The notes under the pieces were generated by a model. The model saw only the letters and a list, made by a program, of their open reading frames with translations. It had not been told where the DNA came from and did no database searches. A DNA stretch of 64,000 nt from Bacteroides gallinarum DSM 18171 = JCM 13658 (GTDB taxonomy: Bacteria; Bacteroidota; Bacteroidia; Bacteroidales; Bacteroidaceae): positions 1 through 64,000 of the forward strand of contig NZ_KB894123.1 of assembly GCF_000374365.1 (NCBI RefSeq), read 5' to 3'. Numbering within the stretch: position 1 is the first letter of the stretch; the number at the start of each line of letters is the position of its first letter. Positions 1 to 64,000 of the stretch are shown piece by piece. The position numbers and the translations under genes are program-made.

Positions 1-120
1 AAGATTGTGTGAGAAATTACAGGAATAGGACTATAAAAATGGCATATGAAGTGAGTATGCTCTATCATCTTCATATGCCATCTTGATTTTTAGGGACATT
101 TACTGAATATCCCTAAACAG
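1..120. mobile_element. Possible insertion-sequence end next to truncated pfkA
   Basis: The first 120 bases do not continue the pfkA reading frame that follows. They hold an inverted repeat (GGCATATGAAG at 42-52 and its complement at 70-80) and a second one near the junction (TTTAGGGA ... TCCCTAAA, 89-117). A short frame at the very start reads RLCEKLQE then stops at 26-28, which would fit the end of a transposase. The abrupt junction at about 118-121 suggests an inserted element whose body lies outside the window. The family is not identified; an IS1380-like element is only a guess. Confidence 0.3.
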
Positions 121-258
121 TTCGGACGTATGGTAACTTTGAAAGGAAATGAAATATCTTCCGCGCCTTTGGACGAAATAGCCGGTAAGCTGAAATTAGT
201 GACCGAGGAGCACGATTTAGTCGTTCAGGGGAAGCGTATGGGAATTTGTTTCGGGTGA
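118..258 (+). pseudogene. pfkA: 3' remnant of 6-phosphofructokinase
   Basis: The frame from 121 reads FGRMVTLKGNEISS and ends VVQGKRMGICFG before TGA at 256-258. I recognise this as the C-terminus of a bacterial ATP-dependent phosphofructokinase of glycolysis. In-frame upstream sequence stops at TAG 91-93 and does not resemble the rest of the enzyme, so about 45 codons remain and the catalytic domains are absent. The remnant runs convergently into rnc and overlaps its last 42 bases. The likely cause is insertion of a mobile element at about 118. An intact copy may exist elsewhere, or the break may be an assembly junction. Confidence 0.55.
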
Positions 259-1173
259 TTCGGCAGTCTTCCGTACGGTATCCTCCTTTGTACTTTCCGG
301 AGCTTCGGCCGTTTCCGGTGCTTCCACAGCGGGGATGCCTTCCGTTGCAGTTTCTTCTGCTACTTCTTCTTCTTCTTCTGCTGCTGCTGTTGCTGTTGTG
401 TGGTTTTGTATTTTGGCTGTTTCAATGGCCTCCTTGAACGCCTCGTCGCTCTTGATTTTCTTTAATGCCATTTGTGCGGCGTTCTGTTGCGATTCTTTCT
501 TGGAGTAGCCCGTACCCGTACCGGCAGAAAGCCCTTCGATGCGTACTTCCGTATGGAACATCGGATTGTAGTCCCGGTCGAGAAATTGCTCTATCAGTTC
601 AAAGGACACTTCCATTTTGTTCTTCTGGCTCCATTCGATAAGTTTGGATTTGAAGTTGACCTCCTTGCGCGACATTTTGTCGAGGTCGATGTAGTTCTTA
701 AGTATTTTCTCCTCCATGAACTGCTTGCAGCGTTCGTATCCCTGGTCCAGGTAGATAGCTCCGATAAATGCCTCGAAAGCATTTCCGTACATATAGCTGT
801 TGTGCGAGGAGGAGCGGGTGGAGTACTTGACGAGCTTGTCCAGCCCTATCTCCACAGCCAGTTTGTTCAATGTTTCGCGCTGTACTATTTTTGAGCGGGT
901 ATTGGTTAGGAAACCCTCGCGGCGGCCTTCGAAATGTCTGTATACGATATCTCCTACGATAGCGTCCAGAATGGCATCGCCCAGGAATTCCAGCCGTTCG
1001 TTGTTTAGCGGACGCCCTTTTTCGGAACGGATAGAGGTGGATTTGTGCAGCAGGGCCTGCTGGTAGAAACGGATGTCGCGGGGAAAGAAACCGAGTATCC
1101 TGTAAAAACAAAAATAAGACTCTCTGTCCTTACGGAATAAGAGCCTTATCTTGTCTATCTGGTTACGTAACAC
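217..1173 (-). CDS. rnc: Ribonuclease III
   Basis: This is double-strand-specific RNase III, which processes rRNA precursors and structured mRNAs in the cytoplasm. The protein has the RNase III signature NNERLEFLGDAILD around residues 57-70, where the glutamates and aspartate bind the catalytic metal. A dsRNA-binding domain follows (about residues 165-235, ending in GTGYSKKESQQNAAQMALKK). A long acidic Glu/Ala/Pro/Thr tail of about 65 residues then extends past the usual family length and is probably disordered. I chose GTG at 1173 (about 318 aa), because the longer frame starting at 1233 would run 53 bases into fabF. Its start lies 8 bases beyond the fabF stop, so the two are probably cotranscribed with acpP. 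The 3' end overlaps the convergent pfkA remnant. Confidence 0.93.
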   Translation of the reverse strand: MLRNQIDKIRLLFRKDRESYFCFYRILGFFPRDIRFYQQALLHKSTSIRSEKGRPLNNERLEFLGDAILDAIVGDIVYRHFEGRREGFLTNTRSKIVQRETLNKLAVEIGLDKLVKYSTRSSSHNSYMYGNAFEAFIGAIYLDQGYERCKQFMEEKILKNYIDLDKMSRKEVNFKSKLIEWSQKNKMEVSFELIEQFLDRDYNPMFHTEVRIEGLSAGTGTGYSKKESQQNAAQMALKKIKSDEAFKEAIETAKIQNHTTATAAAEEEEEVAEETATEGIPAVEAPETAEAPESTKEDTVRKTAESPETNSHTLPLND

Positions 1174-1180
1174 GACCGTA

Positions 1181-2443
1181 TTATTCTGCGTATTTCTTGA
1201 AAATAACACATGCGTTATGACCGCCGAAGCCAAAAGTATTGGATAAAGCTACGTTCACTTCGCGCTTCTGAGCCTTGTTGAACGTAAAGTTCAGGTCATA
1301 GTCGATGTTTTCGTCGTTATCGCCCTCTTCGTGATTGATAGTCGGGGGAACGATGCCGTTCTGAATGGCAAGGATACTTGCAATCGCCTCTACCGCACCG
1401 GCAGCACCCAGCAAGTGACCTGTCATGGACTTAGTCGAACTGATATTCAGCTCGTAAGCATGTTTCCCGAATACCTCCTGGATAGCTTTCACTTCCGAGA
1501 TATCACCCACAGGAGTAGATGTGCCGTGCACATTGATGTAATCCACTTCTTCGGGCTTCATTTCCGCATCTTCCAGTGCATTCATCATTACCAGCTTGGC
1601 TCCCAGGCCTTCCGGGTGGGAAGCTGTCAGGTGATGAGCATCGGCAGACATACCTACGCCGGCAACCTCTGCATAAATCTTGGCTCCGCGCGCTTTGGCA
1701 TGTTCCAGCTCCTCGAGAACCAGGCATCCGCCGCCTTCACCCATGATGAAACCGTCACGGCTTGCGCTGAACGGGCGGGATGCAGTCTCCGGAGAGTCGT
1801 TGCGGGTGGACAAGGCATGCATGGCGTTGAAACCGCCTACGCCGCAAGCGGCGATAGCTGCTTCCGAACCACCGCTTACAATGGCATTGGCCTTACCCAG
1901 ACGGATAAGGTTGAATGCATCGGCAATTGCGTTGGTAGAAGTGGCGCATGCAGAACACGTCGCATAGTTAGGACCATGAAAACCGTACAGGATAGAAATT
2001 TGTCCGGCAGCGATATCCGAAATCATCTTGGGGATGAAGAACGGATTGAACTTGGGACCGTTTTCTTTATGGAGGGCATAGTTACCTGCTTCTTCTTCAA
2101 ATGTACGGATTCCACCAATACCGGCGCCGAAGATGACACCGATTTTGTTCAAATCCTCATTTTCGACATCAAGACCGGAATCCTCTACCGCCTGCTTGGC
2201 TACGCCGATAGCATATTGAGTGTACAAGTCCATCTTGCGTGCCTCTTTGCGGTCGATATATTGATTGGCATCAAAGTTTTTCACTTCGCATGCGAATTGG
2301 GTCTTGAAAAGCGATGCGTCGAAATGAGTAATAGGTCCCGCTCCACTAACCCCATTCACGAGATTTTCCCAAAATTCGGGTACTGTGTTGCCAATGGGAG
2401 TAATGGCGCCAAGACCTGTTACTACAACTCTTTTTAATTCCAT
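1181..2443 (-). CDS. fabF: Beta-ketoacyl-ACP synthase II
   Basis: This 420-residue enzyme condenses malonyl-ACP with acyl-ACP to extend fatty acids. It has full family length with both thiolase-fold halves. The nucleophilic Cys is at about 166 in the motif CSACATSTNA. The catalytic histidines sit in NVHGTSTPVGD (about 306) and MTGHLLGAAG (about 342), and a C-terminal GFGGHNA loop is present. The gene starts 23 bases after acpP, its acyl-carrier substrate, and is followed by rnc. This acpP-fabF-rnc order is common in Bacteroidales. Confidence 0.97.
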   Translation of the reverse strand: MELKRVVVTGLGAITPIGNTVPEFWENLVNGVSGAGPITHFDASLFKTQFACEVKNFDANQYIDRKEARKMDLYTQYAIGVAKQAVEDSGLDVENEDLNKIGVIFGAGIGGIRTFEEEAGNYALHKENGPKFNPFFIPKMISDIAAGQISILYGFHGPNYATCSACATSTNAIADAFNLIRLGKANAIVSGGSEAAIAACGVGGFNAMHALSTRNDSPETASRPFSASRDGFIMGEGGGCLVLEELEHAKARGAKIYAEVAGVGMSADAHHLTASHPEGLGAKLVMMNALEDAEMKPEEVDYINVHGTSTPVGDISEVKAIQEVFGKHAYELNISSTKSMTGHLLGAAGAVEAIASILAIQNGIVPPTINHEEGDNDENIDYDLNFTFNKAQKREVNVALSNTFGFGGHNACVIFKKYAE

Positions 2444-2466
2444 ACTAAGAAATGAATGGATTAAGA

Positions 2467-2703
2467 TTACTTAGCGTGTTCTTCGATGTAAGATACAGCA
2501 TCACCTACCGTACCAATCTTCTCAGCCTGGTCATCGGGGATAGAGATACCGAATTCCTTTTCGAATTCCATGATAAGTTCTACAGTGTCAAGAGAATCTG
2601 CTCCCAAATCGTTAGTGAAGCTAGCTTCGTTAGTAACTTCTGATTCTTCAACGCCTAATTTGTCGACGATAATCGCTTTCACTCTTGATGCAATTTCAGA
2701 CAT
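2467..2703 (-). CDS. acpP: Acyl carrier protein
   Basis: This 78-residue acidic protein carries acyl chains on a 4'-phosphopantetheine arm during fatty-acid synthesis. The attachment serine is Ser37 in [11 protein letters not shown], and four helices are expected over the whole length. It is the first gene of an acpP-fabF-rnc operon, with fabF 23 bases downstream. A good promoter lies about 50-85 bases upstream on the same strand. Confidence 0.97.
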
Positions 2704-2754
2704 AACTTTAAGTTTTTAATTAATAATTAGTTTTATTTCTTTAAATTTGCGGTG

Positions 2755-2786
2755 CAAAGGAATGAATATTTATCATTCCTCGCAAA
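2755..2786 (-). promoter_or_regulatory. Promoter for acpP-fabF-rnc
   Basis: Read on the minus strand, TTTG (2783-2786) is followed after 20 bases by TTCCTTTG (2755-2762). This fits the Bacteroides vegetative promoter TTTG / TAnnTTTG with one mismatch. It leaves a leader of about 45 bases before acpP. Confidence 0.55.
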
Positions 2787-2852
2787 TATTTGATGAATTA
2801 AATGCACATTTTTGCACATTTTTCACGGTTTTGTGCAGGGATTGGAGGGTTT

Positions 2853-3428
2853 ATGAGTAAAAACATTGCTATTTTGGCTTCCGGTAACGGGACGAATGCA
2901 GAAAATATCATCCGCTATTTCCGAAATAGCGGAACGGTGAATGTAGGGCTGGTTCTGTCTAACCGGAAGGCTGCCTTTGTTTTGGAACGTGCACGTAGTC
3001 TGAATGTTCCGTTTGCCTATATGGAGAAGGCCGAATGGACGGACGGAGAGGCTGTGTTGTCCCTGCTGAAAGACAAGCATATCGACTTTGTAGTCCTTGC
3101 CGGTTTCCTTGCGCGTGTGCCGGATTGCATCTTGCATGCTTATCCCAATAAAATTATAAATATTCATCCTTCCTTATTGCCTAAATTCGGCGGCAAGGGA
3201 ATGTACGGCGACCGTGTACACCAGGCAGTGGTAGCTGCCGGCGAAACGGAAACCGGTATCACTATACATTATTTGAATGAGCATTTCGACGAAGGCGAAA
3301 CCATAGTGCAGTACAAATGTCCGGTTTTGCCGCAGGATACGGCGGAAGATGTGGCAAAGAAAGTGCATGCGTTGGAGTATGAATATTATCCGCAAGTCAT
3401 CGCCCGCCTGCTCTCGGAAATCCGCTGA
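2853..3428 (+). CDS. purN: Phosphoribosylglycinamide formyltransferase (GAR transformylase)
   Basis: This enzyme transfers a formyl group from 10-formyl-THF to GAR in step 3 of purine synthesis. The catalytic triad is visible: Asn103 and His105 in NIHPSLLPKF and Asp146 in HFDEGETIV. The phosphate-binding loop ASGNGTN is near residues 9-15. I chose ATG 2853, preceded by GGAGGG at 2844-2849, over an upstream ATG at 2802; this gives 191 residues, the normal length. The gene is divergent from acpP and convergent with pdxB, whose stop is only 7 bases away. Confidence 0.95.
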   Translation: MSKNIAILASGNGTNAENIIRYFRNSGTVNVGLVLSNRKAAFVLERARSLNVPFAYMEKAEWTDGEAVLSLLKDKHIDFVVLAGFLARVPDCILHAYPNKIINIHPSLLPKFGGKGMYGDRVHQAVVAAGETETGITIHYLNEHFDEGETIVQYKCPVLPQDTAEDVAKKVHALEYEYYPQVIARLLSEIR

Positions 3429-3435
3429 CGCTTTC

Positions 3436-4494
3436 TCACAGAATCCGCTGCATGGTATTCGATATTGTATATGCTTCCTTCTCTCTCCGCAAGGGATAGT
3501 CTCCCCGTAGCTTTTCGAATAACTCTGGACGCGTTTTCAGTGCATCGCTGTCCCGCCGGGGGTCGTACATTTGCAGGTAGACTTCCGATAGGCTGGTTGC
3601 CATAATTTGCGGCTGCGCCGGAGGAGGGGGGACAATCCGGTAATCTGCCTGTATATTGAAATGCCGGCATAAGGCATCCAGCGACATGCGGGTTGCATTG
3701 GCCTTGCCGTCTGCCGAATAACCGGCAATGTGCGGCGTGCCGAGGAACACCTTATTTAATAAGGTAAGATTTATATCCGGCTCGTTCTCCCATACATCGA
3801 TAACGGCATCCGAAACCTGTCCGTTTTCCAGGGCATCCAGCAGTGCACCGGTTTCTATCACTTCGCCGCGCGAGGTATTGATGATGACGGGGCGGCGTTT
3901 CAGCGACCGGAAAAAAGCGGCATCGGCCAGGTGATAAGTCTTGTATTTACCTCCCCTATGCAGAGGCACATGGAAAGTGAGTACGTCGCATTCTTCTGCA
4001 AGCGACTGCAGGGAAGCGAATCCCCGTTTTCCCTCTTTATCTTCGCGCGGGAGGTCGTTCAGCAGAACGCGCATTCCCAGCTCTTGTGCAACTTTGGCTA
4101 CTTTGCTGCCCACGTTGCCCACTCCGATAATGCCGATAGTGGCTTTCGATAAGTCGATACCTTTCAGTTTACGCAGTAAAATCAGGGATGAGTGCAGGTA
4201 TTGGGCTACGGAGGCGGAGTTGCAGCCGGGAGCATTGCTCCAGGCGATACCTGCTTTACGACAATATTCCGTATCGATGTGGTCGAAACCGATAGTTGCC
4301 GTGGCGATGAATTTCACTTTGCTGCCTCCCAATAACTCGCGGTTGCAGCGGGTACGTGTACGGATAATAAGCGCATCCGCATCTTTCACCAAATAGGGGG
4401 TGAAATCTTTTCCCGGCACATAGACCACTTCATCCGCTATCTTTTCAATGACTTCCCTTATAAAAGGTATCTTGTTATCGACAATTACTTTCAT
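3436..4494 (-). CDS. pdxB: 4-phosphoerythronate dehydrogenase
   Basis: This is an NAD-dependent D-2-hydroxyacid dehydrogenase that oxidises 4-phosphoerythronate in DXP-independent pyridoxal 5'-phosphate synthesis. Its 352 residues are normal for PdxB. A Rossmann motif GIIGVGNVGSKVA lies near residue 119. The catalytic Arg is in NTSRGEVIE, and the catalytic His is in GTPHIAGYSADGKA. The C-terminal PdxB-specific domain (about 285-352) separates it from plain phosphoglycerate dehydrogenases. A -7 element TAACTTTG lies at 4515-4522 on the same strand. Confidence 0.9.
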   Translation of the reverse strand: MKVIVDNKIPFIREVIEKIADEVVYVPGKDFTPYLVKDADALIIRTRTRCNRELLGGSKVKFIATATIGFDHIDTEYCRKAGIAWSNAPGCNSASVAQYLHSSLILLRKLKGIDLSKATIGIIGVGNVGSKVAKVAQELGMRVLLNDLPREDKEGKRGFASLQSLAEECDVLTFHVPLHRGGKYKTYHLADAAFFRSLKRRPVIINTSRGEVIETGALLDALENGQVSDAVIDVWENEPDINLTLLNKVFLGTPHIAGYSADGKANATRMSLDALCRHFNIQADYRIVPPPPAQPQIMATSLSEVYLQMYDPRRDSDALKTRPELFEKLRGDYPLRREKEAYTISNTMQRIL

Positions 4495-4514
4495 ATCTTT
4501 TTATTTATTGCAGG

Positions 4515-4522
4515 CAAAGTTA
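4515..4522 (-). promoter_or_regulatory. -7 element upstream of pdxB
   Basis: TAACTTTG on the minus strand is a perfect TAnnTTTG element, 20 bases before the pdxB start. No clear -33 TTTG was found at the usual spacing. Confidence 0.4.
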
Positions 4523-4564
4523 GAAATAATTCGTGAGAACAGGCATTGCCGATGTAATAATGCA

Positions 4565-4572
4565 TATCTTTG
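4565..4572 (+). promoter_or_regulatory. -7 element upstream of the ORF6N gene
   Basis: TATCTTTG is a perfect TAnnTTTG element, 31 bases before the ATG at 4604. Upstream only ATTG at 4545-4548 resembles a -33 element, and its spacing is short. Confidence 0.4.
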
Positions 4573-4603
4573 GCAGATTGTTTATATCATAAATCATACG
4601 CTG

Positions 4604-5152
4604 ATGAATACACTTGCCGGTTTTGAAGAAATAGAAGATAAGATAATTACCCTTCGCGGGCAGAAAGTCCTTTTGGACAGGGATGTAGCAGTTTTGTACG
4701 GGGTGGAGACACGCGACATAAATAAAGCTGTCAAGAACAATCCGGATAAATTCCCCAAAGGGTATCTTATTGAATTGAATACCAGGGAATTCGTTGGTTT
4801 GCGGTGGAAAAATTCCACCACAAACCTTTCCAAATCCCGGGTGCTTCCCAAAGCCTTTACCGAAAAAGGCCTTTATATGCTTGCCACCATTCTGAAGAGT
4901 CCCCGTGCCACAAATGCGACATTCACGATTATCGAAACCTTTGCCAAGTTGCGCGAACTTTCCCGTGCGATAGGCAGTTTGCCGGATGCTTCCGAGGAAG
5001 AGCAAAAATCCCTGTTGCAGAAAAGCGGCGATATGTTCGCCGACCTGTTGGATAATAACCTGCAGGCAACGGATTCGGAAACGACAATCGAACTGAATCT
5101 CGCCCTGTTGAAGGTAAAGCATACGGTCAAGCGGAAAGCGGGCGAAGAATAA
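4604..5152 (+). CDS. ORF6N domain protein
   Basis: This 182-residue protein begins with an ORF6N domain (about residues 10-95), seen in the stretch from LRGQKVLLDRDVAVLYGV to LPKAFTEKGLYMLATIL. ORF6N is a presumed DNA-binding module found in phage antirepressors and in many orphan Bacteroidetes genes. A charged C-terminal helix follows. I chose ATG 4604 because the longer frame from 4448 would overlap pdxB on the opposite strand and lie upstream of the -7 element. No phage genes are nearby, so it is probably a domesticated regulator. Its target is unknown. Confidence 0.8.
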   Translation: MNTLAGFEEIEDKIITLRGQKVLLDRDVAVLYGVETRDINKAVKNNPDKFPKGYLIELNTREFVGLRWKNSTTNLSKSRVLPKAFTEKGLYMLATILKSPRATNATFTIIETFAKLRELSRAIGSLPDASEEEQKSLLQKSGDMFADLLDNNLQATDSETTIELNLALLKVKHTVKRKAGEE

Positions 5153-5165
5153 ATGCAGCGAACGG

Positions 5166-5197
5166 TTTGGCTGTGTGCAAAATATTGTATAGTTTTG
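5166..5197 (+). promoter_or_regulatory. Promoter of the GT2-kinase-GT2 operon
   Basis: TTTG (5166-5169), a 20-base spacer and TAGTTTTG (5190-5197) match the Bacteroides promoter consensus fully. Transcription would start near 5204, giving a leader of about 48 bases before 5252. Confidence 0.6.
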
Positions 5198-5251
5198 TCA
5201 ACTTGTGGGAATTTTACAGTTTGTTGAACAAAGACGAATTATTAATATCAG

Positions 5252-5968
5252 ATGAAGTGTATTCATATCATTACTCCTGTAAAGGACTCTTTCGAACTGA
5301 CGCTGCAAACGGCGGAGGCCGTTATGGCATCCGATTTTCAGACGCCGTTTACCTATACCGTGTACAATGATTTCAGCACGGAAGAAAATACGGCAAAGTT
5401 GCAGGAAGCCTCCGAAAAGTTGGGATTCGAACTGGTGAATCTTGCGGAGATTACGGTACACCCCTCTCCGAACTACCTGTTGGTTCTGCAAATGGCACAG
5501 CAGCGTGCTATTGAAGCGGAAGCCGGCCTGATTATCGTAGAGTCGGATGTGATAGTACGGAAAGATACGTTGCAGGCCTTGTTCGACGGAGCGACGGAAA
5601 GGCCGGACTGCGGTATTGCCGCTGCCGTAACGGTAGACGAGAATGGAGACATCAACTATCCCTACCTTTTTGCGAAAGGCAAGGAAAACCGGGTGTTCCC
5701 CGAACAGAAACATTGTAGCTTCTGCTGTTCCCTGCTGACATTGGATTTTCTGAAAGCCTTCGATTTCCACCGGTTAGACCCTGAAAAGAACTGGCATGAT
5801 GTAACTATCTCGCATCAGTCCTTGAAGGAAGGGTTTAAGAACTACCTGTTTACCACATTGCCCGTATGGCATCGTCCTCACGGTAGCCGTCCGTGGAAAC
5901 AACTGAAATATAAGAATCCGCTGAAATATTACTGGTTGAAGTACACGAAAGGACTGGATAAAATCTGA
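5252..5968 (+). CDS. Family 2 glycosyltransferase
   Basis: This 238-residue protein starts with a GT-A nucleotide-binding fold. KCIHIITPVKDS is followed by YNDFSTEENT at about residues 38-47 and by an acidic metal site, VESDVIV, near residue 92. It probably transfers a sugar from a nucleotide donor onto a lipopolysaccharide or related glycan at the inner membrane. The conserved C-terminal segment carries WHDVTISHQSL. It is the first gene of a three-gene operon: the next start lies 1 base past its stop and encodes a Kdo/LPS-type kinase. Donor and acceptor cannot be told from sequence. Confidence 0.85.
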   Translation: MKCIHIITPVKDSFELTLQTAEAVMASDFQTPFTYTVYNDFSTEENTAKLQEASEKLGFELVNLAEITVHPSPNYLLVLQMAQQRAIEAEAGLIIVESDVIVRKDTLQALFDGATERPDCGIAAAVTVDENGDINYPYLFAKGKENRVFPEQKHCSFCCSLLTLDFLKAFDFHRLDPEKNWHDVTISHQSLKEGFKNYLFTTLPVWHRPHGSRPWKQLKYKNPLKYYWLKYTKGLDKI

Positions 5969-5969
5969 T

Positions 5970-6740
5970 ATGGCTATGAAATCTGAAATGAACCGGAAAA
6001 CCGATATTTTTCATCCCCGTACCGTGGTGATTCATCCGGATTTTGAGGCATTGAGAGAGTTTGTCCTCTCTTTGCCGGAGCGCTTCGAACGGAATGAAGG
6101 CATTGTTATCCATAAAGGGCGTAACGAATTGAGGAAAATGGAGTATAACGGAGGGCAATACGTCGTTAAGTCCTTCCACCGTCCCAATCTCATCAACCGT
6201 TTTGTATACGGTATTTTCCGTCCTTCTAAAGCAAAGCGCTCTTACGACCATGCCGGGATGTATCGGGATATAGGAGTGGGAACCCCCGAGCCGGTAGGAT
6301 ATCTCAATGTACGCAGTGGCCTGCTGTTCGACAAGAGCTACTATGTGAGTTGTCTATCGGTATGTCCCTATGTTTATAATGATTTGTTCAAGCAGAAATT
6401 CGAATACGAAGAAGAAGTCTTGCGCGAGATAGGGAGGGTGACTGCCGTTCTTCACGAACATGGCTATGCCCATAAAGACTATGGGCGCGAGAATATCCTA
6501 TTCCGGAAAACGCCGGAAGGAATAAAGCTGGAGATTGTGGATTTGAACCGTATGTTCATCGGAACTATCGGGATGAAAGCCGGCTGCAAGAACTTCGAAC
6601 GTTTGCCCGCTACCCCGCAGATGCACCGTTGGATGGCCGAGGAATATGCGAAAGCCCGTGGCTTCGATGTGGAAAAATGTTTTGAACTTATGGTTGCTTA
6701 TAGAAGTACCCAACCGGGAAAAATCGATAACCTTTATTAA
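5970..6740 (+). CDS. Lipopolysaccharide/Kdo-type kinase
   Basis: This 256-residue protein has a eukaryote-like kinase fold of the Kdo/WaaP family. The catalytic loop HKDYGRENILF lies near residue 170, with Asp as the presumed base. EIVDLNRMF near residue 190 takes the place of the DFG metal site. LRKMEYNGGQYVVKSF carries the ATP-binding lysine at about residue 69. Such enzymes phosphorylate Kdo or core sugars of LPS. The gene sits between two GT2 genes in one operon, which supports a role in core assembly. A second ATG at 5976 is an alternative start. Confidence 0.85.
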   Translation: MAMKSEMNRKTDIFHPRTVVIHPDFEALREFVLSLPERFERNEGIVIHKGRNELRKMEYNGGQYVVKSFHRPNLINRFVYGIFRPSKAKRSYDHAGMYRDIGVGTPEPVGYLNVRSGLLFDKSYYVSCLSVCPYVYNDLFKQKFEYEEEVLREIGRVTAVLHEHGYAHKDYGRENILFRKTPEGIKLEIVDLNRMFIGTIGMKAGCKNFERLPATPQMHRWMAEEYAKARGFDVEKCFELMVAYRSTQPGKIDNLY

Positions 6741-6748
6741 AGATTGCC

Positions 6749-7648
6749 ATGAATATCATAGCCGTAGTCGTTACCTATAATCGGATAGAGCTCTTGAAGC
6801 GTACAGTCCGTTGCCTGCAACAGAATAAGCCGGTTTCCGCTATCGTAGTTGTCAATAATGGAAGTACGGATACTACTGCCGAATGGCTGGAGACGCAATC
6901 GGAGCTTATCGTTATCAACCAGGCGAATGTCGGCGGTTCGGGCGGCTTTTATACGGGTATGCAATACGCATATCAGGCAGGTGCGGACTGGGTATGGTGT
7001 ATGGACGACGATGTTTTTCCGCGTGCCGATTGTCTGGAGCAACTATTGCTCCATGCCGACAGGGAAGACATAGGCATACTTGCACCCCGCCGATTGCAGG
7101 AAGGCAAACTCTTTACCCATGAGTTCCAAGGTTATAATCTAACAAACCCTTTTGCTTCCATGTACACCGGAAAACTATCGAAGCAAACGGTAACCGCTCC
7201 TGTAGAGATACAGGGGGCAGCCTTTGAAGGACCTTTCATACGGCGTGAAGTAATCGGGAAGATAGGTTATCCCAATAAAGAATTATTTATCTTCTGCGAC
7301 GATACGGATTATTGCCTTCGTGCGGTGCAGGCCGGATATAAAATACTGTATGTACCCACGGCATTAATGGATAAGGAAAAATTCTTCTCGAATGACAGTT
7401 GGAGTGTACGGAATAAGAAGAAAAAGTGGAAACGTTTCTATCAGATACGTAATTCCACTTACCTGAACCACCATTATGGCCGTAACTGGGCAGTAAAGTA
7501 CCTTCGCGGATTTAATGGAGTGGCAGGTTATATCCTGACTGCTCTTGTTACTTGCCCGTTTACCGATGCCTATCAGTGGGGCGATATTCCGAAATTATGG
7601 AAAGCCTATCGCGACGGCATACGCGAACGGCTGGGCATTATGAAGTAG
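6749..7648 (+). CDS. Family 2 glycosyltransferase, rhamnosyl/galactofuranosyl-transferase-like
   Basis: This 299-residue GT-A enzyme begins MNIIAVVVTYNR with the nucleotide site VVNNGSTD near residue 37. The metal motif WCMDDDVFP lies near residue 87, and the acceptor-side motif FCDDTDYCLR is at about 188. This layout is typical of the GlfT2/rhamnosyltransferase branch of GT2. A galactofuranosyl role would agree with the glf gene at 15.5-16.7 kb but is only inference. It starts 8 bases after the kinase gene and ends the operon, converging on the next gene. Confidence 0.87.
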   Translation: MNIIAVVVTYNRIELLKRTVRCLQQNKPVSAIVVVNNGSTDTTAEWLETQSELIVINQANVGGSGGFYTGMQYAYQAGADWVWCMDDDVFPRADCLEQLLLHADREDIGILAPRRLQEGKLFTHEFQGYNLTNPFASMYTGKLSKQTVTAPVEIQGAAFEGPFIRREVIGKIGYPNKELFIFCDDTDYCLRAVQAGYKILYVPTALMDKEKFFSNDSWSVRNKKKKWKRFYQIRNSTYLNHHYGRNWAVKYLRGFNGVAGYILTALVTCPFTDAYQWGDIPKLWKAYRDGIRERLGIMK

Positions 7649-7670
7649 CGGTGATTGATAAAAAATCATA

Positions 7671-8849
7671 CTATTCCTCCACTAATTTTATCCATTCCTT
7701 TATTATGGTGTCAATGGTAAACCGTTTGCTGCTTTCAATGGCATTGGCCGCCATGGATTTGCGCAATTTATCATCTGTCATTAGCCGTTTGATTTGTTTG
7801 ATATACATCGGAATATCATTATTGGGGATGATGAATCCGTTGTCCTCACTTGTTATTATATTTTTCAATGATGCAAAGCTGTTGAAGGCCAGAGGAACGC
7901 AGCCGCATTGTTGTGCTTCAGTTAATGTCAGCGCCCACCCTTCAAAGGAGGAGGTCATCATAAATATGGAGGCTTCATTGTAATAAGGTTCCGAATTCTT
8001 TGCTCCTTCAAAAAAAACGCGGCTCAGGTTATGATGTCTGACAAAGTCTTTATATTGGCTTTCCATTTTCCCATGGCCTACAATTCTTAATTTCCAATCG
8101 GATAAGCTGCTGTCGGCTTCAATCTCTTTCCATATTTTTAAAGCTATGGAAACTCTTTTAGGTTCTTCCTCCAATCTGGACACAATGAGTACTTCTTTCT
8201 TTTTGCGCCCGTAGTTTGCCATATCATAAAAAGATTGGAATGAGAGGGCATTGTGAATTATTCTAATTTTGCTATCCTCTTTTAGACGGGCATATTTTAG
8301 AAAGTCGTTTTTGAAGTGCCCGGATAAGAGGACTACTTTGTCTGAAAAAGTATATGACTCTTTATATAGGACGGGTAGCTTTATGAGTTTTCTCATTTTT
8401 TGGTATGGGAAAGATGCGAATTTTCTGATATTCTTCCATATGTTCTTTCCCTCTTTGAGCTCTTTCTTAGGGTTGTCCAAAGTAATAAAGTTGACTTCAG
8501 CGGCAGGTTTGGTGTGAAGTGCAAATATCAGTTTACACTCTTTTCTATTCGATTGGCTTAAGGCTATCTTCAGGTGTTTGGTTAGTTTATGTTCCCCCTG
8601 GTTGATAATGACATCAATCTTGTTCTGCTCTATGAACTGAATTAACCGGGTGAGTTTATGGTAAGATGTGATTTTGATTGTATCGACGAATTGTTGTTTC
8701 TCAAATGAACTGTCAATGTCATATTTATAAGCTGAATAACAGTTTGCATTATAAAATGTGGTTAATGCATCTGCTATATTGGCTGTTATTCTTTCAACTC
8801 CTCCATATTGTGGAGCTACTTCATTGACAGTATAAAATAAAATATTCAT
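7671..8849 (-). CDS. Family 4 glycosyltransferase
   Basis: This 392-residue GT-B protein has an N-terminal domain with an acceptor loop, PQYGGVERITANIADAL. A C-terminal GT1-type domain from about residue 210 carries VLIVSRLEEEPKRV, and its EX7E motif is in SSFEGWALTLTEAQQ near residue 320. It is a retaining transferase predicted to act on the cytoplasmic side of the membrane. It is the last gene of the left glycosyltransferase operon, whose only obvious promoter is the invertible segment at 11.5-11.7 kb. The gene is clearly AT-rich compared with the fabF or nusA regions, suggesting transfer. Confidence 0.88.
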   Translation of the reverse strand: MNILFYTVNEVAPQYGGVERITANIADALTTFYNANCYSAYKYDIDSSFEKQQFVDTIKITSYHKLTRLIQFIEQNKIDVIINQGEHKLTKHLKIALSQSNRKECKLIFALHTKPAAEVNFITLDNPKKELKEGKNIWKNIRKFASFPYQKMRKLIKLPVLYKESYTFSDKVVLLSGHFKNDFLKYARLKEDSKIRIIHNALSFQSFYDMANYGRKKKEVLIVSRLEEEPKRVSIALKIWKEIEADSSLSDWKLRIVGHGKMESQYKDFVRHHNLSRVFFEGAKNSEPYYNEASIFMMTSSFEGWALTLTEAQQCGCVPLAFNSFASLKNIITSEDNGFIIPNNDIPMYIKQIKRLMTDDKLRKSMAANAIESSKRFTIDTIIKEWIKLVEE

Positions 8850-8857
8850 TACGTTCG

Positions 8858-9742
8858 TTATTTTGAATATGATTTCTGTATTTCATGAACCACCTGCATT
8901 TGTTTGGAGTGAAACTTCCGGGCGAAAATCTTGTTGGAGCCGGCGAGTTTTTTATAATCGGCATTTTGCCATATGTAGGGATTCCCATGCTCCCAGTCAA
9001 TGTCTCGCATGCAGCCTGTGTCGGCATCATTTATGCAGTACATCTTTTCCCGGAAAGGAGAGTTCCACAAGAGGGTTTGGATAAATATTTCGTCTGCGCA
9101 AAGCGTGTACCTCATCCGTTTCAATATAATGCTCTTGTATTGCAGCAGATATCTGACGGCATTTTCAGTGATGCTCACCCATTGTCCTCCTTTTTTGAAC
9201 TCAAATGTTGTCTTTCTGCGGTAGTTGCTTATTTTATGGAGGGCTAAAACGATATTTCGGAGAAATGCGGTGATTCCATGCAACAGGTTTCCTTTATTTT
9301 TCAGTTTTTGTGTGAAAAAATAATATCGGAATACTTTACGCTCCAAATCCCGTTGGTGGGCTGCATCTTGCCAAAAGCCGACAAACTCTTTTCCTGAATT
9401 TTTATAAAAGAATTCATGAATGTAGTCTTGGCTCTTGATAGGAAGGTCTACTCCTGACAGTAAGTGATAATAGGCATAAGGCCCGTTTCTCAGAGCAGTC
9501 TCGAACAAGAGATATTCCACTTTTACTAAACTGATGTCTCCCCAATACACCTTCATATTTTTTTCGATGAGATAGAAACCGGCTTTCTTTATCTTGAATC
9601 TTTTAATTTTTTGATATAGGTTCACTGCTCGTTTGTCGATATGCAGATAGATATCGTTGCGTTCGTCGTCTAACATAGAAAGCAATACTTCGAGTATCGG
9701 ATATTCGTTGTGGGCGATAATCAGAAAGGCGTGTTTCATCAT
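8858..9742 (-). CDS. Core-2/I-branching type glycosyltransferase (GT14)
   Basis: This 294-residue protein begins with KHAFLIIAHNEYPILEVLLSM and has IYLHIDKRA near residue 35. Both are typical of the Branch family (GT14), which includes beta-1,6-GlcNAc and xylosyl transferases. LLSGVDLPIKS near residue 95 is the other family hallmark. It probably adds a branch sugar to a surface glycan. The start codon overlaps the end of the preceding GT2 gene by 4 bases, so the two are translationally coupled. A double Met leaves the start uncertain by one codon. Confidence 0.85.
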   Translation of the reverse strand: MMKHAFLIIAHNEYPILEVLLSMLDDERNDIYLHIDKRAVNLYQKIKRFKIKKAGFYLIEKNMKVYWGDISLVKVEYLLFETALRNGPYAYYHLLSGVDLPIKSQDYIHEFFYKNSGKEFVGFWQDAAHQRDLERKVFRYYFFTQKLKNKGNLLHGITAFLRNIVLALHKISNYRRKTTFEFKKGGQWVSITENAVRYLLQYKSIILKRMRYTLCADEIFIQTLLWNSPFREKMYCINDADTGCMRDIDWEHGNPYIWQNADYKKLAGSNKIFARKFHSKQMQVVHEIQKSYSK

Positions 9743-10653
9743 TGGTGTATGTTTAGTTCTTTAAAGACATCCGGAATGGTTGTGTCCGGAATGATAAACT
9801 GCTCCTCACACAGCGCTTTATAAAAGGATGTCCCGATAACCCGGTCATACTCCGATTCAAGTTTTCCTTCTTTGTATAATTTGTAAAAGTACCTCCAATG
9901 ACGACCTCCATGTCTGCCTTTATGCTGTTCTAGTTGTTTGCCCCCATTTATCATCTTTTCTAGGAATTGTTGTTTCCCGCGTATGTTATAATGGTATATA
10001 CGTATACTACTGTCTGCGGATAGTTTGGGAAACATGGTAACTTTATGGTTTCCCATAGAGATTTGCAGATAGCCGGCGCTTCGATGAATGACTTTTTTGT
10101 TCTGTCGTTCGAATATGGAATAGGTAGACAAATCGTAGCGTTCCGGTTCATTGACAGGTTTCACAACTTTATCCCATTGCCAGAAAGGCTTGTTCTCTTC
10201 CGGATAAACGCTTCTCATTTCACAATTCAATACGTTGGCACGGGTGGCCGACAGGTCTGTTTTAAGATTACCGGAGGGAGAGTACCACAACTCGTCGGCA
10301 TCGGCATTGATGAGCCAATCGGCTTTGTAGATAGTTTTGGCTTTCCAAATCATCCGGTCTACCCATTCTTTTTGTTCATAGTCTGTTGCTTTCTCCTCAA
10401 TGACTTCCTTTATCCACCCTTTTTGTTTATATTTTCGGATAATGTCAGGAGTAGAGTCGGTGGAATTATTGTCTGTAATGATAAAGCCGTCCACACCCAT
10501 TGCTTTGTGAAACAATAAGTTCTCCTCCAGCATGTTTTCCTCGTTTTTCACCAATAAGGTCATTATTAATTGTGAGGGAGGGGCCTTGCGGAATGTTTTG
10601 AAACTTTCCACAAGAGCTAAACTTATTTTCTTTATAAGGTAAGTATTTATCAT
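9739..10653 (-). CDS. GT2-type (Glyco_tranf_2_4) glycosyltransferase
   Basis: This 304-residue protein has LIMTLLVKNEENMLEENLLFH near residue 30, DGFIITDNNSTDSTPD near 54 and the metal motif NADADELWY near 115. This pattern fits the Glyco_tranf_2_4 branch related to GT92. A predicted amphipathic N-terminus precedes it. It is the second gene of the left operon, 14 bases after the fucosyltransferase-like gene and overlapping the next gene by 4 bases. Substrate is unknown. Confidence 0.83.
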   Translation of the reverse strand: MINTYLIKKISLALVESFKTFRKAPPSQLIMTLLVKNEENMLEENLLFHKAMGVDGFIITDNNSTDSTPDIIRKYKQKGWIKEVIEEKATDYEQKEWVDRMIWKAKTIYKADWLINADADELWYSPSGNLKTDLSATRANVLNCEMRSVYPEENKPFWQWDKVVKPVNEPERYDLSTYSIFERQNKKVIHRSAGYLQISMGNHKVTMFPKLSADSSIRIYHYNIRGKQQFLEKMINGGKQLEQHKGRHGGRHWRYFYKLYKEGKLESEYDRVIGTSFYKALCEEQFIIPDTTIPDVFKELNIHQ

Positions 10654-10667
10654 CGCGATGTATGTAA

Positions 10668-11513
10668 TCAGTTAATAGGTACTTTTATCCAACCGGCAGG
10701 ATAGATGTTGGGCGTTTCACAATGTTGAAACCAGCGTTCAGGCATAATCACCGTCTTATTTTCTTTGGGGTTCAACCATGCTCCCCACCAACTGAATGTA
10801 CTGTTACAAATGATGTGATGACGGCAATGACTCATCAGCATCATATCCTGCCAACTTTCCACTCCTTTATTCCAATCAATGAAGACGGCTTGTGGCAACG
10901 GTAGGTTTTCCTTTACCCAGGCTATGTCATCCGAAAAAACATAATAGAAAGGTTGTTCTATCCGTCTGTTCATTTCGGCAATAGCATTGATGTAATAGGG
11001 TAGTTGGCACACGCTGCCTGTTGTTTTCCAGTGTTTGGGCTCTAAATAATCTCCCCGGCGGACGTGTAGTGAAACGGCATGTTCATTATGCTCTATTTGC
11101 TTTAGCATTGTTTGGGTCTTTTCATTGAATAGCCCTGAGTTGAATGTAAAGGCTTTTCGTATGTCGTTTTCCATGTCGGCAAAGAACCTTTCCGACTGAT
11201 AGAAGCCTTTAAAATATAGCAAAGGCCAAAAGTATTTTTTATCGAATGGGAGGAGGTTTGACGAGTCCTGTTTACGTTCATATATTTTCTTGAAGAAAAG
11301 AAATTCTATAACCTTTTTTAGAGGTTGGTTGATACAGAATTCTGTTTTGGGAAGATTGAACACGTGATGCATTTCATAGCCATGGTGGACGTTGTAATGC
11401 ATCATGTCGGACAAATCAATCCGAGTGTTTGTATGACGTTTTTTCATTCGTAGATAGAAAGCATAGATAAACATTTGGTTTCCTAAGCCGCCTGTCATTT
11501 TAATCAGTCTCAT
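10668..11513 (-). CDS. Family 11 glycosyltransferase, alpha-1,2-fucosyltransferase-like
   Basis: The 281-residue protein has the GT11 hallmarks. MTGGLGNQMFIYAF is at the N-terminus, SLHVRRGDYL (GDP-fucose-binding HxRRGDY) lies near residue 140, and CNSTFSWWGAWLN near residue 238. Members move L-fucose from GDP-fucose to galactose in an alpha-1,2 linkage. It is the first gene of the left operon, and its ATG lies only 16 bases from the left inverted repeat of the invertible promoter. In the present orientation no promoter was found reading into it. Confidence 0.9.
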   Translation of the reverse strand: MRLIKMTGGLGNQMFIYAFYLRMKKRHTNTRIDLSDMMHYNVHHGYEMHHVFNLPKTEFCINQPLKKVIEFLFFKKIYERKQDSSNLLPFDKKYFWPLLYFKGFYQSERFFADMENDIRKAFTFNSGLFNEKTQTMLKQIEHNEHAVSLHVRRGDYLEPKHWKTTGSVCQLPYYINAIAEMNRRIEQPFYYVFSDDIAWVKENLPLPQAVFIDWNKGVESWQDMMLMSHCRHHIICNSTFSWWGAWLNPKENKTVIMPERWFQHCETPNIYPAGWIKVPIN

Positions 11514-11529
11514 ATGTCTGTTTTTAAGG

Positions 11530-11563
11530 AATAGTGTTTTTTAAACGTTCGTTTAAAAAACAC
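11530..11563. repeat. Left inverted repeat of the invertible promoter
   Basis: This 34-base arm is the exact reverse complement of 11709-11742. Each arm is itself nearly palindromic around a core AAACGTTCGTTT. From memory the core resembles the sites inverted by the Mpi serine recombinase in Bacteroides fragilis capsule promoters. The two arms enclose 145 bases. Confidence 0.9.
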
Positions 11564-11701
11564 CTCTCAGAGCCTTCGTATAGGAAGAGCATTTGTTTAT
11601 ATTTATAACTATTCGGAAATCAGATATTATCAGATTAATACGTTTTTATCAATGGATATGAAAAAACGAGTAACAATATTTTTTATATAAGAAATTACTC
11701 C

Positions 11702-11709
11702 TATCTTTG
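11702..11709 (+). promoter_or_regulatory. -7 element inside the invertible segment, present orientation rightward
   Basis: TATCTTTG is a perfect TAnnTTTG element. Its last base is the first base of the right inverted repeat, so transcription begins inside the repeat. The leader to ATG 11766 is about 50 bases. No matching element was found on the minus strand of the segment. Confidence 0.65.
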
Positions 11710-11742
11710 TGTTTTTTAAACGAACGTTTAAAAAACACTATT
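11709..11742. repeat. Right inverted repeat of the invertible promoter
   Basis: Exact reverse complement of 11530-11563 over 34 bases. It ends 23 bases before the first gene of the right operon. Confidence 0.9.
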
Positions 11743-11765
11743 TATTGCCTATAAAACAATATTAA

Positions 11766-12785
11766 ATGAGTGATAGTCTGTTGTATAAGCTTCGTAGCGG
11801 TAAACCATCAAAAGCATTCTTTTTTCTGAAAGGGTATCTGAAGCGGTGTATACCTGATTGTTTTTTCAGTATGCGGAGAAAGAGCTGTTTGGAGCAAGTA
11901 GAAATGCGGCCTGATAAGGATTACATTTATGAACGGGTGAACTATTACAATAAGTTGCAGCATCCGGTAATACTGCCGGAACAGGTTTTGCACGAACATA
12001 AACATAGTCATTATGTATATTTGGATAAGATAAAAAACTTTCGTCCTTCTACTTTTCACAAAGCATATTATTTCGATTTGCAGGATGTTGCCCGTTGGTT
12101 CAATCAGAATCTGCGTATAAGTTATATCCCCGGCGACGTATATTTTACCCCTGAATATCCCTCGATAGTGAAAAGCCGGTTATTAAAAGATGATAACGCT
12201 TATTCCGTGGTACTGAAGCTGGACAAACTGCGCCATTTTATTTTCCTAAATGACCCTGTGCCCTTCTCGGAAAAACGTAATCAGGCCGTCTTTCGTGGCA
12301 AAATCCGCCTTAGCCGTATTCGCGAAAGATTCCTTCGGATGTATTTTGGCTCTGCCATTTGCGACTGCGGCGTTGTAGGTAAGAATGAAGGCTATCCGGA
12401 AGAATGGATGACTCCTAAAAAGACAATCCGCGAGCACCTTGATTATAAATTCATTATGGCCTTGGAGGGAAATGATGTAGCCTCTAATCTGAAATGGGTA
12501 ATGTCCTCCAATTCTATTGCCGTGATGACTCGCCCCACTTGCGAAACCTGGTTTATGGAAGGAAAATTGATTCCCGACTACCATTACATAGAAATAAAGG
12601 ACGACCTGTCCGATTTGGAACAGAAACTGACTTATTATATCAATCATCCTGCGGAAGCAGAGCAGATTGTCCGGCATGCACACGAGTATGTAGCCCAGTT
12701 CTTCGATACGGAGCGTGAACGGTTGATTTCGTTGCTTGTGATGAATAAGTATTTTCAAATGACGGGTCAAAATAACAATAAATAA
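11766..12785 (+). CDS. Glycosyltransferase family 90 (CAP10/LpsA-like)
   Basis: This 339-residue protein shows the CAP10/GT90 pattern. RNQAVFRGKIRLSR lies near residue 177, and the C-terminal donor-site stretch HLDYKFIMALEGND near 230 leads to SSNSIAVMTRPTCETWF and LIPDYHYIEIKDDLSDL. Relatives add xylose, glucose or similar sugars to LPS core or capsule. It is the first gene of the right operon, downstream of the invertible promoter in its present on-state. A weak RBS and a leader largely made of the repeat arm are notable. Confidence 0.83.
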   Translation: MSDSLLYKLRSGKPSKAFFFLKGYLKRCIPDCFFSMRRKSCLEQVEMRPDKDYIYERVNYYNKLQHPVILPEQVLHEHKHSHYVYLDKIKNFRPSTFHKAYYFDLQDVARWFNQNLRISYIPGDVYFTPEYPSIVKSRLLKDDNAYSVVLKLDKLRHFIFLNDPVPFSEKRNQAVFRGKIRLSRIRERFLRMYFGSAICDCGVVGKNEGYPEEWMTPKKTIREHLDYKFIMALEGNDVASNLKWVMSSNSIAVMTRPTCETWFMEGKLIPDYHYIEIKDDLSDLEQKLTYYINHPAEAEQIVRHAHEYVAQFFDTERERLISLLVMNKYFQMTGQNNNK

Positions 12786-12794
12786 AAACCTTTT

Positions 12795-13709
12795 ATGATT
12801 CATATAGCTTGCAATATTGATGCTAATTTTACGCAACATTGTGCTGTTATGTTAGTTTCCTTGTTCGAAAATAATAAAACTGCTGATATTTGCGTACATA
12901 TTGTAGCTCCGAATTTGCCGGAGAAGGCTCAGGATATATTGAAGTCTTTGGCTGCTTCTTACGACAATGAAGTCCATTTCTATTTTCCTTCGCCGGAGTT
13001 GTTGGCTAACTTCTCTATCAAGAAGTTCGGCAAACGTATTTCCATGGCTACTTATTATCGTTGTATGTTTTCTGCAATTCTGCCTGCAACGGTAGATAAG
13101 GTATTGTATCTGGATTGTGATATTGTCATTTTGGGAGACATCTCGGATTTTTGGAATACAGACCTTACAGGTTATGCAGTAGGGTGTGTAGAAGATATAG
13201 GATACGATGATATGGAACGTTACGATACTTTAAAGTACGACCCTAAATATTCTTATTTTAATGCAGGCGTGTTATTGATTAACCTGAAATATTGGAGAGA
13301 ACATAAAGTAGACGAGCAATGTATCCAGTATTTCTTGGCCTACCCTGAAAGAATCCGTTATAACGACCAGGACCTGTTAAATGCCCTTTTGCACGAGCAT
13401 AAGCTATTTGTATCTCTAAGGTGGAATATGCAGGATGCCTTCTATCGGTATGGTATGGAAAAGAAAATAGAACATTGGCCGACGTTAAAGCAAGATTTGC
13501 AGAATCCGGTTATACTGCATTATACCAATAAGAAACCTTGGAATTATGATAGTATGCATCCGTTACGGAAAGAATATTATACGTATTTAGATATGACACC
13601 CTGGAAAGGCAAGCGTCCTTTGTTGTCTTTGAAGAATTGTTTTTTGCGGTTTGTCAAGTTACTTCCGTATGTATTGAAATTGCGTAAGCCTAAGTATATG
13701 AAATTATAA
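12795..13709 (+). CDS. Family 8 glycosyltransferase
   Basis: This 304-residue retaining GT-A enzyme begins with MIHIACNIDANFTQH. The metal-binding DxD is in VLYLDCDIVILGDI near residue 110, with YFNAGVLLINLKYW near 155 and ILHYTNKKPW near 235. These are classic GT8 (WaaI/WaaJ-type LPS glucosyl/galactosyltransferase) motifs. It starts 9 bases after the GT90 gene and is in the same switchable operon. It probably extends an LPS or O-glycan chain. The exact sugar is not known. Confidence 0.92.
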   Translation: MIHIACNIDANFTQHCAVMLVSLFENNKTADICVHIVAPNLPEKAQDILKSLAASYDNEVHFYFPSPELLANFSIKKFGKRISMATYYRCMFSAILPATVDKVLYLDCDIVILGDISDFWNTDLTGYAVGCVEDIGYDDMERYDTLKYDPKYSYFNAGVLLINLKYWREHKVDEQCIQYFLAYPERIRYNDQDLLNALLHEHKLFVSLRWNMQDAFYRYGMEKKIEHWPTLKQDLQNPVILHYTNKKPWNYDSMHPLRKEYYTYLDMTPWKGKRPLLSLKNCFLRFVKLLPYVLKLRKPKYMKL

Positions 13710-13718
13710 TTTGAAGAA

Positions 13719-14618
13719 ATGAGTAATTTTCCGATACGGCAATCTAAGACCAAACGTTTTTTTAAACGTATAGAGAGATTTATTGTTTCCTGCAAACAAT
13801 ATGTAATCGTACACCATTTATTATCTCATGGCGGTAAGAAAGTTATCGCTGAATACGAACATTCTTCGTTGGAAAATTGTGAGAGGATTACCGAAACGTC
13901 TCCTATCTGGATTTGTTGGTGGCAAGGTGAGGAAACTATGCCGGACATTGTGAAAGCTTGTTACAAGTCTGTCTTGGCACATGCCGATAATCATCCGGTT
14001 ATACTGATAACCGAAAATGATTATCGGGAATATGTTACTTTACCGGATTGTATTTTGCAGAAATGGAAAGCGGGAAAAATAACTTTAACCCACTTATCCG
14101 ATATATTACGTATGCTATTGCTGAAAGCCTATGGAGGAATTTGGATGGATAGTACGGTATTGCTCCCCTCTAAGAATATCGGTGAGTTTATCGACCCTTC
14201 TAAAATATTCTGGAGCTGTCATCATTTGCCTATTTATTATAATATCTCAAGAGGCGGGTGGACCGGTTTCTTTTTGGCATGCGGCAAAGGAAATCTATTG
14301 CCGGCATTCATTTCAGATATGTTTTTGACATATTGGCAAAGTCATAACAAGTTGATAGAATATCTATTAATCGATTACACTTTTGCTATAGCCCGCGCCA
14401 ATGTGCCGGCTATACATCAGATGATTGAAGAAGTACCGATAACGGTTATGGGGCCTCTTGGCAAGTGTTTGAATCAAGAATACACAGAAAAACGGTGGAA
14501 TGAGTTCTGCTCTGATTACGATTTCCATAAATTAACCTACAAGATACCATTATCTCTCACAACTCCGGAAGGAAAAAAGACCTTCTACGGACATATTATT
14601 GAAACTTATTTAAGGTGA
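13719..14618 (+). CDS. Capsular polysaccharide synthesis-type glycosyltransferase (GT32-like)
   Basis: This 299-residue protein has SPIWICWWQGEETMPDIV near residue 62, HLSDILRMLLLKAYGG near 126 and WMDSTVLLPS near 143. This is the Caps_synth (PF05704) / GT32-like pattern with a DxD-like MDST motif. It follows the GT8 gene by 9 bases. The family usually adds sugars to capsule or LPS outer chains. A basic N-terminus (KTKRFFKRIERF) may associate with the membrane. Confidence 0.85.
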   Translation: MSNFPIRQSKTKRFFKRIERFIVSCKQYVIVHHLLSHGGKKVIAEYEHSSLENCERITETSPIWICWWQGEETMPDIVKACYKSVLAHADNHPVILITENDYREYVTLPDCILQKWKAGKITLTHLSDILRMLLLKAYGGIWMDSTVLLPSKNIGEFIDPSKIFWSCHHLPIYYNISRGGWTGFFLACGKGNLLPAFISDMFLTYWQSHNKLIEYLLIDYTFAIARANVPAIHQMIEEVPITVMGPLGKCLNQEYTEKRWNEFCSDYDFHKLTYKIPLSLTTPEGKKTFYGHIIETYLR

Positions 14619-14636
14619 AATAGCTTTAATACATAT

Positions 14637-15554
14637 ATGACCTATATTATACATGCTGATTATCAGCCCCTGAATTATATTATTTCAGGAATTAATAGTT
14701 CCCAAATAAAAGAAATTTGTTTAAAAGATGTCGGAGATACATTGTTCTTACGTTGTGCCCGCGGTTTTTTTCGGCGAGTAGGGTTGTTTTGGTTTTTTCG
14801 CAGTCTGTATATCAAAGGTGAATCATTGAAACAAATCTCTCTTATTGAAGAAAATACGAGAGTCATTATTATTGATAACAGGCATCTTGTAGACTTACGT
14901 ATTATCGATAAAATATTGCCTTCTTCTGTGGAACGGAATCTTTTCTATTGGACTCCGATTTGCCAACTTTTTCATCGGTATACTCCTGAGAAGCGAAGTA
15001 AATATATGAAAGCAATCAGTAAAATGTACCGGATAAGTAGTTTTAATGCGGACGATGCAAATATTTATCCTGAGATTACGGTAAAGCCGCCCTTTTTCAG
15101 GTTTCCCAATGAAAGCGAATCAGCCTCTGATATAAAGCAAGGATTGTACTTTATCGGTTATGAAAAAAATCGTTTGAATGTTCTATTGAAGTACAAGGCT
15201 TCATTTGAAAAGTTGGGGTTGCAGTGCTCCTTTCTGATATTCAAAAGGAAAGCAAAGGGCATATCTTATCTTGAAAATATACGGAATGTAAGCCATTGCA
15301 GTTGTGTTGTCGATATAACCGCAGGACAAGCAGGTATCTCCTTAAGACCTTTAGAAGCTTTATTCTTTGATAAGAAACTAATAACGAACAACAAAAGTAT
15401 CAAAGAATACTCTTTCTATCATCCCAGTAATATCTTTGTACTGGAAGAAGATAATTTGAATGACTTACCGGCATTTGTTAATGCTCCGGTGTCTGTAATA
15501 AGTAAGAATATAAAAGAGGAGTTTGATATAAATACTTGGATACTTAACTATTAG
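14637..15554 (+). CDS. Putative glycosyltransferase, family not recognised
   Basis: The 305-residue product is not one I can place. A basic patch with aromatic residues (FFRRVGLFWFFRSLY) near 45-59 may contact the membrane. A C-terminal part with GLYFIGYEKNRL near 180 and ITAGQAGISLRPLEALFF near 240 resembles the donor domain of GT-B transferases. It is the last gene of the right, switchable operon, 18 bases after the Caps_synth gene. Context favours a glycan role. Its last 11 bases overlap glf on the opposite strand. The gene is AT-rich, suggesting transfer. Confidence 0.6.
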   Translation: MTYIIHADYQPLNYIISGINSSQIKEICLKDVGDTLFLRCARGFFRRVGLFWFFRSLYIKGESLKQISLIEENTRVIIIDNRHLVDLRIIDKILPSSVERNLFYWTPICQLFHRYTPEKRSKYMKAISKMYRISSFNADDANIYPEITVKPPFFRFPNESESASDIKQGLYFIGYEKNRLNVLLKYKASFEKLGLQCSFLIFKRKAKGISYLENIRNVSHCSCVVDITAGQAGISLRPLEALFFDKKLITNNKSIKEYSFYHPSNIFVLEEDNLNDLPAFVNAPVSVISKNIKEEFDINTWILNY

Positions 15555-16665
15555 TACGGTTAACCTCTTTTTCCCACAATCCCAGTGCCGCCGCCACCGT
15601 ATCATCCATATCCGCATAGGTATATTGTGCCAGCCTGCCACCGAATAACACCTTCTCCTGCTGCTGTGCCAGCTCCTGATAACGATTGAAAATCCGGGTA
15701 TTTTTCTCGTCGTTTACCGGGTAGTAAGGTTCTTTCCCCTGTTCGAAATCATCGGGATACTCGTAAGTGATGACGGTAGAAGGTTGCTTGCCGAACTCGA
15801 AGTGCTTGTGCTCGATGACACGGGTATAAGGAGTCTCGCGGTCGGTATAGTTTACAACAGCATTGCCTTGGAAATCTTCCACGTCCGCCAGATGCCTGTG
15901 CTCGAACCGTAGGCTGCGATACTCCAGATGTCCGCATGTATAATCGAAATATTCGTCTATACAACCGGTGTAGAGCACCTTTTCTGCCAAAGGCTCCAAT
16001 TCCTTGCGATACTCTGTATAATCGATTCCGGTACGGACCTCGATACCTTCCAGTAAAGCGCCGATTAAACGGTTATAACCTCCTATGGGAATACCCTGGA
16101 ACGAATCGTTGAAGTAATTGTTGTCGAAGATAAAGCGGAACGGAATGCGCTTGATGATAAATGCCGGCAGTTCCGTTGCCGGGCGTCCCCATTGTTTCTC
16201 CGTATATCCCTTTATCAGTTGCCGGTAAATATCTTCCCCGCAGAGTTTCAATGCCTGTTCTTCCAGGTTTTGCGGGTCGGTTATATGCTCGTACTTCCGA
16301 CACTGCTCCTGTATCTTCGCTTTGGCTTCCGCCGGAGTACGCACTCCCCACAACTGGTAGAAAGTATTCATATTGAAAGGCAGGTTGTATAACTTTCCTT
16401 TGTAGTTGGCAATCGGAGAATTGGTGTACCTGTTGAACTCTACAAGACGGTTCACATACTCCCATACCTCCTTATTGTCGGTATGAAAAATATGAGCACC
16501 GTATTTATGTACATTGATACCGCTTATCTCCTCGCAGTAGATGTTGCCGCCGGTGTGAGGGCGCTTTTCTATCACAAGGCATCTTTTACCGGCTTTATGA
16601 GCTTCGTGGGCAAATACAGCTCCGAACAGGCCGCTGCCCACAATCAGGTAATCGTATGGTTTCAT
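15544..16665 (-). CDS. glf: UDP-galactopyranose mutase
   Basis: This FAD enzyme interconverts UDP-galactopyranose and UDP-galactofuranose, the donor for Galf in surface glycans. The 373 residues match the family. An FAD-binding motif VGSGLFGAVFAHEA is at residues 8-21. HKYGAHIFHTDNKEVW near 53-68 and KGYTEKQWGRPATELP near 150 are conserved substrate-site segments. The presence of glf predicts that at least one nearby transferase uses Galf. The gene is convergent with the right operon and lies downstream of a gene remnant on its own strand. Confidence 0.95.
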   Translation of the reverse strand: MKPYDYLIVGSGLFGAVFAHEAHKAGKRCLVIEKRPHTGGNIYCEEISGINVHKYGAHIFHTDNKEVWEYVNRLVEFNRYTNSPIANYKGKLYNLPFNMNTFYQLWGVRTPAEAKAKIQEQCRKYEHITDPQNLEEQALKLCGEDIYRQLIKGYTEKQWGRPATELPAFIIKRIPFRFIFDNNYFNDSFQGIPIGGYNRLIGALLEGIEVRTGIDYTEYRKELEPLAEKVLYTGCIDEYFDYTCGHLEYRSLRFEHRHLADVEDFQGNAVVNYTDRETPYTRVIEHKHFEFGKQPSTVITYEYPDDFEQGKEPYYPVNDEKNTRIFNRYQELAQQQEKVLFGGRLAQYTYADMDDTVAAALGLWEKEVNRTNS

Positions 16666-16723
16666 TTCTTCTTTAGAGTTGGTTTTGTTATTATTTGTAA
16701 GCGACTATACTTCTCTATAAACG

Positions 16724-16912
16724 CTATAAATCTTCTTTCTTCATCTGTTGTTTTTCAAGATAGTGTTCTCTTGCTATGGAGATAACCCGTTTCAGCTTTT
16801 CGGAAAGCACCTTCTTATCGGGAAGTTTGGTATATTTCTCTGTCGGCCGAATGGCTGAATTCCCGATAACCTGCTTACCGTATTCTGCACGACGGTTATA
16901 CAACGCATCAAA
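16724..16912 (-). pseudogene. C-terminal remnant of an unidentified gene
   Basis: An open frame of 62 codons without a start reads FDALYNRRAEYGKQVIGNS near its beginning and ends KQQMKKEDL before TAG at 16724-16726. An in-frame stop at 16913-16915 closes it upstream. The composition and the run of ordinary residues suggest a true protein tail. It may come from a polysaccharide-locus gene, such as a pyruvyltransferase or F420-dehydrogenase-like protein, but this is a guess. It would be left over from gene replacement next to glf. Confidence 0.4.
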
Positions 16913-17053
16913 CTATCATTTGCCATAGGCAATATTTGCAATTCGGACTACAAAGCTACACAATTATTGCCAAGATAACGAAAAAACTGCCATTATCGTG
17001 TTGGGTTTGATAAAAATATCTGTTCCGCATTTTATTCTCCCCTTGGTTTGTGC

Positions 17054-17061
17054 TATCTTTG
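17054..17061 (+). promoter_or_regulatory. -7 element upstream of msbA
   Basis: TATCTTTG is a perfect TAnnTTTG element, 38 bases before ATG 17100. It shows that translation from upstream ATG or TTG codons at about 16998 is unlikely. Confidence 0.5.
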
Positions 17062-17099
17062 TCCCCAATACACAATGTAATGAATTAACTGCTGACCGA

Positions 17100-18938
17100 A
17101 TGAAAGAATTCCTCCGACTCCTGCGGCGTTTTGTTCCGCCCTACAAGAAATATCTGATATGGGCCTTATTCCTGAACTTGCTATCGGCAATCCTGAATAT
17201 ATTCTCCTTCGCCCTGATTATCCCTATCCTTCAGATACTTTTCAAAATGGATACCAAGACCTACGAGTTTATCCCTTGGAATACCGTGGGAGTGGGACTG
17301 GAAGATATAGTGGTCAATAACTTCTATTACTACGTTACCGAGCTGATAGCCTCGCAAGGTGGTTCGTTGACCCTGCTGATTCTGGGCATATTCCTGGCGG
17401 GGATGACCCTGCTGAAAGCCTTCTCCTATTTCGCTTCTTCGGCGGTGATGATTCCACTCCGTACGGGCGTGGTACGCGATATCCGCGCACAGGTCTATAA
17501 TAAAGTGCTGCACTTGCCGCTGAGCTTCTTCTCCGAAGAACGGAAAGGTGATATTATTGCCCGCATGAGCGGTGACGTTACCGAGGTGGAAACATCCGTA
17601 ACCAGCTCGCTGGATATGCTGATAAAGAACCCGATACTGATTATAGCCTATTTCGGCACGCTGATAGCTATCAGTTGGCAACTCACGCTGTTCACGTTGC
17701 TGGTACTCCCGGGCATGGGCTGGGTAATGGGTACGGTGGGCAAGAAGCTGAAAAGGCAGTCGCTGGAAGCACAGGCAAAGTGGAGCGACACCATGTCCCA
17801 ACTGGAAGAAACCCTGGGCGGATTGCGCATCATCAAAGCCTTTATTGCCGAGAGCAAGATGCTGGAACGCTTCAACAAGTGCAGCAACGAGTACCGCGAC
17901 GCTATCAACCGGGTAGCCACCCGCCAGGCATTGGCACATCCCATGAGCGAGTTCCTGGGCACATGCGTCATCGTTATCGTGCTATGGTTCGGCGGTACGC
18001 TGATTCTCAGCAACAGCGCCACTATCGACGCCCCCTCGTTTATCTACTACCTGGTGATACTGTACAGTGTTATCAACCCGCTGAAAGAATTTTCCAAGGC
18101 CGGATACAACATACCCAAAGGACTTGCCTCCATGGAACGTATCGACAAGATACTCTTTGCAGAAAACCCTATCAAGGAGCCTGCCCGGCCGAAACCACTC
18201 TCCTCGCTGAATGACAAGGTAGAATTCAAGGACATCAGTTTCAGCTACGACGGTTCGCGCCAGGTGCTGAAACATATCAACCTGACCGTACCCAAAGGCA
18301 AGACTATCGCACTGGTAGGGCAGTCCGGTTCCGGCAAATCGACGCTGGTAGACCTGCTGCCCCGCTATCACGACGTACAGTCGGGCGAGATACGGATAGA
18401 CGGATTGAACATTAAGGATATGCGCATCTCGGACCTGCGCGGCCTGATAGGAAACGTCAACCAGGAAGCTATCCTTTTCAATGACACTTTCTTCAATAAC
18501 ATAGCCTTCGGTGTGGAGAACGCCACCATGGAGCAGGTTATCGAAGCCGCCAAGATAGCCAACGCCCACGATTTCATCATGGATACCGAGAAAGGCTACG
18601 ACACCAATATCGGCGACCGCGGCGGCAAGCTCTCCGGCGGACAACGCCAGCGCATCAGCATTGCCCGCGCCATTCTTAAGAACCCGCCCATACTGATTCT
18701 GGACGAGGCCACCTCCGCGCTCGATACGGAGTCGGAACGCCTGGTGCAGGAAGCTTTGGAACGGCTGATGAAAACCCGCACCACTATCGCCATTGCACAC
18801 CGTCTTTCCACTATCAAGAATGCGGATGAAATCTGCGTGCTCTACGAGGGAGAAATCGTGGAGCGGGGCAAGCACGAGGAACTGCTCGCCAAAGACGGTT
18901 ACTATAAGAAACTGAATGATATGCAGTCTTTGGCATAA
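17100..18938 (+). CDS. msbA: MsbA-like lipid A/glycolipid ABC exporter
   Basis: This 612-residue half-transporter has about six membrane helices in residues 20-330. A nucleotide-binding domain follows, with Walker A GQSGSGKST near 408, signature LSGGQRQRIS near 512, Walker B ILILDEATSALD near 534 and the H-loop AIAHRLSTI. Such dimers flip lipid A-core or other lipids across the inner membrane. Its place beside the glycan genes supports that role. I chose ATG 17100 (MKEFLRLLRRFVPPYKK) because a promoter -7 lies at 17054; the longer frame from 16998 begins upstream of it. Confidence 0.88.
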   Translation: MKEFLRLLRRFVPPYKKYLIWALFLNLLSAILNIFSFALIIPILQILFKMDTKTYEFIPWNTVGVGLEDIVVNNFYYYVTELIASQGGSLTLLILGIFLAGMTLLKAFSYFASSAVMIPLRTGVVRDIRAQVYNKVLHLPLSFFSEERKGDIIARMSGDVTEVETSVTSSLDMLIKNPILIIAYFGTLIAISWQLTLFTLLVLPGMGWVMGTVGKKLKRQSLEAQAKWSDTMSQLEETLGGLRIIKAFIAESKMLERFNKCSNEYRDAINRVATRQALAHPMSEFLGTCVIVIVLWFGGTLILSNSATIDAPSFIYYLVILYSVINPLKEFSKAGYNIPKGLASMERIDKILFAENPIKEPARPKPLSSLNDKVEFKDISFSYDGSRQVLKHINLTVPKGKTIALVGQSGSGKSTLVDLLPRYHDVQSGEIRIDGLNIKDMRISDLRGLIGNVNQEAILFNDTFFNNIAFGVENATMEQVIEAAKIANAHDFIMDTEKGYDTNIGDRGGKLSGGQRQRISIARAILKNPPILILDEATSALDTESERLVQEALERLMKTRTTIAIAHRLSTIKNADEICVLYEGEIVERGKHEELLAKDGYYKKLNDMQSLA

Positions 18939-18957
18939 GGACGGACAACCGTTTTTT
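18937..18957 (+). terminator. Probable terminator after msbA
   Basis: ACGG (18941-18944), loop ACAA and CCGT (18949-18952) are followed by a run of seven T. The core stem is short but extends with A-T and G-T pairs. Confidence 0.45.
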
Positions 18958-19376
18958 TGCGTTTTTCTCGTCACTCGTCACTTTTTGGAATAAAGCATTG
19001 GAAATAAGTATTTTACCGAGTGACGACAACCGGTATGAGCAGTGATGACCGGATGTTGGTCGTCACTCTGTATTCTGTATCTTCTTGAATAAAGCCGCTT
19101 ATTATTGAAGCTCTAAATAGAATTAATTGCCCGTATAAATTGCATAACCTACCGGATTACATAAATCCCGCATGAAGCCGGCCCCGTCGTATTGTCCCGG
19201 ATTAGGTTGACTGATTGCCACAGCCTACGCTTCGCTTTCCGGAAACACGCTGCGTATTCCTTGCCGCTCTTGTGTAAAACCTCTTTTCGCATAGGCGGAA
19301 ATGCCGTTATCCTTCTGCTTAAATCCCGTTTTCCAGTTGTGGGCTCTCCGGTTGCCAACTGTGTGCCGTGCGGTTT

Positions 19377-19406
19377 GCAGTTGCGGGCCCGACAGCCCGC
19401 AACTGC
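19377..19406. repeat. Perfect 12-bp inverted repeat, 6-base loop
   Basis: GCAGTTGCGGGC (19377-19388) and GCCCGCAACTGC (19395-19406) pair perfectly. There is no T-run, so it is not a typical terminator. It may be a palindromic intergenic repeat. Confidence 0.7.
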
Positions 19407-19461
19407 GGGACGAAGTTTTACATGCTGTACCGGTCTGTTTTAGTAAGGGTATAACCGTATT

Positions 19462-19487
19462 ATCCCGTTGGAGAAGCGGGATTTTTT
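19462..19487 (+). terminator. Terminator-like hairpin
   Basis: ATCCCG (19462-19467) pairs with CGGGAT (19477-19482) and is followed by five more T. It points rightward, toward the convergent end of the RNase H gene, so it may end a non-coding transcript or read-through from msbA. Confidence 0.45.
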
Positions 19488-19514
19488 AGTGGGGGCAGAA
19501 GCGTTTCCACCCGT

Positions 19515-20156
19515 TTATTTCCTCCCGAAGTCTGCGGGTATTTCTCCCCATTGCCGGGTTTCCCATTTAAGGATAGGGGTGGAGTAGGTGTTCTCGCGCA
19601 GCCATTTCTCGGCGCGTTCTATCAGTTGGAAGAGTGTTTCGGTCTTGGAATCGCGCGGTAGCTTGGTTTTGCACTTCTTCTGCTTCACCCAGCCGATAGC
19701 GTTGACGCTGTCGCTGTAGATAGGCATGTCGTAACCTTTCTGTTTCAGCAGGGCGAGGCCGTGTACAATGGCGAGGAACTCGCCGATATTGTTGGTTCCG
19801 TACACGGGGCCGAAATGGAAAATCTGCTGCCGGCTGGCAACGTGCACCCCCCGGTATTCCATTGCGCCGGGGTTTCCGCTGCATGCGGCATCTACGGCAA
19901 GGCTGTTTTCGAGTACGGCAGGCGGAAGGGTATCTGTCTTTTGAGGCTGTCCGGGTTGCCCGCCGCCTGCGGGGGTGGTGCGCTTGATGTAGTCGTACGG
20001 AGAAGCGGCAAAGGCTTTCTCTGCTTCCTCGCGAGTGTCGAACGACTTGAATTTCGCTCCTTCGTAACCTTTGGTTTGTAACTGGCAGTCTGTCCAGGAG
20101 GTATAAATGCCCGGAGTGCCGCCTGCCCATACTACATAGAATTTCTCTTTCTTCAT
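19515..20156 (-). CDS. Ribonuclease H with N-terminal viroplasmin domain
   Basis: This 213-residue protein has two parts. Residues 5-50 form a viroplasmin-like RNA/DNA-hybrid-binding domain (KFYVVWAGGTPGIYTSW ... FKSFDTREEAEKAF). Residues 75-213 form the RNase HI domain, with catalytic Asp in VDAACSGNPGA, Glu in NNIGEFLAI and Asp in IYSDSVNAIGW. It cleaves the RNA strand of RNA-DNA hybrids. This two-domain form is common in Bacteroidetes. A -7 element TACCTTTG at 20165-20172 lies just upstream of the start. Confidence 0.92.
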   Translation of the reverse strand: MKKEKFYVVWAGGTPGIYTSWTDCQLQTKGYEGAKFKSFDTREEAEKAFAASPYDYIKRTTPAGGGQPGQPQKTDTLPPAVLENSLAVDAACSGNPGAMEYRGVHVASRQQIFHFGPVYGTNNIGEFLAIVHGLALLKQKGYDMPIYSDSVNAIGWVKQKKCKTKLPRDSKTETLFQLIERAEKWLRENTYSTPILKWETRQWGEIPADFGRK

Positions 20157-20164
20157 AACTCGGG

Positions 20165-20172
20165 CAAAGGTA
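20165..20172 (-). promoter_or_regulatory. -7 element upstream of the RNase H gene
   Basis: TACCTTTG on the minus strand fits TAnnTTTG and lies 8 bases before the start codon. A CAAA complement for -33 is present but too close (13 bases). Confidence 0.35.
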
Positions 20173-20240
20173 CGAATATATTTCGCAAATCAGAACAACT
20201 TATCCCTTCCGCTTGTTATCTTAAGAAGATAATAACGATA

Positions 20241-20858
20241 ATGAAAAGAAAATATATGAAAAGAACATTCGCAGAAGCGCTGGAACACCGGCGCAGCTAT
20301 TATTCCATAGGCAGCGACTCTCCCGTCCTGGACGAGGAGGTGGTGCATATCGTACGTACAGCGGTAAAGTATGTGCCGTCGGCTTTCAACTCGCAGTCCA
20401 CGAGAATCGTGCTCTTGCTGGGCGATGAACATAAGAAACTGTGGGATATCGTAAAGAGTACTTTGAAACAGCGTATCCCGTCCGAAGCCTTCGTGAAGAC
20501 GGAGGCCAAGATTGACGGCTGTTTTGCTTGCGGGCACGGTACTGTACTCTATTTCGAGGATACGGACGCTGTGAAGAAGTTGCAGGATGCCTTCCCCTCT
20601 TACAGCGGGAACTTCCCCACCTGGTCGCAACACACCTCGGCCATGCACCAGCTCGCCATTTGGACGATGCTCGAGGATGCCGGATTGGGGGCTTCGCTGC
20701 AACATTACAACCCGCTGATTGACGATGAAGTACGCCGTACCTGGAAGTTGCCCGAAAGCTGGATGCTGATAGCCGAGATGCCCTTCGGCACACCGCTTGC
20801 CGAACCGGGAGAAAAGGAGTTCCGGGAGCTGAGCGAGCGGATTAAGATTTTCCGCTGA
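20241..20858 (+). CDS. Nitroreductase family protein
   Basis: This 205-residue flavoprotein begins with the FMN-binding segment FAEALEHRRSYYSIG, where the arginines contact FMN. VKYVPSAFNSQSTRIVLL near residue 50 is also conserved, and a C-terminal half with LAIWTMLEDAGLGASLQHYNP near residue 140 follows. It resembles the short HBN/YdfN-type nitroreductases that use NAD(P)H to reduce quinones or nitro groups. Physiological substrate is unknown. A second start at the Met in MKRTFAEAL (20256) is possible. It stands alone, divergent from the RNase H gene. Confidence 0.87.
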   Translation: MKRKYMKRTFAEALEHRRSYYSIGSDSPVLDEEVVHIVRTAVKYVPSAFNSQSTRIVLLLGDEHKKLWDIVKSTLKQRIPSEAFVKTEAKIDGCFACGHGTVLYFEDTDAVKKLQDAFPSYSGNFPTWSQHTSAMHQLAIWTMLEDAGLGASLQHYNPLIDDEVRRTWKLPESWMLIAEMPFGTPLAEPGEKEFRELSERIKIFR

Positions 20859-20891
20859 GTGTGGAATAGCTTCGTTATGCGGTTACTTGTC

Positions 20892-21057
20892 TTTGCTCTG
20901 AAAGCGAAAATAAGCTGTACTTCGGCATAAAAAAAGAACAAGTTCGTTTTATTCTGCTTTCAGTTTGCATTATCTTTGCTCTAAAAGCGAAGATAAGCTG
21001 CGCCTCGGCATAAAAAATGAACAAGTTCATTTTATTCTGCTCTCGGTTTGCATTATC
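20892..21057 (+). repeat. Two tandem 83-bp repeats upstream of aroK
   Basis: Copy 1 spans 20892-20974 and copy 2 spans 20975-21057; they differ at only about nine positions. Each has a GAAC-AA-GTTC palindrome and ends in GTTTGCATTATC, so that with the following TTTG each junction forms a perfect -7 element TATCTTTG (20971-20978 and 21054-21061). The unit therefore carries a promoter, and the duplication gives two in tandem before aroK. Confidence 0.85.
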
Positions 21058-21061
21058 TTTG
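21054..21061 (+). promoter_or_regulatory. -7 element of the aroK promoter (second of a tandem pair)
   Basis: TATCTTTG lies 20 bases before ATG 21082. The same element occurs 83 bases upstream at 20971-20978 because of the tandem duplication. Confidence 0.5.
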
Positions 21062-21081
21062 TGCCCAAACGGTAAGCAACT

Positions 21082-21609
21082 ATGATACGTATCTTTTTAA
21101 CCGGCTACATGGGAGCCGGTAAGACGACTTTGGGAAAGGCTTTTGCCCGCGAATTGGATGTACCCTTCATCGACCTGGACTGGTACATCGAAGAACGTTT
21201 TCACAAATCTATCCGTGAACTGTTCACCGAGCGGGGGGAAGCCTCTTTCCGTGAGTTGGAGCGGAACATGCTGCACGAGGTGTCCGAGTTCGAGGATGTG
21301 GTTATCTCGACCGGCGGCGGCACTCCTTGTTTCTTCGACAATATGGATTATATGAACGGGCACGGGCAGACCGTTTTTCTCGACGTACATCCCGATATAC
21401 TGTTCGACCGCCTGCGGGTGGCCACCCGGCAGCGCCCTATCTTGCAAGGCAAGACGGACGACGAGCTGCGCTCCTTTATCGTGGAGGCGCTGGCGAAGCG
21501 TGCGCCTTTCTACTCGCAGGCGCGTTACCGTTTCGATGCCGGAAGCTTGGAGAGCAGGAGCCAGATAGCTGCGTCCGTGCAGCAACTACGTACTCTCCTG
21601 GACGTTTAA
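21082..21609 (+). CDS. aroK: Shikimate kinase
   Basis: This 175-residue P-loop kinase phosphorylates shikimate at the 3-hydroxyl in chorismate synthesis. It has Walker A GYMGAGKTT at residues 8-16, a shikimate-binding DLDWYIE near 32 and the motif STGGGTPCF near 78. The lid Arg is in RQRPILQ near residue 115. Length is normal. Two tandem copies of a promoter-bearing repeat lie directly upstream. Confidence 0.95.
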   Translation: MIRIFLTGYMGAGKTTLGKAFARELDVPFIDLDWYIEERFHKSIRELFTERGEASFRELERNMLHEVSEFEDVVISTGGGTPCFFDNMDYMNGHGQTVFLDVHPDILFDRLRVATRQRPILQGKTDDELRSFIVEALAKRAPFYSQARYRFDAGSLESRSQIAASVQQLRTLLDV

Positions 21610-21665
21610 TCTCTTGTAAATGTGTGTTTTTCGCCCGAAAAGGCAGGATGTTCCGGATTTATCAT

Positions 21666-21673
21666 TATTTTTG
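21666..21673 (+). promoter_or_regulatory. -7 element upstream of speA
   Basis: TATTTTTG fits TAnnTTTG and lies 71 bases before the speA ATG. No good -33 TTTG was found. Confidence 0.35.
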
Positions 21674-21715
21674 CATTCCTTAATTAAGGTAATACCTCCG
21701 GTTGGATATAGTAAT

Positions 21716-21741
21716 TTGTAAATAGTCAAATAGTAAATGTA
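21716..21741 (+). repeat. Dispersed leader motif, copy 1 (speA)
   Basis: This 26-base AT-rich motif (TTGTAAATAGTCAAAT followed by GTAAAT) ends 3 bases before speA. It matches 24 of 26 bases with the sequence ending 3 bases before sufC (35276-35301). Confidence 0.65.
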
Positions 21742-21744
21742 CTG

Positions 21745-23637
21745 ATGAGAAAATGGCGTATTGAAGATTCGGAAGAGCTGTACAACATCACTGGTTGGGG
21801 CACTTCGTACTTTGGTATCAATGACAAGGGTCATGTAGTAGTAACACCGCGCAAAGACGGGGTGGGCGTCGATTTGAAGGAGCTGGTGGACGAGTTGCAG
21901 TTGCGCGACGTAACGGCTCCCATGCTGGTGCGCTTCCCCGATATCCTCGACAACCGGATTGAGAAGATTTCCTGCTGTTTCAGGCAGGCGGCGGAGGAGT
22001 ATGGCTACAAGGCGGAGAACTTTATTATCTATCCTATTAAAGTGAATCAGATGCGCCCCGTGGTAGAGGAAATTATCAGCCACGGCAAGAAGTTCAACCT
22101 CGGGTTGGAGGCGGGTTCCAAGCCGGAGCTGCATGCAGTGATTGCTATCAATATGGACTCCGATTCGTTGATTATCTGCAACGGCTATAAGGACGAGAGC
22201 TACATAGAGCTTGCTTTGCTGGCGCAGAAAATGGGCAAACGCATCTTCCTCGTGGTAGAAAAACTGAACGAGCTGAAACTGATTGCCAAAATGGCGAAGC
22301 AATTGAACGTGAAGCCCAATATCGGCATTCGTATCAAGCTGGCTTCATCGGGAAGCGGCAAGTGGGAGGACTCCGGCGGCGATGCCAGCAAATTCGGCCT
22401 GTCGTCCAGCGAACTGCTCGAAGCACTCGACTTTATGGCGGATAAGGGTATGCAGGATTGTCTGAAATTGATACATTTCCATATCGGCAGCCAGGTAACG
22501 AAAATCCGCCGTATCAAGACGGCCTTGCGCGAGGCGTCGCAGTTCTATGTGCAGTTGCATGCCATGGGGTTCAATGTGGAATTCGTGGACATCGGCGGCG
22601 GTCTGGGCGTGGACTACGACGGAACGCGTTCCTCCAATAGCGAGGGCAGTGTAAACTATTCCATTCAGGAATATGTGAACGACTCCATATCTACTTTGGT
22701 GGATGCCAGCGATAAGAACGGCATTCCCCACCCCAATATAATAACGGAGAGCGGACGTGCCCTGACGGCACATCACTCGGTACTTATCTTCGAGGTGCTG
22801 GAAACGACCAACCTGCCCGAGTGGGACGATGACGAAGAGGTGACCGAGAACGACCACGAGCTGTTGCAGGAACTTTACGGCATTTGGGACACCCTGAACC
22901 AGAACAGGATGTTGGAGGCCTGGCATGATGCGCAGCAGATACGCGAGGAGGCGCTCGACTTGTTCAGCCACGGTATCGTGGACTTGCAGACCCGTGCCAA
23001 GATAGAGCGTTTGTACTGGTCTATCATGCGCGAGGTAAATCAGATTGCCAGCGGGCTGAAGCATGCGCCCGACGAATTCCGCGGGCTTCCCAAGCTGTTG
23101 GCGGATAAATACTTCTGTAACTTTTCGCTTTTCCAGTCTTTGCCGGACTCCTGGGCGATAGACCAGATATTCCCCATTATGCCTATCCAGCGCCTGGAGG
23201 AAAAACCAGACCGGACGGCTACGTTGCAGGATATTACCTGCGACTCGGACGGCAAAATAGCCAATTTCATTTCTACGAAGAATGTGTCGCATTACCTGCC
23301 GGTGCACTCTTTGAAGAGCAAAGAGCCGTATTATGTGGGGGTGTTCCTGGTGGGCGCCTATCAGGAAATTCTCGGCGATATGCACAACCTGTTCGGTGAT
23401 ACGAACGCCGTACACGTGTCTGTAAGCGATAAGGGTTATACCGTGGAGCAGGTTATCGACGGCGAAACGGTGGCGGAGGTACTGGATTATGTGCAGTACA
23501 GTCCGAAGAAGCTGGTGCGCACCTTGGAGACGTGGGTTACCCAGTCTGTAAAGGAAGGGCGTATATCGCTGGAAGAGGGAAAGGAATTTTTGTCTAACTA
23601 TCGTTCCGGCTTGTACGGATATACGTATTTGGAATAA
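21745..23637 (+). CDS. speA: Biosynthetic arginine decarboxylase
   Basis: This PLP enzyme turns arginine into agmatine, the first step of polyamine synthesis by the agmatine route. The 630 residues match SpeA. The PLP lysine is in FIIYPIKVNQMRPVV near residue 99, and GLEAGSKPEL follows. IHFHIGSQV near 248 and the glycine-rich VDIGGGLGVDYDG near 285 bind the cofactor phosphate. The SpeA-specific insertion and C-terminal domain are present. Its stop shares a base with the argB start (TAATG), so both are cotranscribed. Confidence 0.96.
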   Translation: MRKWRIEDSEELYNITGWGTSYFGINDKGHVVVTPRKDGVGVDLKELVDELQLRDVTAPMLVRFPDILDNRIEKISCCFRQAAEEYGYKAENFIIYPIKVNQMRPVVEEIISHGKKFNLGLEAGSKPELHAVIAINMDSDSLIICNGYKDESYIELALLAQKMGKRIFLVVEKLNELKLIAKMAKQLNVKPNIGIRIKLASSGSGKWEDSGGDASKFGLSSSELLEALDFMADKGMQDCLKLIHFHIGSQVTKIRRIKTALREASQFYVQLHAMGFNVEFVDIGGGLGVDYDGTRSSNSEGSVNYSIQEYVNDSISTLVDASDKNGIPHPNIITESGRALTAHHSVLIFEVLETTNLPEWDDDEEVTENDHELLQELYGIWDTLNQNRMLEAWHDAQQIREEALDLFSHGIVDLQTRAKIERLYWSIMREVNQIASGLKHAPDEFRGLPKLLADKYFCNFSLFQSLPDSWAIDQIFPIMPIQRLEEKPDRTATLQDITCDSDGKIANFISTKNVSHYLPVHSLKSKEPYYVGVFLVGAYQEILGDMHNLFGDTNAVHVSVSDKGYTVEQVIDGETVAEVLDYVQYSPKKLVRTLETWVTQSVKEGRISLEEGKEFLSNYRSGLYGYTYLE

Positions 23638-24410
23638 TGAGAGAGAAACTGACGGTGATTAAGGTGGGTGGCAAGATTGTGGAAGAAGAGGCTGCCCTCT
23701 GTAAGTTGCTGGACGACTTTGCTGCTATCGGCGGCTATAAGGTGCTGGTGCACGGCGGCGGACGTTCGGCAACGAAGATTGCAGCCCGGTTGGGTATCGA
23801 GAGCAAAATGGTGAACGGACGCCGCATTACCGATGCCGAGACTTTGAAGGTGGTGACAATGGTGTATGGCGGGCTGGTAAACAAGAATATCGTTGCCGGC
23901 TTACAGGCGCGGGGCGTGAATGCGCTGGGGTTGACGGGGGCGGATATGGATGTGATTCGCTCCGTGAAGCGCCCGGTAAAGGAGGTGGACTACGGTTTTG
24001 TAGGCGATGTGAAGCAGGTGAACGGAGATTTCCTGGGCGGGCTTATCCGCCGGGGTGTCGTTCCGGTAATGGCTCCGCTGACGCACGACGGCGAGGGGCA
24101 TATGCTGAATACGAATGCCGACACGATTGCCGGCGAAACCGCCAAGGCGTTGTCCGGCCAGTTCGACGTGACACTGGTGTATTGCTTTGAAAAGAAAGGT
24201 GTGCTGCGCGACGAGAACGATGACGACAGCGTCATTCCCCGGATTACCCGGGAGGAGTTTGAACGGTATGTTGCCGAAGGAGTAATCCAGGGCGGTATGA
24301 TTCCCAAGTTGGAGAATTCTTTCGAGGCATTGGATGCCGGGGTATCAGAGGTCGTAATTACTTTAGCTTCAGCTATTAACAGTAACGGTGGAACCCGTAT
24401 CATAAAATAA
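23637..24410 (+). CDS. argB: Acetylglutamate (or succinylglutamate) kinase
   Basis: This 257-residue amino-acid kinase phosphorylates an N-acylated glutamate in arginine synthesis. IKVGGKIVEE at the start and VHGGGRSATKIAARLG near 38-53 bind ATP and substrate. NADTIAGETAKAL near residue 160 and GGMIPKLENSFEAL near 220 are family motifs. Bacteroides arginine synthesis is reported to use N-succinyl intermediates, so the natural substrate may be succinylglutamate. Overlap with speA by one base couples arginine production and decarboxylation. Confidence 0.93.
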   Translation: MREKLTVIKVGGKIVEEEAALCKLLDDFAAIGGYKVLVHGGGRSATKIAARLGIESKMVNGRRITDAETLKVVTMVYGGLVNKNIVAGLQARGVNALGLTGADMDVIRSVKRPVKEVDYGFVGDVKQVNGDFLGGLIRRGVVPVMAPLTHDGEGHMLNTNADTIAGETAKALSGQFDVTLVYCFEKKGVLRDENDDDSVIPRITREEFERYVAEGVIQGGMIPKLENSFEALDAGVSEVVITLASAINSNGGTRIIK

Positions 24411-24471
24411 TCCGAAAAAAAGTGGCGGTAGGCTGTAACTTCCGGCCTGCTGAACCGTCAATTAATTAGAG

Positions 24472-24981
24472 ATGCAAGAAATCAGCTTTCGTAATGACAT
24501 TCTCCCTCTGAAAGACAAGCTCTTTCGGTTGGCCCTGAGAATTACATTCGACAGGGCAGAAGCGGAAGATGTTGTGCAGGAAACACTGATTAGGGTGTGG
24601 AACAAGCGTGACGAGTGGTCGCAGTTCGGCTCTGTCGAGGCTTATTGCCTGGCAGTAGCAAGAAATCTGGCAATAGACCGGAGCGAACGGAAAGATGCTC
24701 AAACGGTGGAGCTGACACCCGATATGGAAAAGGTTTCCGATGCATCGGGTCCTTACGAAAGGTTGGTGAACAGGGAGCGAATGGCATTGGTGCACCGTCT
24801 GATAAATGAGCTTCCCGAAAAACAGCGCTTGATTATGCAGTTGAGGGATGTGGAGGGTAAGAGCTACAAGGAGATAGCGGCAGTCTTGAATTTGACGGAG
24901 GAACAGGTGAAGGTGAATCTTTTCAGGGCGCGGCAGAAAGTTAAACAACGGTTTATCGATATAGAAGGTTATGGACTTTAA
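24472..24981 (+). CDS. ECF-type sigma factor
   Basis: This 169-residue sigma factor has region 2 (residues 10-75, with AEDVVQETLIRVWNKRDEW for core binding and -10 melting). Region 4 spans about 108-160 and holds the HTH stretch SYKEIAAVLNLTEEQVKVNLFRARQ. It lacks regions 1 and 3, as ECF members do. It overlaps the next gene, a membrane protein, by 11 bases, which suggests a sigma/regulator pair. Target promoters are unknown. Confidence 0.92.
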   Translation: MQEISFRNDILPLKDKLFRLALRITFDRAEAEDVVQETLIRVWNKRDEWSQFGSVEAYCLAVARNLAIDRSERKDAQTVELTPDMEKVSDASGPYERLVNRERMALVHRLINELPEKQRLIMQLRDVEGKSYKEIAAVLNLTEEQVKVNLFRARQKVKQRFIDIEGYGL

Positions 24982-25453
24982 ATATATAGAACAGCTTTTG
25001 GAACGCTATTGGCAGTGCGAGACTTCTCTGGAGGAGGAGGCGCAGTTGCGTGCTTTCTTTACGAAAGGGGATGTACCCGGACATCTGCTCCGTTACAAAG
25101 ATTTGTTTGTATATCAGCAGCTTCAACAGGAGGAGCACCTGGGTGCGGATTTCGACGCACGGGTACTTGCCCGGGTCGAGGCTCCGGTGGTGAAGGCAAG
25201 GCGCATGACGCTTGCCGCGCGCTTCATGCCGTTGTTCAAAGCCGCTGCGGTAGTGGCGGTGGTGCTTTCGTTGGGCAATATGATGCAACACTCGCTCTTT
25301 GCCGATGTACAGGAAGTAGCCGCAGCCGATACTATCGGTAAACAGATTTCCGCTCCGTCGGTAGCTCTCTCGGGAGAGGCGGCGGTAACGCACGAGAAGC
25401 AGATGCTGGATAGCCTGCACCGTGTGAACCGGGGAAAGGAAATCAAGGAATAG
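24971..25453 (+). CDS. Single-pass membrane protein, likely anti-sigma partner
   Basis: The 160-residue product has a soluble N-terminal part (1-80) with an acidic helix, LLERYWQCETSLEEEAQLRAFF. A single membrane helix follows at about 87-105 (LFKAAAVVAVVLSLGNMM), then a short outer tail. Orthologs are often mislabelled pyruvate ferredoxin oxidoreductase, but no such domain is visible. Layout, overlap with the ECF sigma gene and single membrane span fit an anti-sigma factor. No zinc-binding HxxxCxxC motif is present. Confidence 0.7.
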   Translation: MDFKYIEQLLERYWQCETSLEEEAQLRAFFTKGDVPGHLLRYKDLFVYQQLQQEEHLGADFDARVLARVEAPVVKARRMTLAARFMPLFKAAAVVAVVLSLGNMMQHSLFADVQEVAAADTIGKQISAPSVALSGEAAVTHEKQMLDSLHRVNRGKEIKE

Positions 25454-25587
25454 ACATTTTTCATTTGCTTTTTAAATAACATTTTCATTTGCTTTAAAAT
25501 ATAGTTAGTGTGCTTTTATTAAAACAAAAAACAGAGGCTGTGAAGTTTCAATTCTCTCAAAATTTATAAGAACTAACTAAGATAAAT

Positions 25588-25618
25588 GGGACGCCGCGTG
25601 ATGCAGCGTCCCTTTTAT
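25588..25618 (+). terminator. Rho-independent terminator of the sigma-factor operon
   Basis: GGGACGC (25588-25594) pairs with GCGTCCC (25606-25612) and is followed by TTTTAT. It lies 134 bases after the membrane-protein gene. Confidence 0.65.
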
Positions 25619-25626
25619 GTGTTATT

Positions 25627-25791
25627 ACGGAGGGTACAGAGTTTTTCACCACAGAGCACACGGAGTTTCACAGAATTTTTTTCTTTTTTACTTTGTGGTA
25701 TGGAGGGCACAGAGCTTTTCACCACAGAAGGCACGGAGTTTCACAAAGTCTTTTTTACTTTGTACTACGGAGTACACAGAGTTTTGCAGAG
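25627..25791. repeat. Degenerate tandem repeats (CACAGAG/CACGGAGTTTCAC)
   Basis: A unit of about 70-74 bases beginning GGAGGG(T/C)ACAGAG occurs at 25627 and 25701, with a third partial copy at about 25770. Reverse-oriented pieces (CTCTGTGCCCTCTGTGGTG) follow near 25876. Such sequences look like the dispersed intergenic repeats of Bacteroides. Confidence 0.65.
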
Positions 25792-25921
25792 GTAATGAAA
25801 CAAAGCAGTAATGAAGTAAGTAAAGTAATTATATACCAATCTGTGTTAATCCAGTGTAATCTGTGGTGAAAAACTCTGTGCCCTCTGTGGTGAAACCTGA
25901 GCCAGTGAACCCGCTGATACA

Positions 25922-26785
25922 TCAGAGCTTATACAACCCCTTTTTCGGGTAATCCAGCTCCGGATTGCCTTTGTAACCGATATTTCCGCTTCCGCTGGTA
26001 CGTGCTTTCAGGAAATCGGTGGCATGGCATTTGATGTTGCCTGAACCCGATACACTTGCAGAGACGCGTTTTGCTTGCAGGTCGGAGGCGAATAAATCTC
26101 CAGAACCTGTTACGCGATAGTTGGCTTCCTGGGTCGTTCCTGTCAATATCACTGTGCCGGAGCCTGCTACGGAAGCTTCGGTGGCGGTGGCTGATACGTT
26201 GCTGAGCTTCATGTCTCCGGAGCCTGTTACGGATGTCTTGAAATCGGCGCAGGTGATGTTGCTGCCTTGTATGTCGCCGGAGCCGGCAATGGATATGCTG
26301 AGGCAGCCGGTGCACGCGATGTCGTTTGCCTTGATATCGCCGGAACCCGCTACGGACATCTTCAGGCGGTCGGTTTTCAGGCCGTTGGCAAGTTCTATAT
26401 TTCCTGAACCTGCTACGGAGATAGAGTTGAGCGTAGCGGAAGAAATACGGATTTTCAGCTTGTTGTAAGATACGTTGACGCCTTTCTTGAATTTGATAGT
26501 CAGCATGCCGTTGTCTACGCTGATGTCCAGGAGGTCTATAATATTGTCGGAAGTGTATATTTCTACCTCGGGCTTGCCTGCTTTCTGCGTGTAGGTGATA
26601 TCGGGGCTGCCTGCCAGGCTCACGCCGGTGAACTCGTCTACTTTGATGTTCTTGGTTACGTAGTTCTTGCTGGCTTTGACGGTTTTTCCGCCGAATAGCC
26701 CGGAGTACTGTCCGTGTTTCGGTGAACAAGCTGTTGCGCTTAGTACGAAGACACTTAATGCGATGATTGTTGTTAAAGTTTTCAT
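25922..26785 (-). CDS. GIN-domain (DUF2807) lipoprotein
   Basis: This 287-residue protein has a lipoprotein signal: MKTLTTIIALSVFVLSATAC with Cys20 as the lipidated residue. The mature part (about residues 48-265) is a beta-helix-like GIN domain with repeated (V/I/T)(A/T)GSGD(I/L/M) motifs, visible at least six times. It should sit in the periplasm or outer membrane. GIN proteins are common near ECF sigma genes in Bacteroidetes, and this one is convergent with such a pair. Binding partner is unknown. Confidence 0.88.
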   Translation of the reverse strand: MKTLTTIIALSVFVLSATACSPKHGQYSGLFGGKTVKASKNYVTKNIKVDEFTGVSLAGSPDITYTQKAGKPEVEIYTSDNIIDLLDISVDNGMLTIKFKKGVNVSYNKLKIRISSATLNSISVAGSGNIELANGLKTDRLKMSVAGSGDIKANDIACTGCLSISIAGSGDIQGSNITCADFKTSVTGSGDMKLSNVSATATEASVAGSGTVILTGTTQEANYRVTGSGDLFASDLQAKRVSASVSGSGNIKCHATDFLKARTSGSGNIGYKGNPELDYPKKGLYKL

Positions 26786-27046
26786 GTTCGTTTATTTTTA
26801 AGTTCTTTTGTTGGTTAGACGTGGCGTCCTTTCAAAAGGTTGCAGGCAGGGCAACTTTTTTGCCGGAACTTTTTACCGGTAATTCCTGTTCAAACTCTGT
26901 GCCATGTGTGTAAGTCGCTGTTTGTGAGGATGCGGTACGGGATACGCCGTGTCCGTTTTCGGACACTCTGTTCGTTTTTGATAGCCGGTGGTTTGCTTTT
27001 TCGGATGATTCTTCGTTCTTTTGCCTCCGTTTCAAGAAAAAGACGG
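26786..27046. other. Intergenic region before the YgjP-like protease
   Basis: The 261 bases contain a small perfect hairpin (GTGTCCG-TTTT-CGGACAC, 26949-26966). An open frame continues upstream of the chosen start of the next gene, but its residues (Cys- and Arg-rich) do not resemble the family. No clear promoter was found. Confidence 0.4.
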
Positions 27047-27751
27047 ATGATGACGGAACATATATTGGAGGACGAGGAGCTGGGGCGCCTGGCGGTACGG
27101 GTAAATGCCCGCGCCCAGCGTTTGACTTTCCGTACGCGCGGGGATGTTATCCATGTAACTGTTCCGCCGGGTACGACGGTGGCGGAGGTGAGGAATGCTG
27201 TCGAGCAGCTTCGTTCCCGGTTGAGGGCGGCACGGCAGAGGCAGAGCCGCCCGTTGATAGACCTGGATTACCGTATCGATACGGAGTTCTTCAAGTTGAG
27301 CCTGGTCAGGGGAGAACGTGCCCGCTTCCTTTCCCGTTCGGAGCTGGGGGAGATGCAGATTGTCTGTCCGCCGGATGCGGATTTCCGGGACAAGGAGCTG
27401 CAAGCCTGGTTGCGTAAAGTGATTGAGGAGGCGCTGCGCCGGAATGCCAAAATTATTCTCCCTCCCCGGCTTTATGCGCTTTCGTTGCAATACGGTCTTT
27501 CCTATAAGAGCGTGAAAATAAATTCCAGCAGCGGACGCTGGGGGAGTTGCTCGGCAAGCGGAAACATCAACCTTTCCTATTTCCTGGTGTTGCTGCCCAG
27601 GCATCTGATAGACTACGTATTACTGCACGAACTGGCGCATACCCGCGAGATGAATCACGGCGAGCGTTTCTGGGCTTTGCTCGACAGCATGACGGGCAAC
27701 AAGGCGCAAGCCCTGCGCAGCGAGTTGAGGAAGTACAGGACAGATTTCTGA
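27047..27751 (+). CDS. YgjP-like zinc metalloprotease (SprT/M48-like fold)
   Basis: From ATG 27047 the protein has 234 residues. The zinc site is in LLHELAHTREMNHGERFW near residues 188-205: two His with a catalytic Glu, and a third His in NHG. The preceding KINSSSGRWGSCSASGNINLSY stretch (split by RWGSC) is the hallmark of the YgjP/WLM group. The N-terminal half (residues 1-100) is a beta-rich domain. I preferred the double Met at 27047/27050 over the frame start at 26840. It converges on the next gene with a 7-base gap. Substrate unknown. Confidence 0.85.
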   Translation: MMTEHILEDEELGRLAVRVNARAQRLTFRTRGDVIHVTVPPGTTVAEVRNAVEQLRSRLRAARQRQSRPLIDLDYRIDTEFFKLSLVRGERARFLSRSELGEMQIVCPPDADFRDKELQAWLRKVIEEALRRNAKIILPPRLYALSLQYGLSYKSVKINSSSGRWGSCSASGNINLSYFLVLLPRHLIDYVLLHELAHTREMNHGERFWALLDSMTGNKAQALRSELRKYRTDF

Positions 27752-27758
27752 AACGGCT

Positions 27759-28160
27759 TTATTCTTCTTGTGCCAGCAGCTTCACTTCGTCGCCCTCTTT
27801 CTCGAAGCGGTAGCTGCCGCCTTTCTCGCTCAGCTCGAACAGGGAGAGCTTGTCGGTGGCTTTGTCCACTATCATCAGGGCGCTCTGCTCGGCGAAGCGC
27901 TTCACCTCGAAAGTGAAAGGTTCTTTGCCGATGCGCCGGTTTACCAGCAGGCTGTCGTTGAGAAGGACGGATATGGAGTCGCCTGCAAATCCTTTTACTA
28001 AAGTGATGCTGTAAGTCTCGGCGAAGTACCGTTCGCCTTCTTTCTGGCGTTGCAGCCGCATGCTCATATAGACGAAAATAACGACAACGAATATTACGGC
28101 AAAGGCGAGGATGCCGTTGCCTATCATGAATTGCTTGTTGGTATTCAGGTGATGTGCCAT
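27759..28160 (-). CDS. Small single-pass membrane protein, function unknown
   Basis: The 133-residue product has a membrane helix at about 12-35 (FMIGNGILAFAVIFVVVIFVYM). A basic stretch follows (RLQRQKEGERYF), then a 90-residue soluble domain with alternating beta strands (SITLVKGFAGDSISVLLND). No family is recognised. The soluble part is probably outside the cytoplasm or on its face; the topology is unclear. It lies divergent from rimP and convergent with the protease gene. Confidence 0.65.
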   Translation of the reverse strand: MAHHLNTNKQFMIGNGILAFAVIFVVVIFVYMSMRLQRQKEGERYFAETYSITLVKGFAGDSISVLLNDSLLVNRRIGKEPFTFEVKRFAEQSALMIVDKATDKLSLFELSEKGGSYRFEKEGDEVKLLAQEE

Positions 28161-28259
28161 GATAATCGGGTTTTAAAGAACCCTGCAAATGTAGTGATTA
28201 ATTTTGAATAGAGGATAATCTCGGGCTATATGCTAAATATTCTTTTTTTCTCCTATTAT

Positions 28260-28290
28260 TTTGTAGTCGAACAGATTATTTATATCTTTG
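28260..28290 (+). promoter_or_regulatory. Promoter of rimP-nusA-infB
   Basis: TTTG (28260-28263), a 19-base spacer and TATCTTTG (28283-28290) match the Bacteroides consensus fully. The transcript would start near 28297, leaving a leader of about 60 bases that contains a terminator-like hairpin. Confidence 0.7.
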
Positions 28291-28312
28291 CAACCGAAAC
28301 GGATGAAAGGTG

Positions 28313-28337
28313 GAGGGGCGATTAAGCTCCTCTTTTT
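28313..28337 (+). promoter_or_regulatory. Possible transcription attenuator in the nusA-operon leader
   Basis: GAGGGGC (28313-28319), loop GATTAA and GCTCCTC (28326-28332) form a 7-bp stem with one G-T pair. It is followed at once by TTTTT (28333-28337), 19 bases before rimP. A terminator between promoter and first gene suggests attenuation, perhaps by NusA itself. Confidence 0.5.
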
Positions 28338-28356
28338 CGTTCTTAATGGTTAATCT

Positions 28357-28824
28357 ATGATAGAAAAGAAAACAGTTTGTCAGATTGTAGACGAGTGGCT
28401 GAAAGATAAGGACTATTTCCTGGTGGAAGTCGTAATCGGCCCGGACGACAAGATTGTGGTGGAAATAGACCACAAGGAAGGTGTTTGGATTGAGGACTGC
28501 GTAGAGTTGAGCCGTTACATAGAATCCCGGCTGAACCGCGAGGAGGAGGATTACGAGCTGGAGGTCGGCTCTGCCGGCATCGGACAACCGTTTAAAGTGC
28601 TGCAACAGTACGTCAACCACATAGGTAAGGAAGTGGAGGTACTGGCGAAGGACGGACGCAAGTATTGCGGTACATTGAAGGACGCCGACGCGCAGCGATT
28701 CATCGTTACCGTCCGGAAAAAGGTGAAAGAGGAGGGAGCCAAGCGCCCCAAAATGGTGGATGAAGACCTTGCCTTTACATACGAAGAGATAAAATATACT
28801 AAATACTTAATTAGTTTTAAATAA
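28357..28824 (+). CDS. rimP: Ribosome maturation factor RimP
   Basis: This 155-residue protein assists 30S subunit assembly. The N-terminal alpha/beta domain carries FLVEVVIGPDDKIVVEIDH and a conserved VELSRYIESRL. The centre has LEVGSAGIGQPF, equivalent to the family EVSSPG motif, and a C-terminal SH3-like barrel starts near residue 85. It opens the conserved rimP-nusA-infB operon. Length matches the family. Confidence 0.94.
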   Translation: MIEKKTVCQIVDEWLKDKDYFLVEVVIGPDDKIVVEIDHKEGVWIEDCVELSRYIESRLNREEEDYELEVGSAGIGQPFKVLQQYVNHIGKEVEVLAKDGRKYCGTLKDADAQRFIVTVRKKVKEEGAKRPKMVDEDLAFTYEEIKYTKYLISFK

Positions 28825-28828
28825 GACT

Positions 28829-30094
28829 ATGGCCAAGAAAGAAGAAACTATCAGCTTGATAGATACCTTTTCGGAATTTAAAGAACTGAAGAATATTGAT
28901 AGAACCACCATGGTGAGCGTACTCGAGGAGTCGTTCCGCAGTGTGATTGCAAAGATGTTCGGCACCGACGAGAATTACGACGTAATCGTGAACCCGGACA
29001 AAGGCGACTTCGAGATATGGCGTAACCGTGAAGTGGTGGCAGATGAGGAGCTTGAGAATCCGAACTTGCAGATTCCCCTGAGCGAAGCCCGGAAAATAGA
29101 CGCTTCGTACGAGGTGGGAGAGGAAGTGACGGACGAGGTGAACTTTGCAAAATTCGGCCGCCGCGCTATCCTGAACTTGCGCCAGACGTTGGCTTCCAAG
29201 ATTTTGGAGCTGGAGAAAGACAGTATTTATAATAAGTATATCGATAAAGTAGGTACTATCATCAATGCGGAGGTTTACCAGATTTGGAAGAAGGAAATGC
29301 TGCTGCTCGATGACGAAGGCAACGAACTCTTGTTGCCCAAGACCGAACAGATACCGAGCGACTTCTACCGCAAAGGCGAAACGGCACGTGCCGTAGTAGC
29401 GCGGGTGGACAACAGGAACAATAATCCGAAGATTATCCTGAGCCGTACATCGCCCGTATTCCTGCAACGCCTGTTCGAAATGGAAGTACCCGAAATCAAT
29501 GACGGACTGATTACTATCAAGAAGATTGCCCGTATTCCCGGCGAACGTGCCAAGATTGCCGTCGAGTCCTACGATGACCGTATCGACCCGGTAGGCGCCT
29601 GCGTGGGTGTGAAGGGCAGCCGTATCCATGGTATCGTCCGCGAGCTGCGCAACGAGAATATCGACGTTATCAACTATACGTCGAATATCCAGTTGTTTAT
29701 ACAGCGTGCCCTCAGCCCTGCCAAGATTTCTTCTATCCGCCTGAACGAGGAAGAGCATAAGGCAGAAGTTTTCCTGAAACCGGAGGAGGTGTCGCTGGCT
29801 ATCGGTAAAGGCGGTTTGAATATCAAGCTGGCCAGTATGTTGACTGAGTACACCATTGACGTATTCCGCGAATTGGATGAGGCGGTAGAGGATGAAGATA
29901 TCTACCTGGATGAGTTCCGCGATGAAATCGACGGTTGGGTAATCGATGCTATCAAGGCTATCGGTATCGATACCGCCAAGGCCGTGTTGAACGCCCCGCG
30001 CGAAATGTTGATTGAGAAGACCGACCTGGAAGAGGAAACGGTGGACGAAGTATTACGCATTTTGAAATCGGAGTTTGAGGAAGATAATGAGTAA
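28829..30094 (+). CDS. nusA: Transcription termination/antitermination factor NusA
   Basis: This RNA-polymerase-binding protein controls pausing and termination. Its 421 residues comprise the N-terminal polymerase-binding domain (1-130), an S1 domain (about 135-200, with YRKGETARAVVARVD) and two KH domains (about 200-350). The KH region includes VGACVGVKGSRI near 256 and LAIGKGGLNIKLA near 325. A short acidic C-terminus ends EEDNE; the duplicated acidic repeats of the E. coli protein are absent, as usual here. It is 4 bases after rimP. Confidence 0.96.
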   Translation: MAKKEETISLIDTFSEFKELKNIDRTTMVSVLEESFRSVIAKMFGTDENYDVIVNPDKGDFEIWRNREVVADEELENPNLQIPLSEARKIDASYEVGEEVTDEVNFAKFGRRAILNLRQTLASKILELEKDSIYNKYIDKVGTIINAEVYQIWKKEMLLLDDEGNELLLPKTEQIPSDFYRKGETARAVVARVDNRNNNPKIILSRTSPVFLQRLFEMEVPEINDGLITIKKIARIPGERAKIAVESYDDRIDPVGACVGVKGSRIHGIVRELRNENIDVINYTSNIQLFIQRALSPAKISSIRLNEEEHKAEVFLKPEEVSLAIGKGGLNIKLASMLTEYTIDVFRELDEAVEDEDIYLDEFRDEIDGWVIDAIKAIGIDTAKAVLNAPREMLIEKTDLEEETVDEVLRILKSEFEEDNE

Positions 30095-30155
30095 GCCGCG
30101 TAACGGCTTTCGGGTTTGCACTGACTTCTTTCTCCATTATTCATTAAATTAAAGT

Positions 30156-33098
30156 ATGACGATAAGGTTAAATAAAGTAACAAGAGATTTAAATGTAGGA
30201 ATCACGACGGTAGTTGAGTTCTTGCAAAAGAAAGGGTATGCCATTGAAGCGAACCCCAATACGAAGATTACCGATGAGCAGTACAACTTGCTCGTGAAAG
30301 AGTTTAGTACAGATAAGGATCTTAAACTGAAAACAGAGCGTTTCATCCAGGAACGCCAGAGTAAAGAGCGCAACAAGGCATCGGTAGCCATTGACGGGTA
30401 TGACAAGGAGACACAGGAGAAGCCGAAAGCCGAAGAGGTTGTAAAGACGGTGGTTCCCGAAGATGTGCGTCCCAAGTTCAAGCCTGTCGGTAAGATAGAT
30501 TTGGATAAGCTGAATCGCAAACATACTGTGGAAAAAGAGAAAGAAGCGGAGCCGGAGAAACCGGTAGCTGAAGCGATAAAGACGGAAGAACCCGCCCCTG
30601 TTGCGGAAGCTCCGAAACCGGAACCCGTTCCCGAACCCCAGCCCGAACCGGCAGCCGCTCCGGTTATCGAACAGGTGCCTGCTGCGGAAGAAGAATCCGC
30701 ACCCGCTGCCGCCGAGGAACCCGTACCGGCTAAGGAGGAAGCCGCCCCTGCCGAAGAAACAGCCCCGGAAGACAAGGAAGAGATATTTAAAATACACCAG
30801 CCCGAGTTCGTGTCCAAGATTAATGTAATCGGACAGATAGACCTTGCTGCGCTGAACCAGTCCACGCGCCCGAAGAAGAAATCGAAAGAAGAGAAACGCA
30901 AGGAGCGCGAAGAAAAGGAGAAGCAGCGCCAAGACCAGAAGAAGCTGATGAAGGAGGCCATTATCAAGGAAATCCGCCGCGATGACAATAAGGTGAAGGA
31001 AGGCGCCAACGATGCCAATGCCAAGAAGAAGCGCGTCCGCATCAACAAGGAAAAGGTGGATATCAACAATGCGTCCAACTTCCAGCGCAGCGGCAATGAC
31101 CGCCTGAAAAGCGGTAGCCAACAGGGTGCTGGTAACCAGCAGGCCGGTAAGAATAAGAACAAAGACCGCTTCAAGAAACCTGTCATCAAACAGGAAGTAA
31201 GCGAGGAAGATGTAGCGAAGCAAGTAAAGGAAACCTTGGCGCGCCTCACCTCTAAGGGCAAGAATAAGGGAGCGAAATACCGCAAGGAAAAGCGCGACCT
31301 GGTATCGAGCCGTATGCAGGAGCTGGAAGACCAGGAAATGGCGGAAAGCAAGGTATTGAAACTTACCGAATTCGTAACCGCCAACGAGCTGGCAAGCATG
31401 ATGGATATTTCCGTTACGCAGGTTATCGCCACTTGTATGAGTATCGGCATGATGGTTTCCATTAACCAGCGCCTGGATGCCGAGACAATCAACCTGGTGG
31501 CCGAAGAGTTCGGCTTCAAGACGGAATACGTAAGTGCGGAAGTTGCCCAGGCTATCGTAGAGGAAGAAGATGCCGAGGAAGATTTGCAGCCCCGTGCTCC
31601 GATTGTTACGGTAATGGGACACGTAGACCACGGTAAGACATCATTGCTCGACTATATCCGCAAGGCGAATGTGATTGCGGGCGAAGCCGGCGGTATCACG
31701 CAGCACATCGGTGCATACCACGTGACGCTGGAAGACGGCCGCAAGATTACGTTCCTCGATACTCCGGGACACGAGGCGTTTACCGCTATGCGTGCCCGCG
31801 GCGCCAAGGCTACGGATATCGCTATCATCATCGTAGCTGCCGACGACAACGTGATGCCGCAGACCAAAGAGGCTATCAACCACGCCATGGCTGCCGGTGT
31901 GCCTATCGTATTCGCTATCAACAAGATTGACAAGCCGACCGCTAATCCGGATAAGATTAAGGAAGAACTGGCTGCCATGAACTTCCTCGTAGAGGAATGG
32001 GGCGGCAAGTACCAGTCTCAGGATATCTCCGCCAAGAAAGGCATCGGCGTGGCCGATTTAATGGAGAAAGTATTGCTGGAAGCCGAGATGCTGGAATTGA
32101 AAGCGAACCCCAACCGCCGTGCTACGGGCTCTATCATCGAATCCTCGCTGGATAAAGGCCGCGGTTATGTAGCTACAGTGCTGGTGTCCAACGGTACTTT
32201 GAAAATGGGCGACATCGTGCTGGCAGGTACAAGCTACGGCAAGGTGAAAGCAATGTTCAACGAACGCAACCAGCGTATGAAAGAGGCGGGACCTTCGGAA
32301 CCGGCTTTGATTCTGGGCTTGAACGGTGCGCCGGCTGCCGGCGATACGTTCCACGTAATCGAAACCGAGCAGGAAGCCCGTGAAATCGCCAACAAGCGCG
32401 AGCAGTTGCAGCGCGAACAGGGCTTGCGTACGCAGAAGATGCTGACGCTCGATGAAGTAGGCCGCCGCTTGGCATTGGGCGACTTCCACGAGCTGAACAT
32501 CATCGTGAAGGGCGACGTGGACGGCTCCGTAGAGGCGTTGAGCGACTCGCTGATTAAACTCTCTACCGAGCAGGTACAGGTGAATGTTATCCACAAGGGC
32601 GTCGGTGCTATCTCCGAGTCGGATGTATCTCTGGCTGCCGCTTCGGATGCGATTATCGTCGGCTTCCAGGTGCGTCCTTCGGGTGCTGCCGCCAAGCTGG
32701 CGGAGCAGGAAGGTGTGGATATCCGCAAGTACTCCGTAATCTACGATGCTATCGAAGAGGTGAAGGCGGCTATGGAAGGCATGCTTGCACCGACCCTGAA
32801 AGAGCAGGTAACGGCCACTATCGAGGTTCGCGAGGTATTCAACATTACCAAAGTAGGTATTGTGGCAGGTGCCATGGTAAAGACCGGAAAGGTAAAGCGC
32901 AGCGACAAGGCACGCCTTATCCGCGACGGTATCGTTATCTTCACCGGCAATATCAATGCGCTGAAACGCTTCAAGGACGATGTGAAGGAGGTAGGAACCA
33001 ATTTCGAATGCGGTATCAGCCTGACGAACTGCAACGATATCAAGGTAGGAGATATTATAGAATCTTACGAAGAAGTAGAAGTAAAGCAAACTCTGTAA
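30156..33098 (+). CDS. infB: Translation initiation factor IF-2
   Basis: This 980-residue GTPase delivers initiator tRNA to the ribosome. The N-terminal 400 residues hold an HTH-like IF2-N domain and a long Ala/Pro/Glu- and Lys-rich linker. The G domain starts near residue 480, with G1 GHVDHGKT, G3 DTPGHEAF and G4 NKIDKP. Domains II-IV end with the initiator-tRNA-binding C2 domain ([18 protein letters not shown] ... [10 protein letters not shown]). A perfect 19-bp inverted repeat after the stop probably separates it from cvpA. Confidence 0.97.
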
Positions 33099-33112
33099 GG
33101 ACATAACCCTTT

Positions 33113-33182
33113 AGGCACGGATTACACGGATTTCACGGATAGGTTATAAGAAAAGCCGTGCTTATCCGTGTAATCCGTGCCT
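33113..33182. repeat. 19-bp perfect inverted repeat after infB, terminator-like
   Basis: The left arm (33113-33131) and right arm (33164-33182) are exact complements, built of CACGGATTACACGGAT-type sequence. The right arm runs into TTTTT, so it can act as a rightward terminator, with a loop of 32 bases. The same motif type is a dispersed repeat in Bacteroides. Confidence 0.75.
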
Positions 33183-33189
33183 TTTTAAT

Positions 33190-33702
33190 ATGACTATGGC
33201 CACTGTAGACATCATAATCCTGGTAATCATCGGTGCGGGAGCGGTCGTCGGCTTCATGAAAGGTTTCGTGAAGCAACTCGCCACCCTGTTGGGACTGGTT
33301 GCCGGTTTGCTGGCGGCGAAGGCGTTGTACGCCTCTGTTGCAGAGAAAGTCTTTTCGAAAGTCACCGATTCGATGACAGTGGCGCAAGTGCTGGCGTTCA
33401 TCGCTATCTGGATAGCCGTACCGCTGGCTTTCGCACTCATAGCCTCTTTGCTCACGAAGGTAATGGAAGCCGTTTCGCTGGGCTGGCTGAACCGTTGGCT
33501 GGGCTCCGGGCTGGGAGCGCTGAAAGCCCTTTTGCTGGTGAGCCTGCTAATCGGCGTCATCGAGTTCATCGATGCGGACAATACGCTGCTCAGCCAAACA
33601 AAAAAGAAGGAATCGGTGTTATATTATCCTATGGAGTCGTTTGCCGGGATATTCTTTCCCGCTGCCAAGCATGTTACAGAACAATATATATTGAATGAAT
33701 AA
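33190..33702 (+). CDS. CvpA family membrane protein
   Basis: This 170-residue protein has four predicted membrane helices and the CvpA pattern: [21 protein letters not shown] at the start and [19 protein letters not shown] near 105-125. The family is linked to colicin V production and cell-envelope growth but its molecular role is unsettled. Its stop shares a base with the sufB start (TAATG), so it is coupled to the suf genes. A second start at 33196 is possible. Confidence 0.85.
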
Positions 33703-35156
33703 TGCAACAAGAAGAACCCAATAAATATGTAAAGGAACTCACTCGGGAGAAGTACAAGTACGGCTTCACCACCGACGTGCATACGGACATCATCGAGCGC
33801 GGCCTGAATGAGGACGTGGTACGCCTGATTTCCGAGAAAAAAGGAGAGCCCGATTGGTTGCTGGAGTTCCGCCTGAAAGCGTACCGCCACTGGCTGACGC
33901 TGGAGATGCCCACATGGGCGCATCTCCGTATTCCTGAGATAGATTACCAGGCCATTTCGTACTATGCCGACCCTACCAAGAAGAAAGACGGTCCCAAGAG
34001 CATGGACGAGGTAGACCCGGAACTGGTCAAGACCTTTAACAAACTAGGCATTCCGCTGGAAGAACAAATGGCGCTGAGCGGCATGGCGGTAGATGCCGTC
34101 ATGGACTCCGTATCCGTAAAGACTACTTTCAAGGAAACGCTTATGGAGAAAGGGATTATTTTCTGCTCGTTCAGCGAGGCGGTACGCGAGCACCCCGACC
34201 TGGTGCAGAAATACCTGGGCTCTGTGGTGGGCTATCGCGATAACTTCTTTGCAGCGCTGAACTCCGCGGTATTCTCCGACGGCTCTTTCGTCTATATCCC
34301 TAAGGGAGTGCGCTGCCCTATGGAGCTGTCTACCTACTTCCGCATCAACGCCCGTAATACCGGGCAGTTCGAAAGAACCCTGATTGTGGCGGACGATGAT
34401 TCGTATGTGTCCTACCTGGAAGGATGCACAGCCCCGATGCGCGATGAGAACCAGTTGCATGCCGCTATCGTGGAGATTGTAGTACACGACCGTGCAGAAG
34501 TAAAATACAGCACCGTCCAGAACTGGTATCCGGGCGATGCCGAAGGCAAAGGCGGCGTCTATAACTTCGTGACGAAGCGCGGGCATTGCAAGGGCGTAAA
34601 CAGCAAACTGTCCTGGACACAGGTGGAAACCGGTTCGGCTATTACATGGAAATACCCGTCCTGCATCCTTTCCGGCGACAACTCTACGGCAGAGTTTTAC
34701 AGTGTGGCGGTAACCAACAACTACCAGCAGGCGGATACCGGTACGAAAATGATTCACCTGGGCAAGAACACCCGCAGCACTATCGTCAGCAAAGGTATCT
34801 CTGCCGGGCGGAGCGAAAACTCCTACCGCGGGCTGGTACGTGTCGCCCAAAAAGCAGACAATGCCCGTAATTACAGCCAGTGCGACTCCTTGCTGCTGGG
34901 CGATAAGTGTGGCGCCCATACCTTCCCCTACATGGATATCCACAATGAGACGGCCATTGTAGAGCACGAGGCAACCACCAGCAAGATTAGCGAAGACCAG
35001 ATATTCTACTGCAACCAGCGCGGCATTTCTACGGAAGACGCCGTCGGGCTGATTGTAAACGGCTATGCCAAGGAGGTACTCAACAAGCTGCCTATGGAGT
35101 TCGCCGTAGAAGCCCAGAAGCTGTTGGCCGTTTCGCTGGAAGGAAGCGTAGGTTGA
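33702..35156 (+). CDS. sufB: Fe-S cluster assembly scaffold SufB
   Basis: This 484-residue scaffold builds Fe-S clusters with SufC and SufD. It has full family length with the beta-helix core. The stretch [20 protein letters not shown] near residue 195 and [20 protein letters not shown] near 245 are conserved. [12 protein letters not shown]-like [20 protein letters not shown] near 435 carries a conserved Cys. It overlaps cvpA by one base. SufC, SufD and SufS follow in order. Confidence 0.97.
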
Positions 35157-35304
35157 TTTGCTGCCGGACGGTTCGTTGCGTACTATCCGCCTGTGCAACC
35201 GGCAGATGAACGGTAGACAGGCAAAAGGCAGACCGGATAGCAATATGAGTATTAGGAGTAGCATTAAGTAATAAATTGTAAATAGTCAAATCGTAAATAT
35301 AAAG
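35157..35304. other. sufB-sufC intergenic region
   Basis: This 148-base gap inside the suf operon has no gene. It ends in a 26-base motif (35276-35301) shared with the speA leader. Confidence 0.5.
35276..35301 (+). repeat. Dispersed leader motif, copy 2 (sufC)
   Basis: Matches 24 of 26 bases with 21716-21741 and, like it, ends 3 bases before a start codon. It could be a mobile or conserved 5' leader element. Confidence 0.65.
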
Positions 35305-36060
35305 ATGTTAGAGATAAAAGACCTGCATGCCAGCATCAATGGCAAAGAGATATTGAAAGGCATCGACCTTACTATCCGCGACGGTGAGGTACATGCCCTA
35401 ATGGGGCAGAATGGAGCCGGAAAAAGCACGCTGAGCAATGTGCTGGTGGGACATCCCGCATACGAGGTAACGCGCGGCACGGTTACTTTCAACGGCAAAG
35501 ACCTGCTGGCAATGAGCCCCGAAGACCGTGCCCATGAGGGTATCTTCCTCTCGTTCCAGACGCCGGTGGAGATTCCGGGCGTTTCTATGGTGAACTTCAT
35601 GCGCGCCGCTGTGAACGAGCAGCGCAAATACCGCCATTTGCCTGCGCTGTCTGCCAGCGAGTTCCTGAAACTGATGCGCGAGAAGCGTGCCATTGTAGAG
35701 CTGGACAACAAGCTCGCCAACCGTAGCGTAAACGAAGGATTCAGCGGCGGCGAAAAGAAACGTAACGAAATCTTCCAAATGGCTATGCTGGAACCCGTTT
35801 TCGCCATTCTCGACGAAACCGATTCCGGCCTCGACGTAGACGCCCTGCGTATCGTAGCTGACGGCTTTAACAAATTGAAAACTCCCCAGACCAGCGCCAT
35901 GGTCATCACCCACTACCAACGCCTGTTGGACTACCTGAAACCGGATACCGTCCACGTACTGCTTGGCGGACGCATCGTAAAGACCGGCGGCCCCGAACTG
36001 GCGAAAGAAATTGAGGTAAGAGGATTCGATTGGATAAAGAAAGAAGCAAGCGAATTATAA
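35305..36060 (+). CDS. sufC: Fe-S cluster assembly ATPase SufC
   Basis: This 251-residue ABC ATPase powers the SufBCD scaffold. Walker A GQNGAGKST is near residue 35. The signature FSGGEKKRNEIFQ lies near 148 and Walker B FAILDETDSGLD near 170, and the H-loop is in VITHYQRLL. The SufC-type signature and Asp-rich Walker B are typical. Its start follows the dispersed leader motif. Confidence 0.97.
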   Translation: MLEIKDLHASINGKEILKGIDLTIRDGEVHALMGQNGAGKSTLSNVLVGHPAYEVTRGTVTFNGKDLLAMSPEDRAHEGIFLSFQTPVEIPGVSMVNFMRAAVNEQRKYRHLPALSASEFLKLMREKRAIVELDNKLANRSVNEGFSGGEKKRNEIFQMAMLEPVFAILDETDSGLDVDALRIVADGFNKLKTPQTSAMVITHYQRLLDYLKPDTVHVLLGGRIVKTGGPELAKEIEVRGFDWIKKEASEL

Positions 36061-36141
36061 ATTATGAATTAGGGATAATGAATAGGCTGCACTATCGTAT
36101 CGTATGGCAATTCATCATCCGGAATTCAAAACTCATAATTA
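36061..36141. repeat. Imperfect inverted repeat between sufC and sufD
   Basis: ATTATGAATT (36061-36070) and GGATAATGAAT (36073-36083) recur inverted as ATTCATCATCCGGAATTC and CTCATAATT near 36111-36141. It can fold into a long imperfect hairpin. No T-run follows. Confidence 0.55.
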
Positions 36142-36147
36142 GATGAC

Positions 36148-37491
36148 ATGAGTGTAGAGCAACAATACATAGACCTTTTCTCCCAAACGGAAGCGATGAT
36201 ATGCCGGCACAGCGCCGAGGTGCTGAACGCTCCGCGCGCTGCCGCATTTGCCGACTTCGAGCGGCTCGGCTTTCCTACCCGCAAGACGGAGAAATACAAA
36301 TATACCGATGTCGGCAAGTTCTTCGAGCCCGACTACGGCCTGAACCTGAACCGGCTGGAAATACCGGTCAATCCTTACGAAGTGTTCAAGTGCGATGTGC
36401 CGAATATGAGCACTTCCCTTTACTTCGTGGTGAACGACGCCTTCTATAACAAGGCGCTGCCCAAGCCACACCTGCCCGAAGGTGTCGTATTCGGCGGTCT
36501 GAAAGACATGGCGGAGCAGCACCCGGAGCTGGTGAAGAAATATTACGGCAAGCTGGCGGATACCTCCAAAGACGGAGTGACAGCTTTCAATACAACCTTT
36601 GCGCAAGACGGCGTATTGCTGTACGTTCCCAAGAATGTAGTGGTGGAGAAACCTATCCAGTTGGTGAATATCCTGCGCGGCGACGTCAATTTCGTGGTGA
36701 ACCGCCGTGTGCTTATCATCCTGGAAGAAGGAGCGCAAGCCCGCCTCCTGGCGTGCGACCACGCAATGGACGGCGTTAACTTCCTTGCGACGCAAGTAAT
36801 TGAAGCCTTTATCGGCAAGAATGCCTCCTTCGACTTTTATGAACTGGAGGAAACACATACCAGCACGGTACGTATCAGCAACCTGTATGTCCGGCAGGAA
36901 GCCGACAGCAATGTGCTGCTGAACGGTATGACGCTGCACAACGGCACTACCCGCAATACGACCGAAGTCACCCTTGCCGGCGAGGGCGCCGAACTGAACC
37001 TCTGCGGCATGGCCATTACGGATAAGAACCAACATGTGGATAACCATACGGCGATAGACCATGCCGTGCCCAACTGTACCAGCAACGAGCTCTTCAAGTA
37101 TGTGCTCGATGACCGTTCCGTCGGTGCTTTTTCGGGTTTGGTACTGGTACGCCCCGGTGCGCAGCACACGGTTTCCCAGCAGACCAACCGTAACCTTTGC
37201 GCCACACGCGAGGCTCGTATGTACACCCAGCCGCAGTTGGAGATTTATGCCGACGATGTGAAGTGCAGCCACGGCGCTACGGTAGGCCAGCTCGATGAAA
37301 GCGCCCTGTTCTATATGCGGCAGCGCGGCATCTCCATGCGCGAAGCCCGTCTGTTGCTGATGTTCGCCTTCGTCAACGAGGTAATCGACACTATCCGCCT
37401 GGACGCCTTGAAAGACCGCCTGCACCTGTTGGTGGAGAAACGTTTCCGCGGCGAGCTGAATAAGTGCCAGGGATGTGCGATATGCAAATAA
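36148..37491 (+). CDS. sufD: Fe-S cluster assembly protein SufD
   Basis: This 447-residue partner of SufB and SufC shares the SufB beta-helix. GFPTRKTEKYKYTDVGKFF near residue 52 and the C-terminal CSHGATVGQLDESALFYMRQRGIS near 374 (motif split after the Leu) mark the family. It ends in CQGCAICK with three Cys, an uncommon tail. It lies in the suf operon between two hairpin-bearing gaps. Confidence 0.95.
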   Translation: MSVEQQYIDLFSQTEAMICRHSAEVLNAPRAAAFADFERLGFPTRKTEKYKYTDVGKFFEPDYGLNLNRLEIPVNPYEVFKCDVPNMSTSLYFVVNDAFYNKALPKPHLPEGVVFGGLKDMAEQHPELVKKYYGKLADTSKDGVTAFNTTFAQDGVLLYVPKNVVVEKPIQLVNILRGDVNFVVNRRVLIILEEGAQARLLACDHAMDGVNFLATQVIEAFIGKNASFDFYELEETHTSTVRISNLYVRQEADSNVLLNGMTLHNGTTRNTTEVTLAGEGAELNLCGMAITDKNQHVDNHTAIDHAVPNCTSNELFKYVLDDRSVGAFSGLVLVRPGAQHTVSQQTNRNLCATREARMYTQPQLEIYADDVKCSHGATVGQLDESALFYMRQRGISMREARLLLMFAFVNEVIDTIRLDALKDRLHLLVEKRFRGELNKCQGCAICK

Positions 37492-37498
37492 ATGATGA

Positions 37499-37572
37499 AT
37501 TATGGATTTCGCATAATGAATTGCCCTGCGGCATGACGACGCGCAGCCCGTTCATAAACCGAAATCCATAAT
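37499..37572. repeat. 13-bp perfect inverted repeat between sufD and sufS
   Basis: ATTATGGATTTCG (37499-37511) and CGAAATCCATAAT (37560-37572) are perfect complements across a 48-base loop. It ends 24 bases before sufS. Like the sufC-sufD repeat it belongs to an AATTATGAATT-type family. Confidence 0.7.
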
Positions 37573-37596
37573 CCGAAATTCATAACTCAACTAACT

Positions 37597-38808
37597 ATGG
37601 ACCTTCAAAAGATAAGAGCCGATTTTCCGATACTTTCCCGTGAGATATATGGTAAACCGCTGGTTTACTTCGATAACGGAGCCACTACGCAGAAGCCCCG
37701 CCAGGTGATAGACGCCATTACGGACGAGTACTACTCGGTCAATGCCAATGTGCACCGCGGCGTGCATTTCCTTTCGCAGCAGGCTACGGAACTGCACGAG
37801 GCATCCCGCGAAACGGTGCGGAAGTTTATCAACGCCGGCAGTACCGATGAAATCATCTTTACGCGGGGTACGACGGAAAGCATCAATCTGCTTGTATCCA
37901 GCTTCGGCGAGGAGTTTATGCAGGAGGGAGATGAAGTGATTCTCTCCGTCATGGAGCATCACAGCAACATCGTTCCCTGGCAACTGCTGGCCGCCAAAAG
38001 AGGCATCGCTATCAAGGTTATCCCGATGAGCGACGAAGGCGAACTGCTGCTGGACGAATACAAGCGGCTGTTTTCCGAACGTACCAAGATTGTCGGCGTG
38101 GCGCATGTATCCAATGTGCTGGGCACGGTAAATCCCGTAAAGGAGATGATACGCTACGCCCACGAACAAGGCGTCCCCGTACTTGTAGACGGCGCCCAAG
38201 CCATTCCGCATATGCCGGTGGATGTACGGGAGCTGGATGCCGATTTCTACGTCTTTTCCGGGCATAAGGTCTACGGACCTACCGGTGTGGGCGTGCTCTA
38301 CGGCAAGGAAGAATGGCTCGACAGGATGCCCCCCTACCAGGGTGGCGGCGAGATGATACAACACGTATCGTTCGAGCGGACTACCTTCAACGAACTGCCG
38401 TTCAAGTTCGAGGCGGGTACGCCCGATTACATCGGCACGACGGGGCTTGCCAAGGCGCTGGATTATGTTTCGGCAGTCGGCATGGAAGCTATCGCCGCCC
38501 ACGAGCACGAACTCACAACATATGCCACTGCCTGCCTGCGGGAAATTCCCGGCATGCGTATCTTCGGCGAGGCGAAAGAAAAAGGAAGCGTTATCTCCTT
38601 CCTCGTAGGCGACATCCACCATTTCGATATGGGCACTTTGCTCGACCGCCTCGGCATTGCCGTGCGTACGGGGCATCATTGCGCACAACCGCTGATGCAA
38701 CGCCTCGGCATCGAAGGCACGGTGCGCGCTTCCTTCGGCATGTATAATACGAAAGAGGAGATAGATACGCTGGTGGCAGCTATCGGCCGGGTAAGCAAAA
38801 TGTTCTGA
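37597..38808 (+). CDS. sufS: Cysteine desulfurase SufS
   Basis: This 403-residue PLP enzyme takes sulfur from cysteine for Fe-S clusters. The PLP lysine is in VFSGHKVYGPTGVGVLYG near residue 224. The active-site Cys is in VRTGHHCAQPLMQR near residue 363, with the short group-II loop of SufS. The N-terminal motif YFDNGATTQKP near 25 is conserved. It completes sufBCDS. No sufE or sufU gene is beside it. Confidence 0.96.
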   Translation: MDLQKIRADFPILSREIYGKPLVYFDNGATTQKPRQVIDAITDEYYSVNANVHRGVHFLSQQATELHEASRETVRKFINAGSTDEIIFTRGTTESINLLVSSFGEEFMQEGDEVILSVMEHHSNIVPWQLLAAKRGIAIKVIPMSDEGELLLDEYKRLFSERTKIVGVAHVSNVLGTVNPVKEMIRYAHEQGVPVLVDGAQAIPHMPVDVRELDADFYVFSGHKVYGPTGVGVLYGKEEWLDRMPPYQGGGEMIQHVSFERTTFNELPFKFEAGTPDYIGTTGLAKALDYVSAVGMEAIAAHEHELTTYATACLREIPGMRIFGEAKEKGSVISFLVGDIHHFDMGTLLDRLGIAVRTGHHCAQPLMQRLGIEGTVRASFGMYNTKEEIDTLVAAIGRVSKMF

Positions 38809-38874
38809 GAGCTTGCAACTTTTTCCGGCTCCTTTCCGTCTAATAATATACCGAGAACTTAAAAATACAATATT

Positions 38875-39195
38875 ATGTTAGTAACGACAACTCCAACTAT
38901 CGAAGGCGCCCGCATCGTCCGTTACTTCGGTATCGTCAGCGGCGAGACGATTATCGGCGCCAATGTATTCCGTGATTTCTTCGCCAGTATCCGCGATGTA
39001 GTGGGCGGACGCAGCGGTTCGTACGAAGAAGTGCTCCGCGAGGCCAAAGACACGGCGCTCCGCGAGATGCAGGAGCAAGCCCGCCTGTTGGGTGCGAATG
39101 CCGTAATCGGCGTAGACCTCGATTACGAAACCGTGGGCGGCAGCGGCAGCATGCTAATGGTAACCGCCTGCGGCACGGCTGTAACGATAGAATAA
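38875..39195 (+). CDS. YbjQ family (heavy-metal-binding domain) protein
   Basis: This 106-residue protein fits the YbjQ/UPF0145 family: [20 protein letters not shown] at the start, [19 protein letters not shown] near 30, and [17 protein letters not shown] near 80. Members form pentamers with unknown function. It lies 66 bases after sufS and is followed by a terminator. Confidence 0.9.
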
Positions 39196-39206
39196 AGACC
39201 GTATCG

Positions 39207-39236
39207 CCTGCCCGTACCGGGCGGGTGATATTGTTT
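39207..39236 (+). terminator. Terminator after the ybjQ-like gene
   Basis: CCTGCCCG (39207-39214), loop TAC and CGGGCGGG (39218-39225) form an 8-bp stem with one T-G pair. TGATATTG and then TTTTT follow. Confidence 0.55.
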
Positions 39237-39267
39237 TTCCAGGGCTCGGCATAAATTCGGTTAATCG

Positions 39268-39299
39268 TTTGCTTATTTCATTCCAAATCAATACTTTTA
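39268..39299 (+). promoter_or_regulatory. Promoter of the membrane pyrophosphatase gene
   Basis: TTTG (39268-39271), a 20-base spacer and TACTTTTA (39292-39299, one mismatch to TAnnTTTG) precede ATG 39334. Confidence 0.45.
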
Positions 39300-39333
39300 G
39301 GCTTTCGTTCAACCTTTTAATACGATTTATGCT

Positions 39334-41535
39334 ATGGACCGATTGCTTTTCTGGCTGGTTCCAGCCGCTTCCATTCTGGCACTCTGCTTTGCCTGGTATT
39401 TCCACCGTCAGATGATGAAAGAGAGCGAGGGCACTCCTCAGATGATGAAGATTGCCGCCGCCGTGCGCAAAGGCGCCATGTCCTACCTCCGCCAACAATA
39501 TAAGATTGTGGGCTGGGTGTTCCTGGGGCTGGTAATTCTTTTCTCGATTATGGCTTACGGCTTCGGCGTCCAGAACTCCTGGGTTCCGATAGCCTTCCTT
39601 ACCGGTGGGTTCTTCTCCGGGCTTTCCGGTTTTCTCGGTATGAAGACAGCCACGTATGCCTCGGCACGTACGGCAAATGCTGCGCGCACCTCCCTGAATG
39701 CCGGCTTGCGCATCGCTTTCCGCAGCGGTGCGGTAATGGGGCTGGTAGTAGTGGGGCTCGGTCTGCTCGATATATCCTTCTGGTATCTGCTGCTCAATGC
39801 GGTAATTCCCGTGGATGTAATGACACCTACCCATAAGCTTTGCATCATCACCACCACAATGCTCACATTCGGTATGGGAGCCTCCACCCAGGCGTTGTTC
39901 GCACGTGTGGGCGGCGGTATCTATACGAAAGCCGCCGACGTAGGCGCCGACCTCGTGGGCAAGGTAGAGGCGGGCATCCCCGAGGACGACCCGCGCAACC
40001 CCGCAACCATTGCCGACAATGTAGGCGACAATGTGGGCGACGTTGCCGGTATGGGCGCCGACCTGTACGAAAGCTATTGCGGCTCTATCCTCGCCACGGC
40101 CGCCCTCGGCGCAGCCGCCTTTATCCATTCGGGAGACACGCTGATGCAGTTCAAGGCGGTTATCGCCCCGATGCTGATTGCCGCTGTGGGAATTATCCTG
40201 TCCATTATAGGTATCTTCTCCGTGCGTACCAGGGAGAATGCCAAAATGAAAGATTTGCTGAACTCCCTTGCTTTCGGTACTAACCTGAGTTCGGTGCTGA
40301 TAGTCGTTGCCACCTTCCTCATCCTCTGGCTGCTGAAGCTGGATAACTGGATGTGGATTTCCTGTTCGGTGGTTGTAGGTTTGATAGTGGGTATCATCAT
40401 CGGCCGTTCTACGGAATACTACACCTCCCAGTCCTACCGTCCCACCCAGAAACTGAGCGAGAGCGGCAAGACAGGCCCTGCCACAGTCATTATCTTCGGT
40501 ATCGGCCTGGGCATGCTCTCCACCGCCATTCCGGTCATTGCCGTAGTGGTAGGCATCATCGCTTCTTATCTTTTCGCTTCCGGTTTCGACTTTTCCAATG
40601 TAGGTCTGGGGCTTTACGGCATCGGTATCGCTGCCGTGGGCATGCTCTCTACGTTGGGCATTACACTGGCTACGGATGCTTACGGTCCCATTGCCGATAA
40701 TGCCGGCGGCAATGCGGAGATGTCCGGCTTGGGCGAAGAAGTGCGCAGACGTACCGATGCGCTCGACTCTTTGGGCAATACGACGGCCGCTACGGGCAAA
40801 GGTTTCGCTATCGGCTCGGCAGCGCTGACGGGGCTTGCCCTGCTCGCATCCTATATCGAGGAAATCCGTATCGGCCTTACCCGCCTGGGTACTACCGATA
40901 TCTTCGTGGGCGGCGAAACGGTATCCGTGCAGGACGCTACTTTCTTCGACTTCATGCACCATTACGATGTTACGCTGATGAATCCCAAGGTACTCTCGGG
41001 CATGTTCCTCGGCAGTATGATGGCCTTCCTGTTCTGTGGGCTGACGATGAATGCCGTAGGCCGTGCCGCCGCCCATATGGTAGACGAGGTGCGCCGCCAG
41101 TTCCGCGAGATAAAAGGCATCCTTACGGGCGAGGCGGAACCCGACTACGAACGTTGCGTTGCCATTTCTACGAAAGGCGCGCAGCGCGAAATGGTAGTGC
41201 CGTCGCTGATAGCCATTGTAGCCCCTATCCTGACCGGCCTCGTGTTCGGCGTTCCCGGCGTGTTGGGGTTGCTTATCGGCGGGCTCAGCAGCGGTTTCGT
41301 GCTTGCTATCTTCATGGCTAATGCCGGCGGTGCATGGGATAACGCCAAGAAGTATGTGGAAGAAGGAAACTTCGGCGGCAAAGGCAGCGAGGTACATAAA
41401 GCCACCGTTGTGGGCGATACCGTAGGCGACCCGTTTAAAGATACTTCCGGTCCGAGCCTCAATATCCTTATCAAGCTGATGAGCATGGTAGCTATCGTTA
41501 TGGCGGGGCTCACCGTGGCGTGGAGCTTGTTCTGA
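39334..41535 (+). CDS. hppA: Membrane-bound, K+-dependent ion-pumping pyrophosphatase
   Basis: This 733-residue protein has about 16 membrane helices and couples pyrophosphate hydrolysis to ion pumping across the inner membrane. The substrate site is in [18 protein letters not shown] near residue 208 and [18 protein letters not shown] near 228; a second site is in [20 protein letters not shown] near 690. [14 protein letters not shown] near 488 has Ala where K+-independent pumps have Lys, so it should be K+-dependent. Bacteroides members of this class have been shown to move Na+ and H+; which ion is used here cannot be read. Confidence 0.93.
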
Positions 41536-41588
41536 TAAGAGATACCCGAGCATAAAATTGAAAAAGAGGGTATCAAAACCCAATATTG

Positions 41589-41632
41589 AAGTGCACCCCA
41601 AAAGTTAGACATAAAACTTTTAGGGTGCACTT
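41589..41632. repeat. Hairpin with IS3-like GTGCACCCC...AAAAGTT arms
   Basis: AAGTGCACCC followed by CAAAAGTT (41589-41606) is the near complement of 41615-41632 around an 8-base loop. TTATTTTTG follows, so it may terminate hppA. The arm resembles ends of IS3-family elements, so a solo remnant is possible. Confidence 0.55.
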
Positions 41633-41687
41633 TATTTTTGAAAAGATGAACTTTTAATCTGAAATTCGAGCACTCTGAAAGACAAAA

Positions 41688-41734
41688 GAAAGGGTCGTAT
41701 CATTACTCAAAACGGAGCTTGATACGACCCTTTC
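41688..41734. terminator. 14-bp perfect inverted repeat, probable bidirectional terminator
   Basis: GAAAGGGTCGTATC (41688-41701) and its exact complement (41721-41734) enclose a 19-base loop. It sits between convergent hppA and the GH63-like gene. Confidence 0.6.
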
Positions 41735-41847
41735 AGTTATTATAGTTACAATCCGTAACTTTTAAGAGTAGTCATTTTGTTTCGACACATTTGTCGTTTC
41801 ATGGAAGGAAAAAGAAACTTCCTGTAAGGCAAATGCCTGAGAGGGCA

Positions 41848-43785
41848 TTACTTGAGCACCTTTCCGTAGTCATCATACAACATTAGCAAGTGCGAGGAGC
41901 TCCAACTGAAATGCGGAGCCTTAAGCCGCTCGCCCGTATGCGTTCCATAGTTCTCGTGTATCGGCGCTCCCTCTTTCAGGCCGCTGAGACGATCGAATAC
42001 CTGCAATGTATACCGGTCTGCAAGTTCGTTATAACCGTAGTTGCGCAACCCCCGAATGGCGAAATACGTCTGGTCTAACCATATGGGGCCACGCCAATAC
42101 CCACGCGGATTGTACTTGGGATTGTCTGCCGCAACAGTCGGGAAGGGGATATAGGTAGAGAATTTGGCAGTATCCTGAAGCATGGGCAACATACTGTCCA
42201 CTTGTTCCTGTGTGGCAACTTCCGTCCATAGCGGGGTATAGGCTTCGCATCCCGGTTCGCGGATGAAAGAGCCGTCTTTCAGGCGACGGTCGAAGAAAAA
42301 GTTCATCTCCTTGTCGAAGAAGTAGCCGGCCACCCGGTCGCTATAATCGGGAGCGTCGAAGGGTATGCCCAGCAGCCCGGCGAATTTCTTCAGCAGCTTG
42401 CATTCCAATGCAAGGTAGGCGTTCAGGTCTACACTTTCCTGGTCTATGCTCCAAGCATCGTCGGCGCCTTTGTTTTTCAGCATTACGGCATTGTCGAAGC
42501 GGATAGCATTGTCCATGCCGCTCTCCCATGCGGCGGCTTCGAGTGTTCCGTCGGTGGAGCCGTATTCGCACATGCCGTTTTGGTTATGGTCGCGTTTTTT
42601 GTACCACCATTTGTAGTAAGAGAGCAGTTGCGGATACATTTCCGCCACGAAAGCGGTGTCGCCGGTGTGCGTAAAGATTTCGTCTACCGCCCAGCATACC
42701 AAAGGCGGCTTGCTGTCACGGGCATTGTTTTCGGACGGGTCGGTGTAGATACAGTCTATTATCATTCCGTCGGGTTGCTGGTAGTCGAACATGGCGCGGA
42801 TATTGTTCTTTGCCAGTTCGGGGTCGAACTTGGCTGTTCCCGCACTGAAACGCCAGGTGTCCCATGCCCAGAAACCTACGAAGTAACCTACGGCATGGCT
42901 GGGGATGATGCCCTCGTGCAGCAGTCCGCCGCGATGCGTCCGCCAGTTCGAGATAAGCGTTGTTACGGCTTTCACGGCGATGCGGTCGTATTCGGGCTTC
43001 ATGTCGGTACGCAGAATCTTCTTTAAGTAGCCTTCCCAGCGGTCGGAGTTGGCGCGCAGCGCCTCGTCCGGATTGTTGAGCAGCGCGGTGATGTTCTGTA
43101 TGCCGGCAGTCAGCTCCCTTTCGGAAGTAAAGAAAGAGATAGCTATGTTGGTTTGCCCTTTCGGATTGTGCAGTACGGCAGTATAGTTGTCGTCGAGCTT
43201 TGTCAAAGTAACCTCCGGTGTAAATGTCACCACTACGCTTTCGCCGCTGGGATGACGTGCTATGACCGAATTTTGCTCTACGCTTATCGTAACATCCTTG
43301 TCCCATTGGCTGCCTGTAAATACCAGCCCGCCCGTATCATCGGTATCGATACGCAGCAAGGCGGTGGTGGCATCGGTGAAGTTCAGGCGCTGGCAGATTG
43401 TCCCCTTGCCGGAATGTGCAGACATATACAGTTCGCCCGGGTAGTAACACGTAGAGTCGGGTACGAAGCTTTCTTCGGGAGCCTCGGCAAACCTTACCGT
43501 TACGGCAGACTGCGCTATCCATTGGCGGCGGAACATATCGAGGCTGAAAGGGCCGCAGAAGCCGTTTACCCATTTATCCTTTTCGGGCAGGGTGAACCCC
43601 ATCCACGAACCGGCATCGGTAAACCAGCCGTAGCATCGGTGCAAGGTGTCGGGCGTATAGGCTATATCCAGGATATTGTCGAAAGCATATCTTTTCTCCG
43701 TTATAGTCTTGCTACCTGATTGGCAGGCGGCGACGCCTGCAATCAGTAGCGATAGACAAATAAAATATCTTACTTTATGTAGCAT
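41848..43785 (-). CDS. GH63/MGH1-type glycoside hydrolase, lipoprotein
   Basis: From ATG 43785 the product has 645 residues and a lipoprotein signal (MLHKVRYFICLSLLIAGVAAC, Cys21). An N-terminal beta-sandwich (25-230) precedes an (alpha/alpha)6 barrel. The barrel carries GFWAWDTWRFSAGTAKFD near 305, KPPLVCWAVDEIF near 360, and GRYWRGPIWLDQTYF-like YWRGPIWLDQTYFAIRG near 575. This is the trehalase/glucosidase GH63-like pattern. I preferred 43785 over the frame start 43812, which would overlap the GH2 gene and spoil the signal. It lies 14 bases after GH2 and probably trims glucosides. Confidence 0.85.
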   Translation of the reverse strand: MLHKVRYFICLSLLIAGVAACQSGSKTITEKRYAFDNILDIAYTPDTLHRCYGWFTDAGSWMGFTLPEKDKWVNGFCGPFSLDMFRRQWIAQSAVTVRFAEAPEESFVPDSTCYYPGELYMSAHSGKGTICQRLNFTDATTALLRIDTDDTGGLVFTGSQWDKDVTISVEQNSVIARHPSGESVVVTFTPEVTLTKLDDNYTAVLHNPKGQTNIAISFFTSERELTAGIQNITALLNNPDEALRANSDRWEGYLKKILRTDMKPEYDRIAVKAVTTLISNWRTHRGGLLHEGIIPSHAVGYFVGFWAWDTWRFSAGTAKFDPELAKNNIRAMFDYQQPDGMIIDCIYTDPSENNARDSKPPLVCWAVDEIFTHTGDTAFVAEMYPQLLSYYKWWYKKRDHNQNGMCEYGSTDGTLEAAAWESGMDNAIRFDNAVMLKNKGADDAWSIDQESVDLNAYLALECKLLKKFAGLLGIPFDAPDYSDRVAGYFFDKEMNFFFDRRLKDGSFIREPGCEAYTPLWTEVATQEQVDSMLPMLQDTAKFSTYIPFPTVAADNPKYNPRGYWRGPIWLDQTYFAIRGLRNYGYNELADRYTLQVFDRLSGLKEGAPIHENYGTHTGERLKAPHFSWSSSHLLMLYDDYGKVLK

Positions 43786-43799
43786 AACTTCAAGTCTTT

Positions 43800-46964
<3,165 letters not shown>

Positions 46965-46972
46965 TTATAGAT

Positions 46973-47578
46973 TTATATCGAACAGAACAGGGTTACCAGG
47001 AACGGTACGCTGAAATCGACTACGAATCCGTGGAATATGGAAACTACGACGAATTGTTGTCCTGCCGTACGGGTAATGATAGGGAGCGTGGTATCCATTG
47101 TAGTGGCTCCTCCGGCGGATATAGGCGCCAGGTTGCCGAACCACCGTACCAGTAAAGGGGCGGCAAGCAGCGTCAGGATTTCACGGCTGATATTGGCAAG
47201 CAGGGCGATAGTTCCTAATTCGGCTCCTTTGTATTCGGTAATGAAGATACTGGAGAGCGAATAGTATCCGAAGCCCGAGCCGATAGCCAGGCAATCCGTA
47301 ACGGAGCGGTGAGTCAGGATGAGGCTGACTGCCGCAGAACCTGCCAGCGTACCCAATATAGTCATTATGGGCAGAAAAACCAGCCGGGGATTAAGCGAAC
47401 GGAAGTTTTTCAATGTCTGGGGGTCGTTGCCCACACTCAGTCCTACGCTGAACATCAATGCGCAAAGGGCGTAGTAGCTGATTTGGCTGTCCATGACGAG
47501 GTCTACGGGTATCAGGCGGAAAACTCCGCAAAGCGTACCCAGGACGAAGAAACCGACTATGATAAGACTTCCTTTCAT
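46973..47578 (-). CDS. LysO family lysine exporter, larger part
   Basis: This 201-residue membrane protein has about six helices. It matches the C-terminal part of LysO (Lys_export): VGLSVGNDPQTLKNFRSL near 42, GFGYYSLSSIFITEYKGAELGTIALLANI near 100, and the family end in PISAGGATTMDTTLPII. LysO exports lysine and similar compounds. Here the family's usual single protein is encoded in two genes that overlap by 4 bases (47575-47578). Confidence 0.88.
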   Translation of the reverse strand: MKGSLIIVGFFVLGTLCGVFRLIPVDLVMDSQISYYALCALMFSVGLSVGNDPQTLKNFRSLNPRLVFLPIMTILGTLAGSAAVSLILTHRSVTDCLAIGSGFGYYSLSSIFITEYKGAELGTIALLANISREILTLLAAPLLVRWFGNLAPISAGGATTMDTTLPIITRTAGQQFVVVSIFHGFVVDFSVPFLVTLFCSI

Positions 47579-47853
47579 ACCCGTTCTCCTTTCCTTTTAT
47601 ATAAGACCCTCCACAATGCCCAGGCAGCAACGACGCTTCCCAGGGTTCCGCCCAGGGTCAGTACGACCGCTTCCAGTCCTATGGTATGCAGCCCTTTGAT
47701 AATCTGTTCGTTTCCGCCTACCTCGATGCCGAGGATAAAGAGCAGTATCCAGATTAGCACTGTGATAATGGTATGGATTCTACGTAAATTCCGTTTCCGT
47801 AAGAGGTAGCCCAGCAGCATTCCTGCGAGCATCAGTCCGATAATTATAAACAT
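47575..47853 (-). CDS. LysO family lysine exporter, N-terminal part
   Basis: This 92-residue protein with about three membrane helices matches the N-terminal part of LysO (GLMLAGMLLGYLLRKRNLRR and LFILGIEVGGNEQIIKGL). Its stop overlaps the start of the second half by 4 bases, an arrangement that favours joint synthesis. The pair lies between susD and the GH2 gene on the same strand, with a 122-base gap to susD. Confidence 0.82.
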   Translation of the reverse strand: MFIIIGLMLAGMLLGYLLRKRNLRRIHTIITVLIWILLFILGIEVGGNEQIIKGLHTIGLEAVVLTLGGTLGSVVAAWALWRVLYKRKGERV

Positions 47854-47975
47854 ATCTGTTGTCGTTTGATTTTAAGGGCAAAGATAATGCAATTTGCGCA
47901 AAGGCAAGAATCAGACAGGGCAAGACGATATTATTCGGAAGGCATATACCGCCTTGCCCGGATTGCCGGATTAGG

Positions 47976-49574
47976 TTATTGAACCTGAGGATTGGCGTTG
48001 ATTTCCCACAACGGGATAGGGAAGAACTCGTGCGTACCCTTCACAAAACCGCGGCTGCCTAATTGTTGCTCCAGTTTACCCCAACGGCGCAAGTCGTACC
48101 AGCGATAGCTTTCCAACGGGAATTCTATGATACGTTCGTGCTCTATCTGAGCCTGTACATCTGCCTGGGTGGTTCCGGACATGGCAGGCATGTCGCCGTG
48201 AATTCTTCTGATATCGTTGATGATAGGAATGGCCTGTTCGGGATGCCCCTGTTTGTTCAGTACCTCGGCCTTCATCAGTAATACGTTGACGTAACGCATC
48301 AAAGGGATGTTGAAGCCGCATCTCGTTTTAAGCTCTTTCTTTGTGGCGGGAGTGAAGCGGCGGAAAGCCGGGCGGTCAATCAACTGGGCGCCGGGTGCGG
48401 GTTCCTTTAACGCATCGCCGTCCTCGTCCTTAATGTTATTGCCTTCTTCATCTTTGGGATAAACGTATTTGTCGGCAAACCAGTAGCTGTATTCCTGTCC
48501 TATCACCAGTTCTTCCCCTTCTGTGAAATATTCGTCGAGGAAATATACGGTATTGTATAGGCGCTGGTCGTAGCGTCCTGCTGTTCCGCCGGGTCTTACC
48601 CTGCCTTCCTTCTTGAATTCGTTCATCAGGAAGTCATTGGGCAGAATTTCATCCCAGCCGCCCAACTGCTTGCTTGCGATGAACTGGTGGACGTAAGAGT
48701 AGTATCTGGCGCCATTGTCTGTATTCGAGCTATATTGCAGTTCGAAAACGGACTCTTTGCAGTTTTTATTCTTGCCGTTGAACATATCGACCAGGTCATC
48801 GCCGCTTACCAGTTCGTAACCCTTTACCTCGTTCAGTGCATCCAGCGCATTGCTCAGGAAAGTCGCTTCTTGCTCGGGTTCTTCGTATGCGCGTGTCAGG
48901 TAAGCGAAGCCCAAGTAGGCGTTGGCTGCTCCGGATGTGGCACGCCCTGCCTCTGTGCTGGGGCGTTCTGCCGGAAGGGCTGTCCCTAATTTAAGTTCGT
49001 CGATGATGAAATCCCAGCAGGTTGCACGGTCAGACAGCGGAAGATTCAATTCTGCTTGGTCGTTGATGTATTTGTCGCGTATGATAATCTTTTCCCAGTT
49101 CAGCACCAACATCATATGGAGGTAGCCTCTCATAAAGTGGGCTTCGGCTATCAGCTCGTTCCGTTTGTTGGTAGTAATGCCGGTTTCGGGTATCTGGGGA
49201 ACAAACTCCAGTACCTGGTTGGCAAAGTTGATTCCGCGATAAAGGTCTTGGTAGTAATAAGAGAATTGCGTATTACCGTTAGTATAAGTGAATTTATAGA
49301 TGTCCGTCCAGGTCTGGTAGTTGATAGCGTCATTTCCCATGGTGTACAAATCCGTACGGAAAGCCTCTACCGGCCATCTGACTTCACTGGTGGCATAAGC
49401 GTCGCCGTGGTAAAGCTGTGCGTAGACCGATGCCATGGTAGCTTCGGCGTCTTCCTGGTCTCTCCAGAAGTTATCGGTGGTCAATTCGTCGGGAGAGGAT
49501 ACTGTTAGAAAGTCATCGCAGGAGGCGAAAGACATTGTGAGGCATAGACTTGCCAAATATATAAGCTTTTTCAT
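47976..49574 (-). CDS. SusD/RagB family outer-membrane nutrient-binding lipoprotein
   Basis: This 532-residue lipoprotein (signal MKKLIYLASLCLTMSFASC, Cys19) captures glycans at the cell surface and pairs with SusC. The N-terminal TPR-like region holds FWRDQEDAEATMASVYAQL near 42 and AEAHFMRGYLHMMLVLNW near 142. The C-terminal SusD domain ends with EFPLESYRWYDLRRWGKLEQ near 490 (split motif). It starts 29 bases after susC. Substrate is probably a galactose/glucose-containing glycan judging by the neighbours. Confidence 0.93.
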   Translation of the reverse strand: MKKLIYLASLCLTMSFASCDDFLTVSSPDELTTDNFWRDQEDAEATMASVYAQLYHGDAYATSEVRWPVEAFRTDLYTMGNDAINYQTWTDIYKFTYTNGNTQFSYYYQDLYRGINFANQVLEFVPQIPETGITTNKRNELIAEAHFMRGYLHMMLVLNWEKIIIRDKYINDQAELNLPLSDRATCWDFIIDELKLGTALPAERPSTEAGRATSGAANAYLGFAYLTRAYEEPEQEATFLSNALDALNEVKGYELVSGDDLVDMFNGKNKNCKESVFELQYSSNTDNGARYYSYVHQFIASKQLGGWDEILPNDFLMNEFKKEGRVRPGGTAGRYDQRLYNTVYFLDEYFTEGEELVIGQEYSYWFADKYVYPKDEEGNNIKDEDGDALKEPAPGAQLIDRPAFRRFTPATKKELKTRCGFNIPLMRYVNVLLMKAEVLNKQGHPEQAIPIINDIRRIHGDMPAMSGTTQADVQAQIEHERIIEFPLESYRWYDLRRWGKLEQQLGSRGFVKGTHEFFPIPLWEINANPQVQ

Positions 49575-49603
49575 ATTCTTATGTATATATCTGTTTGTAA
49601 TGG

Positions 49604-52600
49604 TTAGAATGTAAGTTGCGCGCCTACCGTATATGAGCGGGTAAACGGATAGATATGTCTGTCGATACCGGAGTTGACGGGACTGCTGGTAGAGAATTCC
49701 GGGTCGATGCCGTCATATCCCGTAATGGTAAACAGGTTATCGCCGCTGATATAGAAACGGAGCTTTTCGATGTGCGCTTTCTTCAGCAAGGAAGCGGGCA
49801 GGGAATAACCTATCTGTGCCTGGCGCAGACGGACGAAGTTGCCGTTCTCCAGGAAGCGCTCGGATTCGCGGGAGTTACCGTTGGGGTCGTTATAGACGGC
49901 GCGCGGGATGTCCGTACCGGCATTGTTCGGAGTCCAGGCATCGGCTACGCTGCTTAACATATTGGTAGGGGCGCTCATTGACTGGTAGAAGTATTTGTTG
50001 CCGTTGTAAATCTTATGTCCCCACGCACTGCCCAGGCTCAATGAAAGGTCGAAGCCCTTATAAGCTGCGGAGAAGTTGAGGTTCGCTTCTACCTTGGGAA
50101 TACCTGTACCGCAGTATTCCTTGTCTTCTTCGTCGATAGTGCCGTCGCCGTTCGAGTCTACGAAACGGATATCGCCGGCTTTGGCATTGGGCAGCAGGCG
50201 TTCGCCGTCTTTATTGACATATTCGGCAGCTTCCTGGTCGCTTTGGAAAATACCGTTTGTACGGTACAGGTAGAAACCGCTGATAGGCTTGCCTTCCTTG
50301 GCATAGGCAGGGACATGGTCGGTGTCGTACAGCAAGCCTGTGGCGGGCAGTGCCTGGCCTTTGTCGGCCAATTCTACCACTTCGTTCTTGGTAGTGGCAA
50401 AGTTGAAGCCTATGTTGTATTCAAAATCCTTTACCTTATCGCTCCAGTTCAGTTCCAGCTCCACACCCGTATTGCGTATCTTGCCTACGTTCAATATCGG
50501 ATTCTCGTAACCTGCGGAGGGAGACAGGCGTTTGGTAATCAGGAGGTCTTCTGTCTGGTTGATATAGTAGTTGATGCTACCCGTCAGCTTGTTATTGAAC
50601 ATGCCGAGGTCGAAGCCGATGTTCTTCGTATCGGTAGTTTCCCATTTCAGGTCGTTTCTTTCGATATTCCAGGATGCGGAACCCGGCCAGGCGTTTCCAC
50701 CTTGTACGTAGCCGCCTTCGTGACGGTTGTAAGAGGTTATGAGCGCTTGGAAGTCGTAGTATCCTAAAGCGTTCTCGTTACCCAGGCGTCCCCAACTGGC
50801 ACGGAATTTCAGGTTGTTGAGGAAGATGTCTTTCGGGAAGAAAGCTTCTTCGCTGATTCTCCAACCCAGGGCTACGGACGGGAAACAACCCCAGCGGTTA
50901 TTGGAACCGAACTTGGAAGAACCGTCGTAGCGCATGGTGGCCTGGACAAGATAGCGGTTGTTGTAATTGTAGTTGACACGACCGAAGAAAGAAGCGCGGT
51001 TGTACTTATAGTTATAGCCGTCGCCTGCAAACGTGCCGCCTACACCTGCGTTGATAGTGCTGAAACTCGGGTCGAGGAAGCCGGCGGGCTCTTCGCGGTT
51101 AGCCAGGTTACCGTTTTGGTCTACATAGTATTTGGTCGTTTTACCGGTTACGTTTACACCGTTTTCGGTATATTTGGTGGAAGTAATAGAAGAACCTGCC
51201 ATTACATTCAGGCTGTGCTTGCCGAACTCTTTATTGAAAGTCAGTACATTATCTATAACCTGCTCTTCCCAATAGTAGGTGTCTTCCTGTTGGTAGGGGT
51301 AGTTGTAGGGATTTTGTCCGTTGGATATATAGTCGGGGTAGTGCAGGGCATAGCGGTAGTGTACGCCGCGGTAGGCGTAGCTGCTCTTGAAGTTGAGCCA
51401 GGGAGCCAGTTTTATACCTAAAGAGACGTTGGCTGTGGTATAGAACTTCTTGGTAGCCGCGTTGCGGAAAGTATGGTCTGCCATAACGTTGTTGTTGGCT
51501 GGCAGTTGGTGGGTGGATGCCAGGCCGAAACCGTATTTCTCCGTTTCGTCATAAACAGGAAGTAGCGGAGAAGAGGCATACATCTCTTTCAGGCTATATT
51601 GCGGCTGCTTGCTTTTGGTATAACGGAAGCCCAGGTTGGCATCGATGTCGAAAATGTATCTGCTCATGTGCATTTTCATGCGGGCGTTGTCCTGGCGATA
51701 GCTGTTGCCCAGGAAAATACCTTTGTCGTCCGCGTGGTTGTAGGATAGGGAATATTGGGCTGTTTCTCCGCCGCCGCGTACGCTGAACATGTAGTTCTGC
51801 GAAAGGCCGTTGCGCAACATCAAGTCTTGCCAGTCGGTGTCTACGCCCGTATTGGAAGTAACGTATGCGGGAATCGCTTCCGCATCGTCGGGGTACTGGG
51901 CGTTGTAGTTCTCGAACATGGTTTTAATGGTGCTCTTGTACTGTTCTGCATTGGTCATTTCCAGCTTATTGGCAACTTGTGTCACGCTTAGATAGGTGTT
52001 GAAGTCGATATGCGTTTCGCCTTTCTTTCCGTTCTTGGTCGTGATGATGATAACTCCGTTGGCGGCTACCGAACCGTAGATTGCGGCGGCGGCTCCGTCT
52101 TTCAGGACTTCCATGGACTGGATGTCTTGCGGATTGACGTTGTCGATGTCGCCGGGGAAGCCGTCGATGATGTAAAGGGGCTCGTTGCTGCCGAATGATT
52201 TCACACCGCGGATTTTTACGGAAACGCCGGCGCCGGCATTACCGCCCGCCTTCATGATGTTTACACCGGCAATCTTGCCTTGAAGGGCTTCTGCGGGGTT
52301 GGTTGTGGCGCGTCTGGTCAATTCTTCCGTATCCACCGAGGAAATGGCTCCGGTCATGTCGCTTTTCTTCATGGTTCCATAGCCGATAACGACTACTTCG
52401 TCCAGCATTTCGTTGTCTTCTTTTAAAACGACTTTCAGTGTCTTACGGCCGTTGAGCGGAATTTCCTGTGTCGTATAGCCTACATAGGAGATTACGATTG
52501 TCGCGTTGGGTGATACGGCCAGTGAGAAGTTGCCGTCGAGGTCGGTGATAAGGCCGTTGGTGGTTCCTTTTTCCAATACGCTGGCTCCGATGATTGTCTC

Positions 52601-52726
52601 GCCGGATGTATCGGTTACCGTACCCGTCAACTGGATGCTTTGTGCCCATGTACATACAGGTAGCATAAAAGCAAAGAAAAGAAGCAGTTGGATTGTTCTT
52701 TCTTTGAAAGCATTACTTTTACTCAT
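49604..52726 (-). CDS. SusC/RagA family TonB-dependent outer-membrane transporter
   Basis: This 1040-residue porin imports glycans with energy from TonB. A signal peptide (residues 1-28) is followed by a CarboxypepD-like domain (about 30-110), then a TonB box and plug DEVVVIGYGTMKKSDMTGAI near 110 (split motif) and a 22-strand barrel ending in AQLTF with the terminal Phe. It is upstream of susD in one operon. A weak -7-like TAATTTAG lies at 52772-52779 on the same strand. Confidence 0.95.
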   Translation of the reverse strand: MSKSNAFKERTIQLLLFFAFMLPVCTWAQSIQLTGTVTDTSGETIIGASVLEKGTTNGLITDLDGNFSLAVSPNATIVISYVGYTTQEIPLNGRKTLKVVLKEDNEMLDEVVVIGYGTMKKSDMTGAISSVDTEELTRRATTNPAEALQGKIAGVNIMKAGGNAGAGVSVKIRGVKSFGSNEPLYIIDGFPGDIDNVNPQDIQSMEVLKDGAAAAIYGSVAANGVIIITTKNGKKGETHIDFNTYLSVTQVANKLEMTNAEQYKSTIKTMFENYNAQYPDDAEAIPAYVTSNTGVDTDWQDLMLRNGLSQNYMFSVRGGGETAQYSLSYNHADDKGIFLGNSYRQDNARMKMHMSRYIFDIDANLGFRYTKSKQPQYSLKEMYASSPLLPVYDETEKYGFGLASTHQLPANNNVMADHTFRNAATKKFYTTANVSLGIKLAPWLNFKSSYAYRGVHYRYALHYPDYISNGQNPYNYPYQQEDTYYWEEQVIDNVLTFNKEFGKHSLNVMAGSSITSTKYTENGVNVTGKTTKYYVDQNGNLANREEPAGFLDPSFSTINAGVGGTFAGDGYNYKYNRASFFGRVNYNYNNRYLVQATMRYDGSSKFGSNNRWGCFPSVALGWRISEEAFFPKDIFLNNLKFRASWGRLGNENALGYYDFQALITSYNRHEGGYVQGGNAWPGSASWNIERNDLKWETTDTKNIGFDLGMFNNKLTGSINYYINQTEDLLITKRLSPSAGYENPILNVGKIRNTGVELELNWSDKVKDFEYNIGFNFATTKNEVVELADKGQALPATGLLYDTDHVPAYAKEGKPISGFYLYRTNGIFQSDQEAAEYVNKDGERLLPNAKAGDIRFVDSNGDGTIDEEDKEYCGTGIPKVEANLNFSAAYKGFDLSLSLGSAWGHKIYNGNKYFYQSMSAPTNMLSSVADAWTPNNAGTDIPRAVYNDPNGNSRESERFLENGNFVRLRQAQIGYSLPASLLKKAHIEKLRFYISGDNLFTITGYDGIDPEFSTSSPVNSGIDRHIYPFTRSYTVGAQLTF

Positions 52727-53154
52727 TTGAATAAGTTTTTTAAGGTTAATATTTTTTTGTTTTTCACACCGCTAAATTAAACGATATTAATAAGGATTGC
52801 TAATAAAGCTTATCTACACACACCCTACAAATAGAGTGTTTTTACTCTTTTGTAATCTACACGGTTGTTTTTAAGTCGTTGATATATAGTGTTCTATTTG
52901 TGTGTTACTATCTACAGGATAGAATATCCTGCCGCGTAGTATATTTTAAGGATGCAGGAGGCGGGGAATATCCCACGGTTATGTAAAGCTCAATCCGTTA
53001 GACAGCCGTTATCTGTTCGTTAGACAGTTGTTTAACGAACGGGCAACAACTGTCTAACGAACAGATAACGGCTGTCTGACGAATTAAATGCGGTAAGCCG
53101 GGGCGGTAATGGATAGAGCCTTCCTTCTTATTATTCCTACGAAAAAGGATAATC
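52727..53154. other. Gap between the TPR-HTH gene and susC
   Basis: The 428 bases contain the susC leader, a possible weak promoter (52772-52779) and a 32-bp perfect inverted repeat (53001-53076). No gene was found. Confidence 0.6.
53001..53076. repeat. 32-bp perfect inverted repeat upstream of susC
   Basis: Arms 53001-53032 and 53045-53076 are exact complements around a 12-base loop, and pair further outward with two G-T type mismatches. Each arm also contains internal repeats of CGTTAGACAG/CTGTCTAACG. It has no T-run on either strand and lies about 275 bases upstream of susC. Confidence 0.85.
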
Positions 53155-54774
53155 TTATATATTCTGCAAGTAGTCCGTCAGCTCTTCTTCGGCAGATAGG
53201 TTCAGGGACTTGCGCAGGCGGTAGCGGTTCATGTTGACGCTCTTGGGGGTAGTGCCTGTCAGCATGGCTATTTCTTTGGTGGAGAGGTTGACTCTTAACA
53301 GGGTGGCGAGGTATTTCTCGCCTTGTGTCAGTTTAGGGTGCAGGGTAATGAGCTTTTGCAGGAATTCGTTGTTTTTGTCCTCGATATTGGTTAGTAGGGG
53401 CGTGTTGGCTTTATCTCCGTTTTGATATTGTTTGATAAACGAATTGATTTTCTTAAGGTGCGGAACGATTGCCTGGGAGTCTATTTTATATCCTTCTTTT
53501 ATCATTTCGCGTATTTTGTCCAGCAGTTCATTACGGCTTTTCAGGAATACGGCAAAACTGGTAGCTTCCTGTTGGCTTGCTTGCAGGGCATTCTGCACGT
53601 TTTGCAGCTCCAGCTCCTGTTGGTGCAGTTTCAGCTCGGAAATCTTCTGTTCGGATAGTTGAAGCTGGTAGCAGGCTTCTACTAATTGGAGATTTTTTTT
53701 GCGTTTATACCATTTGTATAGAAAGATGCAGGAGGCTATGCCCAGGGTGAATATGCAGCTCAAAAGCCATAGGTTTCGTTTCAGGAGTTCTATCTTATAG
53801 GTTTGCTCCTGCATCTCGGTAGCATATTTTTGGTCTTGGTATCTTTTGTAGGAGATTTCCTGCTCGATGTTGCGCAGTTTGTTGCTGCTTTGGAGCTCCT
53901 TGCTCAAAGCGTACATCTGGTTCAGGTATTTGAAGGCTTGTTCATAGTTGCCAATAGCGGCGTATACCCAGGATGAGTATTCGTAATTGTCGCAAATCAG
54001 TTCGCGCGCACCGATGTTATGGGCGTATTCGTAGGCTTTTTGCAGGGCTTCCAAGGCTTCGGGGTATTGCTCTCCGAAGTAGTATTGCTTGCCCATATTG
54101 TTATAATTCTCGCCTAAAGACCATTGGGAATCCAGGTTTTTGTTGATAGTAATGGCTTCGTGTATGAGTTTCAGTTTTTCATCGGTATTCCCTTGATACA
54201 GGCATAGGTTGCTCAGGTTGGTGGCGATGCCTTTTAAGTTGCGTTGGGCGCGGTTTATTACTAACGCACGCTGAAAGAATCCTTCGGCAATCAGAAATTC
54301 GTTGAGGAGGTAATGCATCACGCCGCGTTCGTTATAACATTCGGCAATGGAGGTTGAGTCTCCCAGCACCTTGAAAATGGAGGTGGCTTTGTCATTTAGT
54401 TCAATCGCTTTGTTGTAGTCGCCCAATTTGCCGTATACGCGTCCCATGAGGGAGTAGAGTTGTGCATTCTGCGGTTTGTCCGAGGGCTTGATGTATTTCT
54501 CCGCATCGTATAGGTTCTTGATACTCATATCGAAGTTGCCCAATAGCTGTTCTGCCTGGCTTTGGAGCAACATGGCTTGTGCACGCAGCTCGTTGGGCTG
54601 GTTCTCCGGGAATAGGATTGCTGCCTGCTTTGCATAGTACGAAGCTTGCTTGGGAGTGCTGAAAAGTGTTTTCTGGGCTTGTTCAATCATTTTCTGCGCT
54701 TTTTCCAAGTCTTGCGCTTGTAGCAGGATGTTGGGCAAAAAGCAGGTAAGGAAAAAGATATAGTGATTTTTCAT
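53155..54774 (-). CDS. TPR-containing membrane transcription regulator with C-terminal HTH
   Basis: This 539-residue protein starts with a signal-like segment (NHYIFFLTCFLPNILLQAQ). About six to eight TPRs follow (50-310), then a membrane helix (LWLLSCIFTLGIASCIFLY, about 333-351), a coiled coil (360-420) and a LuxR-like HTH (about 482-535, LSTKEIAMLTGTTPKSVN). Such proteins sense outside signals and act on nearby sus genes. It lies upstream of susC on the same strand. A -7 element TAAATTTG is at 54792-54799. Signal and target are unknown. Confidence 0.85.
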   Translation of the reverse strand: MKNHYIFFLTCFLPNILLQAQDLEKAQKMIEQAQKTLFSTPKQASYYAKQAAILFPENQPNELRAQAMLLQSQAEQLLGNFDMSIKNLYDAEKYIKPSDKPQNAQLYSLMGRVYGKLGDYNKAIELNDKATSIFKVLGDSTSIAECYNERGVMHYLLNEFLIAEGFFQRALVINRAQRNLKGIATNLSNLCLYQGNTDEKLKLIHEAITINKNLDSQWSLGENYNNMGKQYYFGEQYPEALEALQKAYEYAHNIGARELICDNYEYSSWVYAAIGNYEQAFKYLNQMYALSKELQSSNKLRNIEQEISYKRYQDQKYATEMQEQTYKIELLKRNLWLLSCIFTLGIASCIFLYKWYKRKKNLQLVEACYQLQLSEQKISELKLHQQELELQNVQNALQASQQEATSFAVFLKSRNELLDKIREMIKEGYKIDSQAIVPHLKKINSFIKQYQNGDKANTPLLTNIEDKNNEFLQKLITLHPKLTQGEKYLATLLRVNLSTKEIAMLTGTTPKSVNMNRYRLRKSLNLSAEEELTDYLQNI

Positions 54775-54791
54775 AAGGGTTCTTCTTTTTG

Positions 54792-54799
54792 CAAATTTA
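54792..54799 (-). promoter_or_regulatory. -7 element of the TPR-HTH gene
   Basis: TAAATTTG on the minus strand is a perfect TAnnTTTG element, 17 bases before the start at 54774. No -33 TTTG at normal spacing was found. Confidence 0.4.
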
Positions 54800-54840
54800 A
54801 TTATTTTTGTTTAAACGCCTCGTTTACTTATGAAAAGATT

Positions 54841-54848
54841 TATCTTTG
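54841..54848 (+). promoter_or_regulatory. -7 element of rnhB
   Basis: TATCTTTG fits TAnnTTTG and lies 21 bases before ATG 54870. Confidence 0.45.
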
Positions 54849-54869
54849 TGTGCTCTAATGTAGTGATGT

Positions 54870-55475
54870 ATGCTGTTACCTTACTTATATGAAGATTTGA
54901 TAGAAGCCGGTTGCGACGAGGCCGGGCGCGGTTGCCTTGCCGGTGCTGTGTATGCCGCCGCCGTTATCTTGCCTAAGGATTTTAAGAATGAGTTGCTCAA
55001 CGATTCCAAGCAACTGAGCGAGAAGCAGCGGTATGCCCTGCGCGAAGTTATCGAGAGGGAGGCGTTGGCATGGGCGGTAGGCGTTGTCTCGCCGGAGGAA
55101 ATCGACAGGATAAATATCCTGAATGCTTCTTTTCTCGCCATGCACCGTGCTATCGACCGGTTGGAGCTGTGTCCGCAGCATTTGCTTATCGACGGTAACC
55201 GTTTCAGGAAATACCGGGATATCCCGCATACCACCGTGGTGAAGGGCGACGGCAAGTATCTTTCCATTGCAGCGGCTTCCATTCTTGCCAAGACTTATCG
55301 GGATGATTATATGAACCGGCTGCACGAGGAATTTCCTTATTACGGCTGGAACCGTAATAAGGGGTATCCCACGAAGGAGCACCGCGCCGCTATCGCCGAA
55401 CGGGGAACCACTCCTTATCATCGCATGACTTTCAATTTATTGGGGGACGGGCAACTGGAGCTGCCTTTCTCGTAG
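54870..55475 (+). CDS. rnhB: Ribonuclease HII
   Basis: This 201-residue enzyme cuts RNA in RNA-DNA hybrids and single ribonucleotides in DNA. The catalytic acids are in [20 protein letters not shown] near residues 13-15 (Asp-Glu) and in HLLIDGNRF near 107, and the family motif [19 protein letters not shown] is near 125. It is the second RNase H gene in this window. The 3' end carries a 23-base tandem duplication shared with the convergent XRE gene. Confidence 0.95.
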
Positions 55476-55511
55476 TTGCTGTTCTAACTTTCTCATAGCT
55501 GCTGTTCTAAC
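55466..55511. repeat. Tandem 23-base duplication at the rnhB/xre 3' ends
   Basis: Two copies (55466-55488 and 55489-55511) of a TTTCTCRTAG-YTGCTGTTCTAAC unit differ at two positions. The first carries the rnhB stop; the second encodes the last codons and stop of the XRE gene. Confidence 0.7.
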
Positions 55512-55852
55512 GTATCCAGGCGTTTGCACAGTAGGTCGATAGTCCTGCTGTGGGCTTTGATAAGTTCCCGGAGGTCGCTGTAATGCTCTGCGTCGCTGTT
55601 GCTCCGGTTGTTGTCGGAATTTGGGCTCATACTTTTGTTGATGCGGTTGAATAAGTCCGAGGTAGACATATTCAGGATTTTTGCAATCTTATCCAATCGT
55701 GTCAGCGTCAAGTCCGTTTCTCCGTATTCTATCTTACAGTATGCGCTCGTAGACAGGTTTAACTTTTCGCTCATTTGCTCTTGGGTCAGGTTCCTTTCCA
55801 AGCGCAGCATCTGTAGTTGTTGTCCTACTCTTTTCTTAATTTGTGTTTCCAT
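55493..55852 (-). CDS. XRE-family HTH regulator
   Basis: This 119-residue protein has a helix-turn-helix in residues 10-65 (RLERNLTQEQMSEKLNLSTSAY ... LTLTRLDKIAKIL; the two helices are TQEQMSEKL and STSAYCKIE). A Ser/Asn-rich linker and a C-terminal helix (RTIDLLCKRLDTLEQQL) may aid dimerisation. A -7 element TACATTTG lies at 55891-55898. It is divergent from the exported-protein operon and is a candidate regulator of it, but this is only proximity. Confidence 0.85.
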   Translation of the reverse strand: METQIKKRVGQQLQMLRLERNLTQEQMSEKLNLSTSAYCKIEYGETDLTLTRLDKIAKILNMSTSDLFNRINKSMSPNSDNNRSNSDAEHYSDLRELIKAHSRTIDLLCKRLDTLEQQL

Positions 55853-55890
55853 ACTGATAATGATTTGGAGGGTATTCCTTGTTTATTGGA

Positions 55891-55898
55891 CAAATGTA
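55891..55898 (-). promoter_or_regulatory. -7 element of the XRE gene
   Basis: TACATTTG on the minus strand is a perfect TAnnTTTG, 38 bases before the start. ATTG at 55919-55922 (minus strand) is a possible -33 with 20-base spacing. Confidence 0.45.
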
Positions 55899-55935
55899 AT
55901 AAATATAGTGGACATAACCAATGTTAAAACAAACT

Positions 55936-55943
55936 TATCTTTG
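55936..55943 (+). promoter_or_regulatory. -7 element of the exported-protein operon
   Basis: TATCTTTG is perfect. It implies a leader of about 200 bases before ATG 56144. Confidence 0.45.
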
Positions 55944-55968
55944 TGAACAAAGAAAAACACTTATAAAA

Positions 55969-56125
55969 GCCCGGTTAATACGGTGAGAATTACCGCCGGG
56001 CGGTTGGAAAACTGATGAAAGAACGCCTTTGGTTTTGTATGGGTTCCGTTGTAGAAGAAAGTCTGTCGGAGAGAGATTTACATATAATTATAAACCGTGG
56101 AACAGCGATTATCGGTTCTGTTCCA
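55969..56125 (+). promoter_or_regulatory. Structured 5' leader of the exported-protein operon
   Basis: The leader holds a nested hairpin (GCCCGG 55969-55974 with CCGGGC 55996-56001, and CGGT 55981-55984 with ACCG 55992-55995 inside). It also has an 8-bp perfect stem TGGAACAG (56098-56105) / CTGTTCCA (56118-56125) just 18 bases before the ATG. No T-runs follow. It could regulate translation or stability. Confidence 0.4.
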
Positions 56126-56143
56126 TATTAACACTTACAGGTT

Positions 56144-56845
56144 ATGAAAAAGTATTTATTTATTTTATTGGGACTATTTGTTTTTAGTACTACTACTGTG
56201 TATGCCCAGGAATTAACGGAGAAAGAAAAGGCAAGACAAGAAAAAGAGGCGAAAAAACAGGAAAAGGAGAACGCCAAGAAGGAAGCCAAATTGAAGAAAG
56301 CCGCTAAGAAGGATGCCAAGATTGCCAATCTGCGTGTGGAGTATGAGGAGTTTCTGGCAGAATGGAAACCGATTGAGGCGAATATCGGCATTGCGGAAGT
56401 GGATACCTTCTTCATACACACCAACGAGTTGTTTGCCCTGCTGTGCCAGGTAGAGGAGAATACCGGTTTCATAGAAATGGTTCCGGAACCTTATTTCGAC
56501 GAGGAAATGGGTGTGACCGATACGATTTGGAATGCCAAGAACAAGAAAACGAACGAGCCTATTGCCAAGAATGATGCTTTGAAGGTATATAGCATCGCCA
56601 CGCTGAACCTTACGGAAGCTGCTGCCCGCGGGGTGTCTCTGACGGCCGAGAGCGTCTCTGCACTGACTTCCCTGACTTCGGACCCGTTGAAGGCGCTGAC
56701 TATCGGGAAGAAGGTGAAGCAGGCTACGAAAGCCATTAAGATGTCGGTCAATGTGATTCCTCTGATTCAGCGCAACATTAAGGAGAATACGGAGAAACTG
56801 AAATATAAGAAGGCCAACGAAGGGCAGGAAGTCAAAGAGGAATAA
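56144..56845 (+). CDS. Exported charged protein, function unknown (operon gene 1)
   Basis: The 233-residue product has a signal peptide (MKKYLFILLGLFVFSTTTVYAQ). A Lys/Glu-rich coiled coil follows at about 24-65. The remainder, with EFLAEWKPIEANIGIAEVD near 70 and a Ser/Thr-rich helix region near 165-200, contains no domain I know. It is the first of eight consecutive plus-strand genes that all encode exported proteins. It should be periplasmic or outer-membrane attached. Confidence 0.75.
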   Translation: MKKYLFILLGLFVFSTTTVYAQELTEKEKARQEKEAKKQEKENAKKEAKLKKAAKKDAKIANLRVEYEEFLAEWKPIEANIGIAEVDTFFIHTNELFALLCQVEENTGFIEMVPEPYFDEEMGVTDTIWNAKNKKTNEPIAKNDALKVYSIATLNLTEAAARGVSLTAESVSALTSLTSDPLKALTIGKKVKQATKAIKMSVNVIPLIQRNIKENTEKLKYKKANEGQEVKEE

Positions 56846-56867
56846 GAGCATAAAGTGAAAGAGCATT

Positions 56868-57755
56868 ATGAAGAAGATATTTTTATTGTTTGTAATGATT
56901 ACTCTTGCTTTGGGCGCTTTTGCCCAGAGCAAGGGTAAGAATGCCATGACTTTGCGTCTTGTAGATATTAAAGTAACGGACGGTACTTTGGTGAATATCG
57001 CCAAGGAACAGGAGGCTAAAGGCAATACCAAGCCTATGGATATGATTCGCATTTATGAGGGCAACGTGCGCGCCAAGTTGGACGAAGTGGCAAAAGCCAG
57101 CGGACGTTTCGAAATATCCGACGAAAACACGTTGGACGCCCTTACGCAGGATGCGGAAGCCAGCCTGTTTATGAAGATGTCCAGGGCGGAGAAGATAGAT
57201 TATGTCTCTTCCAAGCAGAACGATTATGCGCTTTCCTGCGATATCAACAGTTGCCAGTTTACCCGCAGGGCGGGAGGGGCAGGCTATTCCTGCGTGCTCC
57301 GGCTGAAGGTAAGCATCAGTGACGCGCGCGATTCTACCGCGGCTGCGCTTATCTCCCGCGAGTTTATCAGCGACATCAAGAAAACGGCTATCCGCCCTAA
57401 CAGGGATGCCGCCTGCCAGGAGGCTTTGGCTACCCTGACGGAGCCTCTGACGGATTTCTTCCTGAATAATATTCCGGTATACGGGCTACTCAGTTATGAG
57501 GGCGACGAATATGTCATTACTTGCGGCGAGGACTTGAATATAAGGAAAGGCGACCAGTTTCAGGTTTCTTTGGTGAAGTACAACGGGGGTGAACGGCAAA
57601 GCGAAGTAGTAGGTGTGGTAAAGGTGCAGGACTTGCGTGCTTCTACCTCCGCCATTTCCTTTTCCGAGGGTAAGGACCGTATAATAGAATTGATTCCTAC
57701 ATTGGATGCCAACAGCTTTTTACAATGCAGGTTATTGCTTTTAAAATCTCGTTAG
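56868..57755 (+). CDS. CsgG/FlgT-like exported protein (operon gene 2)
   Basis: This 295-residue protein has a signal peptide (MKKIFLLFVMITLALGAFAQ). A central domain follows with RFEISDENTLDALTQDAEAS near 82. A C-terminal domain with EDLNIRKGDQFQVSLVKY near 225 and EVVGVVKVQDLRASTSAI near 250 resembles that of FlgT/CsgG-like proteins, where such motifs (NIRKGD, VKVxxL) recur. The match is weak and by eye. It lies 22 bases after gene 1 and 3 bases before gene 3. Confidence 0.6.
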   Translation: MKKIFLLFVMITLALGAFAQSKGKNAMTLRLVDIKVTDGTLVNIAKEQEAKGNTKPMDMIRIYEGNVRAKLDEVAKASGRFEISDENTLDALTQDAEASLFMKMSRAEKIDYVSSKQNDYALSCDINSCQFTRRAGGAGYSCVLRLKVSISDARDSTAAALISREFISDIKKTAIRPNRDAACQEALATLTEPLTDFFLNNIPVYGLLSYEGDEYVITCGEDLNIRKGDQFQVSLVKYNGGERQSEVVGVVKVQDLRASTSAISFSEGKDRIIELIPTLDANSFLQCRLLLLKSR

Positions 57756-57758
57756 TAT

Positions 57759-58235
57759 ATGAAGAAGGTATTGATTTTTTCTTTTTTCTGTTCGTTGTTC
57801 TTTACGGCGTCTTTCGCCCAAAAGGTGAAACCCGTGAATTACGGCGGCTCGGTAAATTTAATGGAGGTGAAAGGACGCGGCGGAGATGCCGTGGTGGTGC
57901 TCCGTACGTTGGGGTACGGTAAGAACGATGCCCTGGCACAGGAAGATGCAGAGGTGCGGGTGATACGCGCTTTGCTGTATTCGGGCTTCTCCAAGGACTT
58001 TCCGGCTGTCATATCGATGACCGAATCGGAGGCGGAGGCGAAAAGCCAGGGCAAGTTGCTCGCTTTCTTTGAGAATAAGGAATACAAGGATTGCATCAGT
58101 TCGGTAAAGCCCATGGGAAAACTGGACAAGGTGAAGGGAGAGAAGGTGAAGAAGAAGCCGTTCGATATTACCGTAAACTATTATGTGCTGAAGAATAAGA
58201 TAGCGGGTATGAACTTCGACTCGTTTGGTTTTTGA
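57759..58235 (+). CDS. Small exported protein, function unknown (operon gene 3)
   Basis: The 158-residue product has a signal peptide (KKVLIFSFFCSLFFTASFAQ). A mixed domain with VVVLRTLGYGKNDALAQEDAEVR near 45 (split motif) follows. That stretch resembles the LPP20-type pattern in which a small glycine turn precedes an Ala/Glu helix. The C-terminus has a short beta run, FDITVNYYVLKNK. No family is assigned. It starts 3 bases after gene 2. Confidence 0.7.
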   Translation: MKKVLIFSFFCSLFFTASFAQKVKPVNYGGSVNLMEVKGRGGDAVVVLRTLGYGKNDALAQEDAEVRVIRALLYSGFSKDFPAVISMTESEAEAKSQGKLLAFFENKEYKDCISSVKPMGKLDKVKGEKVKKKPFDITVNYYVLKNKIAGMNFDSFGF

Positions 58236-58253
58236 ATCTTAGTATAATCGATT

Positions 58254-59162
58254 ATGAAAAGATTGATATGTTTGTTGAGTATGTTTCTGCCTCTTTGCCT
58301 TTTTGCCCAGGGCGGCCAGGCGAGGCAGCCGAATGTAATGGTAGTTCCGTTTGTAGAGCCCGGCGAGGGAGAGAACGACCGGATAAAGGATGCGGTGCTG
58401 AACGATGAAGCCGTGCCGCTGGCGCTTTCCAAGATAAAGGAGCAGTTTAACCTGCGTAACTTCAAGACCGTCGATTTCCTGACGGAATTCCAGAGGGTGC
58501 AGAATCGCGCTTATGCGGCGTCGGCATTGAATGCCAAGTCCACCGGCTTGCAGGCTTATGTGGACGGGGCGCGGGCGGACATATATGTAACGGTGAAGAT
58601 TACCAAAGAAGATTTTCCGGGAGGCGCTTCCAACGTTACCCTCCTTATGGAGGCGAAAGAGCGTGAAACCGGTTTCTCCCTGGCAAACGCCAGTATTGTA
58701 AGCGACCGTTTCCGTGCGTCCAAGAAGGAGCTGACGGAATATGCCCTCGAGGGAATTTCGGAGAATTTCTTTAACCAACTGAAGCTGGCCTTCCGCGATA
58801 TGGTAGCCAACGGGCGGGAGGTGAATATAACCGTTAACGTCGATGAGAACTGCGACTTCGATATGGAGAACGATGCGGTAGGTACGAGGGACATGACGTT
58901 GAGCGACGAACTCGACGAATGGGTACTCGAAAACGCTTTCATGGGCAACGGCGAGGTACGTTCGGGCGGCAACGGGCTGAATGTGTATATGCGCGTGCCG
59001 GTATACGACCCCGATACCGGGAGGCCGCGTTCCATTAAGTCGGAAACCGGCAAGTTGAGAAGGTTCGCTTCGGGACTGCTGAAAGACAAGGGATACACGG
59101 TCAGCGAGAAAGCGGCTTCCGGGCAGTATATACAGCTTCTGATTCAAAATTCAAGGGAATAA
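58254..59162 (+). CDS. DUF6175-like exported protein (operon gene 4)
   Basis: This 302-residue protein has a signal peptide (KRLICLLSMFLPLCLFAQ). A Rossmann-like start NVMVVPFVEPGEGENDR near 25 is followed by NLRNFKTVDFLTEFQRVQ near 65 and ADIYVTVKITKEDFPGG near 108. This is the layout of outer-membrane CsgG-type and DUF6175 proteins. The C-terminal half carries VYMRVPVYDPDTGRPRSIKS. Whether it is a lipoprotein is unclear: no Cys lies at the cleavage site. A 77-base gap follows. Confidence 0.6.
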   Translation: MKRLICLLSMFLPLCLFAQGGQARQPNVMVVPFVEPGEGENDRIKDAVLNDEAVPLALSKIKEQFNLRNFKTVDFLTEFQRVQNRAYAASALNAKSTGLQAYVDGARADIYVTVKITKEDFPGGASNVTLLMEAKERETGFSLANASIVSDRFRASKKELTEYALEGISENFFNQLKLAFRDMVANGREVNITVNVDENCDFDMENDAVGTRDMTLSDELDEWVLENAFMGNGEVRSGGNGLNVYMRVPVYDPDTGRPRSIKSETGKLRRFASGLLKDKGYTVSEKAASGQYIQLLIQNSRE

Positions 59163-59239
59163 ACATCGGGTTGGATGTCCGGCGGGTATTTGGCAGATAG
59201 AATACATGGCCGGACATTCGCTTTTTAATAATTACGAAT

Positions 59240-60415
59240 ATGAAGAAATTCCTATTTCTATTGATAGCAGGCCTCTGCATCGTCCAGCTCCGGGGGCAGA
59301 CGATTAACTTCTCCGTCCAGCCGCTGGACGGGGAGAACGGGCTGTCTGCCGCGGCGCAAGAGATGCTTCGGAACAAACTGAAACAGATTATCACCCGCAA
59401 CAGTGCAGGCGCGTCGGACGACTATAATGTTTTCGTTATCGAACCGATAATAACGATTGTCGATGAGCAGTCTACCTCGGGGCTGATGCGCAATACGACC
59501 CTTGTCAAAGGAGAGTTGACGCTGGTTGCCAAGAACAAGGCAGACGGCAGCATGTACCATAGCGCCGTAGTCACCGTGTCCGGACAGGCGGCGGAGGGGG
59601 GCGACCCTTACAAGGCGATGATTTCCGGCATCCGTGCAACCGACCCGGTTTTTACCCGCTTCATCCGTGTAGCCCGGCAGAAGATTCAGGATTACTACGC
59701 CGCTAATTGCGCTACGATTTTACAGAAGGCGCAGGGGCTTTACAACCTGAAAAAATACCGGGAGGCGGTAAGCTATCTTTCTGCCGTATCGGAGAGCGTG
59801 CCTTGCTACGAGCAGGCTTCCGTGCTCCTGGCGGAACTGTCGCAGTATGTACCGGACGCACAGCCGGATACGGTAATCATACAGAAAGTGGTGGAGAAAC
59901 CTGTCGAGGTGGAGAAAATAGTGGAAGTCGAAAAGATAGTCGAAAAGCCCGTGGTGGTCGAGAAGGTAGTAGAGAAGGTGGTAGAAAAGCCGGTAGTCGT
60001 GGAGAAGCCGGTGATTGTCGAAAAAGTGGTGGAGAAACCGGTTGCCCGGGAAACGCCTTCGGCGAATTGTGAAATCACTCTTTCCACGAACCGGTTACAG
60101 TTCAAGGTCTTGAAGTGTACGGGCAACGCCACCCAGCAACGCATTACGATTCTGGCGGAAATGACTAATGTCGATACCAACCGTAATACGGACGAATTCC
60201 TGAGGGTTACCTCGGCTTTTACGGACAGCGGTACGGAATGCAAGAATTTTGAGATTCAGAACGGCTCATGGATGAAGATGCCTCCCCGCGTAACGATACG
60301 GCGGGAGTTCTATGTGACGAAAGTTTTCGATAAGTTCCCCGGCTTCTCTTACGTAGAGCTGCTGGTGGCGGACACGAAAGTACATATTCGTAACCTGCCT
60401 GTTCAATGGCAATAA
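59240..60415 (+). CDS. Exported protein with (V/I)EKP repeats (operon gene 5)
   Basis: The 391-residue protein has a signal peptide (KKFLFLLIAGLCIVQLRGQ). A CsgG/TPR-like N-terminal part (20-215) has SVQPLDGENGLSAAAQEML near 27 and a TPR-like ALQ-KAQGLYNLKKYREAVS stretch near 162. A highly repetitive charged stalk (about 217-271, units like VVEKPVVVEKVVEK) follows, then a C-terminal beta domain (280-391, ILAEMTNVDTNRNTDEFLRV). The stalk may span the periplasm in a TonB-like way. The repeat is in-frame and likely variable in length. Confidence 0.65.
   Translation: MKKFLFLLIAGLCIVQLRGQTINFSVQPLDGENGLSAAAQEMLRNKLKQIITRNSAGASDDYNVFVIEPIITIVDEQSTSGLMRNTTLVKGELTLVAKNKADGSMYHSAVVTVSGQAAEGGDPYKAMISGIRATDPVFTRFIRVARQKIQDYYAANCATILQKAQGLYNLKKYREAVSYLSAVSESVPCYEQASVLLAELSQYVPDAQPDTVIIQKVVEKPVEVEKIVEVEKIVEKPVVVEKVVEKVVEKPVVVEKPVIVEKVVEKPVARETPSANCEITLSTNRLQFKVLKCTGNATQQRITILAEMTNVDTNRNTDEFLRVTSAFTDSGTECKNFEIQNGSWMKMPPRVTIRREFYVTKVFDKFPGFSYVELLVADTKVHIRNLPVQWQ
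59884..60050 (+). repeat. Coding repeat of VEKP units in gene 5
   Basis: About 55 codons of alternating Val/Ile-Glu-Lys-(Pro/Val) units with near-identical codons, a probable slip-prone region. Confidence 0.75.
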
Positions 60416-60427
60416 AAAGACAGTATT

Positions 60428-61729
60428 ATGAAACGATTGATAGGGATGATTTTTACTGCCCTGCTGGTAACGGGTATTGCCGCCCAGACCAAGGTGGTGG
60501 AGAAAAGCGCGAAGAAAGTGCCGGAATGGCTGAATACGGCTACGGAAGGTTATCTGGTAGTATCGGTTAGGGCCAACTCGCTGGCGGAAGGGCAGACGAA
60601 AGCCCTGACCGAGATAACGGAACGTATCATCCAGTCGGTGGCAAGCAATGTAACGGTATCCAAGAAGAATGTCCTTTCGGAAGTCAACGTGAACGGAAGC
60701 ATAGAGTCCTCGGATGCCTTTACCCAGGTTTCCAAGATAAAATCGGCCAATCTGCCTTTCCTCAAAGGGATTTCCCTCTCCAATGCCGAGGAAATCTATT
60801 GGGAGAAAGTGCGGGATAAGGCCACCGGGAAAGAGCATTACGACTATTCGGTGAAGTATCCCTTCTCGCGTTCGGAACAGCGGAAACTGATTGCCGAATT
60901 CGAAGCGCTGGATGCCGAAAAGGTAGCCCGGTACGAAGCCCTGGAACAGAAAATCAGCAGCATCGAGTCCGTAGACGAGATAGGGCAGGCCATAACGGAG
61001 CTGAACACCTTGTCCGGGTACTTCTTCGACGACGTGCGTCTGAGCCAGGTGGAAGGGCTGACCGCTCGTTACAAGCAGTTATACGACGCGCTTTCGCTGA
61101 CGGGCACTTTCCTTGAAAACGGGAAATACCAGTGCCAGGTGCTGCTGGACGGCAATCCCGTAAGAGTTGCAACCAAGCCGAAAGTCACCTCCAACTGCGC
61201 CGGTCAAATCGGCGTCCGTCCTGCCGACGGGATGTTCGTCATCTCGTATGATGCGGAAGACTGCCTGCCGGAGGAGGAGAATTTCCTGAATATCTCATTG
61301 GTGGCGGGCGGAAAACGGTTGCAGCACAAAGCGTTCCTGAACGAAGCGGGAGTAGGGAACACGACCTTCTCGGTGGTTCCGGAAGGAAAACTGATACTGA
61401 CGGCCGATTCCGTGGCCGGCAGGAAGATATTCAACATCAATATCCGCCTGACGCTGAACAACCGCGGCGGTACTCCCTTCGGGCTGAAAGCCCTGGAGCT
61501 CCATGTGCCGGAAATATCCGCCCCTATTATATTCGACGATATAGACGGAGTGTACAAAACGAAAGGCATCGTCCAGATTAAGGCGCTGGCAGAGGGCGAG
61601 TTCACTGCCGGAGAGAAAAAGAACTCTGCCTTTTCCTTCGTACAAGGGTCGGTAACATTCGTCAATCCGCAGACCGGCGCCGTGGAGCGTGCCCGGCTTT
61701 CTTTACCCTATATTACCAACTGGGAATAA
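60428..61729 (+). CDS. LPP20-like exported protein (operon gene 6)
   Basis: This 433-residue protein has a signal peptide (KRLIGMIFTALLVTGIAAQ). KVPEWLNTATEGYLVVSVRA near 30 and the helix TKALTEITERIIQSVASNVTV near 60 match the LPP20 domain, also seen in FlgP. A coiled helix (152-210) and two C-terminal beta domains (220-433, with VNVDGS-like repeats absent) follow. LPP20 proteins sit in the outer membrane. It starts 12 bases after gene 5. Confidence 0.7.
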   Translation: MKRLIGMIFTALLVTGIAAQTKVVEKSAKKVPEWLNTATEGYLVVSVRANSLAEGQTKALTEITERIIQSVASNVTVSKKNVLSEVNVNGSIESSDAFTQVSKIKSANLPFLKGISLSNAEEIYWEKVRDKATGKEHYDYSVKYPFSRSEQRKLIAEFEALDAEKVARYEALEQKISSIESVDEIGQAITELNTLSGYFFDDVRLSQVEGLTARYKQLYDALSLTGTFLENGKYQCQVLLDGNPVRVATKPKVTSNCAGQIGVRPADGMFVISYDAEDCLPEEENFLNISLVAGGKRLQHKAFLNEAGVGNTTFSVVPEGKLILTADSVAGRKIFNINIRLTLNNRGGTPFGLKALELHVPEISAPIIFDDIDGVYKTKGIVQIKALAEGEFTAGEKKNSAFSFVQGSVTFVNPQTGAVERARLSLPYITNWE

Positions 61730-61750
61730 ATTATAAACTATTAAACAGAA

Positions 61751-62386
61751 ATGATTATGAGAAGAAGTTTTGCTTTTTGGGCGCTTGTCTGCGCCGTATT
61801 GTTCGGGTGTACGGCAACCGTCGGGGCACAGTCCAAGGCTTTGAAGAAAGACGTCAAGAAGAGAGTGAAAGAACTGAGTAAGGAAGGCTGGAAACCGTTG
61901 GCAAGTTCTTCTACATTGGAATATGCGTTTACCAAGTACCGCACTTACCTGGAAGAAGACCCGGAGAACCGTATCGAGCTGGTAGGCATCGCTATCGGGA
62001 AGAATGTGAAGATAGGCAGGGAGAATGCCATAATGAACGGCATCACCAGTTATGCTTCCAGGGCAAAAGCACAGGTGGTCGGCAAGATGAAATCGCTGAT
62101 ATCTTCCGAGGCATCCTCTACTCCGGAGGAAGAAATCGACAAGTTCGGCGCTGCCTACGAATCGGGGGTCAATACGAAGATAGCCGGGCTTGTAAGGCAG
62201 CATCTCGTACTGGTGAAAGAGAACAGGGACGGCAGCAAGGAATTCAACGTCTATATGTCTATCGACGAGGCAAAAGCCCGGAAAGCCAGGGAAGAAGCCG
62301 CATTGGAGGCTAAAAAGCAGGCTGCTCTCGGCGCGTTGTCCCAGCAGGTGGAAGAATTTATCGGCGAGCCGGTGGAGGCGGACTGA
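61751..62386 (+). CDS. LPP20-like small exported protein (operon gene 7)
   Basis: The 211-residue product has a signal sequence (RRSFAFWALVCAVLFGC; Cys18 could be lipidated, or the AQ site near 26 used). IELVGIAIGKNVKIGRENAI near residue 78 and the following Ala/Lys helix ASRAKAQVVGKMKSL resemble the LPP20 fold of gene 6. An Ala/Glu-rich coiled C-terminus (KARKAREEAALEAKKQAA) ends it. It lies 21 bases after gene 6. Confidence 0.65.
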   Translation: MIMRRSFAFWALVCAVLFGCTATVGAQSKALKKDVKKRVKELSKEGWKPLASSSTLEYAFTKYRTYLEEDPENRIELVGIAIGKNVKIGRENAIMNGITSYASRAKAQVVGKMKSLISSEASSTPEEEIDKFGAAYESGVNTKIAGLVRQHLVLVKENRDGSKEFNVYMSIDEAKARKAREEAALEAKKQAALGALSQQVEEFIGEPVEAD

Positions 62387-62470
62387 TTGGCACGGATATG
62401 AGTGGAGGTTGTGCCTCGGGCGGAATATGCCCGGGTGCAACCTTTTCCGGTTATTAAAAAGCATGCGACC

Positions 62471-64000
62471 ATGAAGAAAACAGCATTTCTTATTGCAGGA
62501 CTTTTCCTGTCTCTCACGGGCACAGCCCAGGAAAGCAAAGGCGGTATATCCGGCTTTATGAAGGAGGAGATAGCGGATTTCGATAAATTTATGGATGATG
62601 CCGACAGGGACTTCATCGACTTCATGCGCGAGCCCTGGAAGAAGTTCGAAGCCGAGAAACCTGTTGTGAAGCGGGTGAAGCCCGAACCGGTGAAACCGGT
62701 TGTCTACGACACTGAAGCAGCTCCGAAGGATGAAAAGCCGGTATGCCTGACAATCGGGGAAATCCTCGACATGACTACTTCCGAAGGGAAGCAGCGGCCG
62801 GTGATACAACTCGGCGAAGTCGATAAAATCATCTTCGACAAGCCGGAACTGATAGTACGGAAAAAGAAAGACCCGAAAGTCATTATTATCGAAGAGACGG
62901 TTGCCGGCAAACCGGCGGTACAGCCGGAAAAGAAGCCGGTGGTAGAGCCCGCCGTGCCGGAGCCGGCAGTGGAAACAGTACCGGTTGCCGTACCTGCCCC
63001 GGTTCCGGCAGCGGAACGGGAAGTTCCCGCTGGGACATCTCCCTTATATACGGGCGGAGAAGGCCGCAGCAAAATAACCTATGCCGGGCGGGCATTCTAT
63101 GTGAGCAATGCCCTGGAGCGCAAATGCCGGTTGTCCAGGCTCGACGAAAACGCTGTGGCGGATGCTTACGAAACCCTGTGTAGCGCCGATTACAGCCCGT
63201 TGCTGGCCGATTGCGCACAAATCAGGAAAGATTTGCGGCTGAACGATTGGGGCGTCTTTACGCTGGTGAGGCAGATTGCCGGCGCTTATTGCGGCACGGC
63301 CGACGAAAGCATCGTCATGCAACAGTTCTTGCTGAATGAAATGGGGTATAAGGCACGTGTGGCAAGAAAATCCACCGGAGATAAAATGATGCTGTTTGTG
63401 GCTACGGACTGCCGCATCTATGCGCGGCCTTATATAACCTTGGACGGGCAGGAATATTATAACCTCAGCGGAGACAATGAGCAGTGCCAGTTCTATATGT
63501 GCCGCAAAGATTCCCCCAAGGCAAAGAACAGAATAGGAATGAAGCTGGAAGAAGCCCCGAAGTTTCCAGGCGCTGCGGTAAGCTCCACGCATCAGGCGCA
63601 AGGCAGCACCGCCAGGGTTACGGTGGAAGTGCCGGAAGCCCTGATGAATTTCTATAAGGAGTATCCCCAATGCGATTACAGCGTGTATTTCAATGCCCCG
63701 GTCAATAGCGGGGTGGAAAGCCGGCTTATCTCCTCCTTGTCGCCTTTGCTCCGGGGCAAGAGCGAGGCCGATGCAGCGAATATCCTCATAAATTTCGTGC
63801 AGACCGCCTTCCAGTATCAGACGGACGACCGGCAGTTCGGATACGAGAAACCCTTCTTCGTCGAGGAGCTGTTCTACTATCCCTATTCCGATTGCGAAGA
63901 CCGTGCCATACTGTTCTCCTACCTGGTGAGGAAGCTGCTGGGGCTCGACGTCGTATTGCTGGACTATCCGGAACATATAGCCACGGCAGTCCGTTTCAAC
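62471..64000 (+). CDS. Transglutaminase-like exported protein, partial (operon gene 8)
   Basis: The gene starts at ATG 62471 and runs off the window after 510 codons. A signal peptide (KKTAFLIAGLFLSLTGTAQ) is followed by a Pro/Glu/Val-rich linker (about 55-195). A large domain then follows whose end shows a transglutaminase-like core: Cys475 in YYPYSDCEDRAILFSYLVRK and His502 in DYPEHIATAV; the third acid lies beyond the edge. Such cores can be proteases or cross-linkers. It follows gene 7 by 84 bases. The full length and any further domain are unknown. Confidence 0.75.
   Translation, partial: MKKTAFLIAGLFLSLTGTAQESKGGISGFMKEEIADFDKFMDDADRDFIDFMREPWKKFEAEKPVVKRVKPEPVKPVVYDTEAAPKDEKPVCLTIGEILDMTTSEGKQRPVIQLGEVDKIIFDKPELIVRKKKDPKVIIIEETVAGKPAVQPEKKPVVEPAVPEPAVETVPVAVPAPVPAAEREVPAGTSPLYTGGEGRSKITYAGRAFYVSNALERKCRLSRLDENAVADAYETLCSADYSPLLADCAQIRKDLRLNDWGVFTLVRQIAGAYCGTADESIVMQQFLLNEMGYKARVARKSTGDKMMLFVATDCRIYARPYITLDGQEYYNLSGDNEQCQFYMCRKDSPKAKNRIGMKLEEAPKFPGAAVSSTHQAQGSTARVTVEVPEALMNFYKEYPQCDYSVYFNAPVNSGVESRLISSLSPLLRGKSEADAANILINFVQTAFQYQTDDRQFGYEKPFFVEELFYYPYSDCEDRAILFSYLVRKLLGLDVVLLDYPEHIATAVRFN

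Follow-up and report, generated by a model that had tools for sequence, protein, structure and literature searches.

A putative Mpi-type invertible promoter between two glycosyltransferase operons of a lipooligosaccharide-like cluster in Bacteroides gallinarum

The question raised by this locus is whether a single promoter, enclosed by inverted repeats and lying between two divergent glycosyltransferase operons, could be turned to serve either one operon or the other, or whether it simply switches one of them on and off. Descriptions of phase variation in Bacteroides mostly concern capsules, outer-membrane proteins, and restriction systems, as set out in the accessible text of PMC12632263. The DNA analysed here, a stretch of 64 kb referred to as the window, was searched for the anatomy of the element and compared with related genomes in which its arms, its promoter, and the first genes on both sides could be followed.

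The element and its surroundings

The arms of the element are exact inverted repeats of 34 bp, 100% complementary and 145 bp apart, and the whole element, arms included, measures 213 bp (Table 1). They form the longest exact inverted repeat with a spacing of 60-600 bp in the 64-kb window and lie far above chance, since inverted repeats reach 13 bp at most across 30 first-order Markov windows. Each arm contains a palindrome of 30 bp whose sole asymmetry is its 2-bp centre, TT on the left and AA on the right. The site of a serine invertase is expected to be a palindrome asymmetric only at its centre, and crossover would presumably take place, in the left arm, at the central TT. The two arms are mutually inverted and agree with the Mpi core consensus ARACGTTCGTN, as quoted in the available text of PMC8375218. 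Elsewhere in the window, a very strong intergenic hairpin at 53000-53077 consists of an exact inverted repeat of 33 bp with 12 bases in its loop, and an exact 20-bp inverted repeat with about 200 bp between its arms occupies 25636-25879; Rfam and tRNA scans of the 64-kb window gave no matches.

Between the arms, TATCTTTG is the only TAnnTTTG on either strand; it faces the GT90 operon, and its last base is the first base of the right palindrome. When positions 11500-11780 were scanned for the Bacteroides promoter TTTG-N19..21-TAnnTTTG, with up to two mismatches in the two TTTG blocks, this promoter was the top match (TTTT, 19-bp spacer, one mismatch), a weaker plus-strand match with two mismatches appeared at 11598, and the minus strand, which faces GT11, gave none. 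An E. coli-type sigma-70 scan returned a minus-strand match inside the segment (11652-11624, 9/12) facing GT11, in a scan that performs at chance level (23 sites vs 25.6, sd 6.0, in shuffles).

On both sides, four-gene operons begin close to the element, the left one (ATG at 11513) 16 bases beyond the left arm and the right one (ATG at 11766) 23 bases beyond the right arm. All eight operon proteins belong to glycosyltransferase or Caps_synth families according to profile searches. At their far ends both operons meet convergent genes: 22 bp separate the left one from the GT2 gene, and the right one shares its last 11 bp with the end of the UDP-galactopyranose mutase gene. Sense transcription cannot enter either operon from these neighbours, and both operons begin at the segment only. 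The anatomy given by the first-pass annotation is thus borne out: its exact 34-bp repeats around 145 bases are right to the base, its single promoter at 11702-11709 is the only motif of its kind between the arms on either strand, its likening of the repeat core to B. fragilis Mpi sites agrees with the consensus, its operon starts 23 and 16 bases outside the arms agree with the gene coordinates, and its glycosyltransferase families are matched by the profiles, with the fourth right gene falling into NF053598.

None of the eight operon proteins is an UpxY, a flippase, or a polymerase, and the first genes encode GT11 and GT90, so that the operons are unlike the usual capsule locus. Moreover, an LPS kinase and glycosyltransferases are clustered together, as in a Bacteroides LOS cluster, and, judged by gene content, the surroundings look like a lipooligosaccharide (LOS) cluster and not a capsule locus, a point that the first-pass annotation does not make.

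Table 1. Features of the element, of the two flanking operons, and of the neighbouring genes (window positions)
Feature	Position	Strand	Remarks
LOS-like core genes	5252..7648	+	three genes
238-aa protein	5252-5968	+	LOS-like core; no Pfam match
Kdo/WaaP-type kinase	5970-6740	+	LOS-like core
GT2	6749-7648	+	LOS-like core; convergent with left operon
Left operon gene 4, GT4	7671..8849	-	PF00534
Left operon gene 3, Core-2/I-branching (GT14-type)	8858..9742	-	PF02485
Left operon gene 2, GT2/GT92-like	9739..10653	-	PF13704 + PF01697
Left operon gene 1, GT11 (fucosyltransferase-like family)	10668..11513	-	PF01531
Left arm	11530..11563	+	palindrome 11534-11563, central TT 11548-11549
Segment between arms	11564..11708	+	145 bp
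Weak -33 element TTTT	11679-11682	+	19 bp upstream of TATCTTTG
Promoter -7 element TATCTTTG	11702..11709	+	motif scan
Right arm	11709..11742	+	palindrome 11709-11738, central AA 11723-11724
Right operon gene 1, GT90	11766..12785	+	PF05686
Right operon gene 2, GT8	12795..13709	+	PF01501
Right operon gene 3, Caps_synth	13719..14618	+	PF05704
Right operon gene 4, WaaS/CpsH-family glycosyltransferase	14637..15554	+	NF053598 (NCBIfam), no Pfam match
UDP-galactopyranose mutase	15544..16665	-	TIGR00031; convergent with right operon
MsbA-like ABC transporter	16998..18938	+	best TIGR02203, 508 bits, under cut-off 602

The switch and the head-to-head layout in related genomes

Among 158 genomes of the genus, the GT11-GT90 region can be aligned near full length in four, namely the window genome (G000), G010, G152, and G077, the last with a broken GT11 frame; with the window genome as reference, the segment between the arms is 84% identical in G010 and 62-66% identical in G077 and G152. 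The same head-to-head layout occurs in B. fragilis S82 and Q1F2 (GT11 45% identical, GT90 65%), where the arms are of the form TTAAACGTACGTTTAA, and in Paraprevotella clara, P. xylaniphila, and an uncultured Paraprevotella (GT11 60-62%, GT90 59-62%), where they begin with TCTCTT and are unrelated to the other arm kinds. In all, an arm-flanked promoter stands amid head-to-head GT11 and GT90 genes in nine genomes that comprise three GT11 lineages and three arm kinds: Mpi-type, ACGTACGT-type (B. fragilis S82 and Q1F2), and TCTCTT-type (Paraprevotella). In a tenth genome, Paraprevotella AH.8_14 (G360), the GT11 contig starts within a switch of this sort, and the GT90 contig, which ends a few codons into GT90, is not joinable to it.

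Arm pairs of these kinds also adjoin other genes. The corresponding LOS-like cluster of B. cutis has an Mpi-type switch (L068:12384-12597) between other head-to-head sets; on one side these encode a 288-aa protein along with an amine-oxidase-like protein and an acyltransferase, on the other a 328-aa protein, and GT11 lies outside. The Paraprevotella genomes hold additional TCTCTT-type pairs, one of which adjoins a frame that by eye is UpxY-like. In P. clara and P. xylaniphila (L182/L179), a TCTCTT-type switch in identical orientation separates two head-to-head genes whose products measure 328 aa and 194/205 aa, possibly another two-way case. A single genome of the genus, G087 (L150, L155, L157-L160), contains six Mpi-type pairs, of which five measure exactly 202 bp and the sixth 208 bp.

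The presence of a switch was then counted against gene layout. GT90 lies head-to-head within 300 bp of GT11 at six of the 37 GT11 loci from named genomes, and all six have an arm-flanked promoter, while none adjoins GT11 at the 29 uncut named loci that lack a head-to-head GT90 (0/29; L078 and L092, with 180 and 199 bp of upstream sequence, were left out of this no-switch count). At 14 of these 29, by a mechanical count, GT11 starts at most 50 bp after the end of a same-strand reading frame. In a family sample of 399 genomes, seven combine a GT11 of at least 50% identity with a GT90 of at least 57%, both counted as close; five of the seven have the switch (G000, G152, G203, G240, and G347), and G360 is cut within it. 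In G472, a single cluster contains GT11 and GT90, which are not head-to-head and are accompanied by neither arms nor a switch; G384 has GT11 plus a more distant GT90 (46%) on a separate contig. Arms are absent from the five genomes in which GT90 is head-to-head with GT8 (G034, G081, G263, G491, and G512).

Seen from the GT90 side, a mismatch-tolerant arm scan covered 25 upstream regions of 30 loci (L211-L215 were left out; 200 shuffled upstream regions scored up to 12) and found arms in 5/5 regions with a head-to-head GT11 versus 1/20 without. The lone exception is G255 (L222), where GT90 has 21-bp arms with one mismatch and there is no GT11 match; the adjoining upstream sequence, judged by eye, resembles a transposase end. 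These arms speak against reading a 12-bp exact match in G255 as a decayed switch, and G255 counts as an arm-bearing locus that lacks GT11. In G061, a repeat of 23 bp ahead of GT90 was rejected, its spacer being CACTTCAC-rich with no TAnnTTTG between the arms. Short exact inverted matches (10-14 bp) close to other GT11 or GT90 genes were not counted as switches; among them, the 14-bp match of L075 encloses TAGATTTG yet is 867-1190 bp away from GT11. The GT90 set of G007 is preceded by a core GT2 gene on the same strand; it has a TATCTTTG of its own and lacks arms. The Paraprevotella genome G269 has no GT11 match at E 1e-40 and shows by eye one intact-looking arm and a second that is gapped where G255 has sequence, so that its switch would be fixed towards GT90. 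A lone GT11 or GT90 set is usually fixed and not switched.

Because the arm-flanked promoter tracks the head-to-head layout in these counts, they support a promoter that serves both sets. Two observations stand against it: G472 keeps both sets without a switch, and G255 has a switch without GT11, the latter weakening this reading slightly.

On a GT11 tree of 39 rows, nine are marked as carrying the switch (G077 was left out for its broken frame, and L092 was marked although the contig end truncates its switch). These nine rows occupy three positions on the tree, each characterised by a distinct arm kind, and well-supported branches force three changes, a number that none of 500 label shuffles came down to (mean 8.2). 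The three changes may represent one gain and two losses, which would require arm replacement.

Invertase, orientation, and inversion

The window genome encodes an intact Mpi-family invertase (G000:C23:27555-28142; NF009949, 290 bits vs a cut-off of 272). A second Mpi-like copy (L028, G000:C3:37200-37775), 53% identical to the intact one, was rejected as an enzyme for its two in-frame stops, and serine recombinases on contigs C81 and C52 score far under the Mpi cut-off. The latter (L029/L030) are different recombinases with seemingly identical neighbours (324-aa and 533-aa frames with identical starts), which may reflect a mobile element present twice, with its recombinase genes swapped. All seven other Bacteroides tested, including the switch-less G007, have an Mpi orthologue (78-96% identity); of three Paraprevotella genomes, one has a 46% relative and the other two have none at E 1e-20.

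Further complete Mpi-type site pairs of the window genome lie at capsule loci on C8 and C19, and a lone site copy lies at the extreme end of contig C21. The promoter on C8 points towards UpxY (NF033644), with a second, weaker TAnnTTTG in the opposite direction, and that on C19 points away from an UpxY-like frame identified by eye in translation; thus, Mpi-type sites occur in both positions within this genome. The placement of the promoter beside an arm is common to the window element, C8, and C19. A single-site pattern with one mismatch is unspecific alone (8 places vs 7 for a backwards control), a 20-base site pattern gave 6 matches vs 0 in the control, and a paired-site pattern gave 0 control matches across 158 genomes; a 25-base arm pattern had no exact copy in viral contigs.

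At the nine comparable GT11-GT90 loci, the promoter faces GT90 without exception (9/9). The first-pass annotation had proposed a single orientation among relatives as evidence against a switch; we take this outcome as a caution and not a refutation, since the nine represent three lineages with near relatives within each and thus indicate a bias and not a lock. The GT90-facing position may be a resting state. In what is accessible of PMC4747536 and PMC3090145, one position of a real switch can exceed 98%: the IVp-I ON fraction in an inoculum was 1.03% (PMC4747536), and all three of three B. fragilis genomes had the large-capsule promoter OFF (PMC3090145).

Movement can be followed at other loci. 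When B. fragilis S82 is compared with Q1F2, another ACGTACGT-type site has collinear flanks (98%) around a reversed middle of 236 bp (94%), and between P. clara and P. xylaniphila a second TCTCTT-type site has collinear flanks (88-90%) around a reversed middle of 175 bp (87%). Both arm kinds therefore invert, and both belong to genomes that carry the GT11-GT90 switch. The GT11-GT90 locus itself is collinear throughout in these two pairs, and no genome pair displays inversion of Mpi-type arms at this locus. Inversion of Mpi-type arms draws its support from the literature and from the two positions at C8 and C19.

The uniform orientation is also what would be seen if the switch were immobile, stuck towards GT90 with its arms left over, and the broken GT11 frame of G077, as if the set were out of use, and the G269 switch without one arm agree with this. 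We regard it as quite unlikely: the arms are the best-kept part of the element (between the window genome and G010, the left arm is 100% identical and the promoter 99%, versus 84% for the DNA between), the invertase is intact in the window genome, and real switches can rest almost entirely in one position, as the reports cited above indicate. It is far less probable still that the arms are hairpins or regulator binding sites instead of recombination sites. Each does hold a 30-bp palindrome, and a terminator scan marks 11709-11738, the right one; against this, the motif is published as an Mpi site in the available text of PMC8375218. The asymmetric centres are, moreover, mutually inverted, as inversion requires, and the other two arm kinds of the layout belong to sites that invert.

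Known switches and a two-way reading

In the Hin switch of Salmonella flagella, a serine invertase moves a promoter and one of two surface antigens results, the second antigen being shut off through a repressor that the switched operon encodes. In the window element, by contrast, the promoter itself would serve either operon. As described in the accessible parts of PMC8375218, PMC3090145, and PMC12632263, the Mpi capsule promoters of B. fragilis and their B. intestinalis equivalents are alike in arm consensus, in a promoter at the arm, in an element of ~0.2 kb, and in an Mpi-family invertase in the genome, and transcripts of the B. intestinalis capsule switches start within the proximal arm (PMC8375218). 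They differ from the window element, which has complete gene sets on both sides, no initial UpxY/UpxZ, and an LOS-like cluster around it. The LOS cluster BT3362-BT3380 of B. thetaiotaomicron likewise combines an LPS kinase with many glycosyltransferases, whereas the accessible text of its paper makes no mention of inversion (PMC5850320). The IVp promoters of B. fragilis, in the available text of PMC4747536, are similarly invertible, serve surface genes, and have a strongly biased resting orientation; they differ in their tyrosine recombinase and in leaving an adjoining groES/EL operon uncontrolled.

The last point bears on a one-way switch, which would turn the GT90 set on and off while the GT11 set is always transcribed from a promoter outside the consensus scan. 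IVp-II is an invertible promoter that adjoins groES/EL and leaves it unaffected (PMC4747536, as far as its accessible text goes), so a gene set past the other arm is not always controlled. The orientation towards GT90 at 9/9 loci, the E. coli-type match on the minus strand of the segment, and the G255 switch upstream of GT90 without GT11 also fit such a one-way arrangement. However, we consider it unlikely, since just 16 bp separate the left arm from the GT11 start codon, no TAnnTTTG faces GT11 within 150 bp upstream at the six named switch loci, and the E. coli-type scan runs at chance level. Moreover, an independent GT11 promoter would leave unexplained why GT11 and GT90 stand head-to-head around arms in three lineages.

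By every tested feature except inversion at the locus, the sequence of the element is that of an Mpi-type invertible promoter. Its likely function is that of a two-way selector of LOS glycoforms, in which a single promoter serves either glycosyltransferase set by inversion; of this reading, we infer inversion here, Mpi as its agent, exclusive transcription, and an LOS product. The Mpi-family serine invertase encoded on C23 would act on the two palindromic arms and turn the 213-bp element. In the orientation as read, the promoter would drive the GT90-GT8-Caps_synth-WaaS set, and in the inverted orientation the GT11-GT2-GT14-GT4 set, so that each cell would finish its LOS oligosaccharide in one of two ways. 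Since both sets start only at the segment and end against convergent genes, one would be expressed at the cost of the other. The two-way switch that the first-pass annotation had proposed thus gains from the Mpi-type anatomy, from operons that start only at the segment, and from nine genomes with three arm kinds, and it is held back by a promoter that faces GT90 in all nine.

What is new is the place and the logic of the element, namely a lone promoter with a complete glycosyltransferase set on each side, inside an LOS-like cluster; within the accessible portions of the open-licence literature, no LOS locus of Bacteroides with a two-way invertible promoter was found, and earlier notice elsewhere is possible. 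The recurrence of the layout with different flip sites suggests that making one set or the other, and not both, is useful. A broader and more tentative reading, to which we give somewhat less credence than to its contrary, is that the GT11 and GT90 sets are alternative LOS finishes under pressure to be made one at a time, and that an exclusive selector was therefore built at least three times in Bacteroidaceae lineages with different recombination systems (Mpi-type, ACGTACGT-type, and, in Paraprevotella, an unrelated one), letting a single clone present two possible LOS coats to immunity or phages. LOS structures are reported per strain and, if this is true, the structure or immune readout of one culture may describe one of two states. 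It would also become testable whether the two glycan sets are incompatible and what selects between them.
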